From positions 1 to 64,000 of the forward strand of contig CAUJJL010000137.1 of assembly GCA_963205455.1 (NCBI GenBank): 64,000 nt of DNA, read 5' to 3'. Source of the DNA: Verrucomicrobiota bacterium. GTDB lineage: Bacteria > Verrucomicrobiota > Verrucomicrobiia > Opitutales > Opitutaceae. Shown here in pieces: positions 1 to 64,000 of this stretch (position 1 is its first letter; every line of letters starts with the position of its first letter). Below the pieces are notes generated by a model. The model made no database searches. It saw only the letters and a program-made list of their open reading frames with translations, and was not told where the DNA came from. Position numbers and translations under genes: made by a program.

Positions 1-24
1 TTTCAGGGTAGCAGATTTCGCCAT
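1..24 (-). CDS. Possible 5' end of a gene running off the left edge
   Basis: An ATG on the minus strand at position 24 opens a frame reading MAKSATLK up to the window edge. Only eight codons are visible, so no product can be named. A promoter-like element lies directly upstream at 32-61. The frame lies downstream of hisH on the same strand but does not resemble the start of hisA or hisF, so the histidine cluster seems to end with hisH. The start could equally be chance. Confidence 0.3.
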
Positions 25-31
25 ATTTCCC

Positions 32-61
32 ATTAGACAGCAAAAACTGCTCCGCTTGCAA
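32..61 (-). promoter_or_regulatory. Sigma70-like promoter candidate
   Basis: Read on the minus strand, TTGCAA (56-61) is followed 18 bases later by TCTAAT (32-37), which matches the -10 consensus at five of six positions. It would start transcription only a few bases before the ATG at 24, giving a leaderless or near-leaderless message. Found by eye only. Confidence 0.3.
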
Positions 62-166
62 AGGAAAGTTACCCGACTTTTCCCTCCCCCCTCCGACATA
101 AGGGGGATTGGTGACGCAGGTAAGGAAAAGTTTCCTCACCCCTCCAAGACCCCGGAGCTCCGCCGC

Positions 167-811
167 TTAGGCAGCCGTCCGCGCAGCCAGCCCGACAAAG
201 TTGCGGTAAACCTGAAGCCCCTTGGCCTGACTCTTCTCGGGGTGAAACTGGGTCGCCGCAATAGTGCCACGGCTCACAGCAGCACAAAATTCACCGCCAT
301 AGTCACACGCTGCCAGGATCAGATCCGGATCCTGCGGAACACAATGGTAACTATGCACAAAGTAGAAGGCTTCACCGTCTCTGGCGAGATTCTGAGCGAG
401 GGGTGCATCAGGCTTGAGGAATCGAACGGTGTTCCAGCCCATGTGGGGGATCTTGAAGCCAGCGGGACGACGAAACCGCACCACTTTGCCAGGAAGGATT
501 CCAAGTCCCTTCACTTCGCCCTCCTCTGAACGCTCGAAGAGCGCCTGCATGCCAAGACAGACGCCAAGAAACGGGCGATTCTCCCGAATCCAGCCAGCCA
601 CGGAGTCTGCCGTGCCCGAAGTCCGCAGCGATGCCACACAGTCCCGAAGGGCACCCACGCCCGGTAGCACCAGGCCGTTCGCACCGCTCGCACTCAACTC
701 TCCTGGTGTTCGAACAATCCGCACCTGTCCGCCCGCGGCCTCAACAGCTTTCGTCACACTGCGCAGATTGCAGATGCCGGTGTCGATGACGGCTATGATG
801 GTTGTGGCCAT
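167..811 (-). CDS. hisH: Imidazole glycerol phosphate synthase, glutaminase subunit HisH
   Basis: Supplies ammonia from glutamine to HisF, which forms imidazole glycerol phosphate and AICAR in histidine synthesis. The 214-residue protein is a class I glutamine amidotransferase. It has the nucleophile Cys85 in GVCLGMQ, and His190 and Glu192 in QFHPEKS complete the triad. The N-terminal strand reads IDTGICNLRS where most HisH proteins have a DYGxGN-type loop, a mild variant. It is the last gene of hisD-hisC-hisB-hisH, 52 bases after hisB. The partner hisF and hisA are not in the window and must lie elsewhere. Confidence 0.95.
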   Translation of the reverse strand: MATTIIAVIDTGICNLRSVTKAVEAAGGQVRIVRTPGELSASGANGLVLPGVGALRDCVASLRTSGTADSVAGWIRENRPFLGVCLGMQALFERSEEGEVKGLGILPGKVVRFRRPAGFKIPHMGWNTVRFLKPDAPLAQNLARDGEAFYFVHSYHCVPQDPDLILAACDYGGEFCAAVSRGTIAATQFHPEKSQAKGLQVYRNFVGLAARTAA

Positions 812-863
812 GGCAAAACGACTCCTCTCCTGTCAGACCATTCGCGCGAAATCGCGAAACGGG

Positions 864-1460
864 CTAGAGCTTCCCCTTGGTCGAAGGAAGCTGACCCGCC
901 ATGCGGGGATCAATCTGCGTTGCTTCATCCATCGCACGGGAGAGTCCCTTGAAGATCGCTTCCGCGATGTGATGCGGCTCCTCACCGTACTCCAATTTGA
1001 CATGGAGATTGCAGGCGAGCGAATTGCTGAAGGCGCGGCAGAATTCCTTCACCAGGATGAGATTGAAATCGCGCACAAATGAGGTCGGCGCATTCACGTC
1101 GTAAACCAGGCATGCCCGGCCGCTAAGGTCCACAACGACCCGGGCCAGGGATTCATCCATGGGCAGGAAAAACGAACCGTACCGACGTATGCCTTTCTTG
1201 TCGCCGAGCGCCTGCCGAAAGGCATCGCCCAGGACCAGGCCCACGTCCTCGACCGTGTGATGGTAATCCACATCCACGTCTCCCTTGCAGGAGATATCGA
1301 GATCAAACAGCCCGTGCCGCGAAAACAGAGTGAGCATGTGATCGAAAAACGGCACGCCTGTGGCGATTTTCGATGTGCCTCCGCCATCAATCGCCAGGGT
1401 GAGCGTGATGTCGGTTTCCGCGGTGGTCCGCTTTACGACTGCTTTTCGGAGCGTGTCCAT
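864..1460 (-). CDS. hisB: Imidazoleglycerol-phosphate dehydratase HisB
   Basis: Dehydrates imidazole glycerol phosphate to imidazole acetol phosphate, a manganese-dependent step of histidine synthesis. The 198-residue length matches the monofunctional enzyme, with no fused histidinol phosphatase. Both metal-binding half-repeats are visible: FFDHML and HHTVEDVG in the first half, and the [14 protein letters not shown] segment in the second. The start overlaps the 3' end of hisC by 28 bases, which points to coupled translation. Confidence 0.96.
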
Positions 1461-2548
1461 TCGATGAGTGCTTGGTCGACGAGGACCATTTCCTCGTCGG
1501 TCCCCACGCTGATGCGAAGAAACGATCCGGTCAAGGGATGGTTCGGAAAGGCGCGAACCAGGATTCGACGGGCAAAAAGAAAATCATAGACGGAGCGGGC
1601 GACATCCTTTCCGCTCCGCCCCGCCCGGTTCCTGGGTTCGACAAAGATGAAGTTCGCGGCCGACTCGTAGCTGAACCAACCGTGGTCAATGGTCCATTTC
1701 GACCGGTACCGATCGCGCGTCGAGACAACCTTGTTGATCAGCCTGTCGTAGTAGTCACGGTCGGTGAGCGCCGCCTGTGCGGCCACCTGCGAGAGGCGGC
1801 TGACGTTGTAGCTGTCGCGCACCCGGTCGAGCAGTTCCACCATTTCGGGATTTGCCAGGGCATAGCCCACCCGGATGCCTGCAAGGGCATGCGCCTTGGA
1901 CAACGTCCTGACAACGACGAGGCGCGGAAAACGCGCCAGGAGGGGAATGGCATTCTCCTTTGCAAAAGGAGCATAGGCCTCATCCACAACCAAGACGCCA
2001 CGAAAGCGTGCCAGAACGCGTTCCAGATCGGCATTGGAAAAGGCGACCCCCGTCGGTGCATTCGGCGAGGTCAGAAAAAAGGCGGAGGCACCAGATGAAA
2101 CGATGGCTTCCACAGGCAACTGCATGGATCGATCAAACTCGATCGCGCTGCTGCGGCCGTCCTGCATGCTGACCAGAACCGGATACAGGGAGTAGCTCGG
2201 CAGGGTGAAACCCGTCTCAATCGTCGGGTTGCTGAAACATCTGACCAGAAGATTGAGCACATCATCGGAGCCGTTCCCGACAAGGACGTTGCCCGCGGTC
2301 AGCCCATGCCCGTGGTAGGCAGCGATCACCGCGCGCAGCGGTTCACTGGTCGGATTCGGATAGAGTCGCAGCGAGAAAGCGTCGTTCCCGATTTCCTTCT
2401 GCAACGCCTCCGCCACTGCGGGGCTCGGCGGATATCCTGACTCATTGGTGTTGAGTTTGATCCAACCCGTGCCGGAAGGCTGGAGCCCGGGTGTGTACCC
2501 GTGCAGTTTCGCAATGTGCGGCGAAACCAGCGTCGAGAACATTGCCAT
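1433..2548 (-). CDS. hisC: Histidinol-phosphate aminotransferase HisC
   Basis: PLP-dependent fold-type I aminotransferase converting imidazole acetol phosphate and glutamate to histidinol phosphate. The 371-residue protein has the substrate-loop signature [12 protein letters not shown] near the N terminus. The Schiff-base lysine lies in [17 protein letters not shown], and an arginine-containing C-terminal segment (FLRISVGT) would bind the carboxylate. It starts 2 bases after the hisD stop and overlaps hisB, so the three genes form one tight operon. Confidence 0.96.
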
Positions 2549-2550
2549 GT

Positions 2551-3846
2551 TCAGCGGAGTCGAAGTGAAACGGATCGACCGTGGGCGTCGAGCTGCTCCA
2601 TCTGGGCAAACGCAGCCACGACGGGCGCCGCTTTCTTCAGAGCCGCCTTGTCATAGTGAACCATGCTCGTCCGTCGCATAAAGTCATCCACTCTCAGGCC
2701 ACTGAAGAACCGCCCCGCCCGGCCAGTCGGAAGCACATGACTGGGTCCCGCAGTGAAATCTCCGAGGGCCGTGGGTGTATAGTTGCCCAGCATGACGGCA
2801 CCCGCCGTCGTGATCTGATTCAGCAGGCTTTTCTGGGCGGATTCCGAAACCAGGAGTTCGAGATGCTCAGGAGCAACATGGTTCGCAACCTCAACCGCCT
2901 GCTCGAGTGAAGAGACTTCCACCGCAAGAAAACCCTGATCCAGCACCGGCTGGATCTTGGGACCGCGGGAAAGTGATTTTATCTGGAGCCGGATCTCCGC
3001 AAGAATGGATTCTAGGACGGATTTGGAGGTGGCAACGAGGTAGACCTTTTCCCGACCGCTTCCATGTTCTGCCTGTGCGAGAAGATCGGATGCGGCAAAT
3101 GCCGGATCAGCGGTGTCATCGGCGATCACCATGAGTTCACTCGGTCCAGGAAGCAGATCCACTCCGACGGTTCCAAAGACCTGACGCTTTGCCTCGCAGA
3201 CATACGCGTTACCCGGTCCATAAATCTTGTCGACCGCCGGGATCGTCACTGTGCCATGGGTCATCGCACCAATGGCATGGACACCACCGATGCGATAGAC
3301 TTCCGAAACCCCAACGCGATGCAATGCGGCGAGAAGGGCATCGGCGACGCGTCCCTCGGCATTCGAAGGAGTAAACACCGCGATCTCCGGGCAGCCCGCG
3401 ATCTTAGCGAGCGTAGCCGTCATGATCACCGTGGAAACCAAGGGCACCTGCCCGCCCGGGACATACAGTCCGACACGTCGGATCGCATGAAAGCGTTCCC
3501 CCACCATTCCTCCTTGTGGATTCCTTGCGGACCAATCCTTGGGGCGACTCTTTTCGTGAAAGGCGACAACCGACTCATGGGCCGCCGCAAGCGCTTTCGC
3601 TTCGGTTGGAGGAAGCCGCTTGGAAGCCGCGGCCATCTCGCTGTCCTTCACACGAAACAGACGCGCGGCCAGTTTCGCCCCATCAAACTTTGCGGCGTAG
3701 TAGGCGACGGCTTCATCGCCGCGTTGTTTGACATCGGCAAGGATGGCCGCCACGGAGTCCGAAATCTCGCGCGATACCCCGGAGGTCCGGCAAAAGCTCG
3801 TGAGTTCGTCGCGATAGGATTTGGCGTTGAACGTAAGGGTGCGCAC
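2551..3846 (-). CDS. hisD: Histidinol dehydrogenase HisD
   Basis: Zinc- and NAD-dependent enzyme that oxidises L-histidinol to L-histidine in two steps, the last reaction of the pathway. The 431-residue length is normal. Recognisable segments are GGVHAIGAMTHGT, the GPGNAYVCEAKRQVFG loop, PGPSELMVIADD and the metal/substrate region around APEHLELL. It is the first gene of the cluster, 104 bases downstream of the LolA-like gene. No leader peptide rich in His codons was found in that gap. Confidence 0.97.
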   Translation of the reverse strand: MRTLTFNAKSYRDELTSFCRTSGVSREISDSVAAILADVKQRGDEAVAYYAAKFDGAKLAARLFRVKDSEMAAASKRLPPTEAKALAAAHESVVAFHEKSRPKDWSARNPQGGMVGERFHAIRRVGLYVPGGQVPLVSTVIMTATLAKIAGCPEIAVFTPSNAEGRVADALLAALHRVGVSEVYRIGGVHAIGAMTHGTVTIPAVDKIYGPGNAYVCEAKRQVFGTVGVDLLPGPSELMVIADDTADPAFAASDLLAQAEHGSGREKVYLVATSKSVLESILAEIRLQIKSLSRGPKIQPVLDQGFLAVEVSSLEQAVEVANHVAPEHLELLVSESAQKSLLNQITTAGAVMLGNYTPTALGDFTAGPSHVLPTGRAGRFFSGLRVDDFMRRTSMVHYDKAALKKAAPVVAAFAQMEQLDAHGRSVSLRLR

Positions 3847-3950
3847 AGCGGTGATGGAGGGACGGTAATCCCCTCACCTTAGCCGACATCGCTCCCGCGC
3901 GGCAACGCAGAACACGCTGCCAGCGAATTGAAAAAGGCGACGGACAACCC

Positions 3951-4712
3951 TCAGTTGGGTTTCACGGGAATCGGAACCACGGGAGGAACCACAAAAAGCT
4001 CGTCTGCAAACGATTCGTTGATGGCAATTGCTGTAAACTCTATGGTGACGGACCTTTGCTTGCCATCCTGGAGATTCATCAAGGTGATGATACGCTTGGG
4101 GAAACGGATCCCGCCGGTCATGATTTCGCCCTCCTCCCGTATGGTTCCGCCCTGCTCGTTCTCGGTCATGAGCAACCGCCCTGTCTGCTGGTCAAAATAG
4201 CGGGTAAAGACGCTACCGGTGTCATGGATAAAAGAGAGCTTTCTTGCCGTGTGTCCCCCGACTTCCGCCACGCCCAAGTCTTCGATACGCCCTCCCTTCC
4301 TCTCGATTCCCCGGTAGAATGCCAGATTCTCCCACGTATTCGCCCGGAGCCTTTTCACCTGCTCCTTCTGCATGAGGCTCATGCGCCAACGCTCCGGATC
4401 CCTAAGATCCTCGTAGCGCTGCCAAGCCTCATAGCCGTCAAGAGCGGTAATCTCCCTCCGCTCCCTGGTCGTCGTGACAATCCGCTGTCGGTAGGGCTTC
4501 TGGAAAATGATCTCAATCTCCGCCTTGAGATTGTCGCCTGTAGTCAGATTCCCCCTGAAATGCACCGTGCGAACCGCCTCCAACGCCTCTTCGCTTCCGA
4601 GGTACGCTCGGGCGCGGGCTACCACCTCGTTCACCTCTCCGGGCCCGGCAAAACCGACACTCACTGTGAGTGCGGCAGCGAGGAGAAACACCTTGAGAGC
4701 GGAAGCCGTCAT
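3951..4712 (-). CDS. Exported LolA/LolB-fold-like protein of unknown function
   Basis: A 253-residue protein with a signal peptide (about residues 1-22, a hydrophobic core ending near VGFAGPG). The mature part alternates polar and hydrophobic strands with phrases such as VHFRGNLTTGDNLKAEIEI, ITALDGYEAWQRYED and FDQQTGRLLMTENEQG. These recall outer-membrane lipoprotein-sorting (LolA-like) or DUF4292-type beta-barrels that carry hydrophobic ligands. There is no lipobox, so it should be periplasmic. It lies 43 bases after guaA and 104 before hisD. Neither neighbour suggests a role, and the family call is inference from style. Confidence 0.6.
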   Translation of the reverse strand: MTASALKVFLLAAALTVSVGFAGPGEVNEVVARARAYLGSEEALEAVRTVHFRGNLTTGDNLKAEIEIIFQKPYRQRIVTTTRERREITALDGYEAWQRYEDLRDPERWRMSLMQKEQVKRLRANTWENLAFYRGIERKGGRIEDLGVAEVGGHTARKLSFIHDTGSVFTRYFDQQTGRLLMTENEQGGTIREEGEIMTGGIRFPKRIITLMNLQDGKQRSVTIEFTAIAINESFADELFVVPPVVPIPVKPN

Positions 4713-4755
4713 GTCCGATCAGACCGGCAGATGCGGGGAAAGGTTTCGACCAATA

Positions 4756-6294
4756 TCATTCCCATTCAATCGTCGCCGGAGGCTTGGAACTGATGTCGAG
4801 GACAACCCGGGAAACCCCGGCAACCTCATTGGTGATCCTGGAAGAAATCTGCTGAAGCAAATCATAGGGCAGACGCGTCCAGTCGGCTGTCATCGCGTCC
4901 TTCGATTCAACCACCCTGAGCGCAATGACATCCGCGTAATTGCGCTCGTCACCAACCACTCCCACGGACTTCACCGGAAGAAACACGGCGAATGACTGCC
5001 AGACTTTCCAATACCAGCCACTTGCCTTCATTTCCTCCTGCACGATCGAGTCCGCCTTCCTCAGGACGTCCAGCCTCGCCTTGGTGATTTCCCCCACAAC
5101 CCGCACGCCCAGACCCGGACCGGGGAAGGGCTGGCGCCAGACCACCTCGCGCGGCAGCCCGAGGGCACTGCCCACTGCACGCACCTCGTCTTTGAAAAGC
5201 TCGCGGAGCGGTTCCAGGAGCTTGAGCTTCATGCGCTCGGGAAGGCCTCCCACATTGTGGTGGGACTTGATGAGCGCGGCCGGATTCCCCGCGATTGCCA
5301 CGGACTCGATGACGTCTGGGTAGAGCGTTCCCTGGGCCAAGAATTTCGCGGAGCCCACCTGCTTGAGCGATTTCTCAAACACTTCGACAAAAGTATTGCC
5401 GATGATCTTGCGTTTGCCTTCTGGGTCCACGACGCCTTTCAGCCGCCGCAGAAAGAGCGCGGATGCGTCCACCACACGCAGATCGATTTTGAAATTCCGC
5501 TTGTAGAGGGACTCAACGGCATCGCGTTCGCCTTCACGCAGCAGGCCGTTGTCCACAAAGACGCACGTGAGCTGCCTGCCGATCGCCCGGTGTATCAGCG
5601 CAGCCGCTACAGAAGAGTCGACTCCGCCCGACAGTCCAAGGAGAACGCGGTCCTTGCCGACCTTGTCCCGGATGTCCGCGATCGCACGTTGGATGAAATC
5701 ATCCGTGGTCCACGCCTGGCTCGCCCTGCAAACAGTCACCAGAAAGTTGCGCAGGATATCGACGCCGTGCTCTGTGTGAAAGACCTCGGGATGGAATTGA
5801 ATCCCGAAGAAGTTGCGCTTCCGATCCTCGATCGCGGCGAACGTGGAATTCTCGGTGGCTCCAATTGCGACGAAACCCGAAGGGAGCGCGATGAGCTTGT
5901 CGCCATGCGAATTCCAGACCTTCAGTTTCCGAGGCAGCTTCGAGAAGAGGCGCCCAGGTTTCGTGATGCGGAGATTGCCGTGTCCATACTCGCGGCGATC
6001 TCCCTTCGCAACCCTGCCACCCAGTAGTTTCCCCATGAGCTGGATGCCATAACAAATTCCCAGGACAGGCACCCCCAGTTCAAAGATTCCAGGATCTGGC
6101 AACGGCGCTTTCGGCGCGAACACGCTGCTCGGCCCGCCGGACAGCACGATGCCAATGACCCCTTCGGAACGCAGCGTCTCAGCGGATGTCGAGTAAGGAT
6201 AGATCTTCGAAAAGACCGAACATTCCCGAATGCGACGCGCGATGATCTGCGTGTACTGTGAGCCGAAATCGAGGACTGCAATCGTCTGGGCCAT
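4756..6294 (-). CDS. guaA: GMP synthase (glutamine-hydrolysing)
   Basis: Makes GMP from XMP using ATP and glutamine. Domain order is normal: a class I amidotransferase with Cys81 in [10 protein letters not shown] and a [12 protein letters not shown] triad segment, an ATP-pyrophosphatase with [16 protein letters not shown], then the C-terminal dimerisation domain ending in the family-typical PPATIEWE. I take the ATG giving [13 protein letters not shown] (512 residues) rather than an upstream TTG at 6303, because homologues begin at this strand. No clear Shine-Dalgarno precedes it. It lies downstream of a small zinc-ribbon gene on the same strand. Confidence 0.97.
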
Positions 6295-6385
6295 GGAAAA
6301 CAAGAGCGATCCGCTGGCGCGGAATCAAGTGAGGAAGAGCGAAGGATGAGGATCGGGCATCATCGGCGAGAAGGAATGGCCTGAG

Positions 6386-6613
6386 CTAAAATCTCAGGCG
6401 GCTGTTCTCAAACCCACACCGCGGGCATGGCAAGCGTTCCGCATCGGTTGCCGCCGCATAGGGCTCATTGCAGCGAACACAAAAGAACACATGTTTTCGG
6501 CGGGGGCGGTCAAAGCGTGCCGAGTCACGCCGGTCGTAATAAAGCCACACTCCCAGATAGAGGGCGGCAACCAGCCCGCAATAGACGACGACGGCAGTCG
6601 TGAGATCAATCAC
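6386..6613 (-). CDS. Small membrane-anchored zinc-ribbon protein
   Basis: A 75-residue protein starting at GTG. Residues 5-25 form one transmembrane helix (VVVYCGLVAALYLGVWLYY), followed by a basic stretch DRPRRKH. A two-knuckle zinc ribbon then follows: CVRCNEP, about 17 residues, and CPRCGFEN, with the C terminus ending soon after. The order suggests a cytoplasmic zinc ribbon tethered to the membrane. It stands just after the terminator of the ribosomal cluster and 91 bases before guaA. A different frame over the same DNA is open but lacks the paired CxxC logic. Function unknown. Confidence 0.7.
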   Translation of the reverse strand: MIDLTTAVVVYCGLVAALYLGVWLYYDRRDSARFDRPRRKHVFFCVRCNEPYAAATDAERLPCPRCGFENSRLRF

Positions 6614-6678
6614 CTGGTCAACGTGTCAGGCGTGGGGCGTTCCGGCAAACCTTTCAGCCTGCCCCAAACGCACGCTTG

Positions 6679-6707
6679 AAAAAAACGCGCCGGAAAATCC
6701 GGCGCGT
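6679..6707 (-). terminator. Intrinsic terminator after rplQ
   Basis: A perfect 10-base-pair stem (6685-6694 with 6698-6707) and a 3-base loop are followed on the minus strand by seven T residues (6679-6685). It lies 22 bases beyond the rplQ stop, so it closes the whole ribosomal/RNA polymerase supercluster and separates it from the zinc-ribbon gene. Confidence 0.9.
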
Positions 6708-6729
6708 CTTTTCAATTCACAGCCTCGTG

Positions 6730-7239
6730 TCAGGCCTGGGATTCGGCAGCGGGAGCTGCTTCCACGGCAGGAGCTGCCTCGGAAGCCTTTTCAGCGGCCG
6801 GCTGCTTCGAGCCCTTCGCACCCTTGCGGCCGCGGGACTTCTTGTAGCCCTGATCTTCGGCCTTGATCAGTTCGATCAGGGCCATTTCGGCGGCGTCACC
6901 GATGCGCTGGGGACCCAGCTTGTAGATGCGGGTGTAGCCACCGGCGCGACCGGCAAATTCCTTGTGCTTCTCCTTGAAAAGGATGTCGATCGCACCGATG
7001 TCGCGAACATCCCGAAGCGCGAGCCGACGCAGGTGGAGCGCCGCGCTCTTCTCTTTCGATGCCGCAGCCTTCTTGGCCTTGGTGATGACCTTTTCGATGA
7101 ACGGACGCAGGGCCTTTGCCTTGGTGAGCGTGGTCTCGATCCGGCCGTGCCGGATCAGGGATGCGCCCATGTTCGAAAGCATGGCGGCGCGATGTTCGCG
7201 TGTGACGCCGAGAGAGGCGCGATGTTTATTGTGACGCAT
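6730..7239 (-). CDS. rplQ: 50S ribosomal protein L17 with C-terminal extension
   Basis: L17 sits by the peptide exit tunnel of the large subunit. The ATG giving MRHNKHRASLGVTREHRAAML is chosen. An in-frame upstream start at 7272 would add 11 residues that do not belong to the family. Residues 1 to about 120 form the conserved domain, including GGYTRIYKLGPQRIGDAAEMALIEL. After that comes a roughly 45-residue tail, first Lys/Arg/Gly-rich and then Ala/Pro/Glu-rich, that ordinary L17 lacks. It follows rpoA by 136 bases, as in the alpha operon, and is last before the terminator. Confidence 0.96.
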   Translation of the reverse strand: MRHNKHRASLGVTREHRAAMLSNMGASLIRHGRIETTLTKAKALRPFIEKVITKAKKAAASKEKSAALHLRRLALRDVRDIGAIDILFKEKHKEFAGRAGGYTRIYKLGPQRIGDAAEMALIELIKAEDQGYKKSRGRKGAKGSKQPAAEKASEAAPAVEAAPAAESQA

Positions 7240-7375
7240 GGGTGTGGTTTTGTAGCGACTCCCGATCGGCAACCCTGTCGCAGCGTTGGGCGGCAGCGGG
7301 CGGCGCGAGAGTCAGGGTTGGTTTGAAAGTGAGGATCCAGGGTGTAGCGCCGCGGGACTGCGGCGCTTCGCAAAC

Positions 7376-8377
7376 TCAGGCTTCCTTCTTGGTATCGAGC
7401 AGACGTTCGTCGAACTTCATGCCAAGGGAGAGACCGAGAGCCTCGAGCTTCTCCTTGATTTCGTTGAGCGACTTCTTGCCGAAATTCCGGTACTTGAGCA
7501 TTTCCTGCTCCGTCTTCATCGCCAGTTCGCCGACGGTCGTGATGTTGGCGTTGTTCAGACAGTTGGCCGCGCGAACCGAGAGTTCGATCTCGTTGACGGA
7601 CATGTTCAGCAGCTTGCGCAGCTTGTTCTGCTCCTCGCTGACCTCGGACTGCTGGTTCTCGAATTCGTAGACCTCGTCGCTGACGCGATCGAATACATCG
7701 AGGTGGTGCTTGAGGATCGACGCGGACTGCTTGAGCGCGTCGTCGGGCGTCACACGCCCGTCGGTCCAGATTTCGAGGATCAGCTTGTCGTAGTCGGTGA
7801 TCTGTCCGACACGGGTGTTTTCGACCGAGTACTTGACCAGGCGCACGGGGGAGAAAAGCGAATCGATCGGGATGACGCCGATCGCCTGCTCCTCCTTCTT
7901 GTTCTGCTCACCGGGATAGTAGCCGCGACCAGTCTTGATCTCGATTTCGGCCTCAAATGCACGGGGCTTGTCGAGCGTGCAAATCACCTGGTCGGGATTG
8001 ACGATCGTGATGTTGGCGTCGGCCTGGATGTCGGCGGCAGTGACAGCGCCCTGGCGGTTGACGCGGATCAGCAGGGTGACCGGCTCGCGTTTTTGCGAAA
8101 CGATCAGGACCTTCTTGAGGTTCAGAACGATGTCGGTAACGTCCTCGACGACGCCATCGACGCTCTGAAACTCATGATTGACCCCGTCGATCTTGATGGA
8201 GCTGATCGCCGAGCCCTCGATGGAGCTAAGCAGCACACGGCGCAGCGAATTGCCGACGGTGTGCCCGTAGCCGGCTTCAAAGGGCTCTGCAATGAACTTT
8301 GCGTAGGTGGCGGTGGCGCCTTCCTCGATTTTGGTGAGCTTGTTCGGGAGTTCGAACTTTCCGAGGCGTTTGGGCAT
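7376..8377 (-). CDS. rpoA: DNA-directed RNA polymerase subunit alpha
   Basis: Scaffold subunit of RNA polymerase. The 333 residues contain the N-terminal dimerisation domain with GYGHTVGNSLRRVLLSSIEG, a linker rich in Glu/Gln around residue 240, and the C-terminal domain (about 250-320) with SVRAANCLNNANITTVGELAMKTE that binds UP elements and activators. Order rpsM-rpsK-rpsD-rpoA-rplQ is the classical alpha operon. In several bacteria S4 regulates this operon; no S4-binding pseudoknot was identified here. Confidence 0.98.
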   Translation of the reverse strand: MPKRLGKFELPNKLTKIEEGATATYAKFIAEPFEAGYGHTVGNSLRRVLLSSIEGSAISSIKIDGVNHEFQSVDGVVEDVTDIVLNLKKVLIVSQKREPVTLLIRVNRQGAVTAADIQADANITIVNPDQVICTLDKPRAFEAEIEIKTGRGYYPGEQNKKEEQAIGVIPIDSLFSPVRLVKYSVENTRVGQITDYDKLILEIWTDGRVTPDDALKQSASILKHHLDVFDRVSDEVYEFENQQSEVSEEQNKLRKLLNMSVNEIELSVRAANCLNNANITTVGELAMKTEQEMLKYRNFGKKSLNEIKEKLEALGLSLGMKFDERLLDTKKEA

Positions 8378-8465
8378 GGAGATGAAGAGAGAGGATGAGT
8401 GACGCTAAAGGAACGAAACGACGACTGAACCGTAACAGGTTAAAAACGGCAATGGAGCCGGCTGC

Positions 8466-9077
8466 TTAGAAGCGGGAATAGAACTCGACGATAAGCTGCT
8501 CGTTGATCGTCGTGTCCATTTCGTCGCGATTGGGCAGGCGGTTGACGACTGCCTTGAAAGTTTCCGCATTGAGCGTGAGCCAGCCCGGAACATTGCGCAT
8601 GCGATTGTCCTCGAGGTTACGCGTGGCGATCTGGCGGGAGGTCGGTGTGTTCTTGATCTCGATCTCCTCGCCGGCACGGACATTGTAGCTCGCGATGTCG
8701 ACCTTGTGGCCGTTCACGCGAACGTGTCCGTGATTCACCATCTGGCGTGCAGCGGCGCGGCTCTTTGCGAAACCGAGGAGGTAGATCACGCTGTCGAGGC
8801 GGGTTTCAAGGAGCTGGAGGAAGCGTTCGCCCGTGACGCCACGACCGCTCTTGGCGATCTCAAATACGCGACGGAACTGACGTTCAAGAAGGCCGTAGGT
8901 GTAGCGGAGCTTCTGCTTTTCGTTGAGGCCGACGGCGTACTCGGACAGCTTGCGGCGATTCTTGGGGCCGTGCTGGCCGGGCGGAAAAGGGCGGCGTTCG
9001 AACGCTTTGGTGGCACCGAAAATCGGCTGTCCAAAGCGCCGATTCATGCGGGTGGTGGGACCTGTGTAGCGAGCCAT
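8466..9077 (-). CDS. rpsD: 30S ribosomal protein S4
   Basis: Primary 16S rRNA-binding protein that nucleates assembly of the small subunit body. The 203-residue protein begins MARYTGPTTRMNRRFG and has the S4 RNA-binding domain near residues 93-155 (LETRLDSVIYLLGFAKSRAAARQMVNHGHVRVNGHKVD). The N-terminal region has no cysteines, so this is the zinc-free form. It lies 64 bases after rpsK and 88 before rpoA. Confidence 0.98.
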   Translation of the reverse strand: MARYTGPTTRMNRRFGQPIFGATKAFERRPFPPGQHGPKNRRKLSEYAVGLNEKQKLRYTYGLLERQFRRVFEIAKSGRGVTGERFLQLLETRLDSVIYLLGFAKSRAAARQMVNHGHVRVNGHKVDIASYNVRAGEEIEIKNTPTSRQIATRNLEDNRMRNVPGWLTLNAETFKAVVNRLPNRDEMDTTINEQLIVEFYSRF

Positions 9078-9141
9078 GACTGCTTGAGATTAGTAAGGGT
9101 GGAAAATTGTGAAGTGAAGCGGCGTCAGCCTGGATTCCGCA

Positions 9142-9774
9142 TCAAACGCGACGGCGCTTGGGCGGGCGGCAGCCATTGTGTGGAATCGGTGTGACATCCA
9201 CGATCGATGCGATTTCCAGGCCGATCGCCTGGAGCGCCCGAACGGCACTGTCACGACCAAGGCCGGGTCCTGAGACGCGAATGACGACGTCCTTGAGGCC
9301 GTGGGACATGGCATTTCGCGCAGCATCCTGGGCGACCACCTGGGCCGCGTAGGCGGTCGATTTCCGCGAGCCGCGGAAGTTGCACTTGCCCGCACTCGAC
9401 CAGGCGATCACCTGGCCCTTTTGGTCGGTGATCGAGACAATCGTGTTATTGAAGGAGGCGAGAACGTTCACAATGCCCGACGTGACATTCTTGGAACCCT
9501 TGGCCTTGCGAACCTTGATGGTTCCCAATTCCTCCTTGAGGAGTTCCTCCGCGGTCGGCTGCCTGGCGACACCGCCAACCAGCTCAACCGGCTTCGCCGG
9601 GGCGCCCTCCTGGGCAGCAGCACTTTCGGCTGTTGCCGGGGCAGCCGCCGGAGCTGCATCCGCAGCAGCGGCCTTGGGAGCCTTTGGCTTCTTCTCAGCG
9701 GCGGGAGCGGCTTCCGCACCGGCATTCGCCTTGGCGGTCTTTTCTTTCTTGGGAGCAGATTTTTCTTCGGCCAT
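9142..9774 (-). CDS. rpsK: 30S ribosomal protein S11 with long N-terminal extension
   Basis: S11 lines the platform of the small subunit near the mRNA exit. The conserved domain occupies about residues 85-210 ([19 protein letters not shown] through [14 protein letters not shown]). In front is an 80-residue extension, mostly Ala, Lys, Pro and Glu, ending in [22 protein letters not shown]. Normal S11 is about 129 residues. The ATG giving [10 protein letters not shown] is 9 bases after the rpsM stop, so the extension is the natural start in the operon. A downstream start with comparable spacing was not seen. Confidence 0.95.
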
Positions 9775-9783
9775 GGCGGAAAA

Positions 9784-10161
9784 TTATTCTTTGGCTTTGG
9801 TGACGCCCACGGTCTTGCGCGGTCCCTTGCGGGTGCGTGCGTTGGTGCTGGTGCGCTGGCCGCGCACGGGAAGGCTGCGGCGGTGGCGGATGCCACGATA
9901 GCAATTGATGGCCTGGAGACGCTTGAGATTGGCAGCGATCTCCCGGCGAAGGTCGCCCTCCACCACCCACTTGTGCTCGGTGATGACGTGCAGGATGCGG
10001 TTCAGGTTCTCCTCCGTGAGGTCCTGTGCACGGATGTTCGGATCGATTCCGGCTTCCTTGACAATCTGGTCGGCACGGAGCGGGCCGATGCCGTAAATAT
10101 AGCGCAACGAATGGCCGACTTTCTTTTTGGCCGGAATTTCAACGCCGAGAAGACGAGGCAT
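9784..10161 (-). CDS. rpsM: 30S ribosomal protein S13
   Basis: S13 sits in the head of the small subunit and bridges to the large subunit and P-site tRNA. The 125-residue protein starts [24 protein letters not shown], has the helix-two-turn-helix segment, and ends in the basic tail [20 protein letters not shown] that contacts tRNA. It follows map by 56 bases. The small genes infA and rpmJ, which often lie between map and rpsM, do not fit in this gap. Confidence 0.98.
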
Positions 10162-10217
10162 GGTAGGTTGAGTTTAGCAGTTTGGAATGAAGTTTGAAGA
10201 AATTGAAAGGGACGCGG

Positions 10218-11042
10218 TCATTGCGCCGCAGCGGTGCGTGAATCAAATCCAACCGGGAGCGCGTGGACCGAGGATGTGACGGTTACTGGAAGTGTCAGGA
10301 TTTCCGGACCCTTCTCCGTCGTGAGCACGGTGTGTTCGAAATGCGCCGACGGAGACTTGTCCGCCGATACAACCGTCCATCCATCCGCAAGTGTCCTGGT
10401 TTTGAAGCCCCCGAGGTTGACCATCGGCTCGATGGCCAATGTCATCCCCGGCTTGATCCGGTCGCGCACCTCGCGTCCGAAATTCGGGATCTGGGGTTCC
10501 TCGTGCATCGAGGCGCCGACTCCGTGGCCAACCATGTCGCGGACAACGCCGTAGCCATGATCTTCAACATGGGTTTGGATCGCTTGGGAGATGTCGGCTA
10601 TGCGGTTTCCAACCACAGCGGCCGCGATGCCCAATCGAAGCGCCTGCTCCGTGACATCCAGCAGTTTTTGCAACGCGGGAGGAACCTTTCCGACCGGTAC
10701 GGTGACAGCATTGTCGCCGATGTATCCGTTCTTGGATACAACGATGTCGATTGAAACGACATCACCATCGCTCAGGATCCGTCGGAATGACGGGATCCCG
10801 TGGACAACCTCCTCGTTCACCGAGATGCAAGTGTGCGCCGGATAGCGGCGGGAACCCACCTGATAACCAAAACACGCGCTTTTCGCGCCCAAGCGTGCGA
10901 TTGCCTCGCGACCCGCTTCCTCGAGATCCTGTGTGCTGATCCCAGGCCGAACCATATCCTTCAGTTCCTGAAGGACTGTCGCCGCAATCCGGCACGAATC
11001 ACGCATGTGCATGATTTGTTTTTCTGTCTTGACCGGGATCAT
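10218..11042 (-). CDS. map: Methionine aminopeptidase, type I
   Basis: Removes initiator methionine from nascent proteins. The 274-residue protein has all five metal ligands: Asp99 (SIDIV), Asp110 (IGDNAV), His173 (MVGHGVG), Glu205 (AIEPM) and Glu236 (FEHTVL). The substrate His81 (VVHGIP) is also present. The usual GDxARTF motif reads GDNAVTVPVG here, a modest change. The C-terminal tail past residue 255 is extra. The start codon overlaps the stop of the adenylate-kinase-like gene as ATGA, so the two are probably coupled in translation. Gene order secY-(adk-like)-map is canonical. Confidence 0.96.
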   Translation of the reverse strand: MIPVKTEKQIMHMRDSCRIAATVLQELKDMVRPGISTQDLEEAGREAIARLGAKSACFGYQVGSRRYPAHTCISVNEEVVHGIPSFRRILSDGDVVSIDIVVSKNGYIGDNAVTVPVGKVPPALQKLLDVTEQALRLGIAAAVVGNRIADISQAIQTHVEDHGYGVVRDMVGHGVGASMHEEPQIPNFGREVRDRIKPGMTLAIEPMVNLGGFKTRTLADGWTVVSADKSPSAHFEHTVLTTEKGPEILTLPVTVTSSVHALPVGFDSRTAAAQ

Positions 11043-11488
11043 GGGATGATCGGGAGTCCGCCGACTTCAGCCAGAAGACCGTGATTGCGGTAGTAGTCGA
11101 GAAGGTCGGCGCTGCTTTCGCAAGCGCCGCCGGGAATGACGGCATCAAGGCATTCCTGCCTGGCCTCAAGCCATTCGTCGAAAACCATTGCCTGGAGCAG
11201 CGTAGCCGGGAGGCCCCAAAGGACGAATCCCGCATCGGGTTTGCGCGACCAGAACCATTTCCGCAGTAGTGCAAAAACAGCGGCATCATTCGCAGCTGAC
11301 TGCGCGAACGCTGGTTGCGAAATCTCCGACCGCAGCAAACGGGCCGGAGAGACGTGCTCAATTAGATTCAAAGAACTGTTTCCTGACGCTTCGCCCGCAA
11401 GGTCGGCTCGAGTTGGATCGAGGACCACCAGCTTGATTCTCGCCCGAAGGTTCAAACCAGCGAAGAGGTCGGAAAGTGAAGACTTCAC
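11039..11488 (-). CDS. Degenerate adenylate kinase-like protein (likely pseudoenzyme)
   Basis: A 149-residue protein from a GTG 14 bases after secY; a TTG at 11533 inside secY is an alternative start. It occupies the place of adk between secY and map, and its sequence follows Adk at several points. KLVVLDPTRADLAGEA stands where strand 1 and the P-loop (GxxGxGKGT) should be. EHVSPARLLRSEI matches the ISTGDLLR region. GFVLWGLPATLLQAMVFDEWL matches GFLLDGFPRTxxQA. LDYYRNHGLLAEV matches the C-terminal helix. The P-loop lysine, the DGFPRT arginine and the whole LID domain are missing, so kinase activity is not expected. The open frame and coupled map start argue against simple decay. Confidence 0.75.
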   Translation of the reverse strand: MKSSLSDLFAGLNLRARIKLVVLDPTRADLAGEASGNSSLNLIEHVSPARLLRSEISQPAFAQSAANDAAVFALLRKWFWSRKPDAGFVLWGLPATLLQAMVFDEWLEARQECLDAVIPGGACESSADLLDYYRNHGLLAEVGGLPIIP

Positions 11489-11502
11489 GACCAAAGTAAA
11501 GG

Positions 11503-13005
11503 CTAATTTCCACTGAAATGGCGGTAGGCCCAAATTCCCAGGCCGAGAACGAACAGCCCCAGCATCGGATAGACCAGTTTCATCACGGCCTCTGAACTAA
11601 GGGCCTCACTCGTGGCACTAGACACCCCGGCACTGCGGGAACGGATGCGGCCCTTCTTCAGGAAGCCGTCATAGTGACGCTGCAGCAGGAAGGTCTCCAC
11701 CTGGCGCATCGTATCGAGAATAACGCCAACGGTGATCAGCATACCGGTGCCACCAAAGAAAATGGCAATGCGTTGCGGTACGTTGAGCTCAAAAAGGAGA
11801 ACGTCCGGCATCACTGCGATGATCGTCAGGAAGATCGAACCCGCAAGGGTCAGGCGAGTCATGATGAAGTCCAGGAATTGCGCCGTCGGTTCTCCTGGAC
11901 GCACGCCCGGGATGTAGCCGCCATATTTCTTCAAATCATCCGCAATCTGGATGGGTTTGAACATGACTGACACCCAGAAGTAGCTGAAGAAGAGGATCAG
12001 GAATACCATGATCGCGTAGTAGCTCCAGTGTCCGCGCAGCAGGTTTCCGGAGAATTCGATCATCCAGCGCCAGTTCATGGCTGCTCCGAGCTGGGCAAAG
12101 ATCTGCTGGGGAAAGAGGAGGATCGCGCTCGCAAAAATCACCGGCATGACGCCGGAATAGTTGACCTTGAGCGGCAGGAACGAGCTTTGGCCTCCCATGA
12201 CCTTGTTGCCGACGACCCGCTTCGCATACTGCACGGGAATCTTCCGCTGTCCCTGCACCACCATGACGATGCCCATCGTCACGAGCACAAACAGGGCAAC
12301 CATGATGATCCCCTGCGGAAGTCCGAGGCGTTCCACACCGATCGGGGCAAAAAAGAGCTGATAGGTTGCGGACGCAGCGCCAGGAATGTCCGCAAGGATG
12401 CCGATGGTGATCAGGATGGAAACGCCATTGCCGATCCCTCGCTGCGTGATCTGCTCACCGAGCCACATGAGCAGAAGCGTGCCCGCGGTCATGAAGATCA
12501 CGGAGGTGATCAGGAACCAGGTTTTGCTGACAATCACGATCGGACCGTACTGGTTGATGTCGTAGCCCGGGAACAAACGGCCGGGATTCTCCAGGGCGAG
12601 AATGAGAAGGGTGCCCTGAACGAGACAGATCAGGAGCGTGGCATACCGGGTGTACTGTGTCAGCTTCTGGCGCCCGACGTCACCTTCCTGCTGAAGGCGG
12701 CTCAGGCTGGGAACCACCGCCGTCATCAACTGAAACACAATCGCCGCGCTGATGTACGGCATGATGCCAAGCGCGAAGACGGCGCCTTTCACGAGGGCTC
12801 CGCCCGTGAACATGTTGTACAGCCCAACAAGCGCGCTGGCTCCGCCGGTCGTCTGATCGGCGAAGAACGCCTGCAGCGGCTTCGGATCAAGACCGGGTAG
12901 CGGAATGTGCGCGCCGACGCGGGCAACAAACAGAAGGGCCAGTGTGTAGAAAATCCGGGAGCGGAGCTCCGGAATCTTCAGGGAGTTGGTGAACGCGGAA
13001 AACAC
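11503..13005 (-). CDS. secY: Protein translocase subunit SecY
   Basis: Channel subunit of the SecYEG translocon. Ten membrane helices can be followed, with family segments such as GAHIPLPGLDP near the N terminus, YTRYATLLICLVQG, and FLDFIMTRLTLAGSIFLTIIAVMPD. I place the start at GTG 13005 (MFSAFTNSLKIPELRSRIFY, 500 residues). The frame is open further upstream to 13185, but that part crosses a terminator hairpin and the end of rplO and does not look like SecY. Follows rplO by 79 bases in the spc operon order. Confidence 0.95.
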   Translation of the reverse strand: MFSAFTNSLKIPELRSRIFYTLALLFVARVGAHIPLPGLDPKPLQAFFADQTTGGASALVGLYNMFTGGALVKGAVFALGIMPYISAAIVFQLMTAVVPSLSRLQQEGDVGRQKLTQYTRYATLLICLVQGTLLILALENPGRLFPGYDINQYGPIVIVSKTWFLITSVIFMTAGTLLLMWLGEQITQRGIGNGVSILITIGILADIPGAASATYQLFFAPIGVERLGLPQGIIMVALFVLVTMGIVMVVQGQRKIPVQYAKRVVGNKVMGGQSSFLPLKVNYSGVMPVIFASAILLFPQQIFAQLGAAMNWRWMIEFSGNLLRGHWSYYAIMVFLILFFSYFWVSVMFKPIQIADDLKKYGGYIPGVRPGEPTAQFLDFIMTRLTLAGSIFLTIIAVMPDVLLFELNVPQRIAIFFGGTGMLITVGVILDTMRQVETFLLQRHYDGFLKKGRIRSRSAGVSSATSEALSSEAVMKLVYPMLGLFVLGLGIWAYRHFSGN

Positions 13006-13044
13006 AGGTGAGAGGCTGGGAACACGAAAGAGTTCAATTGACGC

Positions 13045-13070
13045 AAAAAGCCGCGCAAGGATGCGCGGCT
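13045..13070 (-). terminator. Intrinsic terminator or attenuator between rplO and secY
   Basis: Minus-strand hairpin with an 8-base-pair GC-rich stem (13049-13056 with 13063-13070) and a 6-base loop, followed by TTTTT (13045-13049). It lies 14 bases past the rplO stop and 39 bases before the secY start. It could uncouple secY/map and the alpha genes from the upstream ribosomal genes. Confidence 0.8.
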
Positions 13071-13084
13071 CAACTGGCGGCGAC

Positions 13085-13531
13085 TCAGGCCACAATGGCC
13101 TGTCCGCCGGCGGCTTCGATCTTAGCCTTGGCAGACGCTGAGAATTTCGCCGCGGTGACCTTGAGCGCACGGCTGATTTCGCCATCGCCCAAAACCTTCA
13201 GGAAGGTTTCGTCCTTGCGGATAAAGCCATTCCGGGAAAGGACCGCCGCATCAACCTCGGTGACCGTGGAGTCGAGTGCCGCGAGATCTCCGACATTCAC
13301 GACCGCGGGTTCAACGCGGAAAGCTGCCTGGTTGAAGCCACGATGCGGGAGTTTCCGGTAAAGCGGCATCTGACCGCCTTCAAATCCGGGGCGGATGCTG
13401 CCGCCGGAACGGGCGGTCTGCCCCTTTCCACCACGCGTGGAGGTCTTGCCATGGCCGCCGCCTTCGCCACAGCCAACTCGCTTGCGACGGTGCACCGCAC
13501 CGGGGACGTTCTTGAGATCGTGAAGTTTCAT
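13085..13531 (-). CDS. rplO: 50S ribosomal protein L15
   Basis: Late-assembly protein of the large subunit. The 148-residue protein begins MKLHDLKNVPGAVHRRKRVG. It has the glycine- and arginine-rich N-terminal tail (GEGGGHGKTSTRGGKGQ) that threads into 23S rRNA, then the globular domain from about residue 60. An in-frame opening up to 13756 is not family sequence. It directly follows rpsE (79 bases) with no rpmD gene between, unlike the usual rpsE-rpmD-rplO order. Confidence 0.98.
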   Translation of the reverse strand: MKLHDLKNVPGAVHRRKRVGCGEGGGHGKTSTRGGKGQTARSGGSIRPGFEGGQMPLYRKLPHRGFNQAAFRVEPAVVNVGDLAALDSTVTEVDAAVLSRNGFIRKDETFLKVLGDGEISRALKVTAAKFSASAKAKIEAAGGQAIVA

Positions 13532-13610
13532 GGATGATTCCTGAATACGCCGCTCCGCCTTGGGCGGAAACGACTCGGATTGCTGAAGTGAATGGATTCG
13601 TTTGAGTGAA

Positions 13611-14246
13611 TCAGGCCTTGCGCAGTGCGGTGTAATCGTCCGCCAGACGCAATTGACGGAGAGCCGCAATCGTCGCGTTGACGACCGCGATATGGTTCTT
13701 TGATCCCATTGACTTGGTGAGCACGTTCTTGATGCCAGCCGCTTCAAGCACAGCACGCACGCCGCCGCCGGCGATGAGCCCGGTGCCCGGCACTGCCGGC
13801 TTCAGAAGAACCTTGCCACCGTCAAAGGTGCCAAAGACCTCGTGGGGAATGGTATCACCCTTGAGCTTTACGTTCACGAGGCGCTTCTTCGCGTGCTCGG
13901 TGCTCTTGCGGATCGCATCGGGCACCTCGTTCGCCTTGCCGAGGCCTACGCCAATGTTGCCCTTCTGGTCACCCACCACAGCGATGGCTGAGAAGCTGAA
14001 GCGCCGGCCGCCCTTTACGACCTTGGCGCAGCGGTTGATGAAGACAATCTTCTCAACCATTTCCGGGCCGTCGCCCTTGGGCGCAGCCGCTTCGCGACGA
14101 TCGCGCCTCGGACCTCCGCCATCACGGCGGGGACCACGGTTGTCGCCCGGGCCGCCCTGGCGGTTGAAACGGCGCCCGGCGGGCCGGGCTTCCGGCGCAG
14201 GTGTGTCGGTGGTTGCTGGAGTGCTGGAAACTTGATCAGTGCTCAT
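13611..14246 (-). CDS. rpsE: 30S ribosomal protein S5 with N-terminal extension
   Basis: S5 helps decoding fidelity and mRNA unwinding at the entry channel. The double-stranded-RNA-binding and S5 C domains span about residues 60-211, including [34 protein letters not shown] and [19 protein letters not shown]. The first 60 residues are extra: a Thr/Pro/Ala-rich start, then an Arg/Gly-rich section. Typical S5 begins close to the EKIV segment. It starts 11 bases after rplR, and the ATG giving MSTDQVSS is the only start with sensible spacing. Confidence 0.96.
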
Positions 14247-14257
14247 GGGCAGGGGAG

Positions 14258-14620
14258 TTAAAACACCAGGCCGCCTTCGCGGGCAGCTTCGGCAAAGCCC
14301 TTGACCTTGCCATGATAACGGGCGCCGCTGCGATCGAAGATCACAGCAGAGAGACCTGCCGCTTTTGCCTTGTCGGCAAATGCGGTACCCAGCGCCTTTG
14401 CACCGGCGAGGTTGGCCTTGATGTTTTGCTTGCGGAGGGATGCATCCAGGCTCGACAGGAAAACAAGGGTGGAGCCTGCGGAGTCGTCGATCGCCTGCGC
14501 GTAGATGTGTTTGGCACTGAATTTCACGCTCAGACGGGGGCGTGCGCTCGTACCGTTGACCTTCTTCCGGATGCGCCAGCGGCGCTTTTGGAGGAGATCT
14601 GCTTTTTGAATGGTGTTCAT
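14258..14620 (-). CDS. rplR: 50S ribosomal protein L18
   Basis: Binds 5S rRNA in the central protuberance. The 120-residue length is standard. Family features are the basic N terminus ([13 protein letters not shown]), [20 protein letters not shown], and the C-terminal [24 protein letters not shown]. It lies 88 bases after rplF and 11 before rpsE. Confidence 0.98.
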
Positions 14621-14708
14621 TGAAACAAGTGGGAAGTGAATGCGTGTCGTTCAGGCGGCCATGAGAATTTCCCCGGTGAGGAACGGTCCGCGCATCCGTG
14701 TTATTGGC

Positions 14709-15248
14709 TTAGGCGACAGTCTTGCCTTCCTTGCGGCGGACACGCTCGCCAACAATGCGCACGCCCTTGCCCTTGTAGGGCTCCGGCGGATAGTAGCTGC
14801 GGATCTCGGCGGTGACCGCACCGACGAGCTGCTTGTCAGCACCCTCGACCTTGAGCTTCGTCTGGTCGGTGATGGTGATCTTGATGCCTTCAGGGATGTC
14901 GAAGAGGATCGGATGGGAATAACCCAGGGCAAAATCGATCTGCTTGCCCTTCTGCGTGGCCTTGAAACCGACCCCCTGGATCTCGAGTTCCTTGACGAAT
15001 CCTTCCGACACACCCTTGACCATGCCAGCGACAACGGAACGGGCCGTGCCGAACATGGCCCGGGCAAACCGGGTCTCTTCTGTCGGTGCAAAGCGGACTT
15101 TCTTGTCCGCGACCGAAATCTTGACGGCCGTATCAAAGGTCTTGTGAACCTTGCCCTTGGGTCCTTCGACATGCACGGTGTTGTCCGGCTTTACGTCGAC
15201 CTTGACCTTCTCGGGAATGGAAACGGGTTGTTTGCCAATGCGACTCAT
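14709..15248 (-). CDS. rplF: 50S ribosomal protein L6
   Basis: Two-domain protein at the base of the L7/L12 stalk near the factor-binding site. The start MSRIGKQPVSIPEKVKVDV gives 179 residues. An upstream in-frame opening to 15314 is discarded as it overlaps rpsH. The C-terminal rRNA-binding signature PEPYKGKGVRIVGERVRRKEGKTV is intact. It follows rpsH by 17 bases. Confidence 0.98.
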   Translation of the reverse strand: MSRIGKQPVSIPEKVKVDVKPDNTVHVEGPKGKVHKTFDTAVKISVADKKVRFAPTEETRFARAMFGTARSVVAGMVKGVSEGFVKELEIQGVGFKATQKGKQIDFALGYSHPILFDIPEGIKITITDQTKLKVEGADKQLVGAVTAEIRSYYPPEPYKGKGVRIVGERVRRKEGKTVA

Positions 15249-15265
15249 TGTGTAGGTTTCCTCTC

Positions 15266-15658
15266 TTACCAGACGTTGCAAACCAGTTCCCCGCCGACCT
15301 TGTTGCGACGGCAATCCTGGCCCTTCATCAGCCCACGCGGTGTGGAAAGGATACTGATGCCGAGGCCGTTCAGAACACGCGGGATCTCGGTGTATCCGTA
15401 GTAGAGTCGGCGGCCCGGCGTGGAGACGCGGTCGAGGCGGGTGATCGCCGGCACATCGTTCACATACTTCAGCTGCACAACCAGGGTCTTGTGCCCCTGT
15501 TCGTCGGTGCCGTCGGCATAGCCGGAAATGAAGCCCTCGGCCTTCAAAATTGCGGCGATGGCCTCCTTCATCTTGGAGTGAGGCGAAACTGCCTCCGCCT
15601 TTTTGGCCGCCGATGCATTGCGCAGGCGGGTGAGAAAATCGCTGATAGGATCTGTCAT
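15266..15658 (-). CDS. rpsH: 30S ribosomal protein S8
   Basis: Binds 16S rRNA helix 21 and in Escherichia coli also represses the spc operon. The 130-residue protein starts MTDPISDFLTRLRNAS. The upstream opening to 15778 runs through rpsN and is rejected. The C-terminal signature GLGISILSTPRGLMKGQDCRRNKVGGELVCNVW fits, with the usual STPRG turn. It follows rpsN by 79 bases. Confidence 0.98.
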   Translation of the reverse strand: MTDPISDFLTRLRNASAAKKAEAVSPHSKMKEAIAAILKAEGFISGYADGTDEQGHKTLVVQLKYVNDVPAITRLDRVSTPGRRLYYGYTEIPRVLNGLGISILSTPRGLMKGQDCRRNKVGGELVCNVW

Positions 15659-15737
15659 GGTTGGATGGAGTTGAAGGACCACCGGGTCATATCCTGCGTC
15701 GCAGTTGCGGCGCCACCCCCGGTGGAAAAGGGAAATG

Positions 15738-16043
15738 TTACCAGGAGGATTTTGTGACGCCCGGAATCTTGCCCGCAAGGGCGAGTTCGCGGAACTGGAT
15801 GCGGGAAACCCCGAACTGGCTGATATAGGCGCGCGGACGGCCGCTCATGGAGCAGCGATTGCGGACTCGAATGGGGGACGAGTTGCGAGGAAGCTTCTGC
15901 AGTTTCTTTTGAGCGGCAAAGAACTCTTCATCGCTGCTCCCCGGATTGGCGAGGATCGCCTTCAGTTCCGCGCGCTTGGCGGCGAACTTCGTGGAGAGCT
16001 TCTTGCGCTTTTCGTTGCGCTGGATGGCTGAGGTTTTCGGCAT
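15738..16043 (-). CDS. rpsN: 30S ribosomal protein S14, zinc-free form
   Basis: S14 lies in the head of the small subunit. At 101 residues and without CxxC pairs this is the long, zinc-independent type. The C-terminal half contains [23 protein letters not shown], the family core, and ends [11 protein letters not shown] zinc-type S14 would be about 61 residues. It lies 17 bases after rplE. Confidence 0.98.
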
Positions 16044-16060
16044 GACGGAAAGGCGTTGAT

Positions 16061-16630
16061 TTAGGCTGCGGCCGCTTTTGCGGCTTCGGTGCGGCGGAAG
16101 GGCATGCCCAAAAGCTTGAGTAATTCACGCCCCTCATCGTCTGACCCCGCGGAGGTTACGAGGGTGATATCCAGACCCATGGACTTCTTGACGTTTTCCA
16201 CGGTGATCTCCGGAAAAATGGTGAAGTCCGTGATGCCGAGATTGTAGTTACCCTGGCCGTCGAGCTTGGTGGGAACCCCACGGAAGTCGCGGATCGTCGG
16301 CAGCGCCACCGCGAGCAGGCGGTAGAGGAAGTCCCACATCCTGTCGCCCCGAAGGTTCACATACGCACCAACAACCTGCCCCTTGCGCAGTTTGAAGTTC
16401 GCGATCGCCTTCTTCGATTTGGCGAGGACGGGCTTCTGACCCGCGATCAGGCCCAGGTCGCGGGCAACATCAGCGATCAGATTCTTGTCGGCATCGGAAT
16501 CGATTCCGGTGTTCAGGACGATTTTTTCCAGGCGAGGAACCTGGTGTTTGTTCTTGTAGCCCCGGCTCTTCTGGAGCTCGGGTACCACGGACTTTTCGTA
16601 GTACTGCTTGAGTGAAGGTGATGCGCTCAT
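16061..16630 (-). CDS. rplE: 50S ribosomal protein L5
   Basis: Binds 5S rRNA and contacts P-site tRNA. I use the ATG giving [19 protein letters not shown] (189 residues) over a start four codons upstream, as the family starts near here. Core segments are [41 protein letters not shown] and [11 protein letters not shown]. The C terminus ends in a short Ala/Lys tail. There are 113 non-coding bases between rplX and this gene, longer than most gaps in this operon. Confidence 0.97.
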
Positions 16631-16743
16631 GATGAGAACCACCGGGTTTCCAAGCCGGCGGCAAATGAGTGATTATGAGATGAGAGAAAAGGAGTGATTA
16701 AGCCAGGGTTTGCCGGATCGTGGCAAGAGTGTTCTGTCCCGGC

Positions 16744-17019
16744 TCAGGAAGCCGCTACCGGCTTGGCCTGACGGCGCTTGCTGGCGTCGTATCGAGACTT
16801 GAGCTGAAGGTTGGAGGCATGAATGGATCCCTCGCGTTCCGCGATGGTGCCATTCGGATGCTCCTGCGACTTCTTGAGATGCCGCTTGATCATTGCAACA
16901 CCCTCGACACGAGCACGTTGCTTTTCAGATACAAGCTCAAGGATCTTGCCGCTCTTGCCTTTGTGGGCGCCGGCGATGACGACGACTTCGTCGCCGCGTT
17001 TGAGATGGGATTTCGACAT
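16744..17019 (-). CDS. rplX: 50S ribosomal protein L24
   Basis: Early assembly initiator of the large subunit. The 91-residue protein has a KOW motif (KRGDEVVVIAGAHKGKSGKILEL) and a second strand set with GVAMIKRHLKKSQEHPNGTIAEREGSIHASNL. It is a little shorter than the Escherichia coli form. It lies 11 bases after rplN. Confidence 0.97.
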   Translation of the reverse strand: MSKSHLKRGDEVVVIAGAHKGKSGKILELVSEKQRARVEGVAMIKRHLKKSQEHPNGTIAEREGSIHASNLQLKSRYDASKRRQAKPVAAS

Positions 17020-17030
17020 GGTCGTGTGAG

Positions 17031-17396
17031 TTACAGCACCTCGGGCGCAAGCGAGATGATTTTCATGAAGTTCTTGGCACGGAGCTCGCGGGCAACCGGG
17101 CCGAAGATGCGCGTGCCGCGCGGATTGCCGTCGGCACCGATGATGACGATCGCGTTGCTGTCAAAACGAAGATAACTGCCGTCGGAACGTCGCACCGGAG
17201 CGCGCGTGCGAACGACAACGGCCTTGGCAACCTCGCCCTTTTTCACCGTTGCATCCGTCGTGCTTTCCTTGATGTGAACCGTGACGATGTCACCAACGCC
17301 AGCGGTATCTGTGTTTTGCCCCTTGCGGGAAATGTAGGCGGCCTTGCGCGCGCCGGTGTTGTCGGCGACTTCTAGAATGGATCGGAGTTGAATCAT
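17031..17396 (-). CDS. rplN: 50S ribosomal protein L14
   Basis: Interface protein forming bridge B8 with the small subunit. Length is 121 residues. Family marks are [22 protein letters not shown] at the start, the [29 protein letters not shown] stretch, and [28 protein letters not shown] at the end. It lies 35 bases downstream of rpsQ. Confidence 0.98.
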
Positions 17397-17431
17397 GACG
17401 TACCTCCTGAAGGTTGAAGGTTGAGGAGCGA

Positions 17432-17782
17432 TCAGGCCTTCGGCGCGGAAGGCGCAGTCGGAACAGTCGTCTTGGTGGGAACCGCTGCAGCAACATCGTT
17501 CTCGCTGATGGCGACGGCGTCAGTCGTCACCGCACGGGCGACGATGCTCACGACGCGCCAACGCTTCAGGCGGCTGAGCGGGCGGGTCGCCATGACCTCC
17601 ACCTTGTCACCAATGCGGGTGTCGTTCTTCTCGTCATGGACGTGAAGAACGGTCTGCCGATTGATCACCTTGTGGTAGCGGGGGTGTGGCGTCTTGTAGG
17701 GAATGGTGACCTTCACCGATTTGTCGCCTGAGCGACTGGTGACGATTCCGGTGACCGTTTTGCGGGAATTGCGAGTAGACAT
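17432..17782 (-). CDS. rpsQ: 30S ribosomal protein S17 with C-terminal tail
   Basis: OB-fold protein that binds 16S rRNA early in assembly. The start [25 protein letters not shown] gives 116 residues. The conserved core ends around residue 85 ([19 protein letters not shown]). The last 30 residues are an Ala/Thr/Pro-rich tail absent from the standard roughly 84-residue protein. An upstream in-frame ATG at 17803 would overlap rpmC and is not used. It lies 4 bases after rpmC. Confidence 0.96.
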
Positions 17783-17786
17783 GGCG

Positions 17787-17987
17787 TTAGGCGGCTTTGG
17801 CACGCTTCCTGGCTCCGGCGGCGGTGAGCAGCCGGGCGATGTTCTTGCGAAGAGAGCGAAGCTCGTGGGTCTTTTCGACCTGGCCGGTCTGCTTGCGCAG
17901 GCGCATCTGGAGGAGAGCGTCGCGAGATTCGCGGAGTTTGGTTTCGATCTCAGCCGGCGTGAGTTCGTTGATTTCTTTCGCTGTCAT
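17787..17987 (-). CDS. rpmC: 50S ribosomal protein L29
   Basis: Two-helix protein beside the exit tunnel, part of the docking area for trigger factor and SRP. The 66-residue protein has [37 protein letters not shown], with the conserved RxxKxTGQ-type segment. It follows rplP by 32 bases and precedes rpsQ by 4, as in the S10 operon. Confidence 0.97.
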
Positions 17988-18019
17988 GGCGACGTTGGTT
18001 GAATTTTTGCGTTGGCGAA

Positions 18020-18442
18020 CTAGGCAGCCGCATTCTCACGCATGATGAAACGGCAGCGGAAGGGCAGCTTCGCATCCGCGAGGCGGAAGGCCTCCTTGGC
18101 GATGCTGGAGGGGACTCCGGAAAGTTCGAAGAGCACGGCACCGGGCTTGATGACCGCGACGTAGAACTCGACGGGGCCCTTGCCCTGGCCCATGCGCACT
18201 TCCGCGGGCTTCTTGGTGATCGGCTTGTGCGGGAAGACTCGGATCCAGAGCTTGCCCTTGCGTTTCAGGTGACGGGAAATGGTGACGCGGGCAGCTTCGA
18301 TCTGCTGGCCGGTCATGGGTCCACGGGAGAGGGATTGAAGGCCGTAGTCGCCAAAAGCGAGGGTATTGCCGCGCTTGGCATTTCCAGCGCGGGACCCTTT
18401 TTGGGACTTGCGGTATTTGGTGCGGGCAGGAGCGAGAGCCAT
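18020..18442 (-). CDS. rplP: 50S ribosomal protein L16
   Basis: Binds 23S rRNA near the A site and peptidyl transferase centre. The 140 residues include [17 protein letters not shown], the GRG-like loop replaced by [39 protein letters not shown], and the end [22 protein letters not shown]. It lies 48 bases after rpsC. Confidence 0.98.
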
Positions 18443-18490
18443 GGCTAGCTGGGTTTAGAATATTGAAATCTGAGGATTTGGATCCGCCCA

Positions 18491-19126
18491 TCAGGCGGCT
18501 ACATCGGCTTCCTTCTTACAGATCCAGCACTTGACGCCGATCTTGCCGTAGACGGTCTGGGCTTCTGAGAAGCCGTAATCAATGCTCTCGCGCATCGTGT
18601 GCAGAGGGACGCGTCCCTTGCGTTGCCATTCGCGGCGCGCGATGTCGGCGCCGCCGAGACGGCCCGAGCATTGGATACGGATACCTTCGGCACCGAGTGC
18701 CATCGCCATCTCAACCGCCTTTTTCATCGCCCGGCGGAACGCAATGCGACGCTCGAGCTGAAGGGCGACATTCTCGGCGACGAGTTGGGCCTCGATCTCC
18801 GGCTTCTTGACCTCCTGGATGTCGAGGAGGATTTCCTTGCCCGTAAGCTTGGCGAGCTCCTCCTTGATCTTTTCGACCTCCTGTCCCTTGCGTCCGATGA
18901 CGACGCCGGGGCGTGCCGTGTAGATCTTGACGCGAACACGATTGGAAGCGCGCTCGATGAAGATGCGCGGCACGGAAGCCTGCTTCAGTTTCTCCATCAG
19001 CTTCTGACGGATGATCTGATCCTCGAGAAGGAGCTTGGGGAAATCTTTCTTGGTCGCAAACCAGCGGGACTGCCAGTTGCGGCGGACGGCGAGGCGAAAA
19101 CCTACGGGATTAGTCTTTTGGCCCAT
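18491..19126 (-). CDS. rpsC: 30S ribosomal protein S3
   Basis: Forms part of the mRNA entry channel. The 211-residue protein has an N-terminal KH domain ([37 protein letters not shown]) with its GxxG loop as IGRKGQ. The C-terminal domain includes [55 protein letters not shown]. It follows rplV by 8 bases. Confidence 0.98.
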
Positions 19127-19134
19127 GGCGAGTG

Positions 19135-19476
19135 TTAGTTGGCGGCTCCGTCGGTGAGGACGATGGTAATGTGGGACATCTTCTTGCGGCGCGGCTTCGC
19201 GGTGCCGCGGGCGCCGGCCTTGAATCGCTTCAGGACGGGCCCCTGATCCACGATCGCGGACTTCACGATCAGATCATCAGCCGAGAGGTTGTTGTTGTTC
19301 TCAGCGTTCGCGATGGCGCTCTTGAGCGTCTTCACGATGAGGCGGGCGCTCTTGCGCGGAATCACGCCGAGAAGATCGACGGCGTCAGGAGCGGTGCGCC
19401 CCTGAATGGTGCGGGCTACCTCGCGCACCTTCTTGGGTGACATGCGAGCGTAACGGGTGATGGCTTGAACTTCCAT
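19135..19476 (-). CDS. rplV: 50S ribosomal protein L22
   Basis: Lines the exit tunnel with a long beta hairpin. The 113-residue protein starts [27 protein letters not shown] and carries the hairpin segment [25 protein letters not shown]. It is separated from rpsS by 157 bases, the largest gap inside the S10 operon here, and a hairpin (19493-19511) lies just before its start. Confidence 0.98.
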
Positions 19477-19492
19477 GATGACGAGGGAGATT

Positions 19493-19511
19493 CCCCCGGA
19501 ATTTCCGGGGG
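19493..19511 (-). promoter_or_regulatory. Hairpin 16 bases upstream of the rplV start
   Basis: An 8-base-pair stem (19493-19500 with 19504-19511) of five G-C pairs plus CGGA/TCCG, with a 3-base loop, in the rpsS-rplV gap. It has no T tract, so it is not a normal terminator. It might stabilise mRNA or shape rplV translation. Function is inferred only from position. Confidence 0.45.
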
Positions 19512-19633
19512 CGACAGCGGGAGAGACGCGGAGCGGGCTCCCCTGCCCTTTCTTTTGATGAATGACGATTAAGTGTTGATGACAGCGACACCATGCGGCC
19601 GCGTTCAGCAGCCCGTGGCATGCAAGGTAGAGA

Positions 19634-19912
19634 TTAGATTTCCTTCCGGGTCATGCCGCCGTGCGCCTTGAAGACGCGGGTCGGGGCGAACTCGCCGAGC
19701 TTGTGACCCACCATGTTCTCGGTGACGTAGACGGCGACGAATGCCTTCCCGTTGTGAACATTGAAGGTGATGCCAACGAAGTCGGGTGTGATCGTGGAAC
19801 GACGGGACCACGTCTGGATCGGCTTCTTGTGGGAGCCGGATTTCTGCGCTTTCTCGATCTTCTCCGTAAGGTGATAATCGACAAAGAAGCCTTTTTTGAT
19901 GGAGCGGGCCAT
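19634..19912 (-). CDS. rpsS: 30S ribosomal protein S19
   Basis: Head protein near the A site and the central protuberance bridge. The 92-residue length is typical, starting [23 protein letters not shown], with the conserved [19 protein letters not shown] at the end. It follows rplB by 15 bases. Confidence 0.98.
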
Positions 19913-19927
19913 GGTAGCGGAATTGGA

Positions 19928-20803
19928 TTACTTCTTGTTGCGCGGGGGACGACCGTTGTGGCGAACCAGGATCTGGGAACTCGAGGGCTTCGAGCGGCGG
20001 CGGGTCGGGAAACCCTTCGCCAACTGACCCCAAGGGGACACCAGGTGCTGGCGACCGCCACCACCCTTGGATTTGCCCTGACCACCACCATTGGGGTGGT
20101 CAACGGGGTTCATGGCCATGCCGCGAACACGCGGACGGCGTCCAAGCCAGCGACTGCGACCGGCCTTGCCGAGGGCCTCGTTAGCGTGCTCGCCATTGCC
20201 CACTTCGCCAATCGTCGCACGGCAGCGTGCATTTACGAGACGGACTTCACCCGAAGGCATCTTCAGTTGCGCGACTCCATCGTCGACCGCCACCAGTTCA
20301 ATGGAGGTGCCGGCCGTACGCCCGAGTTGTGCTCCACGACCCGGATAGAGTTCGACGCAATGCAACTTCGTCGAGGGCGGAATGAGCTCCAGCGGGAAGT
20401 TGTTGCCAACGAGAAAGTCGTTCGTCGTCGCCTTGCTGGCCGCCACGATCGTGCTCCCGATCTCGAGCGAATTGGGCGCAATGATGTAGCGCTTGTCACC
20501 GCTATCATCCTGATACTGGATCAGCGCGATGTGGGCGGTCCGGTTGGGATCGTACTCAAGGGCGATCACCTTCGCCGGCACGTCGAGCTTGTCGCTGCGC
20601 CGGAAATCGATGATTCGATAGAGCTGCTTGTGACCGCCGCCGCGCCGACGGGACGTGATGCGTCCGTAGACGTTGCGTCCGCCTGTCTTCGGCTTCGGTT
20701 CGGTGAGCGCGCGTTCCGGACGCTTCTTGCTCAGGGAGGGAGTCCGATTGAGCAGGGTGAAACGCTGGGACGGCGTGAGTGGACGGAAAGGTTTGAGAGC
20801 CAT
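19928..20803 (-). CDS. rplB: 50S ribosomal protein L2
   Basis: Core protein required for subunit association and peptidyl transferase assembly. The 291-residue protein starts MALKPFRPLTPSQRFTLLNRTPSL, slightly longer than usual at the N terminus. The OB-fold and SH3-like domains follow, and the catalytic-centre-proximal loop NPVDHPNGGGQGKSKGGGGRQHLVSPWG is intact, including the conserved histidine. It follows rplW by 29 bases. Confidence 0.98.
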   Translation of the reverse strand: MALKPFRPLTPSQRFTLLNRTPSLSKKRPERALTEPKPKTGGRNVYGRITSRRRGGGHKQLYRIIDFRRSDKLDVPAKVIALEYDPNRTAHIALIQYQDDSGDKRYIIAPNSLEIGSTIVAASKATTNDFLVGNNFPLELIPPSTKLHCVELYPGRGAQLGRTAGTSIELVAVDDGVAQLKMPSGEVRLVNARCRATIGEVGNGEHANEALGKAGRSRWLGRRPRVRGMAMNPVDHPNGGGQGKSKGGGGRQHLVSPWGQLAKGFPTRRRSKPSSSQILVRHNGRPPRNKK

Positions 20804-20832
20804 GGGATGTTTCTCCGGAGTTATTGGGCCCG

Positions 20833-21114
20833 TCAGACAAGTTCGATCTTGTCGCCGGCCTTCAAGGTGACGATCGCCTTCTTGAAGTCCGAGGTCCTGC
20901 CGGGACGGCCTGTGCGGCCGCGCTTGTTCTTGCCGCTGTAGTTTTGGATGTTGACGCGCGTGACGCTGACCTTGAACGCCTGCTCGACGGCCTCTCGCAC
21001 GGCACCCTTTGTCGCGTTCGGGTAGACTTCAAATGTGTATTGACCGAGATCGGACGAGGCCTGCGTGGCCTTCTCCGTGAGGCGGACAACCTTGAGAATC
21101 GAATGAGCGTTCAT
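20833..21114 (-). CDS. rplW: 50S ribosomal protein L23
   Basis: Docking site for trigger factor and SRP at the tunnel exit. The 93 residues include LTEKATQASSDLGQYTFEVYPNATKGAVREAVEQAFKV and the basic loop with NYSGKNKRGRTGRPGRTSDFKKAIVTLKAGDKIEL. It starts 1 base after the rplD stop, so translation is probably coupled. Confidence 0.98.
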   Translation of the reverse strand: MNAHSILKVVRLTEKATQASSDLGQYTFEVYPNATKGAVREAVEQAFKVSVTRVNIQNYSGKNKRGRTGRPGRTSDFKKAIVTLKAGDKIELV

Positions 21115-21115
21115 C

Positions 21116-21751
21116 TTAGTTCTGAGCTCCCTTCACACGTGCGAGCACGGCATCGAGTGCGGCGCTGCTGAGGATGATTTTTTTGTAATGCGCGAGATCA
21201 AGCGTGTTGAGCTTCGACGCTTCCTGCAGGGAAACGCGCGAGAGGTTGCGTGCAGCACGCGCGCTCTCAGGAGCGAAAAGCGCATCCACCAGCAGCAATT
21301 TCCCCTTCGGCTCAATGCGGTTGACAACCTCATTGGCGCTCCGGGTCTTGGCTTTGGGGAATGAGACGCTTTCGATGACGACCAGTTCGCCGGCGGCAGC
21401 GCGATCAAAGAGCGCGCGGCTGAATGCGAGGTCCCTGACCCTGCTGTTGATCTTCTTGGAAAAGTCGCGCGGACGCGGACCAAAGACCACGCCACCGCCG
21501 ACCCAGAGAGGCGAACGGATGGAACCGGCGCGGGCGCGGCCCGTGCCCTTTTGACGCCACGGCTTCTTGCCGCCGCCGGAGACCTCGCCACGAGTCTTCG
21601 TGGAACGGGTGCCCTGGCGTTGATTGGCCCGGATGGCAACAATGACTTCCTTCACGGCCTGGACACCCTTGTCTCCTTCAAAAACCGGGAGGTTCGGGAA
21701 GTCCTGCTCGCGGGACGTCGTGCCGTCGGAACTGTAAACTTTAAGCTTCAT
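21116..21751 (-). CDS. rplD: 50S ribosomal protein L4
   Basis: Exit-tunnel protein with a long internal loop. The 211-residue protein has the loop region RQGTRSTKTRGEVSGGGKKPWRQKGTGRARAGSIRSPLWVGGG and a C-terminal Rossmann-like part. In Escherichia coli L4 represses the S10 operon through the rpsJ leader. No matching leader was recognised here. It follows rplC by 20 bases. Confidence 0.98.
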   Translation of the reverse strand: MKLKVYSSDGTTSREQDFPNLPVFEGDKGVQAVKEVIVAIRANQRQGTRSTKTRGEVSGGGKKPWRQKGTGRARAGSIRSPLWVGGGVVFGPRPRDFSKKINSRVRDLAFSRALFDRAAAGELVVIESVSFPKAKTRSANEVVNRIEPKGKLLLVDALFAPESARAARNLSRVSLQEASKLNTLDLAHYKKIILSSAALDAVLARVKGAQN

Positions 21752-21771
21752 TTCAGTGGGATGCTCGAGGG

Positions 21772-22425
21772 TTAGGCGTTCGCTTTGGGCTGGCCCTTGA
21801 TGGCGGTACGCACGATGACGTCGTCACCGTTGGCACCCGGGATGGCACCTTTCACAAGGAGGATGTTCTTCTCGGGAAGAACCTTCACGATGCGCAGATT
21901 CTGGATCGTGCGGCGCTCAGTGCCCATGTGACCAGGCATCGCCTGGTTCTTCCAGGAGCGTCCCGGGGTCTGCCTCATGCCGATCGAGCCGATGCGGCGG
22001 TGAAACATCGAACCGTGCGATGCGGGACCGCCAGCCACGCGCCAGCGGCGGACAACGCCCTGAAAGCCCTTGCCCTTGGTGATGCCGATCACGTCGACGA
22101 GCTGGCCTTCCTTGAATGTCTCGACGGTGATCACATCGCCCGGTTTCAGGGCGGACTTTTCGGAAAGGCGAACCTCGCCAAGCACACGCGGTGCAACGGC
22201 GAGTCCTGCCTTCCTGGCATGCGAGAGCTCTGCCTTGGAGGTGTTCTTCTCCTTCTGCTGGGAGAAGCCCAATTGGACGGCATGATAACCGTCGTTTTCT
22301 ACGGTCTTGATCTGGACGACGGCGCAGGGTCCAGCTTCGACCACGGTGACCGGGACCAGGACGTTTTGAGCGTCATAGACCTGCGTCATTCCGAGTTTTT
22401 TACCGATAAGAGTGCTGATCGACAT
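21772..22425 (-). CDS. rplC: 50S ribosomal protein L3
   Basis: Early assembly protein reaching into the peptidyl transferase centre. The 217 residues begin MSISTLIGKKLGMTQVYDAQ and contain the loop KGKGFQGVVRRWRVAGGPASHGSMFHRRIGSIGMRQTPGRSWKNQAMPGHMG, with the glutamine that PrmB methylates in other bacteria (GRSWKNQAMPGHMG has its equivalent region). A structured 107-base leader separates it from rpsJ. Confidence 0.98.
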   Translation of the reverse strand: MSISTLIGKKLGMTQVYDAQNVLVPVTVVEAGPCAVVQIKTVENDGYHAVQLGFSQQKEKNTSKAELSHARKAGLAVAPRVLGEVRLSEKSALKPGDVITVETFKEGQLVDVIGITKGKGFQGVVRRWRVAGGPASHGSMFHRRIGSIGMRQTPGRSWKNQAMPGHMGTERRTIQNLRIVKVLPEKNILLVKGAIPGANGDDVIVRTAIKGQPKANA

Positions 22426-22427
22426 GG

Positions 22428-22473
22428 GCTAAGCGGTAGGTGGAAAGTTTCCGTTTAATTTGCCTACATTAGC
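22428..22473 (-). promoter_or_regulatory. Stem-loop ending two bases before the rplC start
   Basis: Two stacked 5-base-pair helices, 22428-22432 with 22469-22473 and 22436-22440 with 22463-22467, separated by a small internal loop. They enclose the last part of the rpsJ-rplC leader. On the mRNA the structure ends two bases before the AUG, so any ribosome-binding sequence would be inside it. A second small hairpin (TCCGGC/GCCGGA) lies just upstream. Regulation is inference. Confidence 0.4.
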
Positions 22474-22532
22474 GATTCCGGCACGTGGCCGGAGTGGCCG
22501 CTAAACTGTGGGTGGATGCTGCCGGGCGCAGT

Positions 22533-22841
22533 TTAAACGTTGATGGTGATATCCACGCCGGACGGAAGATTGAGCTTCTTGAGCTCGTCCACCGTCTGCG
22601 CGGTCGGTTCGATGATATCGATGAGACGCTTGTGAGTGCGTGTTTCGAATTGCTCCATCGATTTCTTGTCCACGTGCGGCGAGCGGTTGACTGACAACTT
22701 GTCGATGCGTGTGGGCAAAGGAATGGGGCCGGAGACCCGCGCGCCTGAGCGCTTGGCGGTCTCTACGATCTCCAGGGCGGACTGGTCGATGACTCGATAG
22801 TCAAAGCCCTGAAGCTTGATGCGGATGCGTTGGCCTTTCAT
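22533..22841 (-). CDS. rpsJ: 30S ribosomal protein S10 (NusE)
   Basis: Head protein of the small subunit and NusB partner in antitermination. The 102-residue protein includes [42 protein letters not shown] and the loop [21 protein letters not shown]. First gene of the S10 cluster, here 17 bases after fusA, so str and S10 genes look like a single unit. Confidence 0.98.
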
Positions 22842-22858
22842 GGCGAAAAGAACAAGGG

Positions 22859-25045
22859 TTAGGTGCGGGCGGGAGCCTTGACAGAAGACTCCACGATCTT
22901 TGTGAGCAGCGAATTTGGAACCTGCTCGAAATGCGACGGCGTGATGGATGCACTCGCGCGACCCTTGGAGAGGGAGCGGATGTCCGTGACGTAGCCGAAA
23001 AGGGATTCAAGCGGCACGTTGGCGGAAACGATGCAGGCACCGTTCTTGTTTTCCATGCCCTGAATCTGACCGCGGCGGCGATTGATGTCACCCATTAGGT
23101 CGCCCTGGTATTCATCAGGAGTGGTCAGTTCCACGCCCATGATAGGCTCGAGCAGGATGGGCTTGGCCTGGCGCATCGCTTCCTTGAAAGCGAAGATGCC
23201 GGCCATCTTGAACGCGAGTTCCGACGAATCCACCTCGTGGAAGGATCCATCAACGATGCGTACAATGACATCCACGACAGGATATCCGGCGACCACACCG
23301 TTGTTGGCACCCTCGAGAATGCCTTCGGTGGAGGGCTTGATGAATTCCTTCGGGATGACGCCGCCAACGATCTCGTTGACGACTTCGACGCCCTTGCCCT
23401 TTTCGTTGGGTTCGATCTTGACGACAACGTGTCCGTACTGGCCCTTGCCGCCGGACTGGCGGATGAACTTGCCCTCGGCCTGCGCCGGTGCCGTGACGGT
23501 CTCGCGATAGGCGATCTGCGGCTTGCCGACGGTGGCCTCGACCTTGAACTCGCGCTTCATCCGGTCGACGATGATTTCGAGGTGAAGCTCGCCCATGCCG
23601 GCAAGAATGGTCTGGCCGGTGTCGGTATCGGTCTTCACCCGAAGCGTCGGATCCTCCGCCACAAGGCGCTGGAGGGCTGTGCCGAGTTTTTCCTGGTCAC
23701 TCTTCGAGTTTGGCTCGATGGACATCGCGATCACCGGCTCCGGGAAGGACGGCGGCTCGAGACGAATGTCGAAATCCTCATGGCACAGGGTGTCACCCGT
23801 GATGACATCCTTGACGCCGACAAGCGCGCAGATGTCACCTGAATAGGCCGCATCGATCTCCTCGCGGTCCATCGCCCGCATCAGAACGAGGCGGGAAACG
23901 CGCTCGGAACGGCGCGTGCGCGGATTGTAGAGGGACATGCCCTTTGTGACCTTGCCGGTGTAGACACGGAAAAACACGAGCTTGCCGACGAACGGATCAG
24001 TCCAGAGCTTGAAGGCGAGACCCGCCAGCTTGCTCTTGTCGTCGACGACCGCCTCAATCTCCTTGCCGTCGCTGTCCTGACCCTTCATGGGCGGAACATC
24101 GATCGGGTTCGGGAGATAATTCACAACGCTGTCGAGCAGGCGCTGGATACCCTTCTTCTTGAAGGCGGATCCGGGCACAACACCCGTAAACTTCATCGAA
24201 CAGGTGGCCTTGCGCACGGCGAGAATGAGCTCCTCGGTCGCAATTTCCTGCCCTTCCAGATACTTGCCAGCGATGACGTCGTCGAAATCGGAGACAGCCT
24301 CGATCAGACGCTCGCGGTATTTCTTCGCCTCATCCGCATATTCGGCGGGAATGGCGGAAGTGACAGGCTCCATGCCGAGCACGTCCTTTGTATCCTCAAA
24401 GATATAGGCGATATTCTGGACGAGATCGATGACACCGTTGAAATTCTCTTCCTTGCCAATCGGAATGTACAGCGGATGCGCGTTGGCCTTGAGCTTCTCG
24501 CGCATTTCATCGATCGCACGATAGAAGTTGGCGCCCGTGCGGTCCATCTTGTTGACAAATGCAATGCGGGGAACGCCGTACTTGTTGGCCTGGCGCCAGA
24601 CGGTTTCGGACTGGGGTTGAACACCGGCAACCGCGCAGAAAACCGCAATCGCTCCGTCGAGAACGCGCATCGAGCGCTCCACCTCGGCCGTGAAATCCAC
24701 GTGGCCGGGAGTATCAATGATGTTGATACGCTGTTTGATCCCCTTCCAGGGACCGTAGGAAGCATTCCAGGCGCAGGAAATGGCGGCGGCGGTGATCGTG
24801 ATGCCGCGCTCGCGCTCCTGCTCCATCCAGTCGGTCACCGCAGTGCCCTCATGCACCTCGCCCATCTTGTGGACGGCGCCGGTGTAAAAGAGGATGCGTT
24901 CGCTGGTGGTCGTCTTGCCCGCATCGATGTGCGCAGCGATGCCGATATTGCGCGTCCATTCCAACGGGAATGCGCGTTCGGGCGCATTGGCCGCGGCAAT
25001 CTTGCTCTTGTCGGTGACGACGGTGATGGCGATCTCGGATGACAT
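22859..25045 (-). CDS. fusA: Elongation factor G
   Basis: Ribosomal translocase GTPase. I use the ATG giving [20 protein letters not shown] (728 residues) rather than the TTG-like start six codons upstream. The G domain has [17 protein letters not shown] (G1), [17 protein letters not shown] (G2), IDTPGHVDF (G3) and FVNKMDR (G4). Domains II-V follow. The first roughly 35 residues before G1 exceed the usual 8-10. It follows rpsG by 11 bases. Confidence 0.97.
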
Positions 25046-25056
25046 GCTGATAGTCC

Positions 25057-25530
25057 TTACCACCTGAGGTGGGCAAACGCGCGGTTGGCCTGCGCCATCT
25101 TGTGCGTGTCTTCCTTCTTCTTCACGACCGTGCCCGTGTTGTTGTAGGCATCAACGATCTCGGCAGCCAGGGCGTCGCGCATCGGAACGCCCTTGCGGGT
25201 GCCGGCGGCGGTGACAATCCAACGGAGCGCGAGGCTCTCCTGGCGTTCAAACGAAATTTCGATCGGCACCTGATAGGTGGCACCACCCACGCGGCGACTC
25301 TTGACCTCAAGGCGCGGGCGCGCGTTTTCCATGGCACCCATCAACAGATCAACAGGATCCCCCTTCTCGAGCTTCTCGGAAACCTTCTCAAAGGCACCGT
25401 AGACAATGCGCTCGGCGAGATTCTTCTTCCCGCTTTTCATGACGACATTGACGAGATGCGCAACCAGAGGGCTGTTGTAGCGAATGTCCGGCTCGGTGCC
25501 GCGCTTTTCTGCTCTGTGACGACGTGACAT
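25057..25530 (-). CDS. rpsG: 30S ribosomal protein S7
   Basis: Nucleates assembly of the 30S head. The 157 residues start [36 protein letters not shown]. Core segments are [38 protein letters not shown] and the C-terminal [25 protein letters not shown] Shine-Dalgarno is visible about 10 bases before the ATG. It lies 22 bases after rpsL. Confidence 0.98.
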
Positions 25531-25552
25531 GTTCTAAATTCTCCAGATGGGT

Positions 25553-25936
25553 TTATTTCTTGGCGGCCTTCGGACGCTTCACACCGTATTTGGAACGGCT
25601 GCGACGACGCTTTTCGACGCCGGTTGCGTCGAGCGTGCCACGCACGATGTGATACCGGACGCCGGGCAAATCCTTCACGCGACCACCGCGGATCAGCACA
25701 ATCGAGTGCTCCTGCAGGTTGTGACCTTCGTCAGGAATGTAGGAAATCACCTCGTTGCCATTGGTCAGGCGCACTTTTGCCACCTTGCGGATGGCAGAAT
25801 TCGGCTTCTTGGGGGTGCGGGTCATGACCTGCACGCAAACACCGCGACGGAAAGGGTTCCCATCCAGGGCCGGCGACTTGGACTTCACACGGATGTTCCG
25901 GCGGCCTTTGCGCACGAGTTGGTTAATGGTCGGCAT
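25553..25936 (-). CDS. rpsL: 30S ribosomal protein S12
   Basis: Decoding-centre protein. The 127-residue protein starts [28 protein letters not shown]. The decoding loops [17 protein letters not shown] and [17 protein letters not shown] carry the usual lysines that change in streptomycin resistance. First gene of the str part. A long, structured 499-base gap separates it from rpoC. Confidence 0.98.
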
Positions 25937-26047
25937 ACGAAATGATGGTCTCGGAAATGGCGAAAAGACGCGGAAATTACCAACCTAGTCGGACGCGGCA
26001 AGAAGAATCTAAAAGAAAGTCTCCCTCGCCCGAAAAACGATCGATTC

Positions 26048-26065
26048 AGAGGCGAACACGCCTCT
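26048..26065 (-). promoter_or_regulatory. Hairpin in the rpsL leader
   Basis: A 7-base-pair stem (26048-26054 with 26059-26065) and a 4-base loop, followed on the minus strand by GAATCGATCGTTTTT. It resembles a weak terminator or leader structure about 110 bases before rpsL. Confidence 0.4.
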
Positions 26066-26166
26066 CTCAATCCGCCGATTCGAGAACGTTAGGGAAGAAA
26101 TCGACATTCACGGGAACCACAAGCCGGAACCTGTCCGCTTTCTTGTCCGGAGCAGGCAAGGGCTTC

Positions 26167-26198
26167 AAAAAATCGCCCGGTCTCGAAAGACCGGGCGA
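26167..26198 (-). terminator. Second strong terminator between rpoC and rpsL
   Basis: An 11-base-pair stem (26073-equivalent at 26173-26183 pairing with 26188-26198) with a CGAA loop, followed on the minus strand by six T residues (26167-26172). It lies over 180 bases after the rpoC terminator, which suggests either insurance or an independent short transcript ending here. Confidence 0.85.
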
Positions 26199-26379
26199 AT
26201 AACGATCCGGAGCTAGGCTCAACGGATCATTTTGGCGGGAGGGATGACAAGAAGAACGTCAACCCAATAGGCTGGCAAGACCTAATTTGGATACTGCCAG
26301 CGTCAGAAAATCGCTCCTCGGTCCGGAAAAACGAACGGAATCGCCGTTGCCTACAGGTTCAAAGCCTTCATGGGAGCAG

Positions 26380-26410
26380 AAAAAACCGCAACCCGGGTGG
26401 GTTGCGGTTT
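26380..26410 (-). terminator. Intrinsic terminator after rpoC
   Basis: A 12-base-pair stem (26383-26394 with 26399-26410) with a 4-base loop, then a run of T on the minus strand (26380-26385). It lies 25 bases past the rpoC stop and should end the rpl-rpoBC unit. Confidence 0.9.
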
Positions 26411-26435
26411 GAAAGATTCCCGAATGCAGGGGAGA

Positions 26436-30599
<4,164 letters not shown>

Positions 30600-30657
30600 T
30601 TGGTTTTCCCTTGAATTAAAGTGAACGGATTGGATTGCACGAATGACCCCTGGGGAC

Positions 30658-33600
30658 TCAGGCGCCCAGGCCCAGCGCATCCTGCTTTGCGAGCTTGATG
30701 TCGAGGCCCAGGGACTGGATTTCCTTGATGAGCACGTTGAAGGACTCGGGCGTGCCGGCCACCAGCGTGTTGTCGCCCTTGACGAGCGATTCGTAGATCT
30801 TGGTGCGGCCCTGCACGTCGTCCGATTTGACGGTGAGCAGTTCCTGAAGCGTGTGCGCCGCGCCATAGGCCTCGAGCGCCCACACCTCCATTTCGCCAAA
30901 GCGCTGGCCGCCATACTGGGCCTTGCCGCCGAGGGGCTGCTGCGTGACGAGTGAGTACGGCCCCACTGCGCGAGCGTGAATCTTGTGCGACACGAGATGG
31001 TTGAGCTTCATCATGTAGATGTAGCCGACAACGACCTCCTGATCGATCTTTTCGCCCGTGCGCCCGTCGAACAGGACACTCTTGCCGGAGTTCGGCAGGC
31101 CGCCCTGCTTGAGGTACTCGCGCACCTTCTTTTCAGGTATTCCGTCGAACACAGGCGTCGCCACCTTGATGCCGAGCTTTTTGCAGGCCCAGCCAAGATG
31201 CGTCTCGAGAACCTGTCCGACGTTCATGCGCGAAGGCACGCCGAGCGGATTCAGGCAGATCTCGACCGCGGTGCCGTCCGGCAGGAACGGCATGTCCTCC
31301 TCGGGGACGATCTTCGCGACAACGCCCTTGTTGCCGTGACGGCCGGCCATCTTGTCGCCGACCTCGAGCTTTTGCTTCGTCGCAATGTAGACTTTGACCT
31401 GTTTGATCGCGCCGGTGCCGGAGTCCTCGCCCGCCTCGACGCCCTGGATCTTGCGTTCACGGTCGCCTTCAAGTTCGTCGAACTTGCCCTGGTAGGAGCC
31501 GATGATCTCCATGATCTTGATGCGAACCGGGGACGGGTCGATCTCGACATGCTTCGAAACGGCGGCGAGCTTGCGCAGGAGCGTCTTGGTGATCTTGCGG
31601 TTCGCAGGAATGATGATTTCGCCGGTCTGTCCGTTGACCACGTCGAGCGGAATCTTCTCGCCAAGGAGAATATTGGAAAGCGCCTCGGTCAGGGACTCGC
31701 GCAGCTTGTCCATCTCCGTCTTGTAGTCTTCCTGGATCTGCTTGATCTGGCGGCGACGGTCCGAAGGCGAGAGCTTTTCCTCCTGATTGTCGATCCGCGA
31801 GGAAACCTTCACATCCATGATGATCCCCGAAACGCCCGAGGGAACCACGAGCGAGGTGTCCTTCACGTCCGCAGCCTTCTCGCCGAAGATTGCACGGAGA
31901 AGTTTTTCCTCCGGCGCGAGCTCGGTCTCGGATTTCGGCGTGATCTTGCCGACAAGGATGTCGCCTGGCTTCACTTCTGCGCCGATACGGATGACGCCAT
32001 TGTGATCGAGATTCTTCAGCGCCTCTTCGCCCACATTGGGGATGTCGCGCGTAATTTCCTCGGGTCCAAGCTTCGTGTCACGTGCGGTGACCTCAAACTC
32101 CTGGATGTGGATCGAGGTGAAGATATCCTCCTTCAGAACCTTTTCCGAAATCAGGATCGCATCCTCGAAGTTGTAGCCGTTCCACGGCATGAATGCGACG
32201 AGCACATTGCGGCCAAGCGCCATCTCGCCCTTGTCGGTCGATGGGCCGTCGGCGATCACATCGCCGACCTTGACCTTCTGACCTTTCCTGACGATCGGCT
32301 TCTGGTTGAAGCAGGTGCCGGCGTTTGAACGCATGAACTTGCGCAGTTCGTAGACGGCGACCCCATTCTTGGGATCGCTCTTGGGATGCTTGTCGAAGTT
32401 CTTCGGGAGTTCGCCGTCACGGGTCGTGACGATGCGCTTGGCATCCACGGTCGCAACGATGCCGGACTCCTCCGCCACGACGACGATCTTGGAGTCGCGT
32501 GCGACGCGCTCCTCAATCCCAGTGCCCACGAAGGGAGCTTCGGCCTGCAGGAGCGGCACGCCCTGGCGCTGCATGTTCGCACCCATGAGCGCGCGGTTCG
32601 CGTCGTCATGCTCAAGGAATGGAATCATGCCGGCGGCGATCGAAATAACCTGCTTCGGCGAAACGTCCATGAGATGGACTTCGCCCGCGGGAACCTCAAG
32701 GAAGTTGCCGTCCTGACGCACGGTGACCTTGCCGACAAAGTTGCCCTTGTCGTCGATCTCGGCGTTCGCCTGCGCGATCACCTTGCCCTCTTCCTGGTCT
32801 GCAGTGAGGTAATCGATCTTGTCGGTGGCGCGGCCGTCCTTGACGACGCGATAGGGGGATTCAATGAATCCAAACTCGTTGACGCGCGCGTAGGTGGACA
32901 GCGAATTGATGAGACCGATGTTCGGTCCTTCCGGAGTTTCAATCGGACAGATGCGGCCGTAGTGCGAAGGATGCACGTCGCGGACCTCGAAGCCCGCGCG
33001 ATCGCGATTCAGACCTCCGGGTCCAAGAGCCGACAGGCGGCGCTTGTGAGTCACCTCGGCCAGCGGATTGATCTGGTCCATGAACTGCGACAACTGCGAA
33101 CGGGCAAAGAAGTCGCGGATGACGGTCGTGAGCGCCTTCGGATTGATCAGCTTCTGGGGGGTGATCGAGTCGACGCTCTGGTCGTACATCGTCATGCGTT
33201 CGCGTACCAGCCGCTCCGTGCGGGCAAGGCCGACACGGCACTGGTTGGCGAGCAGTTCACCCACCGTGCGAACGCGACGGGAACCCAGGTGATCGATGTC
33301 ATCCACCACTCCCTCGCCGCGCTTGAGACGGACGAGATACTTGGTCGCGCCGACGACATCGCCGGCTTCCAGGATGCGCTGCTCAAGGTCAACCTTGAGG
33401 CCGAGCTTCTGGTTGACCTTGTAGCGGCCCACACGGCCGAGGTCATAGCGCTTCGGATCAAAGAAGAGACGCTTGAGCAACGCCTTGGCGTTGGCGGTGG
33501 TCGGCGGTTCGCCGGGACGCAGCCGCTTATAGATTTCCTTGAGGGCCTCCTCTTCGTTGCGGGTCGGATCCTTCTTGAGCGCGCGGATGATCGCGCCCTC

Positions 33601-34452
33601 GTCGGCGGCGGTGTCAATCACGCGGATCGAGTTGATATCGTGCTTTTCGAACGTGCGCACGATGGCCTTGGTCAACGGCTCAAACGCGCGGGCAAGCACC
33701 ACGCCCTGCTGGGCGTCGATGGCATCCTCGACGAGCACGAGCGTGCTGACATTTTCCATATCGAGCGCCTTGGACACCTTGAGCTCCTGGATCTCGTAGA
33801 AGAGATTGAGAAGGTCGATGTCCGCGCTGTAGCCCACGGCACGAAGCAGGGTCGTGATGAGAAACTTGCGGCGGCGGCGGCGGCGGTCGAGGTAGACGTA
33901 AAGAAGATCGTTGTTGTCGAACTGGACCTCGAGCCAGGTTCCGCGGTCGGGAATGATGCGGAAGGAGTGAAGCAGCTTGCCGTTCGGATGCGGCGCGACC
34001 TCGAAGGCGATGCCGGGTGAGCGGTGAAGCTGGGAGACGACGACGCGTTCCGCGCCATTGATGATGAAGGAGCCGCGCTCCGTCACCATCGGGATTTCAC
34101 CCATGTAAATCTCCTCATCCTTGATGAAGTCCTCCTCGCGAAGGCGCAGCTTCACATAGAGGGGAACGGAAAATGTAATGCCATCACGGATACACTCGAT
34201 CTCGGTGTTCTTCGGATCGCCGATCGTGTAGGAGACATATTCGAGGGTCAGTCGGCCGTCGTAGGACTCGATGGGAAACACCTCGCGGAACACCGCTTCA
34301 AGCCCATGGTTCTTACGCTGCCTCTCTGGAGTGCCCTTCTGCAGGAATTCCAGGTAGGAACTGATTTGCAGCTCAATGAGATTGGGCGGCTGGATAACTT
34401 CGCGAAGCTTACCGAAGTTAATGCGGTCTGCGTGATTGCTACGATCGGCCAT
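30658..34452 (-). CDS. rpoB: DNA-directed RNA polymerase subunit beta
   Basis: Catalytic partner of beta'. I use the ATG giving [19 protein letters not shown] (1264 residues) over a TTG eight codons upstream. The rifampicin-region core [64 protein letters not shown] is intact, with the Asp, His and Arg positions as in sensitive enzymes. The C terminus has the [16 protein letters not shown] element. It follows an attenuator-like hairpin after rplL (207-base gap). Confidence 0.98.
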
Positions 34453-34576
34453 GGGAATTCCCGAGTTGATTGACAAAGCGACTACAGAAGGAAGGGAACA
34501 CTCAGATGCAGGTGTTCAAGGGCACGACCCGGTCGTCGTTGGATCCGGTGCCCGGACTAACAAAGAACAAAATATG

Positions 34577-34619
34577 AAAAAAGGCAAAGGACAGGCCGCA
34601 CACGAGCGCAGCCTGTCCT
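34577..34619 (-). terminator. Attenuator-like hairpin between rplL and rpoB
   Basis: A 9-base-pair stem (34588-34596 with 34611-34619) with a 14-base loop. On the minus strand it is followed by TTGCC and then six T residues (34577-34582). The T run is displaced by five bases, so termination is probably partial. A partial terminator between rplL and rpoB is known in Escherichia coli; finding one here is direct, its function is inferred. Confidence 0.65.
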
Positions 34620-34659
34620 GAAGAATTCGCAAATTTGAGCGATGATATCGCCAAGTGCT

Positions 34660-35043
34660 TTACTTTAGCTGAACCTTGGCGCCAGCGGCCTCGAGCTTCT
34701 TCTTGATCTCTTCGGCCTCCGCCTTTGCGACGTTTTCCTTCACTGGCTTGGGAGCGCCGTCGACAAGGTCCTTCGCTTCCTTCAGGCCGAGGCCCGTGAT
34801 AGCGCGAACTTCCTTGATGACGCCGATCTTGTTCGCACCGGATTCAGCCAGCACGATAGTGAATTCGGTCTGCTCCACGGCGGCGGCCGCCGGGGCGGCA
34901 GCTCCACCTGCGGGGGCGGCTGCAACCGCTGCAGCAGCGGAAACTCCCCACTTGCCTTCGAGATCCTTCACGAGGGCGGCGAGGTCGAGAATCGACTGGC
35001 TGGAAAGCCATTCGATGACTTGGTCTTTGGTGATGTTGCTCAT
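34660..35043 (-). CDS. rplL: 50S ribosomal protein L7/L12
   Basis: Stalk protein that recruits translation GTPases. The 127 residues have the N-terminal dimerisation helices ([18 protein letters not shown]...), a flexible Ala/Pro/Gly-rich hinge at about residues 36-55, and the C-terminal factor-binding domain with [33 protein letters not shown]. It lies 149 bases after rplJ. Confidence 0.98.
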
Positions 35044-35192
35044 TTGTCTGTCTCCTGAAGCTGCTAGCGATTCGATGGGAATTCGTTTAAGGGACGTATC
35101 CCCTAGCCTGCTTCGTTAGAGGTTTGGGAATCGCCGCTGCAGGCTTTTGAAGGCCTTCACGGCGAAAAGTTTTGCTATTGAGGATGATGGTG

Positions 35193-35687
35193 TCAGGACG
35201 CGGCAGCCGGGGTTTCCTTCCTGACCTTGGCATCCACCACACGAACAAACGATGCGGCGGTGCTCTTGAACAGGCTGAGGAACTGGGCGCGAAGGACGTC
35301 GAATGGAGGAAGCTCCGCGATCAGTTCGAGTTCCCCTGCCGAAATGATCTTGCGATCAATGACGCCAACCTTGACCTCGAGCTTCTTCTTTTCGTCGAAG
35401 AACTTCTTGAGAACCTTGGCGACACCCGCGGGGTTCTTGCCACCCACGACCACGGCTGTGGGGCCGGTCAGACTGCTTTCGATTTCGGGCAGCCCGAGCG
35501 CTTTCGCGGCGACGCGCAGGGAGCTGTTCTTGACGACATGGTACTCGGCCTTCTCCGTCGCCAGCTGGGCGCGAAGTTCAGCGACATCAGCGACCGTGAC
35601 CTTTGAGAAATTGGCCAGGATGACGTAGTCACTCTTCTTGAGGTGCGACTCGACCTCGGAAATGAGGTATTGTTTTTCTGCTCTCAT
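35193..35687 (-). CDS. rplJ: 50S ribosomal protein L10
   Basis: Base of the L7/L12 stalk. The 164 residues begin MRAEKQYLISEVESHLKKSDYVILANFS, and the C-terminal helix that binds L7/L12 dimers spans roughly residues 130-164. In Escherichia coli L10 represses its own mRNA through the leader. The 18 bases before this gene are too short for such a structure, so any control would act through rplA. Confidence 0.97.
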   Translation of the reverse strand: MRAEKQYLISEVESHLKKSDYVILANFSKVTVADVAELRAQLATEKAEYHVVKNSSLRVAAKALGLPEIESSLTGPTAVVVGGKNPAGVAKVLKKFFDEKKKLEVKVGVIDRKIISAGELELIAELPPFDVLRAQFLSLFKSTAASFVRVVDAKVRKETPAAAS

Positions 35688-35705
35688 GTTTGGCCCGGGC
35701 TCCGG

Positions 35706-36401
35706 TTAAAATTTTGAATATTCCGCCGTCGCGAGGCGCACGGACGGGCTCTGTGACGACGAAAGCGCCACGTTCTTGATGTACACGCCCTTGAAGGACG
35801 CCGGTTTTGCCTTGCCCACGGCGTCGATGACCGCAGCCGCGTTCTCGAGGATCTGGGCAGCGGTGAAGGAACGCTTCCCAACGCCCACCCCGATGTTCGC
35901 AGCCTTGTCCATCTTGAATTCAACGCGTCCCGCCTTGACCGCCTTGATGCCTCCGGCGATGTCGTCGGTGACGGTGCCGGATTTGGGATTAGGCATCAGG
36001 CCCTTGGGACCGAGCACACGGGCAATCGTGCGGACGGTTTTCATGGCTTCGGTCGTCGCGATGGCGACATCGAAGTCGAGCCAGCCTTCATTGATTTTTG
36101 CCATCATGTCCTGCAGACCGGCGTGGTCGGCACCGGCGTCAATCGCGGCCTTGGCATTGTCGGTGAAAACAAGCACGCGGACCTTCTTGCCGGAGCCGTT
36201 GGGAAGCGGCGTGGTTCCACGAATCATCTGGTCGCCCGCAGTCGGGTCGACGCCGAGCCGGAAGGAAAGTTCGACGGTCTCGTCGAACTTTGCCTTCGGG
36301 AATTTTTGAAGGATGTCGACCGCCTCATTCAGCGGATAGTCCTTCGTCAGATCGGCGACCTGAACGGCGCCGCGATATCGTTTGCTTTTTTTTGCAGGCA
36401 T
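35706..36401 (-). CDS. rplA: 50S ribosomal protein L1
   Basis: Forms the mobile L1 stalk at the E site and represses the L11 operon in Escherichia coli. The ATG giving MPAKKSKRYRGAVQVADLTKDY yields 231 residues. The long upstream frame to 36806 is rplK shadow. Conserved segments are FDETVELSFRLGVDPTAGDQMIRGTTPLPNGSGK, GPKGLMPNPKSGTVT and the C-terminal KPASFKGVYIKNVALSSS. It lies 92 bases after rplK. Confidence 0.98.
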   Translation of the reverse strand: MPAKKSKRYRGAVQVADLTKDYPLNEAVDILQKFPKAKFDETVELSFRLGVDPTAGDQMIRGTTPLPNGSGKKVRVLVFTDNAKAAIDAGADHAGLQDMMAKINEGWLDFDVAIATTEAMKTVRTIARVLGPKGLMPNPKSGTVTDDIAGGIKAVKAGRVEFKMDKAANIGVGVGKRSFTAAQILENAAAVIDAVGKAKPASFKGVYIKNVALSSSQSPSVRLATAEYSKF

Positions 36402-36493
36402 TTTGACTCCTCGCGGTTCAAGCGTCCGAAATGGACTCCCGCATGGATGGTTTGAGTGCGGCGAAAACGAGTTCCGCCAAAGGGGATTGAATA

Positions 36494-36919
36494 TCAGTCG
36501 ACAACTTCGATGCCCATGTTGCGGGCGGTGCCGGCGATGACCTTGATGCCGGCCTCCACATCCTTGGCATTCATGTCCTTGGCCTTGAGCTTGTAGATCT
36601 CGGCCAGTTGTTTCTTCGTGACCTTGCCCACCTTGTCCTGGTTGGGTTTGGCGGATCCCGAGGCAATGTTTGCCGCCTTCTTGAGGAGCACGGATGCGGG
36701 CGGGGACTTGAGAATGAAGGTGAAGCTCTTGTCCGAATAGACAGTGATCACCACGGGCAGAATCATCCCGTTCTGGTCTTTGGTGCGCGCATTGAACTCC
36801 TTGCAAAACGCCATGATGTTGACGCCCTGTGCACCGAGTGCGGGGCCGACTGGCGGCGCGGGATTTGCGGCTCCCGCGGGGAGTTGAAGGCGAACGTAAC
36901 CTTGGATCTTCTTGGCCAT
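36494..36919 (-). CDS. rplK: 50S ribosomal protein L11
   Basis: GTPase-associated-centre protein also needed for RelA activation. The 141 residues have the proline-rich switch [33 protein letters not shown] and the RNA-binding C-terminal domain ending [11 protein letters not shown]. It follows nusG by 23 bases. Confidence 0.98.
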
Positions 36920-36942
36920 GTTTGAAGCGTGTGAAAAGTGGT

Positions 36943-37521
36943 TTATTCGGTCATGCGCTGGACTTGCCAGTACTCGAGCTCGACAGGTGTGAAGCGACCG
37001 AAGATGGAAACGGAAATCTTGAGCTTGCCGCGTTCAGGATCGATTTCATCGATGCGGCCGGTAAGATTGGAGAAGGCACCGTCGGTGACCTTGACCTCCT
37101 CGCCCACCTCGTACTGCACCTTTGGAACTTCCTTCCCGGAGGCCGCCTCGATGCGCGCGCGAATCTCCTCGATCTCGGATTCACGCAAGGCTGCAGGGCG
37201 TTCACCGCCGACAAAGCCAATCACTCCCGCAACTTCCTTCACAAAATACCAGGGCCGGTTGATGACCTTGCCGTCCTCCCCATACAGGCGCATCTGGATG
37301 AAAACATAACCAGGATACAGCTTGCGGGTCTTGGTGGTCTTCTTGCCCCCCTTGACTTCCGAGACGATCTCGGTCGGGAGCAGAACCTCAAAAATGGAGT
37401 CATCCAGTTCTTCGGCCTTCTTGAACTTTTCAATGTAGAGCTTCACCTTCCCCTCCTGTCCGGAAAGGGTGTGAAGCGCGAACCACTGGGCGCCGGCAGG
37501 GGCTGATGTGGAGGTTGCCAT
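36943..37521 (-). CDS. nusG: Transcription termination/antitermination protein NusG
   Basis: Binds RNA polymerase and couples it to Rho or the ribosome. The start [26 protein letters not shown] gives 192 residues. The NGN domain includes [14 protein letters not shown] and [16 protein letters not shown]. The KOW domain at the C terminus is [36 protein letters not shown]. It lies 8 bases after secE. Confidence 0.97.
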
Positions 37522-37529
37522 GTCGCGAG

Positions 37530-37733
37530 TTAGCTCACCCAGGATGTAACGAGGTCGACCACCTGAAGGAGGGCAAAATCGCTGATGCTTGTAAACGCGC
37601 CCAAAAGGACTGCGGCCAGAATCACCACGATCGTGGAATCCCTCAGCTCCGTCTTGGTCGGCCAAGTCGCTTTCTTGAGCTCGTCGATCATCTCCCCGAA
37701 GAAGATGCGCACGGTACTGAACGGATTTTTCAT
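37530..37733 (-). CDS. secE: Preprotein translocase subunit SecE
   Basis: Clamps SecY in the Sec translocon. The 67-residue protein is the short, single-span form: an amphipathic helix with FFGEMIDELKKATWPTKTELRDST, then one membrane helix (about residues 33-56). The Trp-Pro (KKATWPT) signature is typical. It begins only 10 bases after the tRNA-Trp CCA end. Confidence 0.96.
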   Translation of the reverse strand: MKNPFSTVRIFFGEMIDELKKATWPTKTELRDSTIVVILAAVLLGAFTSISDFALLQVVDLVTSWVS

Positions 37734-37743
37734 GAAGGATAAG

Positions 37744-37819
37744 TGGCAGGGGCGGAGGGAATCGAACCCCCAACCAACGGTTTTGGAGACCGCTACTCTA
37801 CCAATTGAGCTACACCCCT
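37744..37819 (-). tRNA. trnW: tRNA-Trp (anticodon CCA)
   Basis: A 76-base cloverleaf on the minus strand, starting AGGGGTGTAGCTCAATTGG, with the anticodon loop CTCCAAA and TTCGATTC in the T arm. The acceptor pairs AGGGGTG with CGCCCCT, discriminator G, and the 3' CCA is encoded. It lies between tuf and secE, an arrangement common in bacteria. Confidence 0.95.
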
Positions 37820-37843
37820 GTGGATAGGACTTTTAGACGATAG

Positions 37844-37873
37844 TGCCGAGGCCCCTGCGGGGGAGCCTCGGCA
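37844..37873 (-). promoter_or_regulatory. GC-rich hairpin between tuf and tRNA-Trp
   Basis: A 9-base-pair stem (37844-37852 with 37865-37873), with further C/G pairing inside the loop, 29 bases after the tuf stop. No T run follows on the minus strand, so it is more likely an mRNA 3' stabiliser or an RNase processing site than a terminator. A second small AT/GC hairpin lies next to it at 37885-37900. Confidence 0.5.
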
Positions 37874-37902
37874 TGAGAGTTAAATTCCCAAATGGGAATG
37901 AA

Positions 37903-39093
37903 TTAGGCGATGATTTCAGTGATACGTCCGGCACCGATGGTGCGGCCGCCTTCACGGATGGCGAAGCGCTGGGTCTTCTCCATCGCGATCGGCACGATGA
38001 GGTCGATCTCAACACTGACGTTGTCGCCAGGCATGATCATCTCAACACCCGTCGGCAGATTCACGATGCCCGTCACGTCCGTCGTGCGGAAGTAGAATTG
38101 GGGGCGGTATCCGTTGAAGAACGGCGTATGACGTCCACCCTCTTCCTTGGTCAATACGTAGATCTCAGCCTTCGCCTTCTTGTGCGGCGTGATGGACTTG
38201 GGAGCGGCGAGCACCTGTCCGCGCTCGATGCCTTCTTTTTCAACACCACGAAGGAGGATGCCGACATTGTCGCCCGCCTGGCCGCTATCGAGCAGCTTGC
38301 GGAACATTTCAATGCCCGTCACCACCGTGCTGGTCGTGTCGCGAAGACCGACAATCTCAACGGTGTCGTTGATCTTGACAATGCCGCGCTCAATACGACC
38401 GGTTGCGACGGTGCCGCGGCCGGTGATCGAAAAGACGTCTTCCACTGACATGAGGAAGGGCTTGTCCGTCTCGCGCAGCGGCTCAGGAATTTCCGCGTCG
38501 ATCGCGTCCATGAGCTCGGTGATCTGGGCAACACCTTCAGGCTTGCCTTCGAGTGCCGCCGTGGCGGATCCACGAACGATGCGGGCATTGTCGCCATCGA
38601 ACTGGTACTTGCTGAGGAGTTCGCGGATTTCCATTTCCACGAGGTCAAGCAGCTCCTTGTCATCGATGAGGTCGACCTTGTTCAGCCAGACGACGATCTT
38701 CGGAACGCCCACCTGGCGGGCCAGGAGGATGTGCTCGCGGGTCTGCGGCATCGGACCATCCGCTGCCGAAACCACAAGGATCGCGCCGTCCATCTGCGCA
38801 GCACCCGTGATCATGTTTTTCACGAAGTCCGCGTGGCCCGGGCAATCAACGTGGGCATAGTGCCGCTTCGGAGTCTCATACTCAACGTGAGCGACGGAAA
38901 TAGTGACGATCTTTGACGCATCGCGGACGGTGCCACCCTTCGCAATATCCGCGTAGGATTTTACCTCGGCGAGGCCTTTGCTGGCTTGAACTGCCAGGAT
39001 GGCCGTGGTCGTGGTGGTTTTGCCGTGGTCAACGTGACCGATTGTGCCAACGTTTACGTGCGGCTTTTTGCGTTCGAATGTACCTTTAGCCAT
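37903..39093 (-). CDS. tuf: Elongation factor Tu
   Basis: Delivers aminoacyl-tRNA to the ribosome. The 396-residue protein has G1 [10 protein letters not shown]3 DCPGHADF, G4 NKVD and G5 GSA-type motifs, and the domain 2 and 3 stretches including [52 protein letters not shown]. It is between tRNA-Thr and tRNA-Trp. Only this copy is in the window; fusA, further on, has no adjacent second tuf. Confidence 0.98.
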
Positions 39094-39197
39094 AAGAATG
39101 GGCGCGAGTTAAATGAGTGTCGTGGAAGTGTAAGTGTCTGGAGGCCTAGAGGTTTTACGTCGCCCTAAGGCTGTTCGACGTCTTTAAGCATTTGACC

Positions 39198-39273
39198 TGG
39201 AGCCCAGAACCGGATTTGAACCGGCGACCTCGTCCTTACCAAGGACGTGCTCTGCCAACTGAGCTATCTGGGC
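39198..39273 (-). tRNA. trnT: tRNA-Thr (anticodon GGT)
   Basis: A 76-base cloverleaf starting GCCCAGATAGCTCAGTTGG, with the anticodon stem CGTCC/GGACG around TTGGTAA (anticodon GGU) and GGTTCAAATCC in the T arm. The CCA is encoded. It lies 104 bases upstream of tuf, the classical thrT-tufB arrangement. A TTGACG at 39337-39342 could be its -35, with a poor -10. Confidence 0.95.
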
Positions 39274-39291
39274 AGACTAAAAGACTGTGGG

Positions 39292-39324
39292 TCAAAAAAC
39301 GAAAAGAGCGCGAAAAGTGCGCGC
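39292..39324 (-). terminator. Probable terminator after the TonB-like gene
   Basis: A GC-only 5-base-pair stem (39308-39312 with 39320-39324) followed on the minus strand by a T-rich tail, CTTTTCGTTTTTTG. It lies 60 bases after the last gene of the exb-like operon and just before the tRNA-Thr gene. The stem is short, hence the modest confidence. Confidence 0.45.
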
Positions 39325-39384
39325 CTGCGAAGACAGCGTCAACTGCAATCTTTCTTATTTCCCCAAAATGTGATTTTCCCGCGT

Positions 39385-40149
39385 TCAGGGGCCGACTCTT
39401 AACCGGTAAATCCCTGGTTGCAAGCGTCCTCCCATTCGGAGCCGGTCCGTCAGGTATCGCCTGAAAAAGTTGTCGCATTCCTCGACCCCCGAACTCACGA
39501 CAAGCGCCAGGCCCCCCATCAATCCCTTTCGATCGATGGTCGCCATCCATTCCATGGGGCGCCAATCACCCGACGGAGCCACGGATGCGCCCGTCAGCAC
39601 CATGGACACAGGCGATCCTCCTGCTGCGGGAATTACCTCGAGAAAACCCAATCGCGCCGAGAGGGGTTCACTCACTTCATCTGATTGACCAATAGAACGA
39701 TAGGGATTCGACTCCATCCCGATTCGCAAACCTTCGGCAGGTGACTGAGGAAGATGCACGAGCTCTGGAAAATGAAGCTCAAGCGCCTCGGGCGAGTTGA
39801 ATAACTTGGGAGGAAAGCTCGACAGATTGCCCTGGGTGGCCATCTGCAGCGTCCGTGGCGCAATGTGAGAACCTGCATTGTGTGCCGTCGGAAGAAAGAG
39901 CGGCGTCGGATCGAGCAGATCAATCTCGGCCTTCGTGACCTGACTCAATCCGACACCCATGCCTGCCGATTCCTGACTCTGCTTATCAACGGCCCCCGTT
40001 TCGGGGAATCGAATCAACGCAAGGGAAAGAACAAAGACCAGCAGCAGGCCCACCCCCAGGCCCAGCCATTTTACGAGACGGACGAGGTCATGCCTCCCTG
40101 AGACTCGCGGCCGCTGCCCACCGTTGCCTCCCGGACTCGCGTTGCTCAT
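39385..40149 (-). CDS. TonB-like protein (last gene of exb-like operon)
   Basis: A 254-residue protein with a cytoplasmic N terminus, one membrane helix (about residues 27-47) and a periplasmic remainder. The C-terminal 60 residues, ATIDRKGLMGGLALVVSSGVEE through LQPGIYRLRVGP, follow the beta-alpha-beta pattern of TonB C-terminal domains. The TM helix has no histidine; canonical TonB has His20. The stretch between TM and C-terminal domain lacks the long Pro-rich linker. The start overlaps the ExbD-like stop by 4 bases. Assignment rests on pattern and context. Confidence 0.6.
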   Translation of the reverse strand: MSNASPGGNGGQRPRVSGRHDLVRLVKWLGLGVGLLLVFVLSLALIRFPETGAVDKQSQESAGMGVGLSQVTKAEIDLLDPTPLFLPTAHNAGSHIAPRTLQMATQGNLSSFPPKLFNSPEALELHFPELVHLPQSPAEGLRIGMESNPYRSIGQSDEVSEPLSARLGFLEVIPAAGGSPVSMVLTGASVAPSGDWRPMEWMATIDRKGLMGGLALVVSSGVEECDNFFRRYLTDRLRMGGRLQPGIYRLRVGP

Positions 40150-40646
40150 TTGAGCGGAATCTTTTCGTCGGCAGCCGTTGACGACGCATCTCGCTGCCCG
40201 GCTCCCGACGGTTCCGCGGCCAAGAGGACGACAAGCCCGGCACTGTCCGCCGCGCTTACGATCTCGGTGAAATCACCCAGCGCCAGACCGGCGTCCGTTC
40301 TCAGCAAAAGCCTTGCGCCGGGATGCTCGCGTCCCTTGTTCGCCAGCCATTGCCGAATTTCCGCAAACGTGTACTTCCCGTCCTCCGTAAAAACGAGATC
40401 CGGTCCCGCCACACTGATCACAATGGACGTCGCCGACCCAAGTTGTATCGCCTGGGCCACTACGGGCAGCGTGAACCGGCCGTCCCGCGATTGATTCGAC
40501 ACCACGATACCGGGGGAAATGACAAAGCGTGACCCAAAAACCACGAAAAAGAGCCCGATGAGTCCCACGTTTACAAAATGCAGCCATTCGGCACGCGCCG
40601 ATGGCTTTCGAACATGGGAGAGAAGATCGAGGGGGCGGGTCACCAT
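40146..40646 (-). CDS. ExbD/TolR-like protein lacking the membrane aspartate
   Basis: A 166-residue protein with one membrane helix (about 21-42) and a periplasmic domain. The periplasmic part (IVISVAGPDLVFTEDG...TFAEIRQWLANKGREHP..LLLRTDAGLALGDFTEIVSAADSAGL) lines up with ExbD. The helix reads LHFVNVGLIGLFFVVFG, so Asn26 stands where ExbD has Asp25, the residue thought to carry protons. It lies 29 bases after the ExbB-like gene and overlaps the TonB-like gene by 4 bases. The DNA codon at that place is AAC. Confidence 0.75.
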   Translation of the reverse strand: MVTRPLDLLSHVRKPSARAEWLHFVNVGLIGLFFVVFGSRFVISPGIVVSNQSRDGRFTLPVVAQAIQLGSATSIVISVAGPDLVFTEDGKYTFAEIRQWLANKGREHPGARLLLRTDAGLALGDFTEIVSAADSAGLVVLLAAEPSGAGQRDASSTAADEKIPLK

Positions 40647-40675
40647 GGTGCGGAGGCGGATGTCGGCTTACTGGC

Positions 40676-41305
40676 TCACGCGGTCGCCCGATACTCTGTA
40701 AGCAGATATCTCATGATGTCGTTCGCCGCCCACTCCACATCGCGCACCAGCGCCCGAACGCGACCCGAGAGGAAATGATAGGCCAGTTGGGCAGGAATAC
40801 CCACCATGAGACTGCCCGCAGCGCAGATCAACGCCTGCCACATACCCGTCGCGAGTGCATTGGCAGTCGCGTACTGCCCCCCCTCCATGAATTGCATGAA
40901 GGTCGTGATCATGCCGAGAAGCGTTCCCAATATCCCCACGAGCGGCGCAATCTGCGCCAGCGCCGCGATGAATCCAAGGCGTCGCTCAAGGACCGGGATT
41001 TCCACGAGCGCAGCCTCCTGGACCGCATAGCGAAGCCGCACCTCATCCGCGTTGGCATGCAGCAACGCAGCCTTCACCACGGCGGCGACCGGCCCGGGTG
41101 TTTCCTCACAGACCGTCATAGCCTCTATCAAGCGTCGCTTGGCAAGGATGTTTCGCACGCCATCGACGAAAGCGGTGGATCTGATCTGACCGCGATGAAG
41201 AAAAAGCGTTCGCTCCACAAAAAGCACGACGCCAATCACCGCCATCAGCAGGATGACGTACATCATCGGGCCACCGCGTGAAAAGAGCGAAAAGTCTAAG
41301 GTCAT
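40676..41305 (-). CDS. ExbB/TolQ-like protein lacking the membrane glutamate
   Basis: A 209-residue, three-helix protein of the MotA/TolQ/ExbB family. The APLVGILGTLLGMITTF segment (119-135) keeps the conserved threonine (128). The last helix reads ATGMWQALICAAGSLMVGIPA. Compared with Escherichia coli ExbB APGIAEALLATAIGLVAAIPA, Glu176 becomes Gln157 and Thr181 becomes Ala162. These residues line the proton path in the canonical complex. It lies 36 bases after the TPR gene in a four-gene operon. Confidence 0.8.
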   Translation of the reverse strand: MTLDFSLFSRGGPMMYVILLMAVIGVVLFVERTLFLHRGQIRSTAFVDGVRNILAKRRLIEAMTVCEETPGPVAAVVKAALLHANADEVRLRYAVQEAALVEIPVLERRLGFIAALAQIAPLVGILGTLLGMITTFMQFMEGGQYATANALATGMWQALICAAGSLMVGIPAQLAYHFLSGRVRALVRDVEWAANDIMRYLLTEYRATA

Positions 41306-41341
41306 GGATTGGGATTCGATTAGACGGGAGGATGAAACCTT

Positions 41342-44017
41342 TCAATTGCCATTGGTGGAGGATTGCGTCCGACCCACGTTTACGCCGAAGCGCGCAAGTC
41401 TGCCGCTGGCAATGCTGTCACCAGGCAGTCGTCTGTTGATGATCAGCATGTACGCTTCCCGAGCCTGCTCCAGCTTGCCTTCCGCCTCAAGGAGTTCGCC
41501 CAGGCCCAGGAGCGTGCGCGACATGAAGTACCGGCCTCCTCCCGTCAGTTGCCTGGCCTTGTCGTCATCGAGCAGGAACGGCGTCACCACCTGCTGCCAC
41601 CACACGATCTCGGCCCGGCTCTTGGATTCGGCATTCCCGCGCCGCGTGAGAAGAAGCCCCAGATTGTAACCGGCCTCAATGCGAAGCTCCGGGCCCGCAT
41701 CGACCTGGTCTACGAGCCGCTCATAAATCGACAGCGCCGCTTCGGCATGATTGCTCAACTGTCCCTGGGACATCGAAGCCCCATTCGCCTGCGCATTATG
41801 GGTCGCGGCAAGCGCCAGATAGGCATAAAGGACATCCGGATGCCTGGGAAAATTGTTCACCAGCAACTCGTAGATCTGCTGGGCAGGGTTGAATTCGTTC
41901 AGCAATCGAAGCAGGTCGCCTTGCTTGAGGCGGGCATAAAACACGAGATCACTTCCCGGATACGCCTTGAGCAAATCCTCCAGCAGGCGATACGCCTCGT
42001 GATAATACGTGTCCTGTCCGCGCTTCTCAGCGTACAGCGCCGCCTGGAAGAGCGCAAAGGGGGCATAACGATGTTTCGGAAAATCATCACGCAATTTGAC
42101 GAGCAGGCTTTGCGCATCGACATACCGATTCTGGTTTGCCGCCCGCTCCGCCTCCAGGAGATAGGACTCCACAGCCGCATCGCTCTGCGGATAGTCCTCA
42201 CGCAGTTTTTGCAGGATCGCCAGACCTTCCTTTTCCTGCCCGGGCAGGTGAAACTGCGCATCGGCCTGCACCAGCCGCGCCGTGCTTGCGATCTCCGTCC
42301 TCAAGGCTGGATCGACGCCATCCAGGCTCTCGATCAGGCTGTCCACAAAAACGAGGGTCTGCGACGGTTCACCCACCTCAAGCGACAACCGCGCTCGCAG
42401 CCAGGCCATGCGCACGCGGAGGTCCTCGGGAAGCGTAGAACCCGCCGCCGACGGCGCACTCCGGAGCAGCTGGTCCACCCGGTTGAAAGCCGCCCGTGTC
42501 GACGCCGCTCCCGCCGCCCGCATTGCCCGCGCCAGATTCCACTCCGCCTGCCAGCGATTCGTTTCGTCCAGCCGGGGATCCTTTGCCGCCTCGTCAAGAA
42601 GCGCCGCCGACGACGCAAGACGATCCGGATCCGACTGCGCCGATTCAATTTCAGAATAGATCCGCTGGAAAATCAGGGATCCCGGATTCACTCCTTGCGG
42701 GACATCTTCGAGCGCTGTGGCGTACGCATCAGCCGCAAGACGATAGTCGGGCGCGCGGAAATAGGCCTCGGCAATCAGGACTCCCAGTTCTGATTTCACC
42801 TGCTCCGTATCGGATCCGGTCAATGCCGCACGTGCCTGCGCCGCGTAATCCGCCGCCCGGCGATACTGCGGGAATTCCCATGCGACCTTGACCAGAATTC
42901 CCAGCGCCTGCGGCTTGAGCCGCGATCCGGGAAATGCCTCGAGCATGCGTTTCGCATCCGCTTCGGCCTCACGATATTTCTTGTCCACAAGATTCAACCC
43001 AGCGCGCTGCACGAGCAGTTCCTCGAGAATGGGATGCGGGGGCGAGGTGCCAATGAGCCGGTCGAGTTCACCGCGAAAACCGGTTTGCTGCGCGTTCCTT
43101 GCGAGCAGTAGCAACGCCACACGCTGTTTCTCCCGGTCGCCCGATGTCGCAAGCAATTGCATCAGTGCGTTCCTCCCCACCGGGTCGCTGGTGCCTGCGA
43201 TCAATCCCAACAACATCTGCAGATCGTCGGCCACCCCTTTTTCCTCAAACGGAAGCGCCTGGATGTGCTGCCGCAGAAAGTCCACCGCCTCGCCCTTCCT
43301 CCCGAGTCCATTGAGCGCTACGGCAATCTGCCGCATGGCGATGTAGCCGGCGGCAGTTCCTGGACTGCGCTCCAGTCGCGAGCGCATTTCCGCCAGGGTC
43401 GATTCGGTGAACACACCTGAAATCAGGTCGATTTCCCTCTGGGCAAGCGCGAACCGTGCCCGTTGAAGGTCCGAAACCGCCAAACCATACGCCTGCTGAT
43501 AAAAGCTGGCCGCCTTGGCGTCGCCCGCGAGCTGACCCTGTGCAAAGTGATACCAACCCCGATCACTCCGATCCAGCCTGTCCGCACCGATCTCCCTCAT
43601 CTCGCGCCGCGCCTCGTCCAGCCGTTTCAGCCGGATATCCGCGAGCGCCATCCTAAGGTGAAACGCGTCGGCGGGCGGACCGGCATAGCCGCGCAACGCC
43701 TCAAGGACCTCCCCCGCGCGGCCGTCGTCCAGCAAGGCCGTGGCAAGATCAAGGACAACCCGATTCCGCTGCTGCGCGTCCTCCGGCGCGATGGTCGCAA
43801 GCCGCGCGCGGAAAACCTCAATGGCCACCGACGGCATTCCAAGCTCCAGCGCACGCCAACCCGCCAGATTCCTCAACGCTGCAGCACCGGAATCCGGAAA
43901 CTGCGCCACATCAGCGGAAACCAACGGTGCCTCCGCCCCCGGCGATGCCTGGGCACGGGTTACTGCGGGAAAACCCAGGGCCAGCAGTCCAAGTCCGCAC
44001 AACAGGGAAAATCGCAT
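41342..44017 (-). CDS. Large exported TPR-repeat protein
   Basis: An 891-residue protein with a signal peptide (MRFSLLCGLGLLALGFPAVTRAQA). The ATG at 44017 is chosen; the frame is open further upstream to 44275 but has no such feature. Almost all of the remainder is helical tetratricopeptide-type sequence. Examples include AYFRAPDYRLAADAYATALEDVP and LLEDLLKAYPGSDLVFYARLKQGDLLRLLNEFNPAQQIYE, with the family Trp/Gly/Ala/Tyr pattern. It should be periplasmic. It is first in the operon with ExbB-, ExbD- and TonB-like genes, and may tie cargo or partners to that complex. Confidence 0.75.
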   Translation of the reverse strand: MRFSLLCGLGLLALGFPAVTRAQASPGAEAPLVSADVAQFPDSGAAALRNLAGWRALELGMPSVAIEVFRARLATIAPEDAQQRNRVVLDLATALLDDGRAGEVLEALRGYAGPPADAFHLRMALADIRLKRLDEARREMREIGADRLDRSDRGWYHFAQGQLAGDAKAASFYQQAYGLAVSDLQRARFALAQREIDLISGVFTESTLAEMRSRLERSPGTAAGYIAMRQIAVALNGLGRKGEAVDFLRQHIQALPFEEKGVADDLQMLLGLIAGTSDPVGRNALMQLLATSGDREKQRVALLLLARNAQQTGFRGELDRLIGTSPPHPILEELLVQRAGLNLVDKKYREAEADAKRMLEAFPGSRLKPQALGILVKVAWEFPQYRRAADYAAQARAALTGSDTEQVKSELGVLIAEAYFRAPDYRLAADAYATALEDVPQGVNPGSLIFQRIYSEIESAQSDPDRLASSAALLDEAAKDPRLDETNRWQAEWNLARAMRAAGAASTRAAFNRVDQLLRSAPSAAGSTLPEDLRVRMAWLRARLSLEVGEPSQTLVFVDSLIESLDGVDPALRTEIASTARLVQADAQFHLPGQEKEGLAILQKLREDYPQSDAAVESYLLEAERAANQNRYVDAQSLLVKLRDDFPKHRYAPFALFQAALYAEKRGQDTYYHEAYRLLEDLLKAYPGSDLVFYARLKQGDLLRLLNEFNPAQQIYELLVNNFPRHPDVLYAYLALAATHNAQANGASMSQGQLSNHAEAALSIYERLVDQVDAGPELRIEAGYNLGLLLTRRGNAESKSRAEIVWWQQVVTPFLLDDDKARQLTGGGRYFMSRTLLGLGELLEAEGKLEQAREAYMLIINRRLPGDSIASGRLARFGVNVGRTQSSTNGN

Positions 44018-44113
44018 GAGATAAGTGTATCCTACCGTGCGAGCGTTTGACGCCGGACGCAAGCTCCTCAGGGAGTCGCTTGCTGCCCGGACCGCTTCGT
44101 GCCACCCTGCCCC

Positions 44114-44542
44114 GTGGCCCTCTCCATCCGCCAACAGCAATTGATCGATGATTTTCAGATCATCGAGGATCCCCAGGAGCGCCTTGGCGCGGTCGTCGAT
44201 CGTGCACGCAAGGCCAAGCCTCTGCCGGAGCATGACAAAACCGAGGTCAACCGGGTGCAGGGTTGCCAGTCCCAAGTCTGGCTGATCGCGACGCGGGCCG
44301 GCGACACCTGCATCTTTTCAAGCGACAGCGATTCTCCTCTGGTAAAAGGCCTGGTCCGGTTGATCTGCGACTTTTTCTCCGGCGAACCCGCCGCCCACAT
44401 TCTCGAAAACGCAGGCACCTGCGACCCGGTCGCGCTTCTTGACCTCTCTCGAAACCTCTCGCCGACAAGAATCAACGGCCTGGCTGCAGTGCGACGAAAA
44501 GTCCGTGAATTGGCAAGCGTACCAGCCCCTGACAACACGTGA
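44114..44542 (+). CDS. sufE: SufE family Fe-S cluster sulfur acceptor
   Basis: Accepts sulfane sulfur from a SufS-type cysteine desulfurase. The GTG giving MALSIRQQQLIDDF puts the catalytic cysteine at 51, in RVQGCQSQVWL, the same number as Escherichia coli SufE; an upstream GTG at 44099 is possible. The conserved FSSDSDSPLVKGLVRLI follows. It is divergent from the TPR gene and overlaps the TatD-family gene by 4 bases. No sufS or sufBCD is in the window. Confidence 0.85.
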   Translation: MALSIRQQQLIDDFQIIEDPQERLGAVVDRARKAKPLPEHDKTEVNRVQGCQSQVWLIATRAGDTCIFSSDSDSPLVKGLVRLICDFFSGEPAAHILENAGTCDPVALLDLSRNLSPTRINGLAAVRRKVRELASVPAPDNT

Positions 44543-45390
44543 GGTATTTCGAGGCGCACGTCCACTATCAGGATCGCAAATTCGAGCCGCACTGGCCTGC
44601 AATCGCCGAGGAGCTCAATCGCATCGGTCTCTTCGAAGCAGTCTGCAACGGGACATCGCCCGATGACTGGCAGGCCGTCGCGGGCTTGTCGCAAAAGCAT
44701 GCCTGGATCAGGCCTGCCTTCGGACTTCACCCCTGGCATGTTGGCAATGTCGGGAAAGGATGGCTGAACGAACTGCGACAATTGCTTCTTTCGGATCCGC
44801 GGGCGCTCGTCGGCGAGATCGGACTCGATTTCTGGATGCTCAAGACAGCGCGTGCCGATGACCCCCGTCTCTCGGGTCTGAACAGGGCCCCCATCGAGGT
44901 GCAGGAGGCCGCGTTCGTCGCCCAACTTGAACTCGCGGCAGACCTTCAGCGGCCACCCACCGTGCACGGTCTGGACGCCTGGGACCGTCTCGCGCAAATC
45001 CTCAAGCACGCACGGCTGCCCTCATCCGGTTTCCTGCTCCATGGATATTCCGGCCCCTCAGAATACGTAGCCCGATTCATCGATGTCGGCGCATTCTTTT
45101 CCTTCAACGGGAATTTCCTGTCTCCTCGACACGCCCGAATTCGGGAAATTTTCGCCCACCTGCCTCTCGAGCACATTTTGGTGGAAACCGACGCGCCGGC
45201 GATGCCCCTCCCCGAAAGCCACCGCAAGTACCGGTTGCCACCAACTCCGGATGGTTCGACGCCAAATCATCCTGCAAACCTCGAGGTCACCCATGCCGCC
45301 CTCGCGGAAATCCGGGGCATATCCACCACCGCTTTGGCCGATGCGATCGAGAAGAACTTTTTCCGGCTTTTTGGACGCAATCTTCCATGA
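44539..45390 (+). CDS. TatD-family metal-dependent hydrolase
   Basis: A 283-residue amidohydrolase-fold protein starting GTG within the sufE stop (GTGA). Metal ligands in TatD pattern are all visible: HVH in EAHVHYQD, Glu in GEIGLDF, His in TVHGLDAW, His in LLHGYSG, Asp in VETDAPAM. GLHPWHV is the usual loop. TatD proteins act as 3'-5' exonucleases or related hydrolases. This branch is more divergent from the E. coli enzyme, so the substrate is open. The tight link to sufE is odd for that role. Confidence 0.82.
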   Translation: MRYFEAHVHYQDRKFEPHWPAIAEELNRIGLFEAVCNGTSPDDWQAVAGLSQKHAWIRPAFGLHPWHVGNVGKGWLNELRQLLLSDPRALVGEIGLDFWMLKTARADDPRLSGLNRAPIEVQEAAFVAQLELAADLQRPPTVHGLDAWDRLAQILKHARLPSSGFLLHGYSGPSEYVARFIDVGAFFSFNGNFLSPRHARIREIFAHLPLEHILVETDAPAMPLPESHRKYRLPPTPDGSTPNHPANLEVTHAALAEIRGISTTALADAIEKNFFRLFGRNLP

Positions 45391-45607
45391 GTATTTCTTC
45401 CGGAAACTCGGGTCCTGATGAGAGGTAATCGCGATGCCCCCCGCAATGCATTCATCCCAACTTGGGCCGCTGCATGCAACGACAACGGGTCACGACCGAG
45501 GATTTCTCACCAAATCGACAGCCCCGCCAACCCCGGAGAGCGCTTTGCTTTACGGCTGCAGAATCTGGACCATTGCTCCCACACTCAACTCTCACTCCGA
45601 TCAATTC

Positions 45608-47833
45608 ATGACCCTCCCCTTCAAATCACGCACACTTCCGGTTGCGCTGGGCCTGTTCTTGCTCAGCTCGCAGTTCCTGTCGGCACAAACCGCTGTGGAC
45701 AGCGCGCCGGTGGTTACCCCGGCAAAACCAAAGACCGATCTCGACGTCATCGCCGGCTGGGTGCAGTTCCGCGCAGCGCCTGACTCGTTTTACTACTATC
45801 TGAATTCAGAGGCCCTCGCGCTGCTGGCGCAGAGGGACAGGGAGGCCGCCAAGGTCCTCTCGACGGAGGATTGGAAGAGGCAGCGGGAAAAAGTGCGCCA
45901 CACGCTCGCCGATATAGTCGGTCCATTCCCGGAGCGCACTCCTCTCAATGCCCGGATCGTCAGCACGGTCGAGAAAGCCGATTACCGGATCGAAAACATC
46001 GTCTTCGAATCGCAGCCAGGATTCTATGTCACGTCTGCCCTGTTCCTTCCCAAGAATCTTTCATCCCCGGCGCCGGCCGTGCTTTACGCAAGCGGTCACG
46101 CGCTTAGCGGGTATCGCAGCGGATACATCCCCATTATCCTCAACCTCGTCAAAAAGGGATTCGTGGTCTTCGCGTGGGATCCCATCTCGCAAGGTGAGCG
46201 GCTGCAATATCTGAGCGATGATGGCAAACCCGTGATCGGCGGAAACAACGCCGAACACGCCTACATGACCCAGCAGGCGATGCTCACGGACTCATCCCTT
46301 GCCCGTTATGTCATCTGGGATGGCATTCGTGCGGCCGACTATCTCCTCACGCGCCCCGAAGTTGATCCAAAACGGGTTGGCATGACGGGGCGCTCCGGGG
46401 GCGGTTTTCAATCGCTCTACATCGCCGCATTTGATGATCGGATTCTCGCCACCGCGCCCGAAAACCACGTGTGCAACAACACGCGCATCCTCCAGAAATT
46501 GGGCCCCCGCGACGGCGAACAGAACCTGTTTCACATGTTCGCCCGAGGGATCGATCACCCGGACCTGCTGACCGCGCGTGCACCCCGTCCAACCCTGATA
46601 GTCGCCACAACGAACGACTTGTTCAACATCGAAGGCACCCGGGAGACCTTTCACGAGGTATCCCGCGCATATCAGGCCATGGGAGCGCCGGAAAACATCA
46701 TGCTGATTGAGGACGACGCCGGGCATCAGTCAACCAACCGGAACAATGAGGCGATATATGCGTTTTTCCAGAAGGAGCTCAGCAATCCGGGCTCCTCCAA
46801 AGTCGAAAAGGTGGAAATGCCGACGAAGGAGGAACTGCGGGTGACTCCCACCGGGCAGGTCTACACCTGGCTCAAGGGGGCGCCGTTCTGGACACTCACT
46901 CGTCGCGAGGCGGATCGGCTCGTCGCACACCGTCAGGCTGAAATCTCCGCGAAAGGCCTCAAGCCCGCCGATATCGTCAAGGCTGCAAAACGGGAGAGCG
47001 GCTACCGGGAACCGAACCCCGAGGACCATCCCGTTCTGACGGGCCGCAGTCGCCGCGCAGGTTATGTGGTCGAACGCTATTTTGTGAAAGGTGAAGGCGA
47101 CTATCCCATCCCCTACGTCACGATGCTGCCCGAACACCCCAATGGACGGGCAGTGCTCTACCTTCATCCGAAAGGGAAGGCCGCAGTTGGCGAAAAGGGC
47201 GGGGAAATGGAGCGCCTTGTCCGGCAGGGTTACAAGGTGGTTGCACCCGATCTTATCGGGACAGGCGAGGTCGGCCCCGGAGTCTCTGCTGGAGAGCGAC
47301 ACTACGGTCAGTTGGTGAATTCAGGCATCAATTACAAAACCTGGTATCTGGGGATGTTCATCGGCCGCAGCGTGCTCGCGGTCCGCGCGGCCGATGTCGT
47401 AAAATTGGCCGCAATCCTGAAAAGGGATGGCGCCGCGGATCTTTCGGCCGTGGCCTACGGCGCGATCGGACCCGTGCTTCTCCATGCGGCAGCTATCACC
47501 TCGGACATATCCCGTGTCGCACTGATCGATTCGTTGAGTTCCTACCACTCAGCTGCGGATACGGAGATCTACGCGCCTTCGTTCATCGAGACCTTTGTGC
47601 CGGGCGCCTTGCGTTCCTACGATCTTCCTTTGCTCGCCGCAGCACTCGCACCGCGGCGGGTCATCCTGCACAACACGGTGGACGGTGGAGCAAAACGCCT
47701 GCCAGCGGACAACGTAAGGCACGAATATGCGGCGGCCTCCGCGGCGTTCGCTTCGGCCAACGCGAAAGACAATTTTGTGGTGAGCATGGGTGAGGACCTG
47801 CAAGCGCCGGTGGATCGCCTGTTGAGCAATTGA
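45608..47833 (+). CDS. Exported double-domain alpha/beta hydrolase (esterase-like), copy 1
   Basis: A 741-residue protein with a signal peptide (MTLPFKSRTLPVALGLFLLSSQFLSAQ). The ATG at 45608 is chosen over an upstream opening without a signal. The first domain is an acetylxylan-esterase/prolyl-oligopeptidase-like hydrolase with Ser263 in GRSGGG, Asp337 in ATTNDL and His373 in DDAGHQS. The second half (after about 500) has the same fold outline (VLYLHPKGKAAVG..., VAYGAIGPVLLHAAA) but no GxSxG motif, so it looks inactive. It is a paralogue of the gene at 51671. Confidence 0.78.
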   Translation: MTLPFKSRTLPVALGLFLLSSQFLSAQTAVDSAPVVTPAKPKTDLDVIAGWVQFRAAPDSFYYYLNSEALALLAQRDREAAKVLSTEDWKRQREKVRHTLADIVGPFPERTPLNARIVSTVEKADYRIENIVFESQPGFYVTSALFLPKNLSSPAPAVLYASGHALSGYRSGYIPIILNLVKKGFVVFAWDPISQGERLQYLSDDGKPVIGGNNAEHAYMTQQAMLTDSSLARYVIWDGIRAADYLLTRPEVDPKRVGMTGRSGGGFQSLYIAAFDDRILATAPENHVCNNTRILQKLGPRDGEQNLFHMFARGIDHPDLLTARAPRPTLIVATTNDLFNIEGTRETFHEVSRAYQAMGAPENIMLIEDDAGHQSTNRNNEAIYAFFQKELSNPGSSKVEKVEMPTKEELRVTPTGQVYTWLKGAPFWTLTRREADRLVAHRQAEISAKGLKPADIVKAAKRESGYREPNPEDHPVLTGRSRRAGYVVERYFVKGEGDYPIPYVTMLPEHPNGRAVLYLHPKGKAAVGEKGGEMERLVRQGYKVVAPDLIGTGEVGPGVSAGERHYGQLVNSGINYKTWYLGMFIGRSVLAVRAADVVKLAAILKRDGAADLSAVAYGAIGPVLLHAAAITSDISRVALIDSLSSYHSAADTEIYAPSFIETFVPGALRSYDLPLLAAALAPRRVILHNTVDGGAKRLPADNVRHEYAAASAAFASANAKDNFVVSMGEDLQAPVDRLLSN

Positions 47834-48023
47834 CTGGCCGGATGAAGCGCTGCTGTGCCAATCAGCGGAAAGCGGCAATAGGCGAGATCACGTTCGACAA
47901 GGAACTGTACAGATAAAGTCATGTCACGGTTGCCTTGGCCGCAATGATGGTCTGGCCTGTTGCTGATTCCCCATGGCCTCGAATCTCTCGACGGTCAGCC
48001 TCAAACCTCTGACGCCTCTGATC

Positions 48024-49454
48024 ATGCACGTCTCCAAATACCTATCGGGCCGCTTTCTCCTCGCAGCAACCTGTACCGGACTTCTTCTCTCCTTTCCTGG
48101 TCGGGCTTGTGATACCTGGGTGGCGCTGGCCAACTCCACTCGCGACGGCTCGGTCATCATGGGGAAGAACAGCGATCGCAAGGTGACCGAGGCGCAACCG
48201 CTGATGTACCATGCGCGGCACCACTACCAGGAAGGTGAAGTGGTAAAGCTGACGAAAGTGTCGCTTCCGCAGGTGACGGAAACCTATGAGCACATAGGAT
48301 CACGACCCTCCTGGACCTGGGGCTACGAACACGGACTCAACGAATGGGGCGTCGCAATAGGCAATGAGGCAGTCAAATCACGGGTTCCGGCCGTGTCCAA
48401 CGCCCTCATCGGCATGGACCTCATCCGGCTCGGACTCGAGCGGGGAAAGACCGCCTATGAAGCGATGCACGTCATGATCAGCCATCTCGATCCGAAAAAG
48501 GTGGCCAACAACTCGTTCATCATCGCCGATCCGCAGACCGCCTGGGTGCTTGAAACTGCGGGCGAATACTGGGTGGCGAAACAGGTCCGGGACGTTGGTG
48601 CGATTTCCAACGTTTTCAGCATTGAGCGTGACTACGACGAAGCGCACCCGGAGGTTGTCTCCCATGCGATTGCGGAGGGCTGGTGCAAGTCGGAGGAGTC
48701 CTTCAGCTTCGCGCGCTGCTATACCCCTCTGGAGAGGGATTATTCGTTTTCGCAGAATCGTTACAGACAAGTCATGTCCATTCTTCGCCAGCACAAAGGT
48801 GATATTTCCGTCGAGCTGATGATGGACACGATCAGTCGCAGCCATCACGAGGGCACGCTCGAAGAGCCCAAATGGGCACCGAATGACAGTTGGTTCTGCA
48901 CGGTGTGCATGCACAACGGCCCCGAGCACGGCCGGACAGCCGCGAGCATGGTGGTACAACTGTGGAAGGACAGGCCGCCACCGCTGCGTGCAGTCTATTG
49001 GGCGTCATTCAGTTCGCCCTGCGTCAATGTTTTCAAACCCATCTACTTCGCAGGACGAACGATCCCCGAAAATTACAGCAACGCCACGGACACCTACGAT
49101 CCGGCCTCGCCGTGGTGGTCAGCAGAAAAGCTCAAGCGGCTGGTTGACCTGAACTACAATCAACTCGCCCCGCTGCCGTCCGCAGCCTTTCGAGAAATCG
49201 AGAAATGGGAGTTGGCGAAATCCCGGGAGATTGAAGCCAAAGCCGCGCGCTTGATGGCCAACAACCGGGAATCGGAAGCCCGCCAGCTGCTGCGCGATTT
49301 CAGCCTCGAGTGCTGCAATCGGGTCGAGAAGGAGTATGCGCGACTGCTCCCGCTGCTGGAATCAAGATCCGCCAAGGTCGGTACGGACTACCTGTGGCTC
49401 GATGCCCTTCGGGAAGCCTGCAAGACGAACGGCTTGTCGTTGCCAGGACTGTGA
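48024..49454 (+). CDS. Exported C69/secernin-type dipeptidase-like Ntn hydrolase
   Basis: A 476-residue protein. Start at MHVSKYLSGRFLLAATCTGLLLSFPGRACD; an ATG-poor extension upstream is ignored. Peptidase family C69 members use an N-terminal cysteine as nucleophile. Here Cys29 stands right after a signal-like stretch, so signal cleavage before Cys29 would expose the catalytic residue. The following DTWVALANSTRDGSVIMGKNSDR is the family signature, and NEWGVAIGNEAV and HSHHEGT-like SRSHHEGTLEEPKW come later. Probably periplasmic peptide or acyl-amide hydrolase. Substrate unknown. Confidence 0.75.
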   Translation: MHVSKYLSGRFLLAATCTGLLLSFPGRACDTWVALANSTRDGSVIMGKNSDRKVTEAQPLMYHARHHYQEGEVVKLTKVSLPQVTETYEHIGSRPSWTWGYEHGLNEWGVAIGNEAVKSRVPAVSNALIGMDLIRLGLERGKTAYEAMHVMISHLDPKKVANNSFIIADPQTAWVLETAGEYWVAKQVRDVGAISNVFSIERDYDEAHPEVVSHAIAEGWCKSEESFSFARCYTPLERDYSFSQNRYRQVMSILRQHKGDISVELMMDTISRSHHEGTLEEPKWAPNDSWFCTVCMHNGPEHGRTAASMVVQLWKDRPPPLRAVYWASFSSPCVNVFKPIYFAGRTIPENYSNATDTYDPASPWWSAEKLKRLVDLNYNQLAPLPSAAFREIEKWELAKSREIEAKAARLMANNRESEARQLLRDFSLECCNRVEKEYARLLPLLESRSAKVGTDYLWLDALREACKTNGLSLPGL

Positions 49455-49650
49455 GAGCGCCTGATTGCGGCATCGAAACTTCCTGCAGGATTTGGCTGCG
49501 CCGTCAGATCAGATGCCGTGAAGTGAAAACGTCCCGTCCGCGAAGAATTCAAACACACTTCAAAACTGCCAGCAACGTTGCGAAATCTGACGGAGGACTG
49601 GCGTGAGGCTTTTGGACCAATACCTCAAGGATGACACGACTACGATCTCC

Positions 49651-51150
49651 ATGCTGACCCGATACCGCCCGCTTGTTCTTGCGCTAATCCTCTGGACCAC
49701 TCTCGTGGGTCCGGCCCGCGGAGCAGCACCGCTTCGAACGGCCTCACCCGAGCGCCCCAGGGTCGTTCTGCTGACCGATTACTGGAAGGACCCCGATGAG
49801 ATTCAGGCCATGATCCGGTTTCTTTCGTATGCCAACGAATATGAAATCGAAGGACTGATCGCCACCTCACTCGCATTCGGAGACGGATCAGTCCGCCCCG
49901 AGTGGATCGTGGATATTCTTGGCGACTATGGCCGCGTCTATGACACCCTGAAATTGCACGCGCGGCCAGGCTACCCCTTTCCGACACCCGAGTCTCTCAA
50001 GAATGCCGTGAGGCCCGGTGCGCGCATGATCCGGACGTGGGCGGGAAGAAACGCGGCTGGCATCCCCAAAGGTTTCCCCGTCCCCTATCCGCCCGGAGCC
50101 CTGGACACGCGCACCTGCGAACCCGTGGATCGATGGCTCAAACCCGGAATGGAATCAGAGGGTGCCGAACTCATCATTCAGGCGGTCGATCGCAAGGATC
50201 CCCGTCCGGTATGGATCCTCGTCTGGGGCGGCGCAGTCGATCTCGCGCAGGCAATCAACAAAGTCCGCCGGGAACGTTCACCGGACGATGCCGCCCGTTT
50301 CATAGGCATGATCCGCCTGCATCAGAGCAATTGGCAGGATACCGGAACGGTCTGGATCTGGGACCATGTGCCGGAGCTCTTCTTCGATTTCACCAATGTC
50401 GTCAAAGGGGGCCTCAGTTTCGAAGCCCCTGAATCGCTGCGCGACGAGGCATGGGTCCGTCAACATCTCCTTGAAGGACACGGCCCCCTCGCAGCCCGTT
50501 ATCCAAAAGCCGGCGTCGGCAACAATACGGGCTATCTCATCAAGGAAGGTGATTCACCAACGTTCCTGCATCTGCTGGCACCAGGGCTCACCGATATCGA
50601 ACAACCCGAATGGGGCGGTTGGGGCGGGCGTCGCGAGAGGCTCTTTCCAGGCCGGAACTTCTTTGTGGATGGGCGCGACAAACATCCCTCCTCAAACGAT
50701 CCGCAACGTGAAAAGCAATGGAGCCTCGGCCGGTGGGCACAGGCGATCAGCAATGATTTCGCAGCGCGACTGGATTGGCAGGTCAAACCGCCCTCTGAGG
50801 CGAATCACCCGCCCGTAGCCCGCGTCAACAACGACGCAACAATACGGGTGCTGCGAAAAACGGTGTCGCCGGGTGAAACGGTCAAGCTCGACGCAACCGG
50901 CTCCTCCGATCCCGATGGAAACAAGTTGTCCTACAAGTGGTGGCAATACGACGAACCGGGCACGCTCGGTGAGCATATCCGGTTGGTCGGAGCTGATGAC
51001 ATCCGCGCGACTTTTATCGCACCACAGGTATCCGAACCACGCACGCTTCACGTCATCCTCGAAGTCACCGACGATGGAATCCCTCAGCTGACCGGTTACC
51101 GCCGGGTCGTATTCACGATCGCGCCAAGCCAATCCCGGAGTGCGAAATGA
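49651..51150 (+). CDS. Exported Sde182-like (DUF1593) protein: nucleoside-hydrolase-like plus C-terminal domain
   Basis: Encodes a protein of about 499 residues with signal peptide MLTRYRPLVLALILWTTLVGPARG; an alternative GTG at 49603 is preceded by GGAGG and would add 16 residues. The N-terminal domain has PRVVLLTDYWKDPDEIQAMIRFL, resembling nucleoside hydrolase metal-site strands (DxxxDxxD-like), then VWGGAVDLAQAI. The C-terminal part (VNNDATIRVLRKTVSPGETVKLDATGSSDPDGNKLSYKWW) is a beta-sandwich of cadherin/PKD style. Relatives (DUF1593) occur in plant-polysaccharide gene clusters. Its stop overlaps the sulfatase remnant start (ATGA). Confidence 0.7.
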   Translation: MLTRYRPLVLALILWTTLVGPARGAAPLRTASPERPRVVLLTDYWKDPDEIQAMIRFLSYANEYEIEGLIATSLAFGDGSVRPEWIVDILGDYGRVYDTLKLHARPGYPFPTPESLKNAVRPGARMIRTWAGRNAAGIPKGFPVPYPPGALDTRTCEPVDRWLKPGMESEGAELIIQAVDRKDPRPVWILVWGGAVDLAQAINKVRRERSPDDAARFIGMIRLHQSNWQDTGTVWIWDHVPELFFDFTNVVKGGLSFEAPESLRDEAWVRQHLLEGHGPLAARYPKAGVGNNTGYLIKEGDSPTFLHLLAPGLTDIEQPEWGGWGGRRERLFPGRNFFVDGRDKHPSSNDPQREKQWSLGRWAQAISNDFAARLDWQVKPPSEANHPPVARVNNDATIRVLRKTVSPGETVKLDATGSSDPDGNKLSYKWWQYDEPGTLGEHIRLVGADDIRATFIAPQVSEPRTLHVILEVTDDGIPQLTGYRRVVFTIAPSQSRSAK

Positions 51151-51536
51151 AAACCGCGACGCAGATGATGAAAGCGGCAGCATCATCGCTTCTACTCCTG
51201 CCGACCGCCCTCGCCGCCGCCGGAGTCGAAGCATCCTCCAGTTGGAACCTTGATGGAGTCAATCAGTTGCCCTTTATCAATGGCGCCGATTCCAGCCGTC
51301 CGCACGAATCTTTCTATTGGCGATTCGGCCGGCAGCGGGCCATACGGCACGGCGACTGGAAATTGGTGAAGTGGGATGAGAAACCTTTCCAACTCTACCA
51401 CCTGTCAGAGGATCTCGACGAAACCCATGATCTCGCGGCCGCGCAACCGGCCAAGACGGCGGAGCTCCAGTCTCTCCTGGACCAATGGCTTGACCAGTTG
51501 CCGCCACCACTATGGATTCGGCCCAAATTGATGTAA
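51147..51536 (+). pseudogene. C-terminal remnant of a sulfatase
   Basis: A 129-residue frame whose sequence matches only the last quarter of arylsulfatases. It contains LLPTALAAAGVEASSS, LDGVNQLPFINGADSSRPHESFYWRFGRQRAIRHGDWKLVKW and LSEDLDETHDLAAAQPAKTAELQSLL. The catalytic N-terminal domain with the CxPSR formylglycine site is missing. The first residues (MKTATQMMKAAASS) replace it and give no convincing signal peptide. The start overlaps the previous gene's stop. I take it as a deletion relic; a short functional domain is less likely. Confidence 0.75.
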
Positions 51537-51670
51537 ACTCGCGAAGTCGAACAGACTTTCCGCTGCTCACCACACTGCTCCTCCTTCTACAAATGCCCCG
51601 CATCATTCCGCTCTTCCGCTGCCTCCGCTCTCGCGCCACTGAAGCTCGTTCGCGACCCGCGTGGAATCGA

Positions 51671-53704
51671 ATGCCAGATCCAATTCCGCAATCACGATTC
51701 TGGTCCCGTGCAGGAAGCTCCCTACCGGTCATGTTTGCGCTGCTGATTCTTCCGGCCAAGGTCCGTGCAGTCGAATCCGATCTCGGAGACTCCGGAATGC
51801 TCGACCGATACCTGACCCAGATCGCGGAGAAGCAGTTGGCCCTGCGGGACGCGGAGAGTAAATCCCTTCAGATTCCATCCGACATCCATGCCCGGCAGAA
51901 TTACATTCGAGAGCGGCTTCTCTCCATGATCGGCGGGCTTCCGGCGGAAAAGACTCCGCTCAATGCGCGTGTGACAGGTGTGTTGGATGGTGGCGACTAC
52001 ACCGTGGAAAAAGTCGTTTTTGAAAGCCTGCCCCGCTACTACGTGACCGCGAATGTGTATGTGCCCAAGAACGCACGGCCACCGTTTGCCGCCGTGCTCG
52101 GCCCCGCGGGCCACAGCAGCGCGGGCAAGGCTGCAGAGCCCTACCAGCGGGCCTGGATCAGCCTCGCAAAACGCGGCTTCCTTGTTCTGGCCTGGGATCC
52201 ACCGGGCCAGGGAGAACGCGTTCAGTATCCTGATGCCAGCGGCCAAAAGTCTCGGTTCAACGACGGTGGACCAGGAGATCACACCATGGCCGGCATCCCG
52301 TGCCTGCTGACCGGCACAAATGTCGCGCGATATTTCATCTGGGACGGCATGCGCGCGCTGGACTATCTGCTGGCTAGAGGCGACGTGGATCCATCACGCA
52401 TCGGCGTGGCGGGCAATTCCGGCGGCGGGACAATGTCGTCCTACCTCGCGGCCTTTGAACCACGCATCGCCGTTGCAGCCCCATCGTGCTACCTGACGTC
52501 ATGGCAGGAACTCTGGCCAAGGCGCGGCCCGCAGGATGCTGAGCAGGTCTTCGTCAATTTCATCGCCGATGGACTGAATTTCGCGGACTTCCTGACGGCA
52601 TTTGCGCCAAAGCCTCTCCAGATGGCAACCGCCACCAAGGACTATTTCCCCATCGCCGGCGCAAAGGCAACATTCGCGGAAGCCAAACGCATCTACACCG
52701 TTCTCGGTGCCGCCGAGCATGTCGGGTTCTTCGAATACAACGATACTCATGGCTGGTCAAAACCGCGTCGCGAGGCGACCTATCGATGGTTTTCCAAATG
52801 GCTGCTCAACCGCGAGGATGACGGAATTGAGCCCGACTTTGCGATCGCCTCACCCGAGGTGCTCCACAGTACTGCAACCGGCCAGGTGCTAACCTCCTAC
52901 CCCGGCGCCGAAACCATTCAAACGCTCAATGCGACCCTCGCACGCACGATGTATCCGCAGCGGACAGCAGCGCATGCAACTGACCTGGCGGGTATTGTCA
53001 GAAAGCGGCTCGGCATCACCGAGCGGCGTCTGCCCACGACATTCGATGCCCTGAAGAACTCGACTCACGCAGGCTACCGGATGGAGACCTTCAATCTGAC
53101 ACCGGAGCCGGGCATCGTTTTGCCCGCTACGGTGTTTGTTCCCGAGGGAGGGCCCGAGCGAAAACCAGGCGTGATTTACTTGGATCCCGCCGGCGCAATG
53201 ACTGGCGATGGGATTGATGGAGCAATCGGGACTCTGGTCCGCAAAGGAAACATCGTGATGGCGGTGGATCTCCGCGGTTATGGTCGCAGCGCGCCGCGCG
53301 GACGAATCGTTGGCGGCTATTCTCCTGAATACTCGACAGCGATGCGCGCCCTGTTGGTTGGCCGCAATCTTCCGGGAATGCAGACAGAGGACATACTGTG
53401 CGCTTTTGACTCTCTTTCACTCCGATCCGACGTCGCTTCGGAGAAAATTAGTCTGATCGCAAAGAACAATGGGGCCGTGCCAGCCCTCTTCGCCGCGTTG
53501 CTGGAGCCACGTTTCATGAATGTCACAACCGAGGGCGGTCCCGAGTCGTACCTGGCACTTTGCGAAGCCGCAACTCACCGCGGACTGCTCAATATCGTCG
53601 TGCCTGGTGTTCTACGCGATTTCGACCTGCCGGATATTCGCGCGGCCTTGGGCAATCGATTTGGCCCATCCGCAAAAAAATCAGCGGCACGGCCTGACCG
53701 ATAA
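51671..53704 (+). CDS. Exported double-domain alpha/beta hydrolase (esterase-like), copy 2
   Basis: A 677-residue protein. I choose the ATG at 51671, which gives a signal-like N terminus (MPDPIPQSRFWSRAGSSLPVMFALLILPAKVRAVES); ATGs at 51512 and 51593 are upstream. The first domain has Ser250 in GNSGGG, Asp324 in ATKDYF and His360 in NDTHGWS. TPLNARVTGVLDGGDYTVEKVVFES matches the paralogue's TPLNARIVSTVEKADYRIENIVFES. The second domain contains GVIYLDPAGAMTGDG and LRGYGRSAPRG but no clear nucleophile. Likely removes acyl groups from a polysaccharide or similar polymer. Substrate unknown. Confidence 0.75.
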   Translation: MPDPIPQSRFWSRAGSSLPVMFALLILPAKVRAVESDLGDSGMLDRYLTQIAEKQLALRDAESKSLQIPSDIHARQNYIRERLLSMIGGLPAEKTPLNARVTGVLDGGDYTVEKVVFESLPRYYVTANVYVPKNARPPFAAVLGPAGHSSAGKAAEPYQRAWISLAKRGFLVLAWDPPGQGERVQYPDASGQKSRFNDGGPGDHTMAGIPCLLTGTNVARYFIWDGMRALDYLLARGDVDPSRIGVAGNSGGGTMSSYLAAFEPRIAVAAPSCYLTSWQELWPRRGPQDAEQVFVNFIADGLNFADFLTAFAPKPLQMATATKDYFPIAGAKATFAEAKRIYTVLGAAEHVGFFEYNDTHGWSKPRREATYRWFSKWLLNREDDGIEPDFAIASPEVLHSTATGQVLTSYPGAETIQTLNATLARTMYPQRTAAHATDLAGIVRKRLGITERRLPTTFDALKNSTHAGYRMETFNLTPEPGIVLPATVFVPEGGPERKPGVIYLDPAGAMTGDGIDGAIGTLVRKGNIVMAVDLRGYGRSAPRGRIVGGYSPEYSTAMRALLVGRNLPGMQTEDILCAFDSLSLRSDVASEKISLIAKNNGAVPALFAALLEPRFMNVTTEGGPESYLALCEAATHRGLLNIVVPGVLRDFDLPDIRAALGNRFGPSAKKSAARPDR

Positions 53705-53754
53705 TCGGGGCGTCATCCCTCTGGCGAACCGAGTGTGTTGAACTGGATTGTCGC

Positions 53755-53784
53755 GTGGCCGACCTCTTGCAGAGAGTCGGCCAC
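53755..53784. terminator. Hairpin between the hydrolase gene and clpB
   Basis: A 9-base-pair perfect stem (53755-53763 with 53776-53784) in the 106-base gap between convergent genes. The loop is partly paired too. No clear T run follows on either strand, so it may act as a weak two-way terminator or as a transcript end stabiliser. Confidence 0.45.
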
Positions 53785-53810
53785 ACAGAGAAATCCGTCA
53801 GCCTGCGCGC

Positions 53811-56414
53811 TTACCTTGATCCGGCTGCCTTCTCCGCAAACTCAAGTTCGTCGTTCTTAACGGTGAATGTCACCGTCGAGCCTTCCTGAACTTCACCTGA
53901 AACAAGCGCGCGAGCGAGCTTGGTTTCAATGTGTCGCTGCAGGAATCGCTTCAGTGGACGTGCGCCAAACACCGGATCGTATCCCTTTTCCGCGGTCCAG
54001 GCTTTCGCTTTTGGCGTGAGCTCAACCCGGACGCGGCGGTCTGCCAGGCGGCGGTTGAGATCGGCCATGAGCAGATCCGTGATGCGCCCGATTTCCTCCA
54101 GCGTCAGCGGCTTGAAGAGGATCGTCTCGTCGATGCGATTCAGGAACTCCGGACGGAATGCCCGACGGACCTCTGTCATCACGGACTCCCGGACAGATTC
54201 GGGGATTTCGTCACCCGTGACACCTTCCAGGAGAAAGCGGCTTCCCAGGTTGGAGGTCATGATGATGATCGTGTTCTTGAAATCGACCGTGCGACCCTGA
54301 GAATCCGTCACGCGCCCATCGTCCAGAACCTGTAACAGGACATTGAATACATCGGGGTGCGCCTTCTCGATCTCGTCGAAGAGAACGACGGCATACGGCT
54401 TGCGCCGCACCGCCTCGGTCAACTGACCACCCTCATCATAGCCCACGTAGCCCGGTGGCGCCCCAATCATGCGGGCAACACTGTGCTTCTCCATGTACTC
54501 GGACATGTCGATCCGGATCATCGCGGACTCGCTGTCGAAAAGGGTTTCTGCAAGTGTCTTTGCGAGTTCGGTCTTGCCTACGCCTGTCGGGCCCAGGAAC
54601 AGAAAACTGCCGACCGGACGCCGTGGATCCTTGATGCCGGCTCGAGCACGGAGGATCGCATCGCTCGCAAGCTGCACCGCCTCCTCCTGACCCACAACGC
54701 GCTCGTGGAGTTCGTCGCTCAGGCGGAGAAGCTTCTCTTTTTCACCTTCCACGAGGCGGGAGACGGGAATCCCGGACCATTTCGCCACGATCTCAGCTAT
54801 CTCCTCGGACGAAACCTCCTCTTTGAAGAGCTCCGTCTTGGCTTCGGCTTTCTCCAGCTTCTTCAACTCGGCTTCCAATTGCGGTATCCGCCCGTGGCGA
54901 AGCTCCGCGAGTTTGTTGAGATCGTAGGCCCTCTCAGCTTTCTCGATCTCCAGCCGCGCCGCATCCAGTTCTTCGCGCACCTTACGGACGCGCTCAACCG
55001 ATGCCTTTTCCTTTTCCCACTTCGCCCTGAGTGCGGAGGACTGGGTCCGCGCATCCGCGAGTTCCTTGCGAAGCGATTCCAGCCGCTGGCGCGAACCTTC
55101 ATCCTTCTCGAGCTTCAGCGCCGCCTCCTCAATCTCAAGCTGGAGCACTCGCCGCTGCAAGGCATCGAGTTCCTGTGGAGCGCTGTCCATTTCCGTGCGA
55201 ATCATCGCACACGCTTCGTCCACAAGGTCGATCGCCTTGTCCGGAAGGAAGCGGTCTGAAATGTAACGATTGGAGAGCGTGACTGCTGAAACGAGCGCGT
55301 TGTCCTGGATCCGCACACCATGGTGCAACTCAAACCTCTCGCGCAGTCCGCGCAGGATTGAAATGGCATCCTCCACGGAAGGTGGTTCCACCAGCACGGG
55401 CTGAAAGCGACGCTCAAGCGCAGCGTCCTTTTCAATGTGCTGCCTGTATTCGTCCAAAGTAGTCGCACCAATGCAGTGAAGCTCGCCTCGAGCCAGCATC
55501 GGCTTCAGCAGGTTCCCGGCATCCATGGCGCCCTCCGTCTTCCCCGCACCCACGATGGTGTGCAGTTCATCAACAAAGAGCACGATGCGGCCGTCACTCT
55601 GCTTCACCTCGGACAGCACCGCCTTGAGCCGTTCCTCAAATTCACCGCGATACTTTGCGCCTGCGATCAGTGCGCCCATGTCGAGCGAGAAGATGGTCTT
55701 GTCCTTGAGACCCTCAGGCACATCCCCGCGAACAATGCGCTGGGCAAGGCCCTCGACAATCGCGGTCTTGCCCACACCGGGCTCACCGATCAACACTGGA
55801 TTATTCTTTGTCCGACGCGAAAGAATGCGAATCGTACGTCGAATTTCGTCATCCCGCCCGATCACGGGATCGAGTTTTCCCTTTCGAGCCTGGGCTACAA
55901 GATCGATGCCGTACTTTTCAAGCGCCGCGTAGGTGGCCTCCGGATTGTCGGATGTCACCCGCTGGTTTCCGCGGATTGTCTTCAATGCGTTCAATACCGT
56001 GCTTCGATCCAGCCCGAAGGACTTGAGAAACTTTGCAAACGACTCCGGCTTGGCCACCTCAACGAGTCCAAGGAAGAGATGCTCAACGGAAACAAATTCA
56101 TCCTTCAATTTTTTCGCCTCGGATTCGGCACGCGTGAGCACGTCATTCACGGCCTGCGTGACATAGATCTTCGACGTATCGATGCTTCCGCTGACCTTGG
56201 GAAGCCGTTCGAGCTCACGAGCGACTGCGAGCTCCATCGCGCTGGTCGTCATGCCCAGCTTTTCGATCAACGCCGGCACGATCCCCTTCTCCTGCGTCAG
56301 AAGGGCAAAGAGCAGGTGCCAGGTGTCGACTTCATTGTTTGAACGACGACGGGCTTCCGACTGGGCGTCAGTCAACGCCTGACGTGACATGGTGGTTAGC
56401 GTGGAGAGGTCCAT
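53811..56414 (-). CDS. clpB: Chaperone ATPase ClpB
   Basis: AAA+ disaggregase that works with DnaK. The ATG giving [25 protein letters not shown] (866+ residues) is chosen. The N domain is residues about 1-150. NBD1 has Walker [17 protein letters not shown] long coiled-coil middle domain runs roughly 400-540. NBD2 has [17 protein letters not shown] and the C-terminal domain. A minus-strand TTGACA at 56503-56508 could be a -35, but the -10 is poor. No CIRCE element was seen. Confidence 0.97.
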
Positions 56415-56562
56415 AGTGTTATGGGTTGCTTCTGCATACTCTGTTCCACCGGCGCCGCCTGCGACACGCCTCATGCACGGTAGCCAGTCTGACGCGGAAG
56501 CGTGTCAATTGCCCACCGTGTGTGTCACAACGCCACACTTCGAGGATTGATGTCACGGCACT

Positions 56563-59016
56563 TCATCTCGGCTGCAATTCATACACTTCAATGAGTCCAA
56601 CACCCGATCTCGCCGGCTGGTTCGAAGTCAGATCCTCAAAGGGTTTCACGACAACCGTATAGCTGCCCGGTGCCAGATCAACGACGATGGCAGGCTCAAC
56701 GGGCTTCATTTCCGGGATGCCGAGCGACTTTATCGCATCGAATACCATTTGTTCAGAATATTGATCAACCGTTCCCCTGACCAGGGATGGACTGTTCGTC
56801 ATGCGTGTGTTGGGGGGGTCCCAATCGTCATTCTCCAAGAGCAATTCCCCGCGGGAATCGTGGAGCTGCAACAATGGATCCTGCATGCCATCCGGAACAC
56901 CATAGTTCGCAAGGGTTGAGCCAAGGACACGGATGAGCAATCGCTTGGTGCGCGCTGGCGCACTCGGATCAGGATCAATGACAAACCCGGCGATGATGGG
57001 ATGTTCCGGGTCGGCATAGGCTCGCGTGGATAGGTTGATCAACTTAGCGCCTCCGCGCTCAATCTCGTAGGCCTCGACGAGTGCCGTCCCAGTGCCGCCG
57101 CCAACGCCTTCGATATTTGCCGTATAGCCCCCGGGCGGCAACATGCGGAAAAGGGAAGAATCCTTCCCTCCAACCGAAAACGGAAATCCGGCGCGGGTCG
57201 TCAGATTCGCGTCGGGTTGATCCCACCAATTGTCATTGAGCGCGAACGGTGTCGACTCGCCCTGCCGGTAGAGCCTCAGGATCGGATCAGGCAGGGCATC
57301 CGTAACACCGTAAGGCGCCAGCGAAGGCCCCGCGGCGCGAACGAGAACCGCCTTGTCGCCGCTTCCCGTAATCACAAACCCGCCGATCAACTGGCGCGCC
57401 CCTTCGCCGACCCACGCCCGGGTGGAAACATTGATCAACGTGCCCGCCGAATATGGATTCTGTGGCGATGCGCGATAGTTCGAAACTGAAAATGCGGTCT
57501 GATCTATTGTTCTGGCATTGTCCGATTCGCCGGGCAATCCGGCGGGAATTCCCAATGCCACTGCCTCCCGCAATACGCCGATCGAACTTCCGATGTTGAG
57601 ATTGGAGAGAACCAATCGCGGGTTGGAGAAAAAGGGTACCCGCGTTCCGGGCGCATACGACATGATGTCGCGAAACTGGCGGTTCTGACCCGTGCTGTCC
57701 TGGGCGAAGAACCGATAACCATAGCTGTACGGGTAGGCACCGTGGCCGCTCGAGTTCTCACGATCATGGGTGCACCCAAAGTTGTGCCCCAGTTCGTGCG
57801 ACAGAACATTTCCCGAGTTCATCGACCCAAAGCGGACAACTGAAAAGCCGAAGAAGCTCTTCGAATAGGAAGTCGGATCGTCCATAACATAGGCTATACC
57901 CGCGGATCCCCCGGTGTCCGCAGCATCAACTCCCAGCGCAACGAGGTCGGCAGCGACCTGATCTCGCAAAACATGGACCTGGTCGAGCACGCCATCGGAC
58001 ATCCCCTTGAGCGAGCCAAGTGTCGCTGAGTAGCTCACACTGGATTCGTTCAGATCCACCTCCTGTGCAGCCGCGAGTTCAATTTTGACCGGGATCTGAC
58101 TGCCGGACAAATCTGAATTGGTTCCGGCGATCGTCAGATCAATGATGCTCCCGACCTGGTTCAATCCGTAGGCCTTCCTGACTGCGGAGGTGTAGAGGAA
58201 CAGCAAACGCACGATCAGACCGCCTGCAACGTCTGAAGCTGTCGTTTGACTCCCGGAGAGGGAGGTTTCTCCATCCGCCGACAATCCACTTCCCGAGGGG
58301 AAGGAATTCGCCACGCCAGCAGTTCCGGTCGAAGAGATCTGTCCGCCGCATCCACCAAGCTTCGATGGGTCAACCTTCCACAATTGTCCCAGTGCACCTT
58401 CAACGCTCTCAATGGAACGAAGCTGATACTCACCCAGTTCCGAATCCAGGATTTGGGCTGATACGGCATCATGATTGACCGCAATCAGCACCCTGCTGAG
58501 TTCGCGTCCTTCAATGCTCCCATCGACCACAAATCGCCGCGGCCCCAGGCTCTGTGCTCCGCGCACCCGCATCGCCTGCACTGAACCATCGGGAAGGGGA
58601 AGCAGAAACCGCCCGGTACCCGGATTCTGCCAGGCAGGCGATTCCTTGCCCAACAGGAGGTCGCGGTTCAATTCCAGGTAATGAACCCGATCCGTCGCGG
58701 CATCCAATCGCGCTTCGATCGCTTCGGCATCGCGAGGAGGAGGGCGAAACCTGAATAAGGACGGACTTGGATGCGAATTCGATGTCTCTTGGACAGGATC
58801 TGGCGCGTTGGCGGCTCTGGCGGCTCTGGCGGTGGGAACTTCGATAGGTGCCTTTTCCTGCCTCGCGGTGGTCAGGGCATGATCCGGAGTCGACGGTTTC
58901 TGCCTCTTGTCAAATGTGTCACTATCAGTCCAGAAAATGGCTACGCCAAGTCCTACAATAGTCCCAGCTAGGGAAAATATCGCCAGTGCGCGGCAGAGGA
59001 TTTGGCGCCTTTTCAC
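56563..59016 (-). CDS. Exported reprolysin-like metalloprotease with two C-terminal repeats
   Basis: An 817-residue protein. Residues 8-29 form a signal or membrane segment. The peptidase domain has the metzincin zinc motif HELGHNFGCTHD (His407, Glu408, His411, His417) and a Met-turn in RDIMSYAPG. The C-terminal part has two copies of a module: LINVSTRAWVGEGARQLIGGFVITGSGDK.. and LINLSTRAYADPEHPIIAGFVIDPDPS.., each followed by ..DPxLxLY/H..ND/DDW. Such modules recur on secreted proteins of Opitutus-type bacteria. Likely secreted or surface-bound. It lies 148 bases before clpB. Confidence 0.85.
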   Translation of the reverse strand: MKRRQILCRALAIFSLAGTIVGLGVAIFWTDSDTFDKRQKPSTPDHALTTARQEKAPIEVPTARAARAANAPDPVQETSNSHPSPSLFRFRPPPRDAEAIEARLDAATDRVHYLELNRDLLLGKESPAWQNPGTGRFLLPLPDGSVQAMRVRGAQSLGPRRFVVDGSIEGRELSRVLIAVNHDAVSAQILDSELGEYQLRSIESVEGALGQLWKVDPSKLGGCGGQISSTGTAGVANSFPSGSGLSADGETSLSGSQTTASDVAGGLIVRLLFLYTSAVRKAYGLNQVGSIIDLTIAGTNSDLSGSQIPVKIELAAAQEVDLNESSVSYSATLGSLKGMSDGVLDQVHVLRDQVAADLVALGVDAADTGGSAGIAYVMDDPTSYSKSFFGFSVVRFGSMNSGNVLSHELGHNFGCTHDRENSSGHGAYPYSYGYRFFAQDSTGQNRQFRDIMSYAPGTRVPFFSNPRLVLSNLNIGSSIGVLREAVALGIPAGLPGESDNARTIDQTAFSVSNYRASPQNPYSAGTLINVSTRAWVGEGARQLIGGFVITGSGDKAVLVRAAGPSLAPYGVTDALPDPILRLYRQGESTPFALNDNWWDQPDANLTTRAGFPFSVGGKDSSLFRMLPPGGYTANIEGVGGGTGTALVEAYEIERGGAKLINLSTRAYADPEHPIIAGFVIDPDPSAPARTKRLLIRVLGSTLANYGVPDGMQDPLLQLHDSRGELLLENDDWDPPNTRMTNSPSLVRGTVDQYSEQMVFDAIKSLGIPEMKPVEPAIVVDLAPGSYTVVVKPFEDLTSNQPARSGVGLIEVYELQPR

Positions 59017-59125
59017 ACGTTGAAATCAATGGCAGCGCAAGGGATCGCGCAAGCGGCGAGCCGACGGTTGTCGTCGTCCGCCCCATGGAATTGTCCGCGT
59101 GAACAAGGACTTCGCTGGCAGGTTA

Positions 59126-59137
59126 GGAAACGTTTCC
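59126..59137. promoter_or_regulatory. Perfect 12-base palindrome resembling a LacI-type operator
   Basis: GGAAACGTTTCC at 59126-59137, 110 bases upstream of the metalloprotease ATG. The AAACGTTT core with CG centre is the shape of many LacI/GalR-family operators. No regulator gene is nearby and a 12-base palindrome can occur by chance. Confidence 0.35.
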
Positions 59138-59281
59138 ATCCGAAGGCTGAGGTCAATCATCGGCGCAATTGCCCAATCATGGGAGTGCCGATGGGTGGAA
59201 ATGGTTCCGAACCGCAACAAGAATCGGGTGGGTGCCTCGGGTCGTGTTGGTGGTTAACAAGTGGCACGCCGTACTCAAGCC

Positions 59282-60268
59282 TCAGCCAAAAGCCTGCCGC
59301 CGCAACCCGCGCAGGGTCGCGAGTTCGCCCCAGTCGGTGATGGCTGGCAGTGGTTTCGGGGATGATCGAGTTCGTCGCTGCATGGATTTTCGATACCCTG
59401 CCAATTGCGTACCAACAAAGGCTTTGCTGCCAAGCACTGCGCCATCGGAAAAGTAACGCACGCGGCAGCGCAGAACCGTCGAAAGGGGCAATTTTCCGCC
59501 TTCGTCGATCACGCGCCGGAACTCTTCTATGGCGATGCTTCCTTTTAGCTCATTTCCATCCGCCCCCGTGCCAAAAAGCACTTGGCGGTAGGCACTTTGC
59601 GCTTCGTTCCAGTCCCGTGCGCCGAAGACGAGCATCAATCCGTTGCGGGCAGATACGTGACCCGCAATCGCCTCGCTGTAGCCACAGAAGCGGTAGTCCT
59701 TGGGATCACTTGCAAGACCTGCACGCACGCAGTTCAAATCGATGTACGCGGCCAGGGCTTCAAGCACCCTTCCGTGCGGTTCCACCAGCACGCTCTTGAA
59801 CCGCTCCGCCCAAAGCGTCCCGTATCGCTGGTGGGTCTTGTTGAACCAGATCGCGAAACGTTGTTTCAACAATTTCATGAACTGGGATACATCTCCCATC
59901 AAAGCGTTCTGGCGCTTCCGCCAAGCAATGGCGTCCGGTCCGTTCTCCGCCAACTGCGCCCGAATCACTTCGAGCCGGGTCGTCTGAAACCGGGTCGGTT
60001 TCGGATAGAGCACGTTGTAGCGCCGAAGCAGTTCCTCATCGGACAGCGGCTGCTTTTGGAGTACCCGCACAAGCACATGAAAGTGATTCGAAAGGAGGGC
60101 GTACGTGATCACCTGCACCCCACAGTAGTCCGATATCTGCCACAACTGCTTACGCAGAACCTCCCTGCCTACATCATCAATGATTCGCTCCCCATTCACG
60201 GTTCGGGTCATGCAGTGGTAAACCGCCTCCTCCTCCTCCCCTGAAATCTTGATCCGAGGCTGCCTCAT
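59282..60268 (-). CDS. REP-associated tyrosine transposase (RAYT, IS200-like Y1)
   Basis: A 328-residue protein of the Y1_Tnp family. The HUH motif is HFH at 62-64 (SNHFHVLVRV). A C-terminal half has FAIWFNKTHQRYGTLWAERFKSVLVE, the region with the catalytic tyrosine in this group. The family mobilises REP-like palindromes rather than whole IS elements. Two copies of a 20-base repeat lie just upstream (60307-60383). Flanks show no inverted-repeat ends, so this is a single domesticated-looking copy rather than an intact IS. Confidence 0.88.
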   Translation of the reverse strand: MRQPRIKISGEEEEAVYHCMTRTVNGERIIDDVGREVLRKQLWQISDYCGVQVITYALLSNHFHVLVRVLQKQPLSDEELLRRYNVLYPKPTRFQTTRLEVIRAQLAENGPDAIAWRKRQNALMGDVSQFMKLLKQRFAIWFNKTHQRYGTLWAERFKSVLVEPHGRVLEALAAYIDLNCVRAGLASDPKDYRFCGYSEAIAGHVSARNGLMLVFGARDWNEAQSAYRQVLFGTGADGNELKGSIAIEEFRRVIDEGGKLPLSTVLRCRVRYFSDGAVLGSKAFVGTQLAGYRKSMQRRTRSSPKPLPAITDWGELATLRGLRRQAFG

Positions 60269-60591
60269 CCCCCGACCTGAAGTCTGAACTCCCCCAATGT
60301 CAACTGTTTTTAACCTGTCCCTTATTAAAGACGTATAACATGACTCATCCTGTGTCTTTGTAATTTTTAACCTGTCCCTTATTTTGGAATCCTGATGAAG
60401 CTAGGTTGCCCTGATGCTAACCTGTTTTGGGCCGATACCGCTGATCTCAATTGGCTCAGGCGAGCCATCGCATTCAAACCACCGCACCAACAGCCCGCCG
60501 TCTGTCAACCTGAGCAATCTTCCTTGATCATCCCCTGCTTTCGGTAGTATTGCGCGGGAGACATCCAGGATTACTCCGCCCTCAAGATTCC
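60269..60591. other. Intergenic stretch upstream of the transposase, with repeats
   Basis: The 323 bases between the divergent transposase and glycosyltransferase genes hold two 20-base direct repeats (see below) and a 6-base inverted repeat between them (60327-60332 with 60354-60359). No coding sequence was found. The promoter for the glycosyltransferase should be in the 60390-60590 part, but none could be named. Confidence 0.6.
60307..60383. repeat. Two direct copies of a 20-base repeat near the transposase
   Basis: TTTTTAACCTGTCCCTTATT occurs at 60307-60326 and again, identically, at 60364-60383, a spacing of 57 bases. Both copies have the same orientation. An inverted repeat (AAAGAC with GTCTTT) sits between them. 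They lie next to a Y1 transposase, so they may be its recognition elements. Confidence 0.7.
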
Positions 60592-61350
60592 ATGTATAGA
60601 AACAAGCGAGTCGCTGTCGTCATGCCTGCCTACAACGCCGAGCGGACTCTTCGTGCGACCTATGAAGAGGTAGTCGAACAGGGAATTGTAGACGACATCA
60701 TTCTAGTAGACGACCAAAGCCGGGATGGAACGGTCGCCCTGGCGCGCACCCTTCCCGGAGTAACCGTCCACGTTCACGACAAGAATCTCGGCTACGGCGG
60801 AAACCAGAAGAGCTGCTACCGGATCGCCCTGGAGAAAGGGGCTGATATCGTCATCATGGTTCACCCCGACTACCAATATACTCCCAAGCTCATTCCTGCG
60901 ATGGCGAGCATGATAGCCAACGGACTCCACGACTTTGTCGTTGGCTCGCGCATTCTGGGCGGATTTGCCCTGCAAGGAGGCATGCCGTGGTGGAAGTATG
61001 TCTCGAACCGTTTCCTCACTGCGGCGCAGAATCTTCTCATGGGTGCAAAGCTGTCGGAATATCACACCGGGTACCGTGCCTATTCACGCGAGCTCCTGCT
61101 GAAAATGCAACTCGACCGACTCTCCAACGACTTTATATTCGACAATCAATTCATTGCTCTAGCCCTCTGGAACGGAAGCATGATCGGTGAAGTCAGTTGC
61201 CCGACAAAATACTTCCCAGACGCCTCATCCATAAACTTTCGCCGCAGCCTGGTCTACGGAATCGGCTGCATGAGAATCAGTCTGCAGTTTTTCCTGAGTC
61301 GCCGATTGGGCTTTTCGCCCCCGGATTTTCTGCCGTCGAATCCGCCCTGA
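60592..61350 (+). CDS. Family 2 glycosyltransferase (DPM1-like)
   Basis: A 252-residue GT-A fold transferase. The ATG giving MYRNKRVAVVMPAYNAERTL is chosen over one 14 codons upstream. Motifs are IILVDDQSRDGTVALAR (nucleotide), the metal-binding region MVHPDYQYTPKLIP and FVVGSRILGG. GYRAYSREL follows. There are no membrane helices, as in dolichol-phosphate-mannose synthase-like enzymes that charge a polyprenyl carrier. Its 3' end overlaps the end of the convergent membrane protein gene by 74 bases. Sugar unknown. Confidence 0.88.
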   Translation: MYRNKRVAVVMPAYNAERTLRATYEEVVEQGIVDDIILVDDQSRDGTVALARTLPGVTVHVHDKNLGYGGNQKSCYRIALEKGADIVIMVHPDYQYTPKLIPAMASMIANGLHDFVVGSRILGGFALQGGMPWWKYVSNRFLTAAQNLLMGAKLSEYHTGYRAYSRELLLKMQLDRLSNDFIFDNQFIALALWNGSMIGEVSCPTKYFPDASSINFRRSLVYGIGCMRISLQFFLSRRLGFSPPDFLPSNPP

Positions 61351-63055
61351 TTTCCCGCGGCGCCGCCTTCTCCATCAGTTCCTTGATTTCAACCTGCTTG
61401 ACGGGCACCTTGCGAATGAGCACGGATTTCGCAAACTTGTCCGAAGTTCTCCAATCGTCCCGTGATTCTCCAAGTTTCAGCGCACCCTGAAGAACCTCCT
61501 CCGCCTCTGCGTCACGCCCGAGATGAAGCAACGTCAGACCGAGCATATACTGGAACCTCAGGTTCCCAGGTTCAATCTGAACCGCCCGTCTGAACCAATA
61601 TTCTGCCTTATCATATTTCTCGTACTTTGCATAGAGAGTGGCAATATTTGCGATCGACAGCGGACGATCGGGCCACTTCTCCGCAGCCAGCCGGGCAAAG
61701 GGTTCGGCTGTCTTCAGGTAGTTGAGATTGATCAAGGTCGCTGTAAGGCTGACCGTCATAGTATAGGAATGACCGCCAACCCTGATTGCATTCCGATAGG
61801 CGGTCTCTCCGTCCTTCCAAAGCATGGTATAGGCATAAGCCTTGATGCCTAGAACCCCGGCGAAGCCTGCAATTGCCAGGCTGCATGTTACGCGCCTGAC
61901 AACCCTCCTGCCATCCAACCAGTCGACGAGTCCACCCAAGGCGATCAGAAGGCCGATCATTGGCACGTACATATACCGGTCCGCATGGCTCTGGCTTCCA
62001 ACCTGGACGAGGCCGATCACAGGCAGGAGTGAAACGAGAAACCATCCGATACCAAAGGTCAGCATCGGCAGGCGTTTTGTCCCAAAAATGACCGCTGCAA
62101 TTGCGCCTGCGACAAATAAACACGCAATGGCAATCAAGCCCCAGTCCGCAGAATCGCGGAGGGGATAGAAAAAGGCAAGATCCTCGGGCCAGACAAAGGT
62201 CTTCAAGTAAATCCCCAATGCCTGGGTGGCATTGCTGATACGGTCTACAAGCGTGAGCGTGTCGAGAGACGCAACCGCGCCGGCACGTCGCTGGGCAATG
62301 AATGTCGCCACACACATCAATGCAGCGGCGACTGCCAGTGGCGACACCCGCTTCAACGTATCGATTAACCAAATTCTCGCACGGGCATAACTGCGGAAAA
62401 CTGCGCCATCCGTTTCTTTGATGGCCACAAGGGCTTCAAATATGACTACGATGGCAGGAAGCGTAACTCCCATTGACTTCGACATCAGACTTGCGACATA
62501 GGCCGCTATCAAAAGCACCCGGGTCACCCTCCGCCCTTCCTTGCGCCAATCGAGGTAGGCAATAATAGTCGCAAGGAGCAGGAACGTGCTCAGTTGGTTC
62601 TTTCGCTGGGATAGCCACGCGACGGATTCAACATTCAGCGGGTGGCATGCAAAAACCGCCGCAAGCGCAAATCCAAGCATCCTGGCAAAGCCAAGCCTCC
62701 GCATGAAAGCGTAGACCAGCATGCTGTTACCCGCGTGCCAGAACATGTTCTCAATCATATGGCCGCCCCAATGCTCACCAAAGAGCTGTTGATCAGCCAT
62801 GTGACTGAGCCACGTAAATGGATGCCAGTTTCCTGAATCAAAATTAGTGAAGGCCCAGACCAAGCTATCCCACCTGAGACCCGCGAGGACCCACGCGTTG
62901 TCCGTCAGGTAGAGAGCATCATCAAATGCAATCGGGCGATGTCCGCCAATCTGGGAGTAAACGAGGACCACCACCAAGCCCAAGACACCACAGGCGGTCG
63001 CGTCCCTCATGGTCGGGCTGACATGCAATGCACTTCGGGATTTTTCGCCAGACAT
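61277..63055 (-). CDS. Polytopic membrane protein with C-terminal TPR (O-mannosyltransferase-like)
   Basis: A 592-residue protein from MSGEKSRSALHVSPTMRD (an ATG at 63010 is also possible). About ten membrane helices occupy residues 15-440. The luminal loop DDALYLTDNAWVLAGLRW...GNWHPFTWLSHMADQQLFG has the DD-type acidic pattern of GT-C enzymes. The C-terminal 150 residues are TPR-like (IANIATLYAKYEKYDKAEYWFRRAVQIEPGN). Relatives occur as TMTC/DUF1736-type proteins. With the convergent GT2 gene it could form a polyprenyl-sugar to protein transfer pair. Specificity unknown. Confidence 0.7.
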   Translation of the reverse strand: MSGEKSRSALHVSPTMRDATACGVLGLVVVLVYSQIGGHRPIAFDDALYLTDNAWVLAGLRWDSLVWAFTNFDSGNWHPFTWLSHMADQQLFGEHWGGHMIENMFWHAGNSMLVYAFMRRLGFARMLGFALAAVFACHPLNVESVAWLSQRKNQLSTFLLLATIIAYLDWRKEGRRVTRVLLIAAYVASLMSKSMGVTLPAIVVIFEALVAIKETDGAVFRSYARARIWLIDTLKRVSPLAVAAALMCVATFIAQRRAGAVASLDTLTLVDRISNATQALGIYLKTFVWPEDLAFFYPLRDSADWGLIAIACLFVAGAIAAVIFGTKRLPMLTFGIGWFLVSLLPVIGLVQVGSQSHADRYMYVPMIGLLIALGGLVDWLDGRRVVRRVTCSLAIAGFAGVLGIKAYAYTMLWKDGETAYRNAIRVGGHSYTMTVSLTATLINLNYLKTAEPFARLAAEKWPDRPLSIANIATLYAKYEKYDKAEYWFRRAVQIEPGNLRFQYMLGLTLLHLGRDAEAEEVLQGALKLGESRDDWRTSDKFAKSVLIRKVPVKQVEIKELMEKAAPREIRADSTAENPGAKSPIGDSGKTAD

Positions 63056-63362
63056 GGGGCCTATGAAGACAAACGGCGGCTGCAATCGCTCATGGATCTG
63101 TGCGGGATGAAAAGGAAGGAGAATGATTCCTGCAACACTGTCACCTGCAAGAAGTCCGTGCTTGGGATCGTACGACACAGCCAGGTGACTTGTGTAGGAA
63201 AATCACCCTGTCGATTCGGAGCCGCGACCCACGAGCGCATTCCCCTGCAGCGATCGTAACACCTTGCCGCAACCCTGCGGACAATGCATGCTCAACAGAT
63301 CACTCCAAGGTTGTGCATACGCCCAACTATTCCAACCCGCTGTGGCACCAACAAACAGGCGC

Positions 63363-63397
63363 AAAAAAAACCGCGCGCTGTTTTCCAGCGCGCGGTT
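63363..63397 (-). terminator. Intrinsic terminator after the pseudopilin gene
   Basis: A perfect 12-base-pair stem (63369-63380 with 63386-63397), 5-base loop, followed on the minus strand by eight T residues (63363-63370). It lies 19 bases beyond the stop of the pilin gene. Confidence 0.92.
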
Positions 63398-63415
63398 GAA
63401 AAGGAAAGCAGGCCT

Positions 63416-63811
63416 TTAGATCTTTTTGCCTTCGGAGTTGAAGCTTTGAACGGCGGCCGCCTTGTATTGGGCGTTCGTCATCGTGAAATCCGTATCAAGC
63501 ACGATGTTCGCGGAAACATTCGTACCCTTGGAGATCTGCTTCACATAGGCGGAAAGCGGTGAGGTGCCAACGATGCCGGTGGTGGTCGTAACTGCAAACG
63601 GGATCGTCGTCACTCCAGCGTTCTCCAGGAAGTACTGTTGAGCGGCCGAAGCGATCTGACGGGCATCATTCTCCATGGCCTTGCCAATCGAGTTCTCACG
63701 AACCTTCTGGAAGGCGGGGATTGCCATCGCGGCCAGGAGGCCGATGATGACAACCACGATCATGATTTCGACAAGGGTGAAACCCTTGGTAGAGCGAGTA
63801 TTGGTTTTCAT
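63416..63811 (-). CDS. Type IV pilin-like pseudopilin
   Basis: A 131-residue protein, ATG at 63811, starting MKTNTRSTKGFTLVEIMIVVVIIGLLAAMAIPAFQKVRENS. The prepilin peptidase site is Gly10-Phe11, with Glu15 (the fifth mature residue) in place. The hydrophobic alpha1-N helix follows. The mature C-terminal part is about 90 residues, short for a major pilin, as in many secretion pseudopilins of this phylum. Likely processed by PilD and assembled into a type II or IV filament. The gene has its own terminator. AT-rich sequence upstream (63812-64000) presumably holds its promoter; no clear -35/-10 or sigma54 site could be named. Confidence 0.88.
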   Translation of the reverse strand: MKTNTRSTKGFTLVEIMIVVVIIGLLAAMAIPAFQKVRENSIGKAMENDARQIASAAQQYFLENAGVTTIPFAVTTTTGIVGTSPLSAYVKQISKGTNVSANIVLDTDFTMTNAQYKAAAVQSFNSEGKKI

Positions 63812-64000
63812 ATGCACTAATAATAATCGGATGATATTGGGCTCGGATTGAGCGTGATTTGAGTCCACCGCTTTATCGTCACGGAGCAAGTTTGATTACA
63901 GTCAATAAGGTGTAAACAATTACGTAAATATATAACCCTATATCAATTGGGAGATTCACCTCACCCATTCCCGGTTCCTACGGCACAAAATCGCGGCGCT

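Follow-up and report, generated by a model that had tools for sequence, protein, structure and literature searches.

Non-REP repeats flanking RAYT-like genes have been described as TIRs and TIRtrons, with GGGGWSAS as their motif (Di Nocera 2013, PMC3733652). In the available excerpts of that article, this motif is common to only some TIRs, and some TIRs are dispersed as dimers or clusters. A group of longer transposases, subclass 2.3 of the TnpA_Y1 proteins (Quentin 2018, PMC6006769), is reported to be devoid of REP-like flanks, as far as the excerpts of that work go. REPtrons, in which a RAYT gene is accompanied by GTAG REPs, and the IS200/IS605 elements, such as IS608 and ISDra2, share an HUH/Tyr core with the protein described below.

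The locus described here belongs to a Verrucomicrobiota bacterium of the Opitutaceae and was found in a stretch of 64,000 nucleotides, which is referred to below, at its full length, as the window. The interval 59282-60383, singled out in an earlier sequence-only reading, covers a transposase gene and its repeats together:

59282..60268, minus strand: Y1 (HUH) transposase gene, 328 aa, with the HUH motif NHFH at residues 61-64 and the catalytic Y175 in YIDLN
60269..60306, minus strand: leader, from the inner motif to the start codon
60307..60326, minus strand: inner (gene-proximal) copy of the putative end motif, AATAAGGGACAGGTTAAAAA in gene sense, with 18 of its bases shared by the two orthologous loci and a core that occupies its customary position in relatives
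60327..60363, no strand: spacer between the copies with a 6-base inverted repeat, which has no support as a functional part
60364..60383, minus strand: outer copy of the putative end motif, direct, 57 bp farther from the gene, with a decayed counterpart 55 bp out in the related genome G005

That the gene encodes a RAYT transposase, as first read from the sequence, is borne out by a Pfam Y1_Tnp match (39.7 bits, cut-off 23) and by the predicted structure (pLDDT 88.7), whose best match among solved structures is 4er8, the E. coli TnpA_REP (VIA-align Z 16.4, rmsd 2.6 over 160 residues), followed by IS608 and ISDra2 transposase chains with Z of about 14-15. The gene can thus be regarded as a RAYT-type Y1 transposase. 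The NCBIfam model REP_Tyr_transpos scores 47.4 bits, under its cut-off of 80, PHROGs returned a single weak transposase match (E 0.0019), and a phmmer search against solved structures returned three weak ferredoxin matches, with E of 0.1 or more. Residues H62, H64 and Y175 are invariant across 47 proteins. The C-terminal part modelled alone gave an unusable prediction (pLDDT 48.7), and the claim that it folds as a recognition domain was dropped.

With regard to the RAYT group, the protein resembles subclass 2.3, as outlined in the excerpts of PMC6006769, in its length (328 aa, against a median of 325 aa) and, to judge by the 114 residues between the HUH motif and the tyrosine, in a 55-aa insertion between beta3 and alphaC; this distance is 113 in six plasmid-borne YVDLNP proteins and 61 in two shorter ones. 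By contrast, it shows an alignment gap in place of the 10-aa insertion between beta1 and alphaA, carries NHFH and YIDLNC instead of NHYH and YVDLNP, comes from a Verrucomicrobiota host and not from Chromatiales or Alteromonadales, and is accompanied by a linear flanking motif, whereas no REP-like sequence is reported in those excerpts. Its sequence thus places the transposase near, and not in, subclass 2.3 as defined there. Compared with REPtrons, with which it shares the HUH/Tyr core and its best fold match, the protein is longer, and the window repeat is no GT[AG]G-footed hairpin. The likeness to IS200/IS605 is limited to the Y1 HUH core, since the protein is twice as long as the median 152-aa TnpA, its tyrosine motif is Y---N (Y175-I-D-L-N) and not Y---Q, and the subterminal hairpins of those elements have no counterpart at the window repeat.

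The repeat itself, TTTTTAACCTGTCCCTTATT on the plus strand, occurs at 60307-60326 and 60364-60383, 57 bp from start to start; read on the gene strand it is AATAAGGGACAGGTTAAAAA, so that both direct copies lie upstream of the transposase gene in gene sense. The exact matches confirm the spacing first reported, and shuffled sequences held no such pair. The view of the copies as direct and non-palindromic, unlike typical REPs, also holds, since the repeat region shows no folding advantage over shuffled sequences (z 0.47; 135 of 200 shuffles reach as good a fold) and the 20-mer contains neither GTAG nor GTGG. The separate inverted repeat noticed between the copies does exist (AAAGAC at 60327-60332, GTCTTT at 60354-60359), but it brings no folding excess, and neither of the orthologous loci has preserved this stretch; for these reasons both it and a hairpin REP were rejected as functional parts. 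No sigma-70-type promoter match was found within 60200-60600, and a TTGAC inside the motif is partly conserved, being present in 18 of 50 sequences and at the same offset in 12 of those.

Allowing up to three mismatches, no third match to the 20-mer was found in the 64-kb window (0 expected from 100 shuffles), and the whole assembly (4.56 Mb, 210 contigs, 97.9% complete) holds these two copies only. A 14-mer core with up to two mismatches occurs at 17 places in the assembly and its reversed control at 26, that is, without excess. Because the 20-mer is found nowhere else in its source genome, which is the outcome that the sequence-only reading had itself named as its refutation, it is not a dispersed REP-like family there. 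The full form of the sequence-only reading, an active REP-like family spread by the transposase in the source genome, is consequently very improbable: although the core is dispersed in relatives, this nearly complete draft has two copies, both beside the gene, and the related genomes G005 and G008 have one each.

It might also be supposed that the pair arose by chance, or by a purely local duplication unconnected to the transposase. The flanks of the two copies are indeed dissimilar beyond the 20-mer (5 of 10 bases match on the left and 4 of 10 on the right, with no sign of flank duplication), and an alignment of spacer and leader as a tandem copy, of the kind found at a second Y1 gene (C125, below), is weak, 51 of 2000 shuffles being as good. 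Against this barely credible explanation stand the absence of such pairs from shuffles, the conservation of the inner core at the same place in most relatives and a decayed outer copy in G005, both described below.

Taking into account what the excerpts of PMC3733652 describe, the TIRtrons and their TIRYT transposases offer the nearest parallel: a RAYT-like Y1 gene, non-REP repeats at a set distance and a GGGGWSAS-type motif, features that recur among relatives of the window gene, in some of whose genomes the repeats are likewise dispersed and clustered. The strict GGGGWSAS is absent from the window, which carries AGGGACAG, a match at seven of the eight positions; some relatives have GGGGACAG or GGGGGACAG. 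The locus differs from a TIRtron in that its two copies are direct and lie on the same side of the gene, a right end is missing and no further copies are scattered through the genome. Since no inverted terminal repeat lies downstream of the window gene, while one is present for most copies in the multi-copy genome G015, the locus has been filed as a reduced TIRtron relative and not as a full TIRtron. Thus, of the suggestion that this might be a different class of REP-like element, the part that stands is that the motif is cognate, linear and unlike GTAG REPs; the TIRtron class, on the other hand, had already been described in PMC3733652, as its excerpts show, and the element is a variant of a described kind, not a new class. 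By its sequence, the window copy resembles a reduced, fixed form of the TIRtron kind, in a lineage near one for which the excerpts of PMC6006769 report no such flanks. In the open-licence PMC literature, the term TIRYT appears in two papers, and searches with the letters of the motif gave no element of this kind among the matches listed; in the excerpt of PMC4853749, GGGGACAG appears once, in a PCR primer.

The association between motif and gene extends beyond the window. From 269 relatives found, 80 loci were kept, with record titles naming Opitutaceae, Opitutae or Opitutales, other Verrucomicrobia and, once, Akkermansia; 78 of them (L088 and L098, which have no N-terminus, were left out) were used with the window. 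In these 79 loci, which are non-independent, many coming from the same assemblies, AGGG(1-3)ACAG is present in gene sense within 300 nt upstream in 71, the reversed motif in one and the inverted motif in none. The copy nearest to the start codon lies 51-67 nt from it in 50 loci, 72-79 nt in 14 and farther in 7. Among the eight loci without the motif, the upstream sequence of L073 is just 57 nt long, and near variants, e.g., GGGACGG or GTGACAG, occur in most of the rest. Within 600 nt downstream, direct copies were found in 10 loci and inverted ones in 12 (2 and 5 for the reversed controls).

In one clade a hairpin is located just inside the motif, with a stem of 6 or more in 13 of 19 loci (4.2 expected); the window's own group has such stems in 11 of 50 (15.6 expected), and a hairpin adjoining the motif was rejected as a general feature, being confined to that clade. 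In L039, L046, L047, L051, L069 and L071, the gene-proximal motif is immediately followed by a short hairpin (TATACCC...GGGTATA, or versions of it with paired changes), which gives this copy a REP-like look, while the dispersed copies have no hairpin.

Among distant plasmid relatives (10 of 15 records), GGGACAG is found upstream in none; downstream, L148 has two inverted copies about 190 nt from the guessed gene end (the record is unannotated), and L156 has one 2.15 kb away. As a separate observation, Shewanella and Pseudoalteromonas plasmids (L152, L153, L155) have a linear motif of their own, GACACCCA, chosen by eye from three upstream regions, 73-77 nt upstream of a YVDLNP-type Y1 gene. Four direct copies precede the gene in L153, the inverse occurs within 400 nt downstream in L153, L154 and L155, and neither L149 nor L151 has the motif. 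These plasmid genes contrast with the report, in the excerpts of PMC6006769, of subclass 2.3 without REP-like flanks.

The place of the motif within the element can be seen in G015, which holds seven copies that are 90-95% identical. Their pairwise homology starts at, or a few bases outside, the left motif and stops, in most pairs, at an inverted motif copy about 235-250 nt past the gene. In pairs with L133 the homology is lost 126-150 nt past the gene, one pair remains homologous into an additional partial copy, and that inside L132 is an uninformative full-length self-match. The more diverged L138 and L139 have no motif upstream and several copies of CTGTCCCC downstream. In other multi-copy genomes, among the matches listed, the left edge also tends to the motif, and the right edge is often near the stop codon; this last was the case in two multi-copy MAGs. 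In one MAG (L065, L072, L074-L076, L085 and L086), homology begins at the motif and, in most pairs, breaks off within about 3-16 nt of the stop codon, as though that were the end of the copied unit.

In some relatives the core is also a dispersed repeat. In eight genomes, selected because of extra copies at their loci or membership in multi-copy sets, the exact 12-mer AAGGGACAGGTY occurs 61, 42, 67, 26, 18, 5, 1 and 3 times (0-2 for the reversed pattern), and in five of these eight (18-67 copies) it is dispersed, often in direct arrays. The 14-mer AAGGGACAGGTYAA is present in 10 of 57 relatives taken without that selection, and its reversed pattern once each in 3. More than 1 kb separates 33 of the 61 copies in G057, and 23 of the 42 in G058, from any transposase match. 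Copies of a single orientation make up 15 of the 18 stretches picked for neighbouring copies. In 104 distinct neighbouring direct pairs, the 10 bases to the left agree in at least 7 positions in 26 pairs (1.0% for pairs from different loci), and those to the right do so in 15 (1.7%). This flank agreement indicates that part of the array growth took place by local duplication of the motif together with flanking DNA, a process that either the transposase or replication slippage may have driven. Two further arrangements were observed in G059: at L158 (G059:C8:33200-35300), a RuvC-type gene (Pfam PF02075, E 1e-28) lies between five direct and two inverted motif copies, and at L159 (G059:C48:4400-5600), four copies in one orientation and two inverted ones face each other across about 90 bp, in a MITE-like form with no notable gene.

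These observations bear on another proposal, namely that the motif is mainly an operator bound by the transposase or by a host factor, its role as an element end being secondary or lost in the family. This would well explain why the motif keeps a set distance from the start codon in most relatives, and why the inner copy is conserved in three orthologs lacking a right end. The proposal accords poorly with the copies lying far from transposase genes, with the arrays and with the coincidence of the motif with both element edges in G015, and we consider it unlikely.

The source genome (G000) contains six Y1 genes. The one at G000:C125:18463-19570 (L180, L184-L186), with an open frame of 325 aa and YIHLNP, has GGGGTCAGGCCTTG twice, direct and 63 bp apart, upstream within a near-perfect 63-bp duplication and once, inverted, 20 nt after the ORF, with no further exact copy in the genome; judged from these repeats, it is a compact TIRtron. 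Among four further Y1 genes, a single GGGTCAGG precedes one by 39 nt, and the near upstream region of three is free of any such motif. As the left end is doubled at the C125 gene and not at these four, the doubling is neither unique to the window gene nor general. Separately, the Y1 protein of G000:C128:75609-75950 (L178) has the signature Y---Q--HH, given for subclass 1.2 in the excerpts of PMC6006769.

The history of the window gene can be followed in congeneric genomes. A glycosyltransferase gene and a reprolysin-like gene flank it in G000, G005 and G008, the G005 and G008 proteins being 90% and 83% identical to that of the window; the same locus is thus occupied in 3 of 10 congeneric genomes, with one copy of this type. 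In G007 the two flanking genes adjoin and the transposase is absent, and in G006, G001 and G002 the flanking-gene matches are separated by about 1.4 kb in which neither GGGACAG nor a transposase match was found. The gene is under constraint, with dN/dS of 0.057/0.356 (0.16) against G005 and 0.100/1.099 (0.09) against G008, and its dS resembles that of neighbouring genes (0.29-0.40 for G005 and 0.84-1.18 for G008; the reprolysin-like gene, with a saturated dS of 2.11 against G008, falls outside the neighbour range). Neighbour-like dS together with low dN/dS hence indicates vertical inheritance with purifying selection since the common ancestor of the three.

The inner motif has 18 bases identical in all three orthologs, while the remaining leader has changed. 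Both G005 and G008 have a single copy of the motif, and G005 appears to have, 55 nt upstream of it, a decayed outer copy with 10 of 15 matches, the other five being all transitions; its score is equalled in 28 of 5000 shuffles and in 0 of 658 real windows. This points to a motif pair probably older than the split from G005, the second window copy being probably an older duplication that has decayed in this sister genome. No right end was detectable in the window, G005 or G008, the one 9/12 match in G005 being close to chance (0.54 per 600 nt). Taken together, the window gene looks like a vertically inherited, immobilised and selectively kept transposase that retains its end motif, and its single copy, vertical inheritance and purifying selection suggest that it is probably domesticated.

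As a whole, we favour, as the probable explanation, that the 20-mer marks, as a terminal repeat, the left end of the TIRYT-like Y1 transposase beside it, now immobilised, constrained and single. Points that tell against this reading are the missing right end and the imperfect GGGGWSAS match in the window, the lack of flank duplication in its pair, the mixed orientation of downstream copies in relatives, the exceptions in G015, the right edges near the stop codon in other multi-copy genomes, and the absence of the motif upstream in distant plasmid relatives. In mobile relatives, the left edge of the element falls at the motif, about 50-70 bp ahead of the start codon, and a second copy, inverted or direct, can follow the gene. 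The enzyme would specifically recognise the motif and, as its fold and conserved residues suggest, would cut and rejoin a single strand nearby by means of Tyr175 and the HUH motif. The end copies would then multiply into direct arrays, partly by local duplication with their flanks, a pattern that is seen in relatives and in which the enzyme may take part. In the source genome, the element would have been acquired or kept once between the glycosyltransferase and reprolysin-like genes, with no recognisable right end. It would have been inherited vertically under purifying selection with the motif retained in the leader, where it may let the enzyme regulate its own gene, and the direct pair would be a duplicated left end, probably predating the split from G005. 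A broader proposal, which we put forward tentatively and hold to be possible, is that a Verrucomicrobiota Y1 lineage between subclasses 2.1 and 2.3 spreads hairpin-free motifs into direct arrays, copying motif and host flank by single-strand processing, and that the window holds a domesticated descendant with a host or self-regulatory role exerted through the end motif.

If the 20-mer is indeed such an end, long RAYT-like transposases, close to a group reported without REP-like flanks, would now be tied to a concrete linear end motif. The loci would offer a natural series, with mobile elements in many copies at one extreme and a lone, constrained gene lacking a right end at the other, and a defined substrate of 18-20 bases would make it possible to test how REP-like arrays grow and why hosts keep transposases of this kind.
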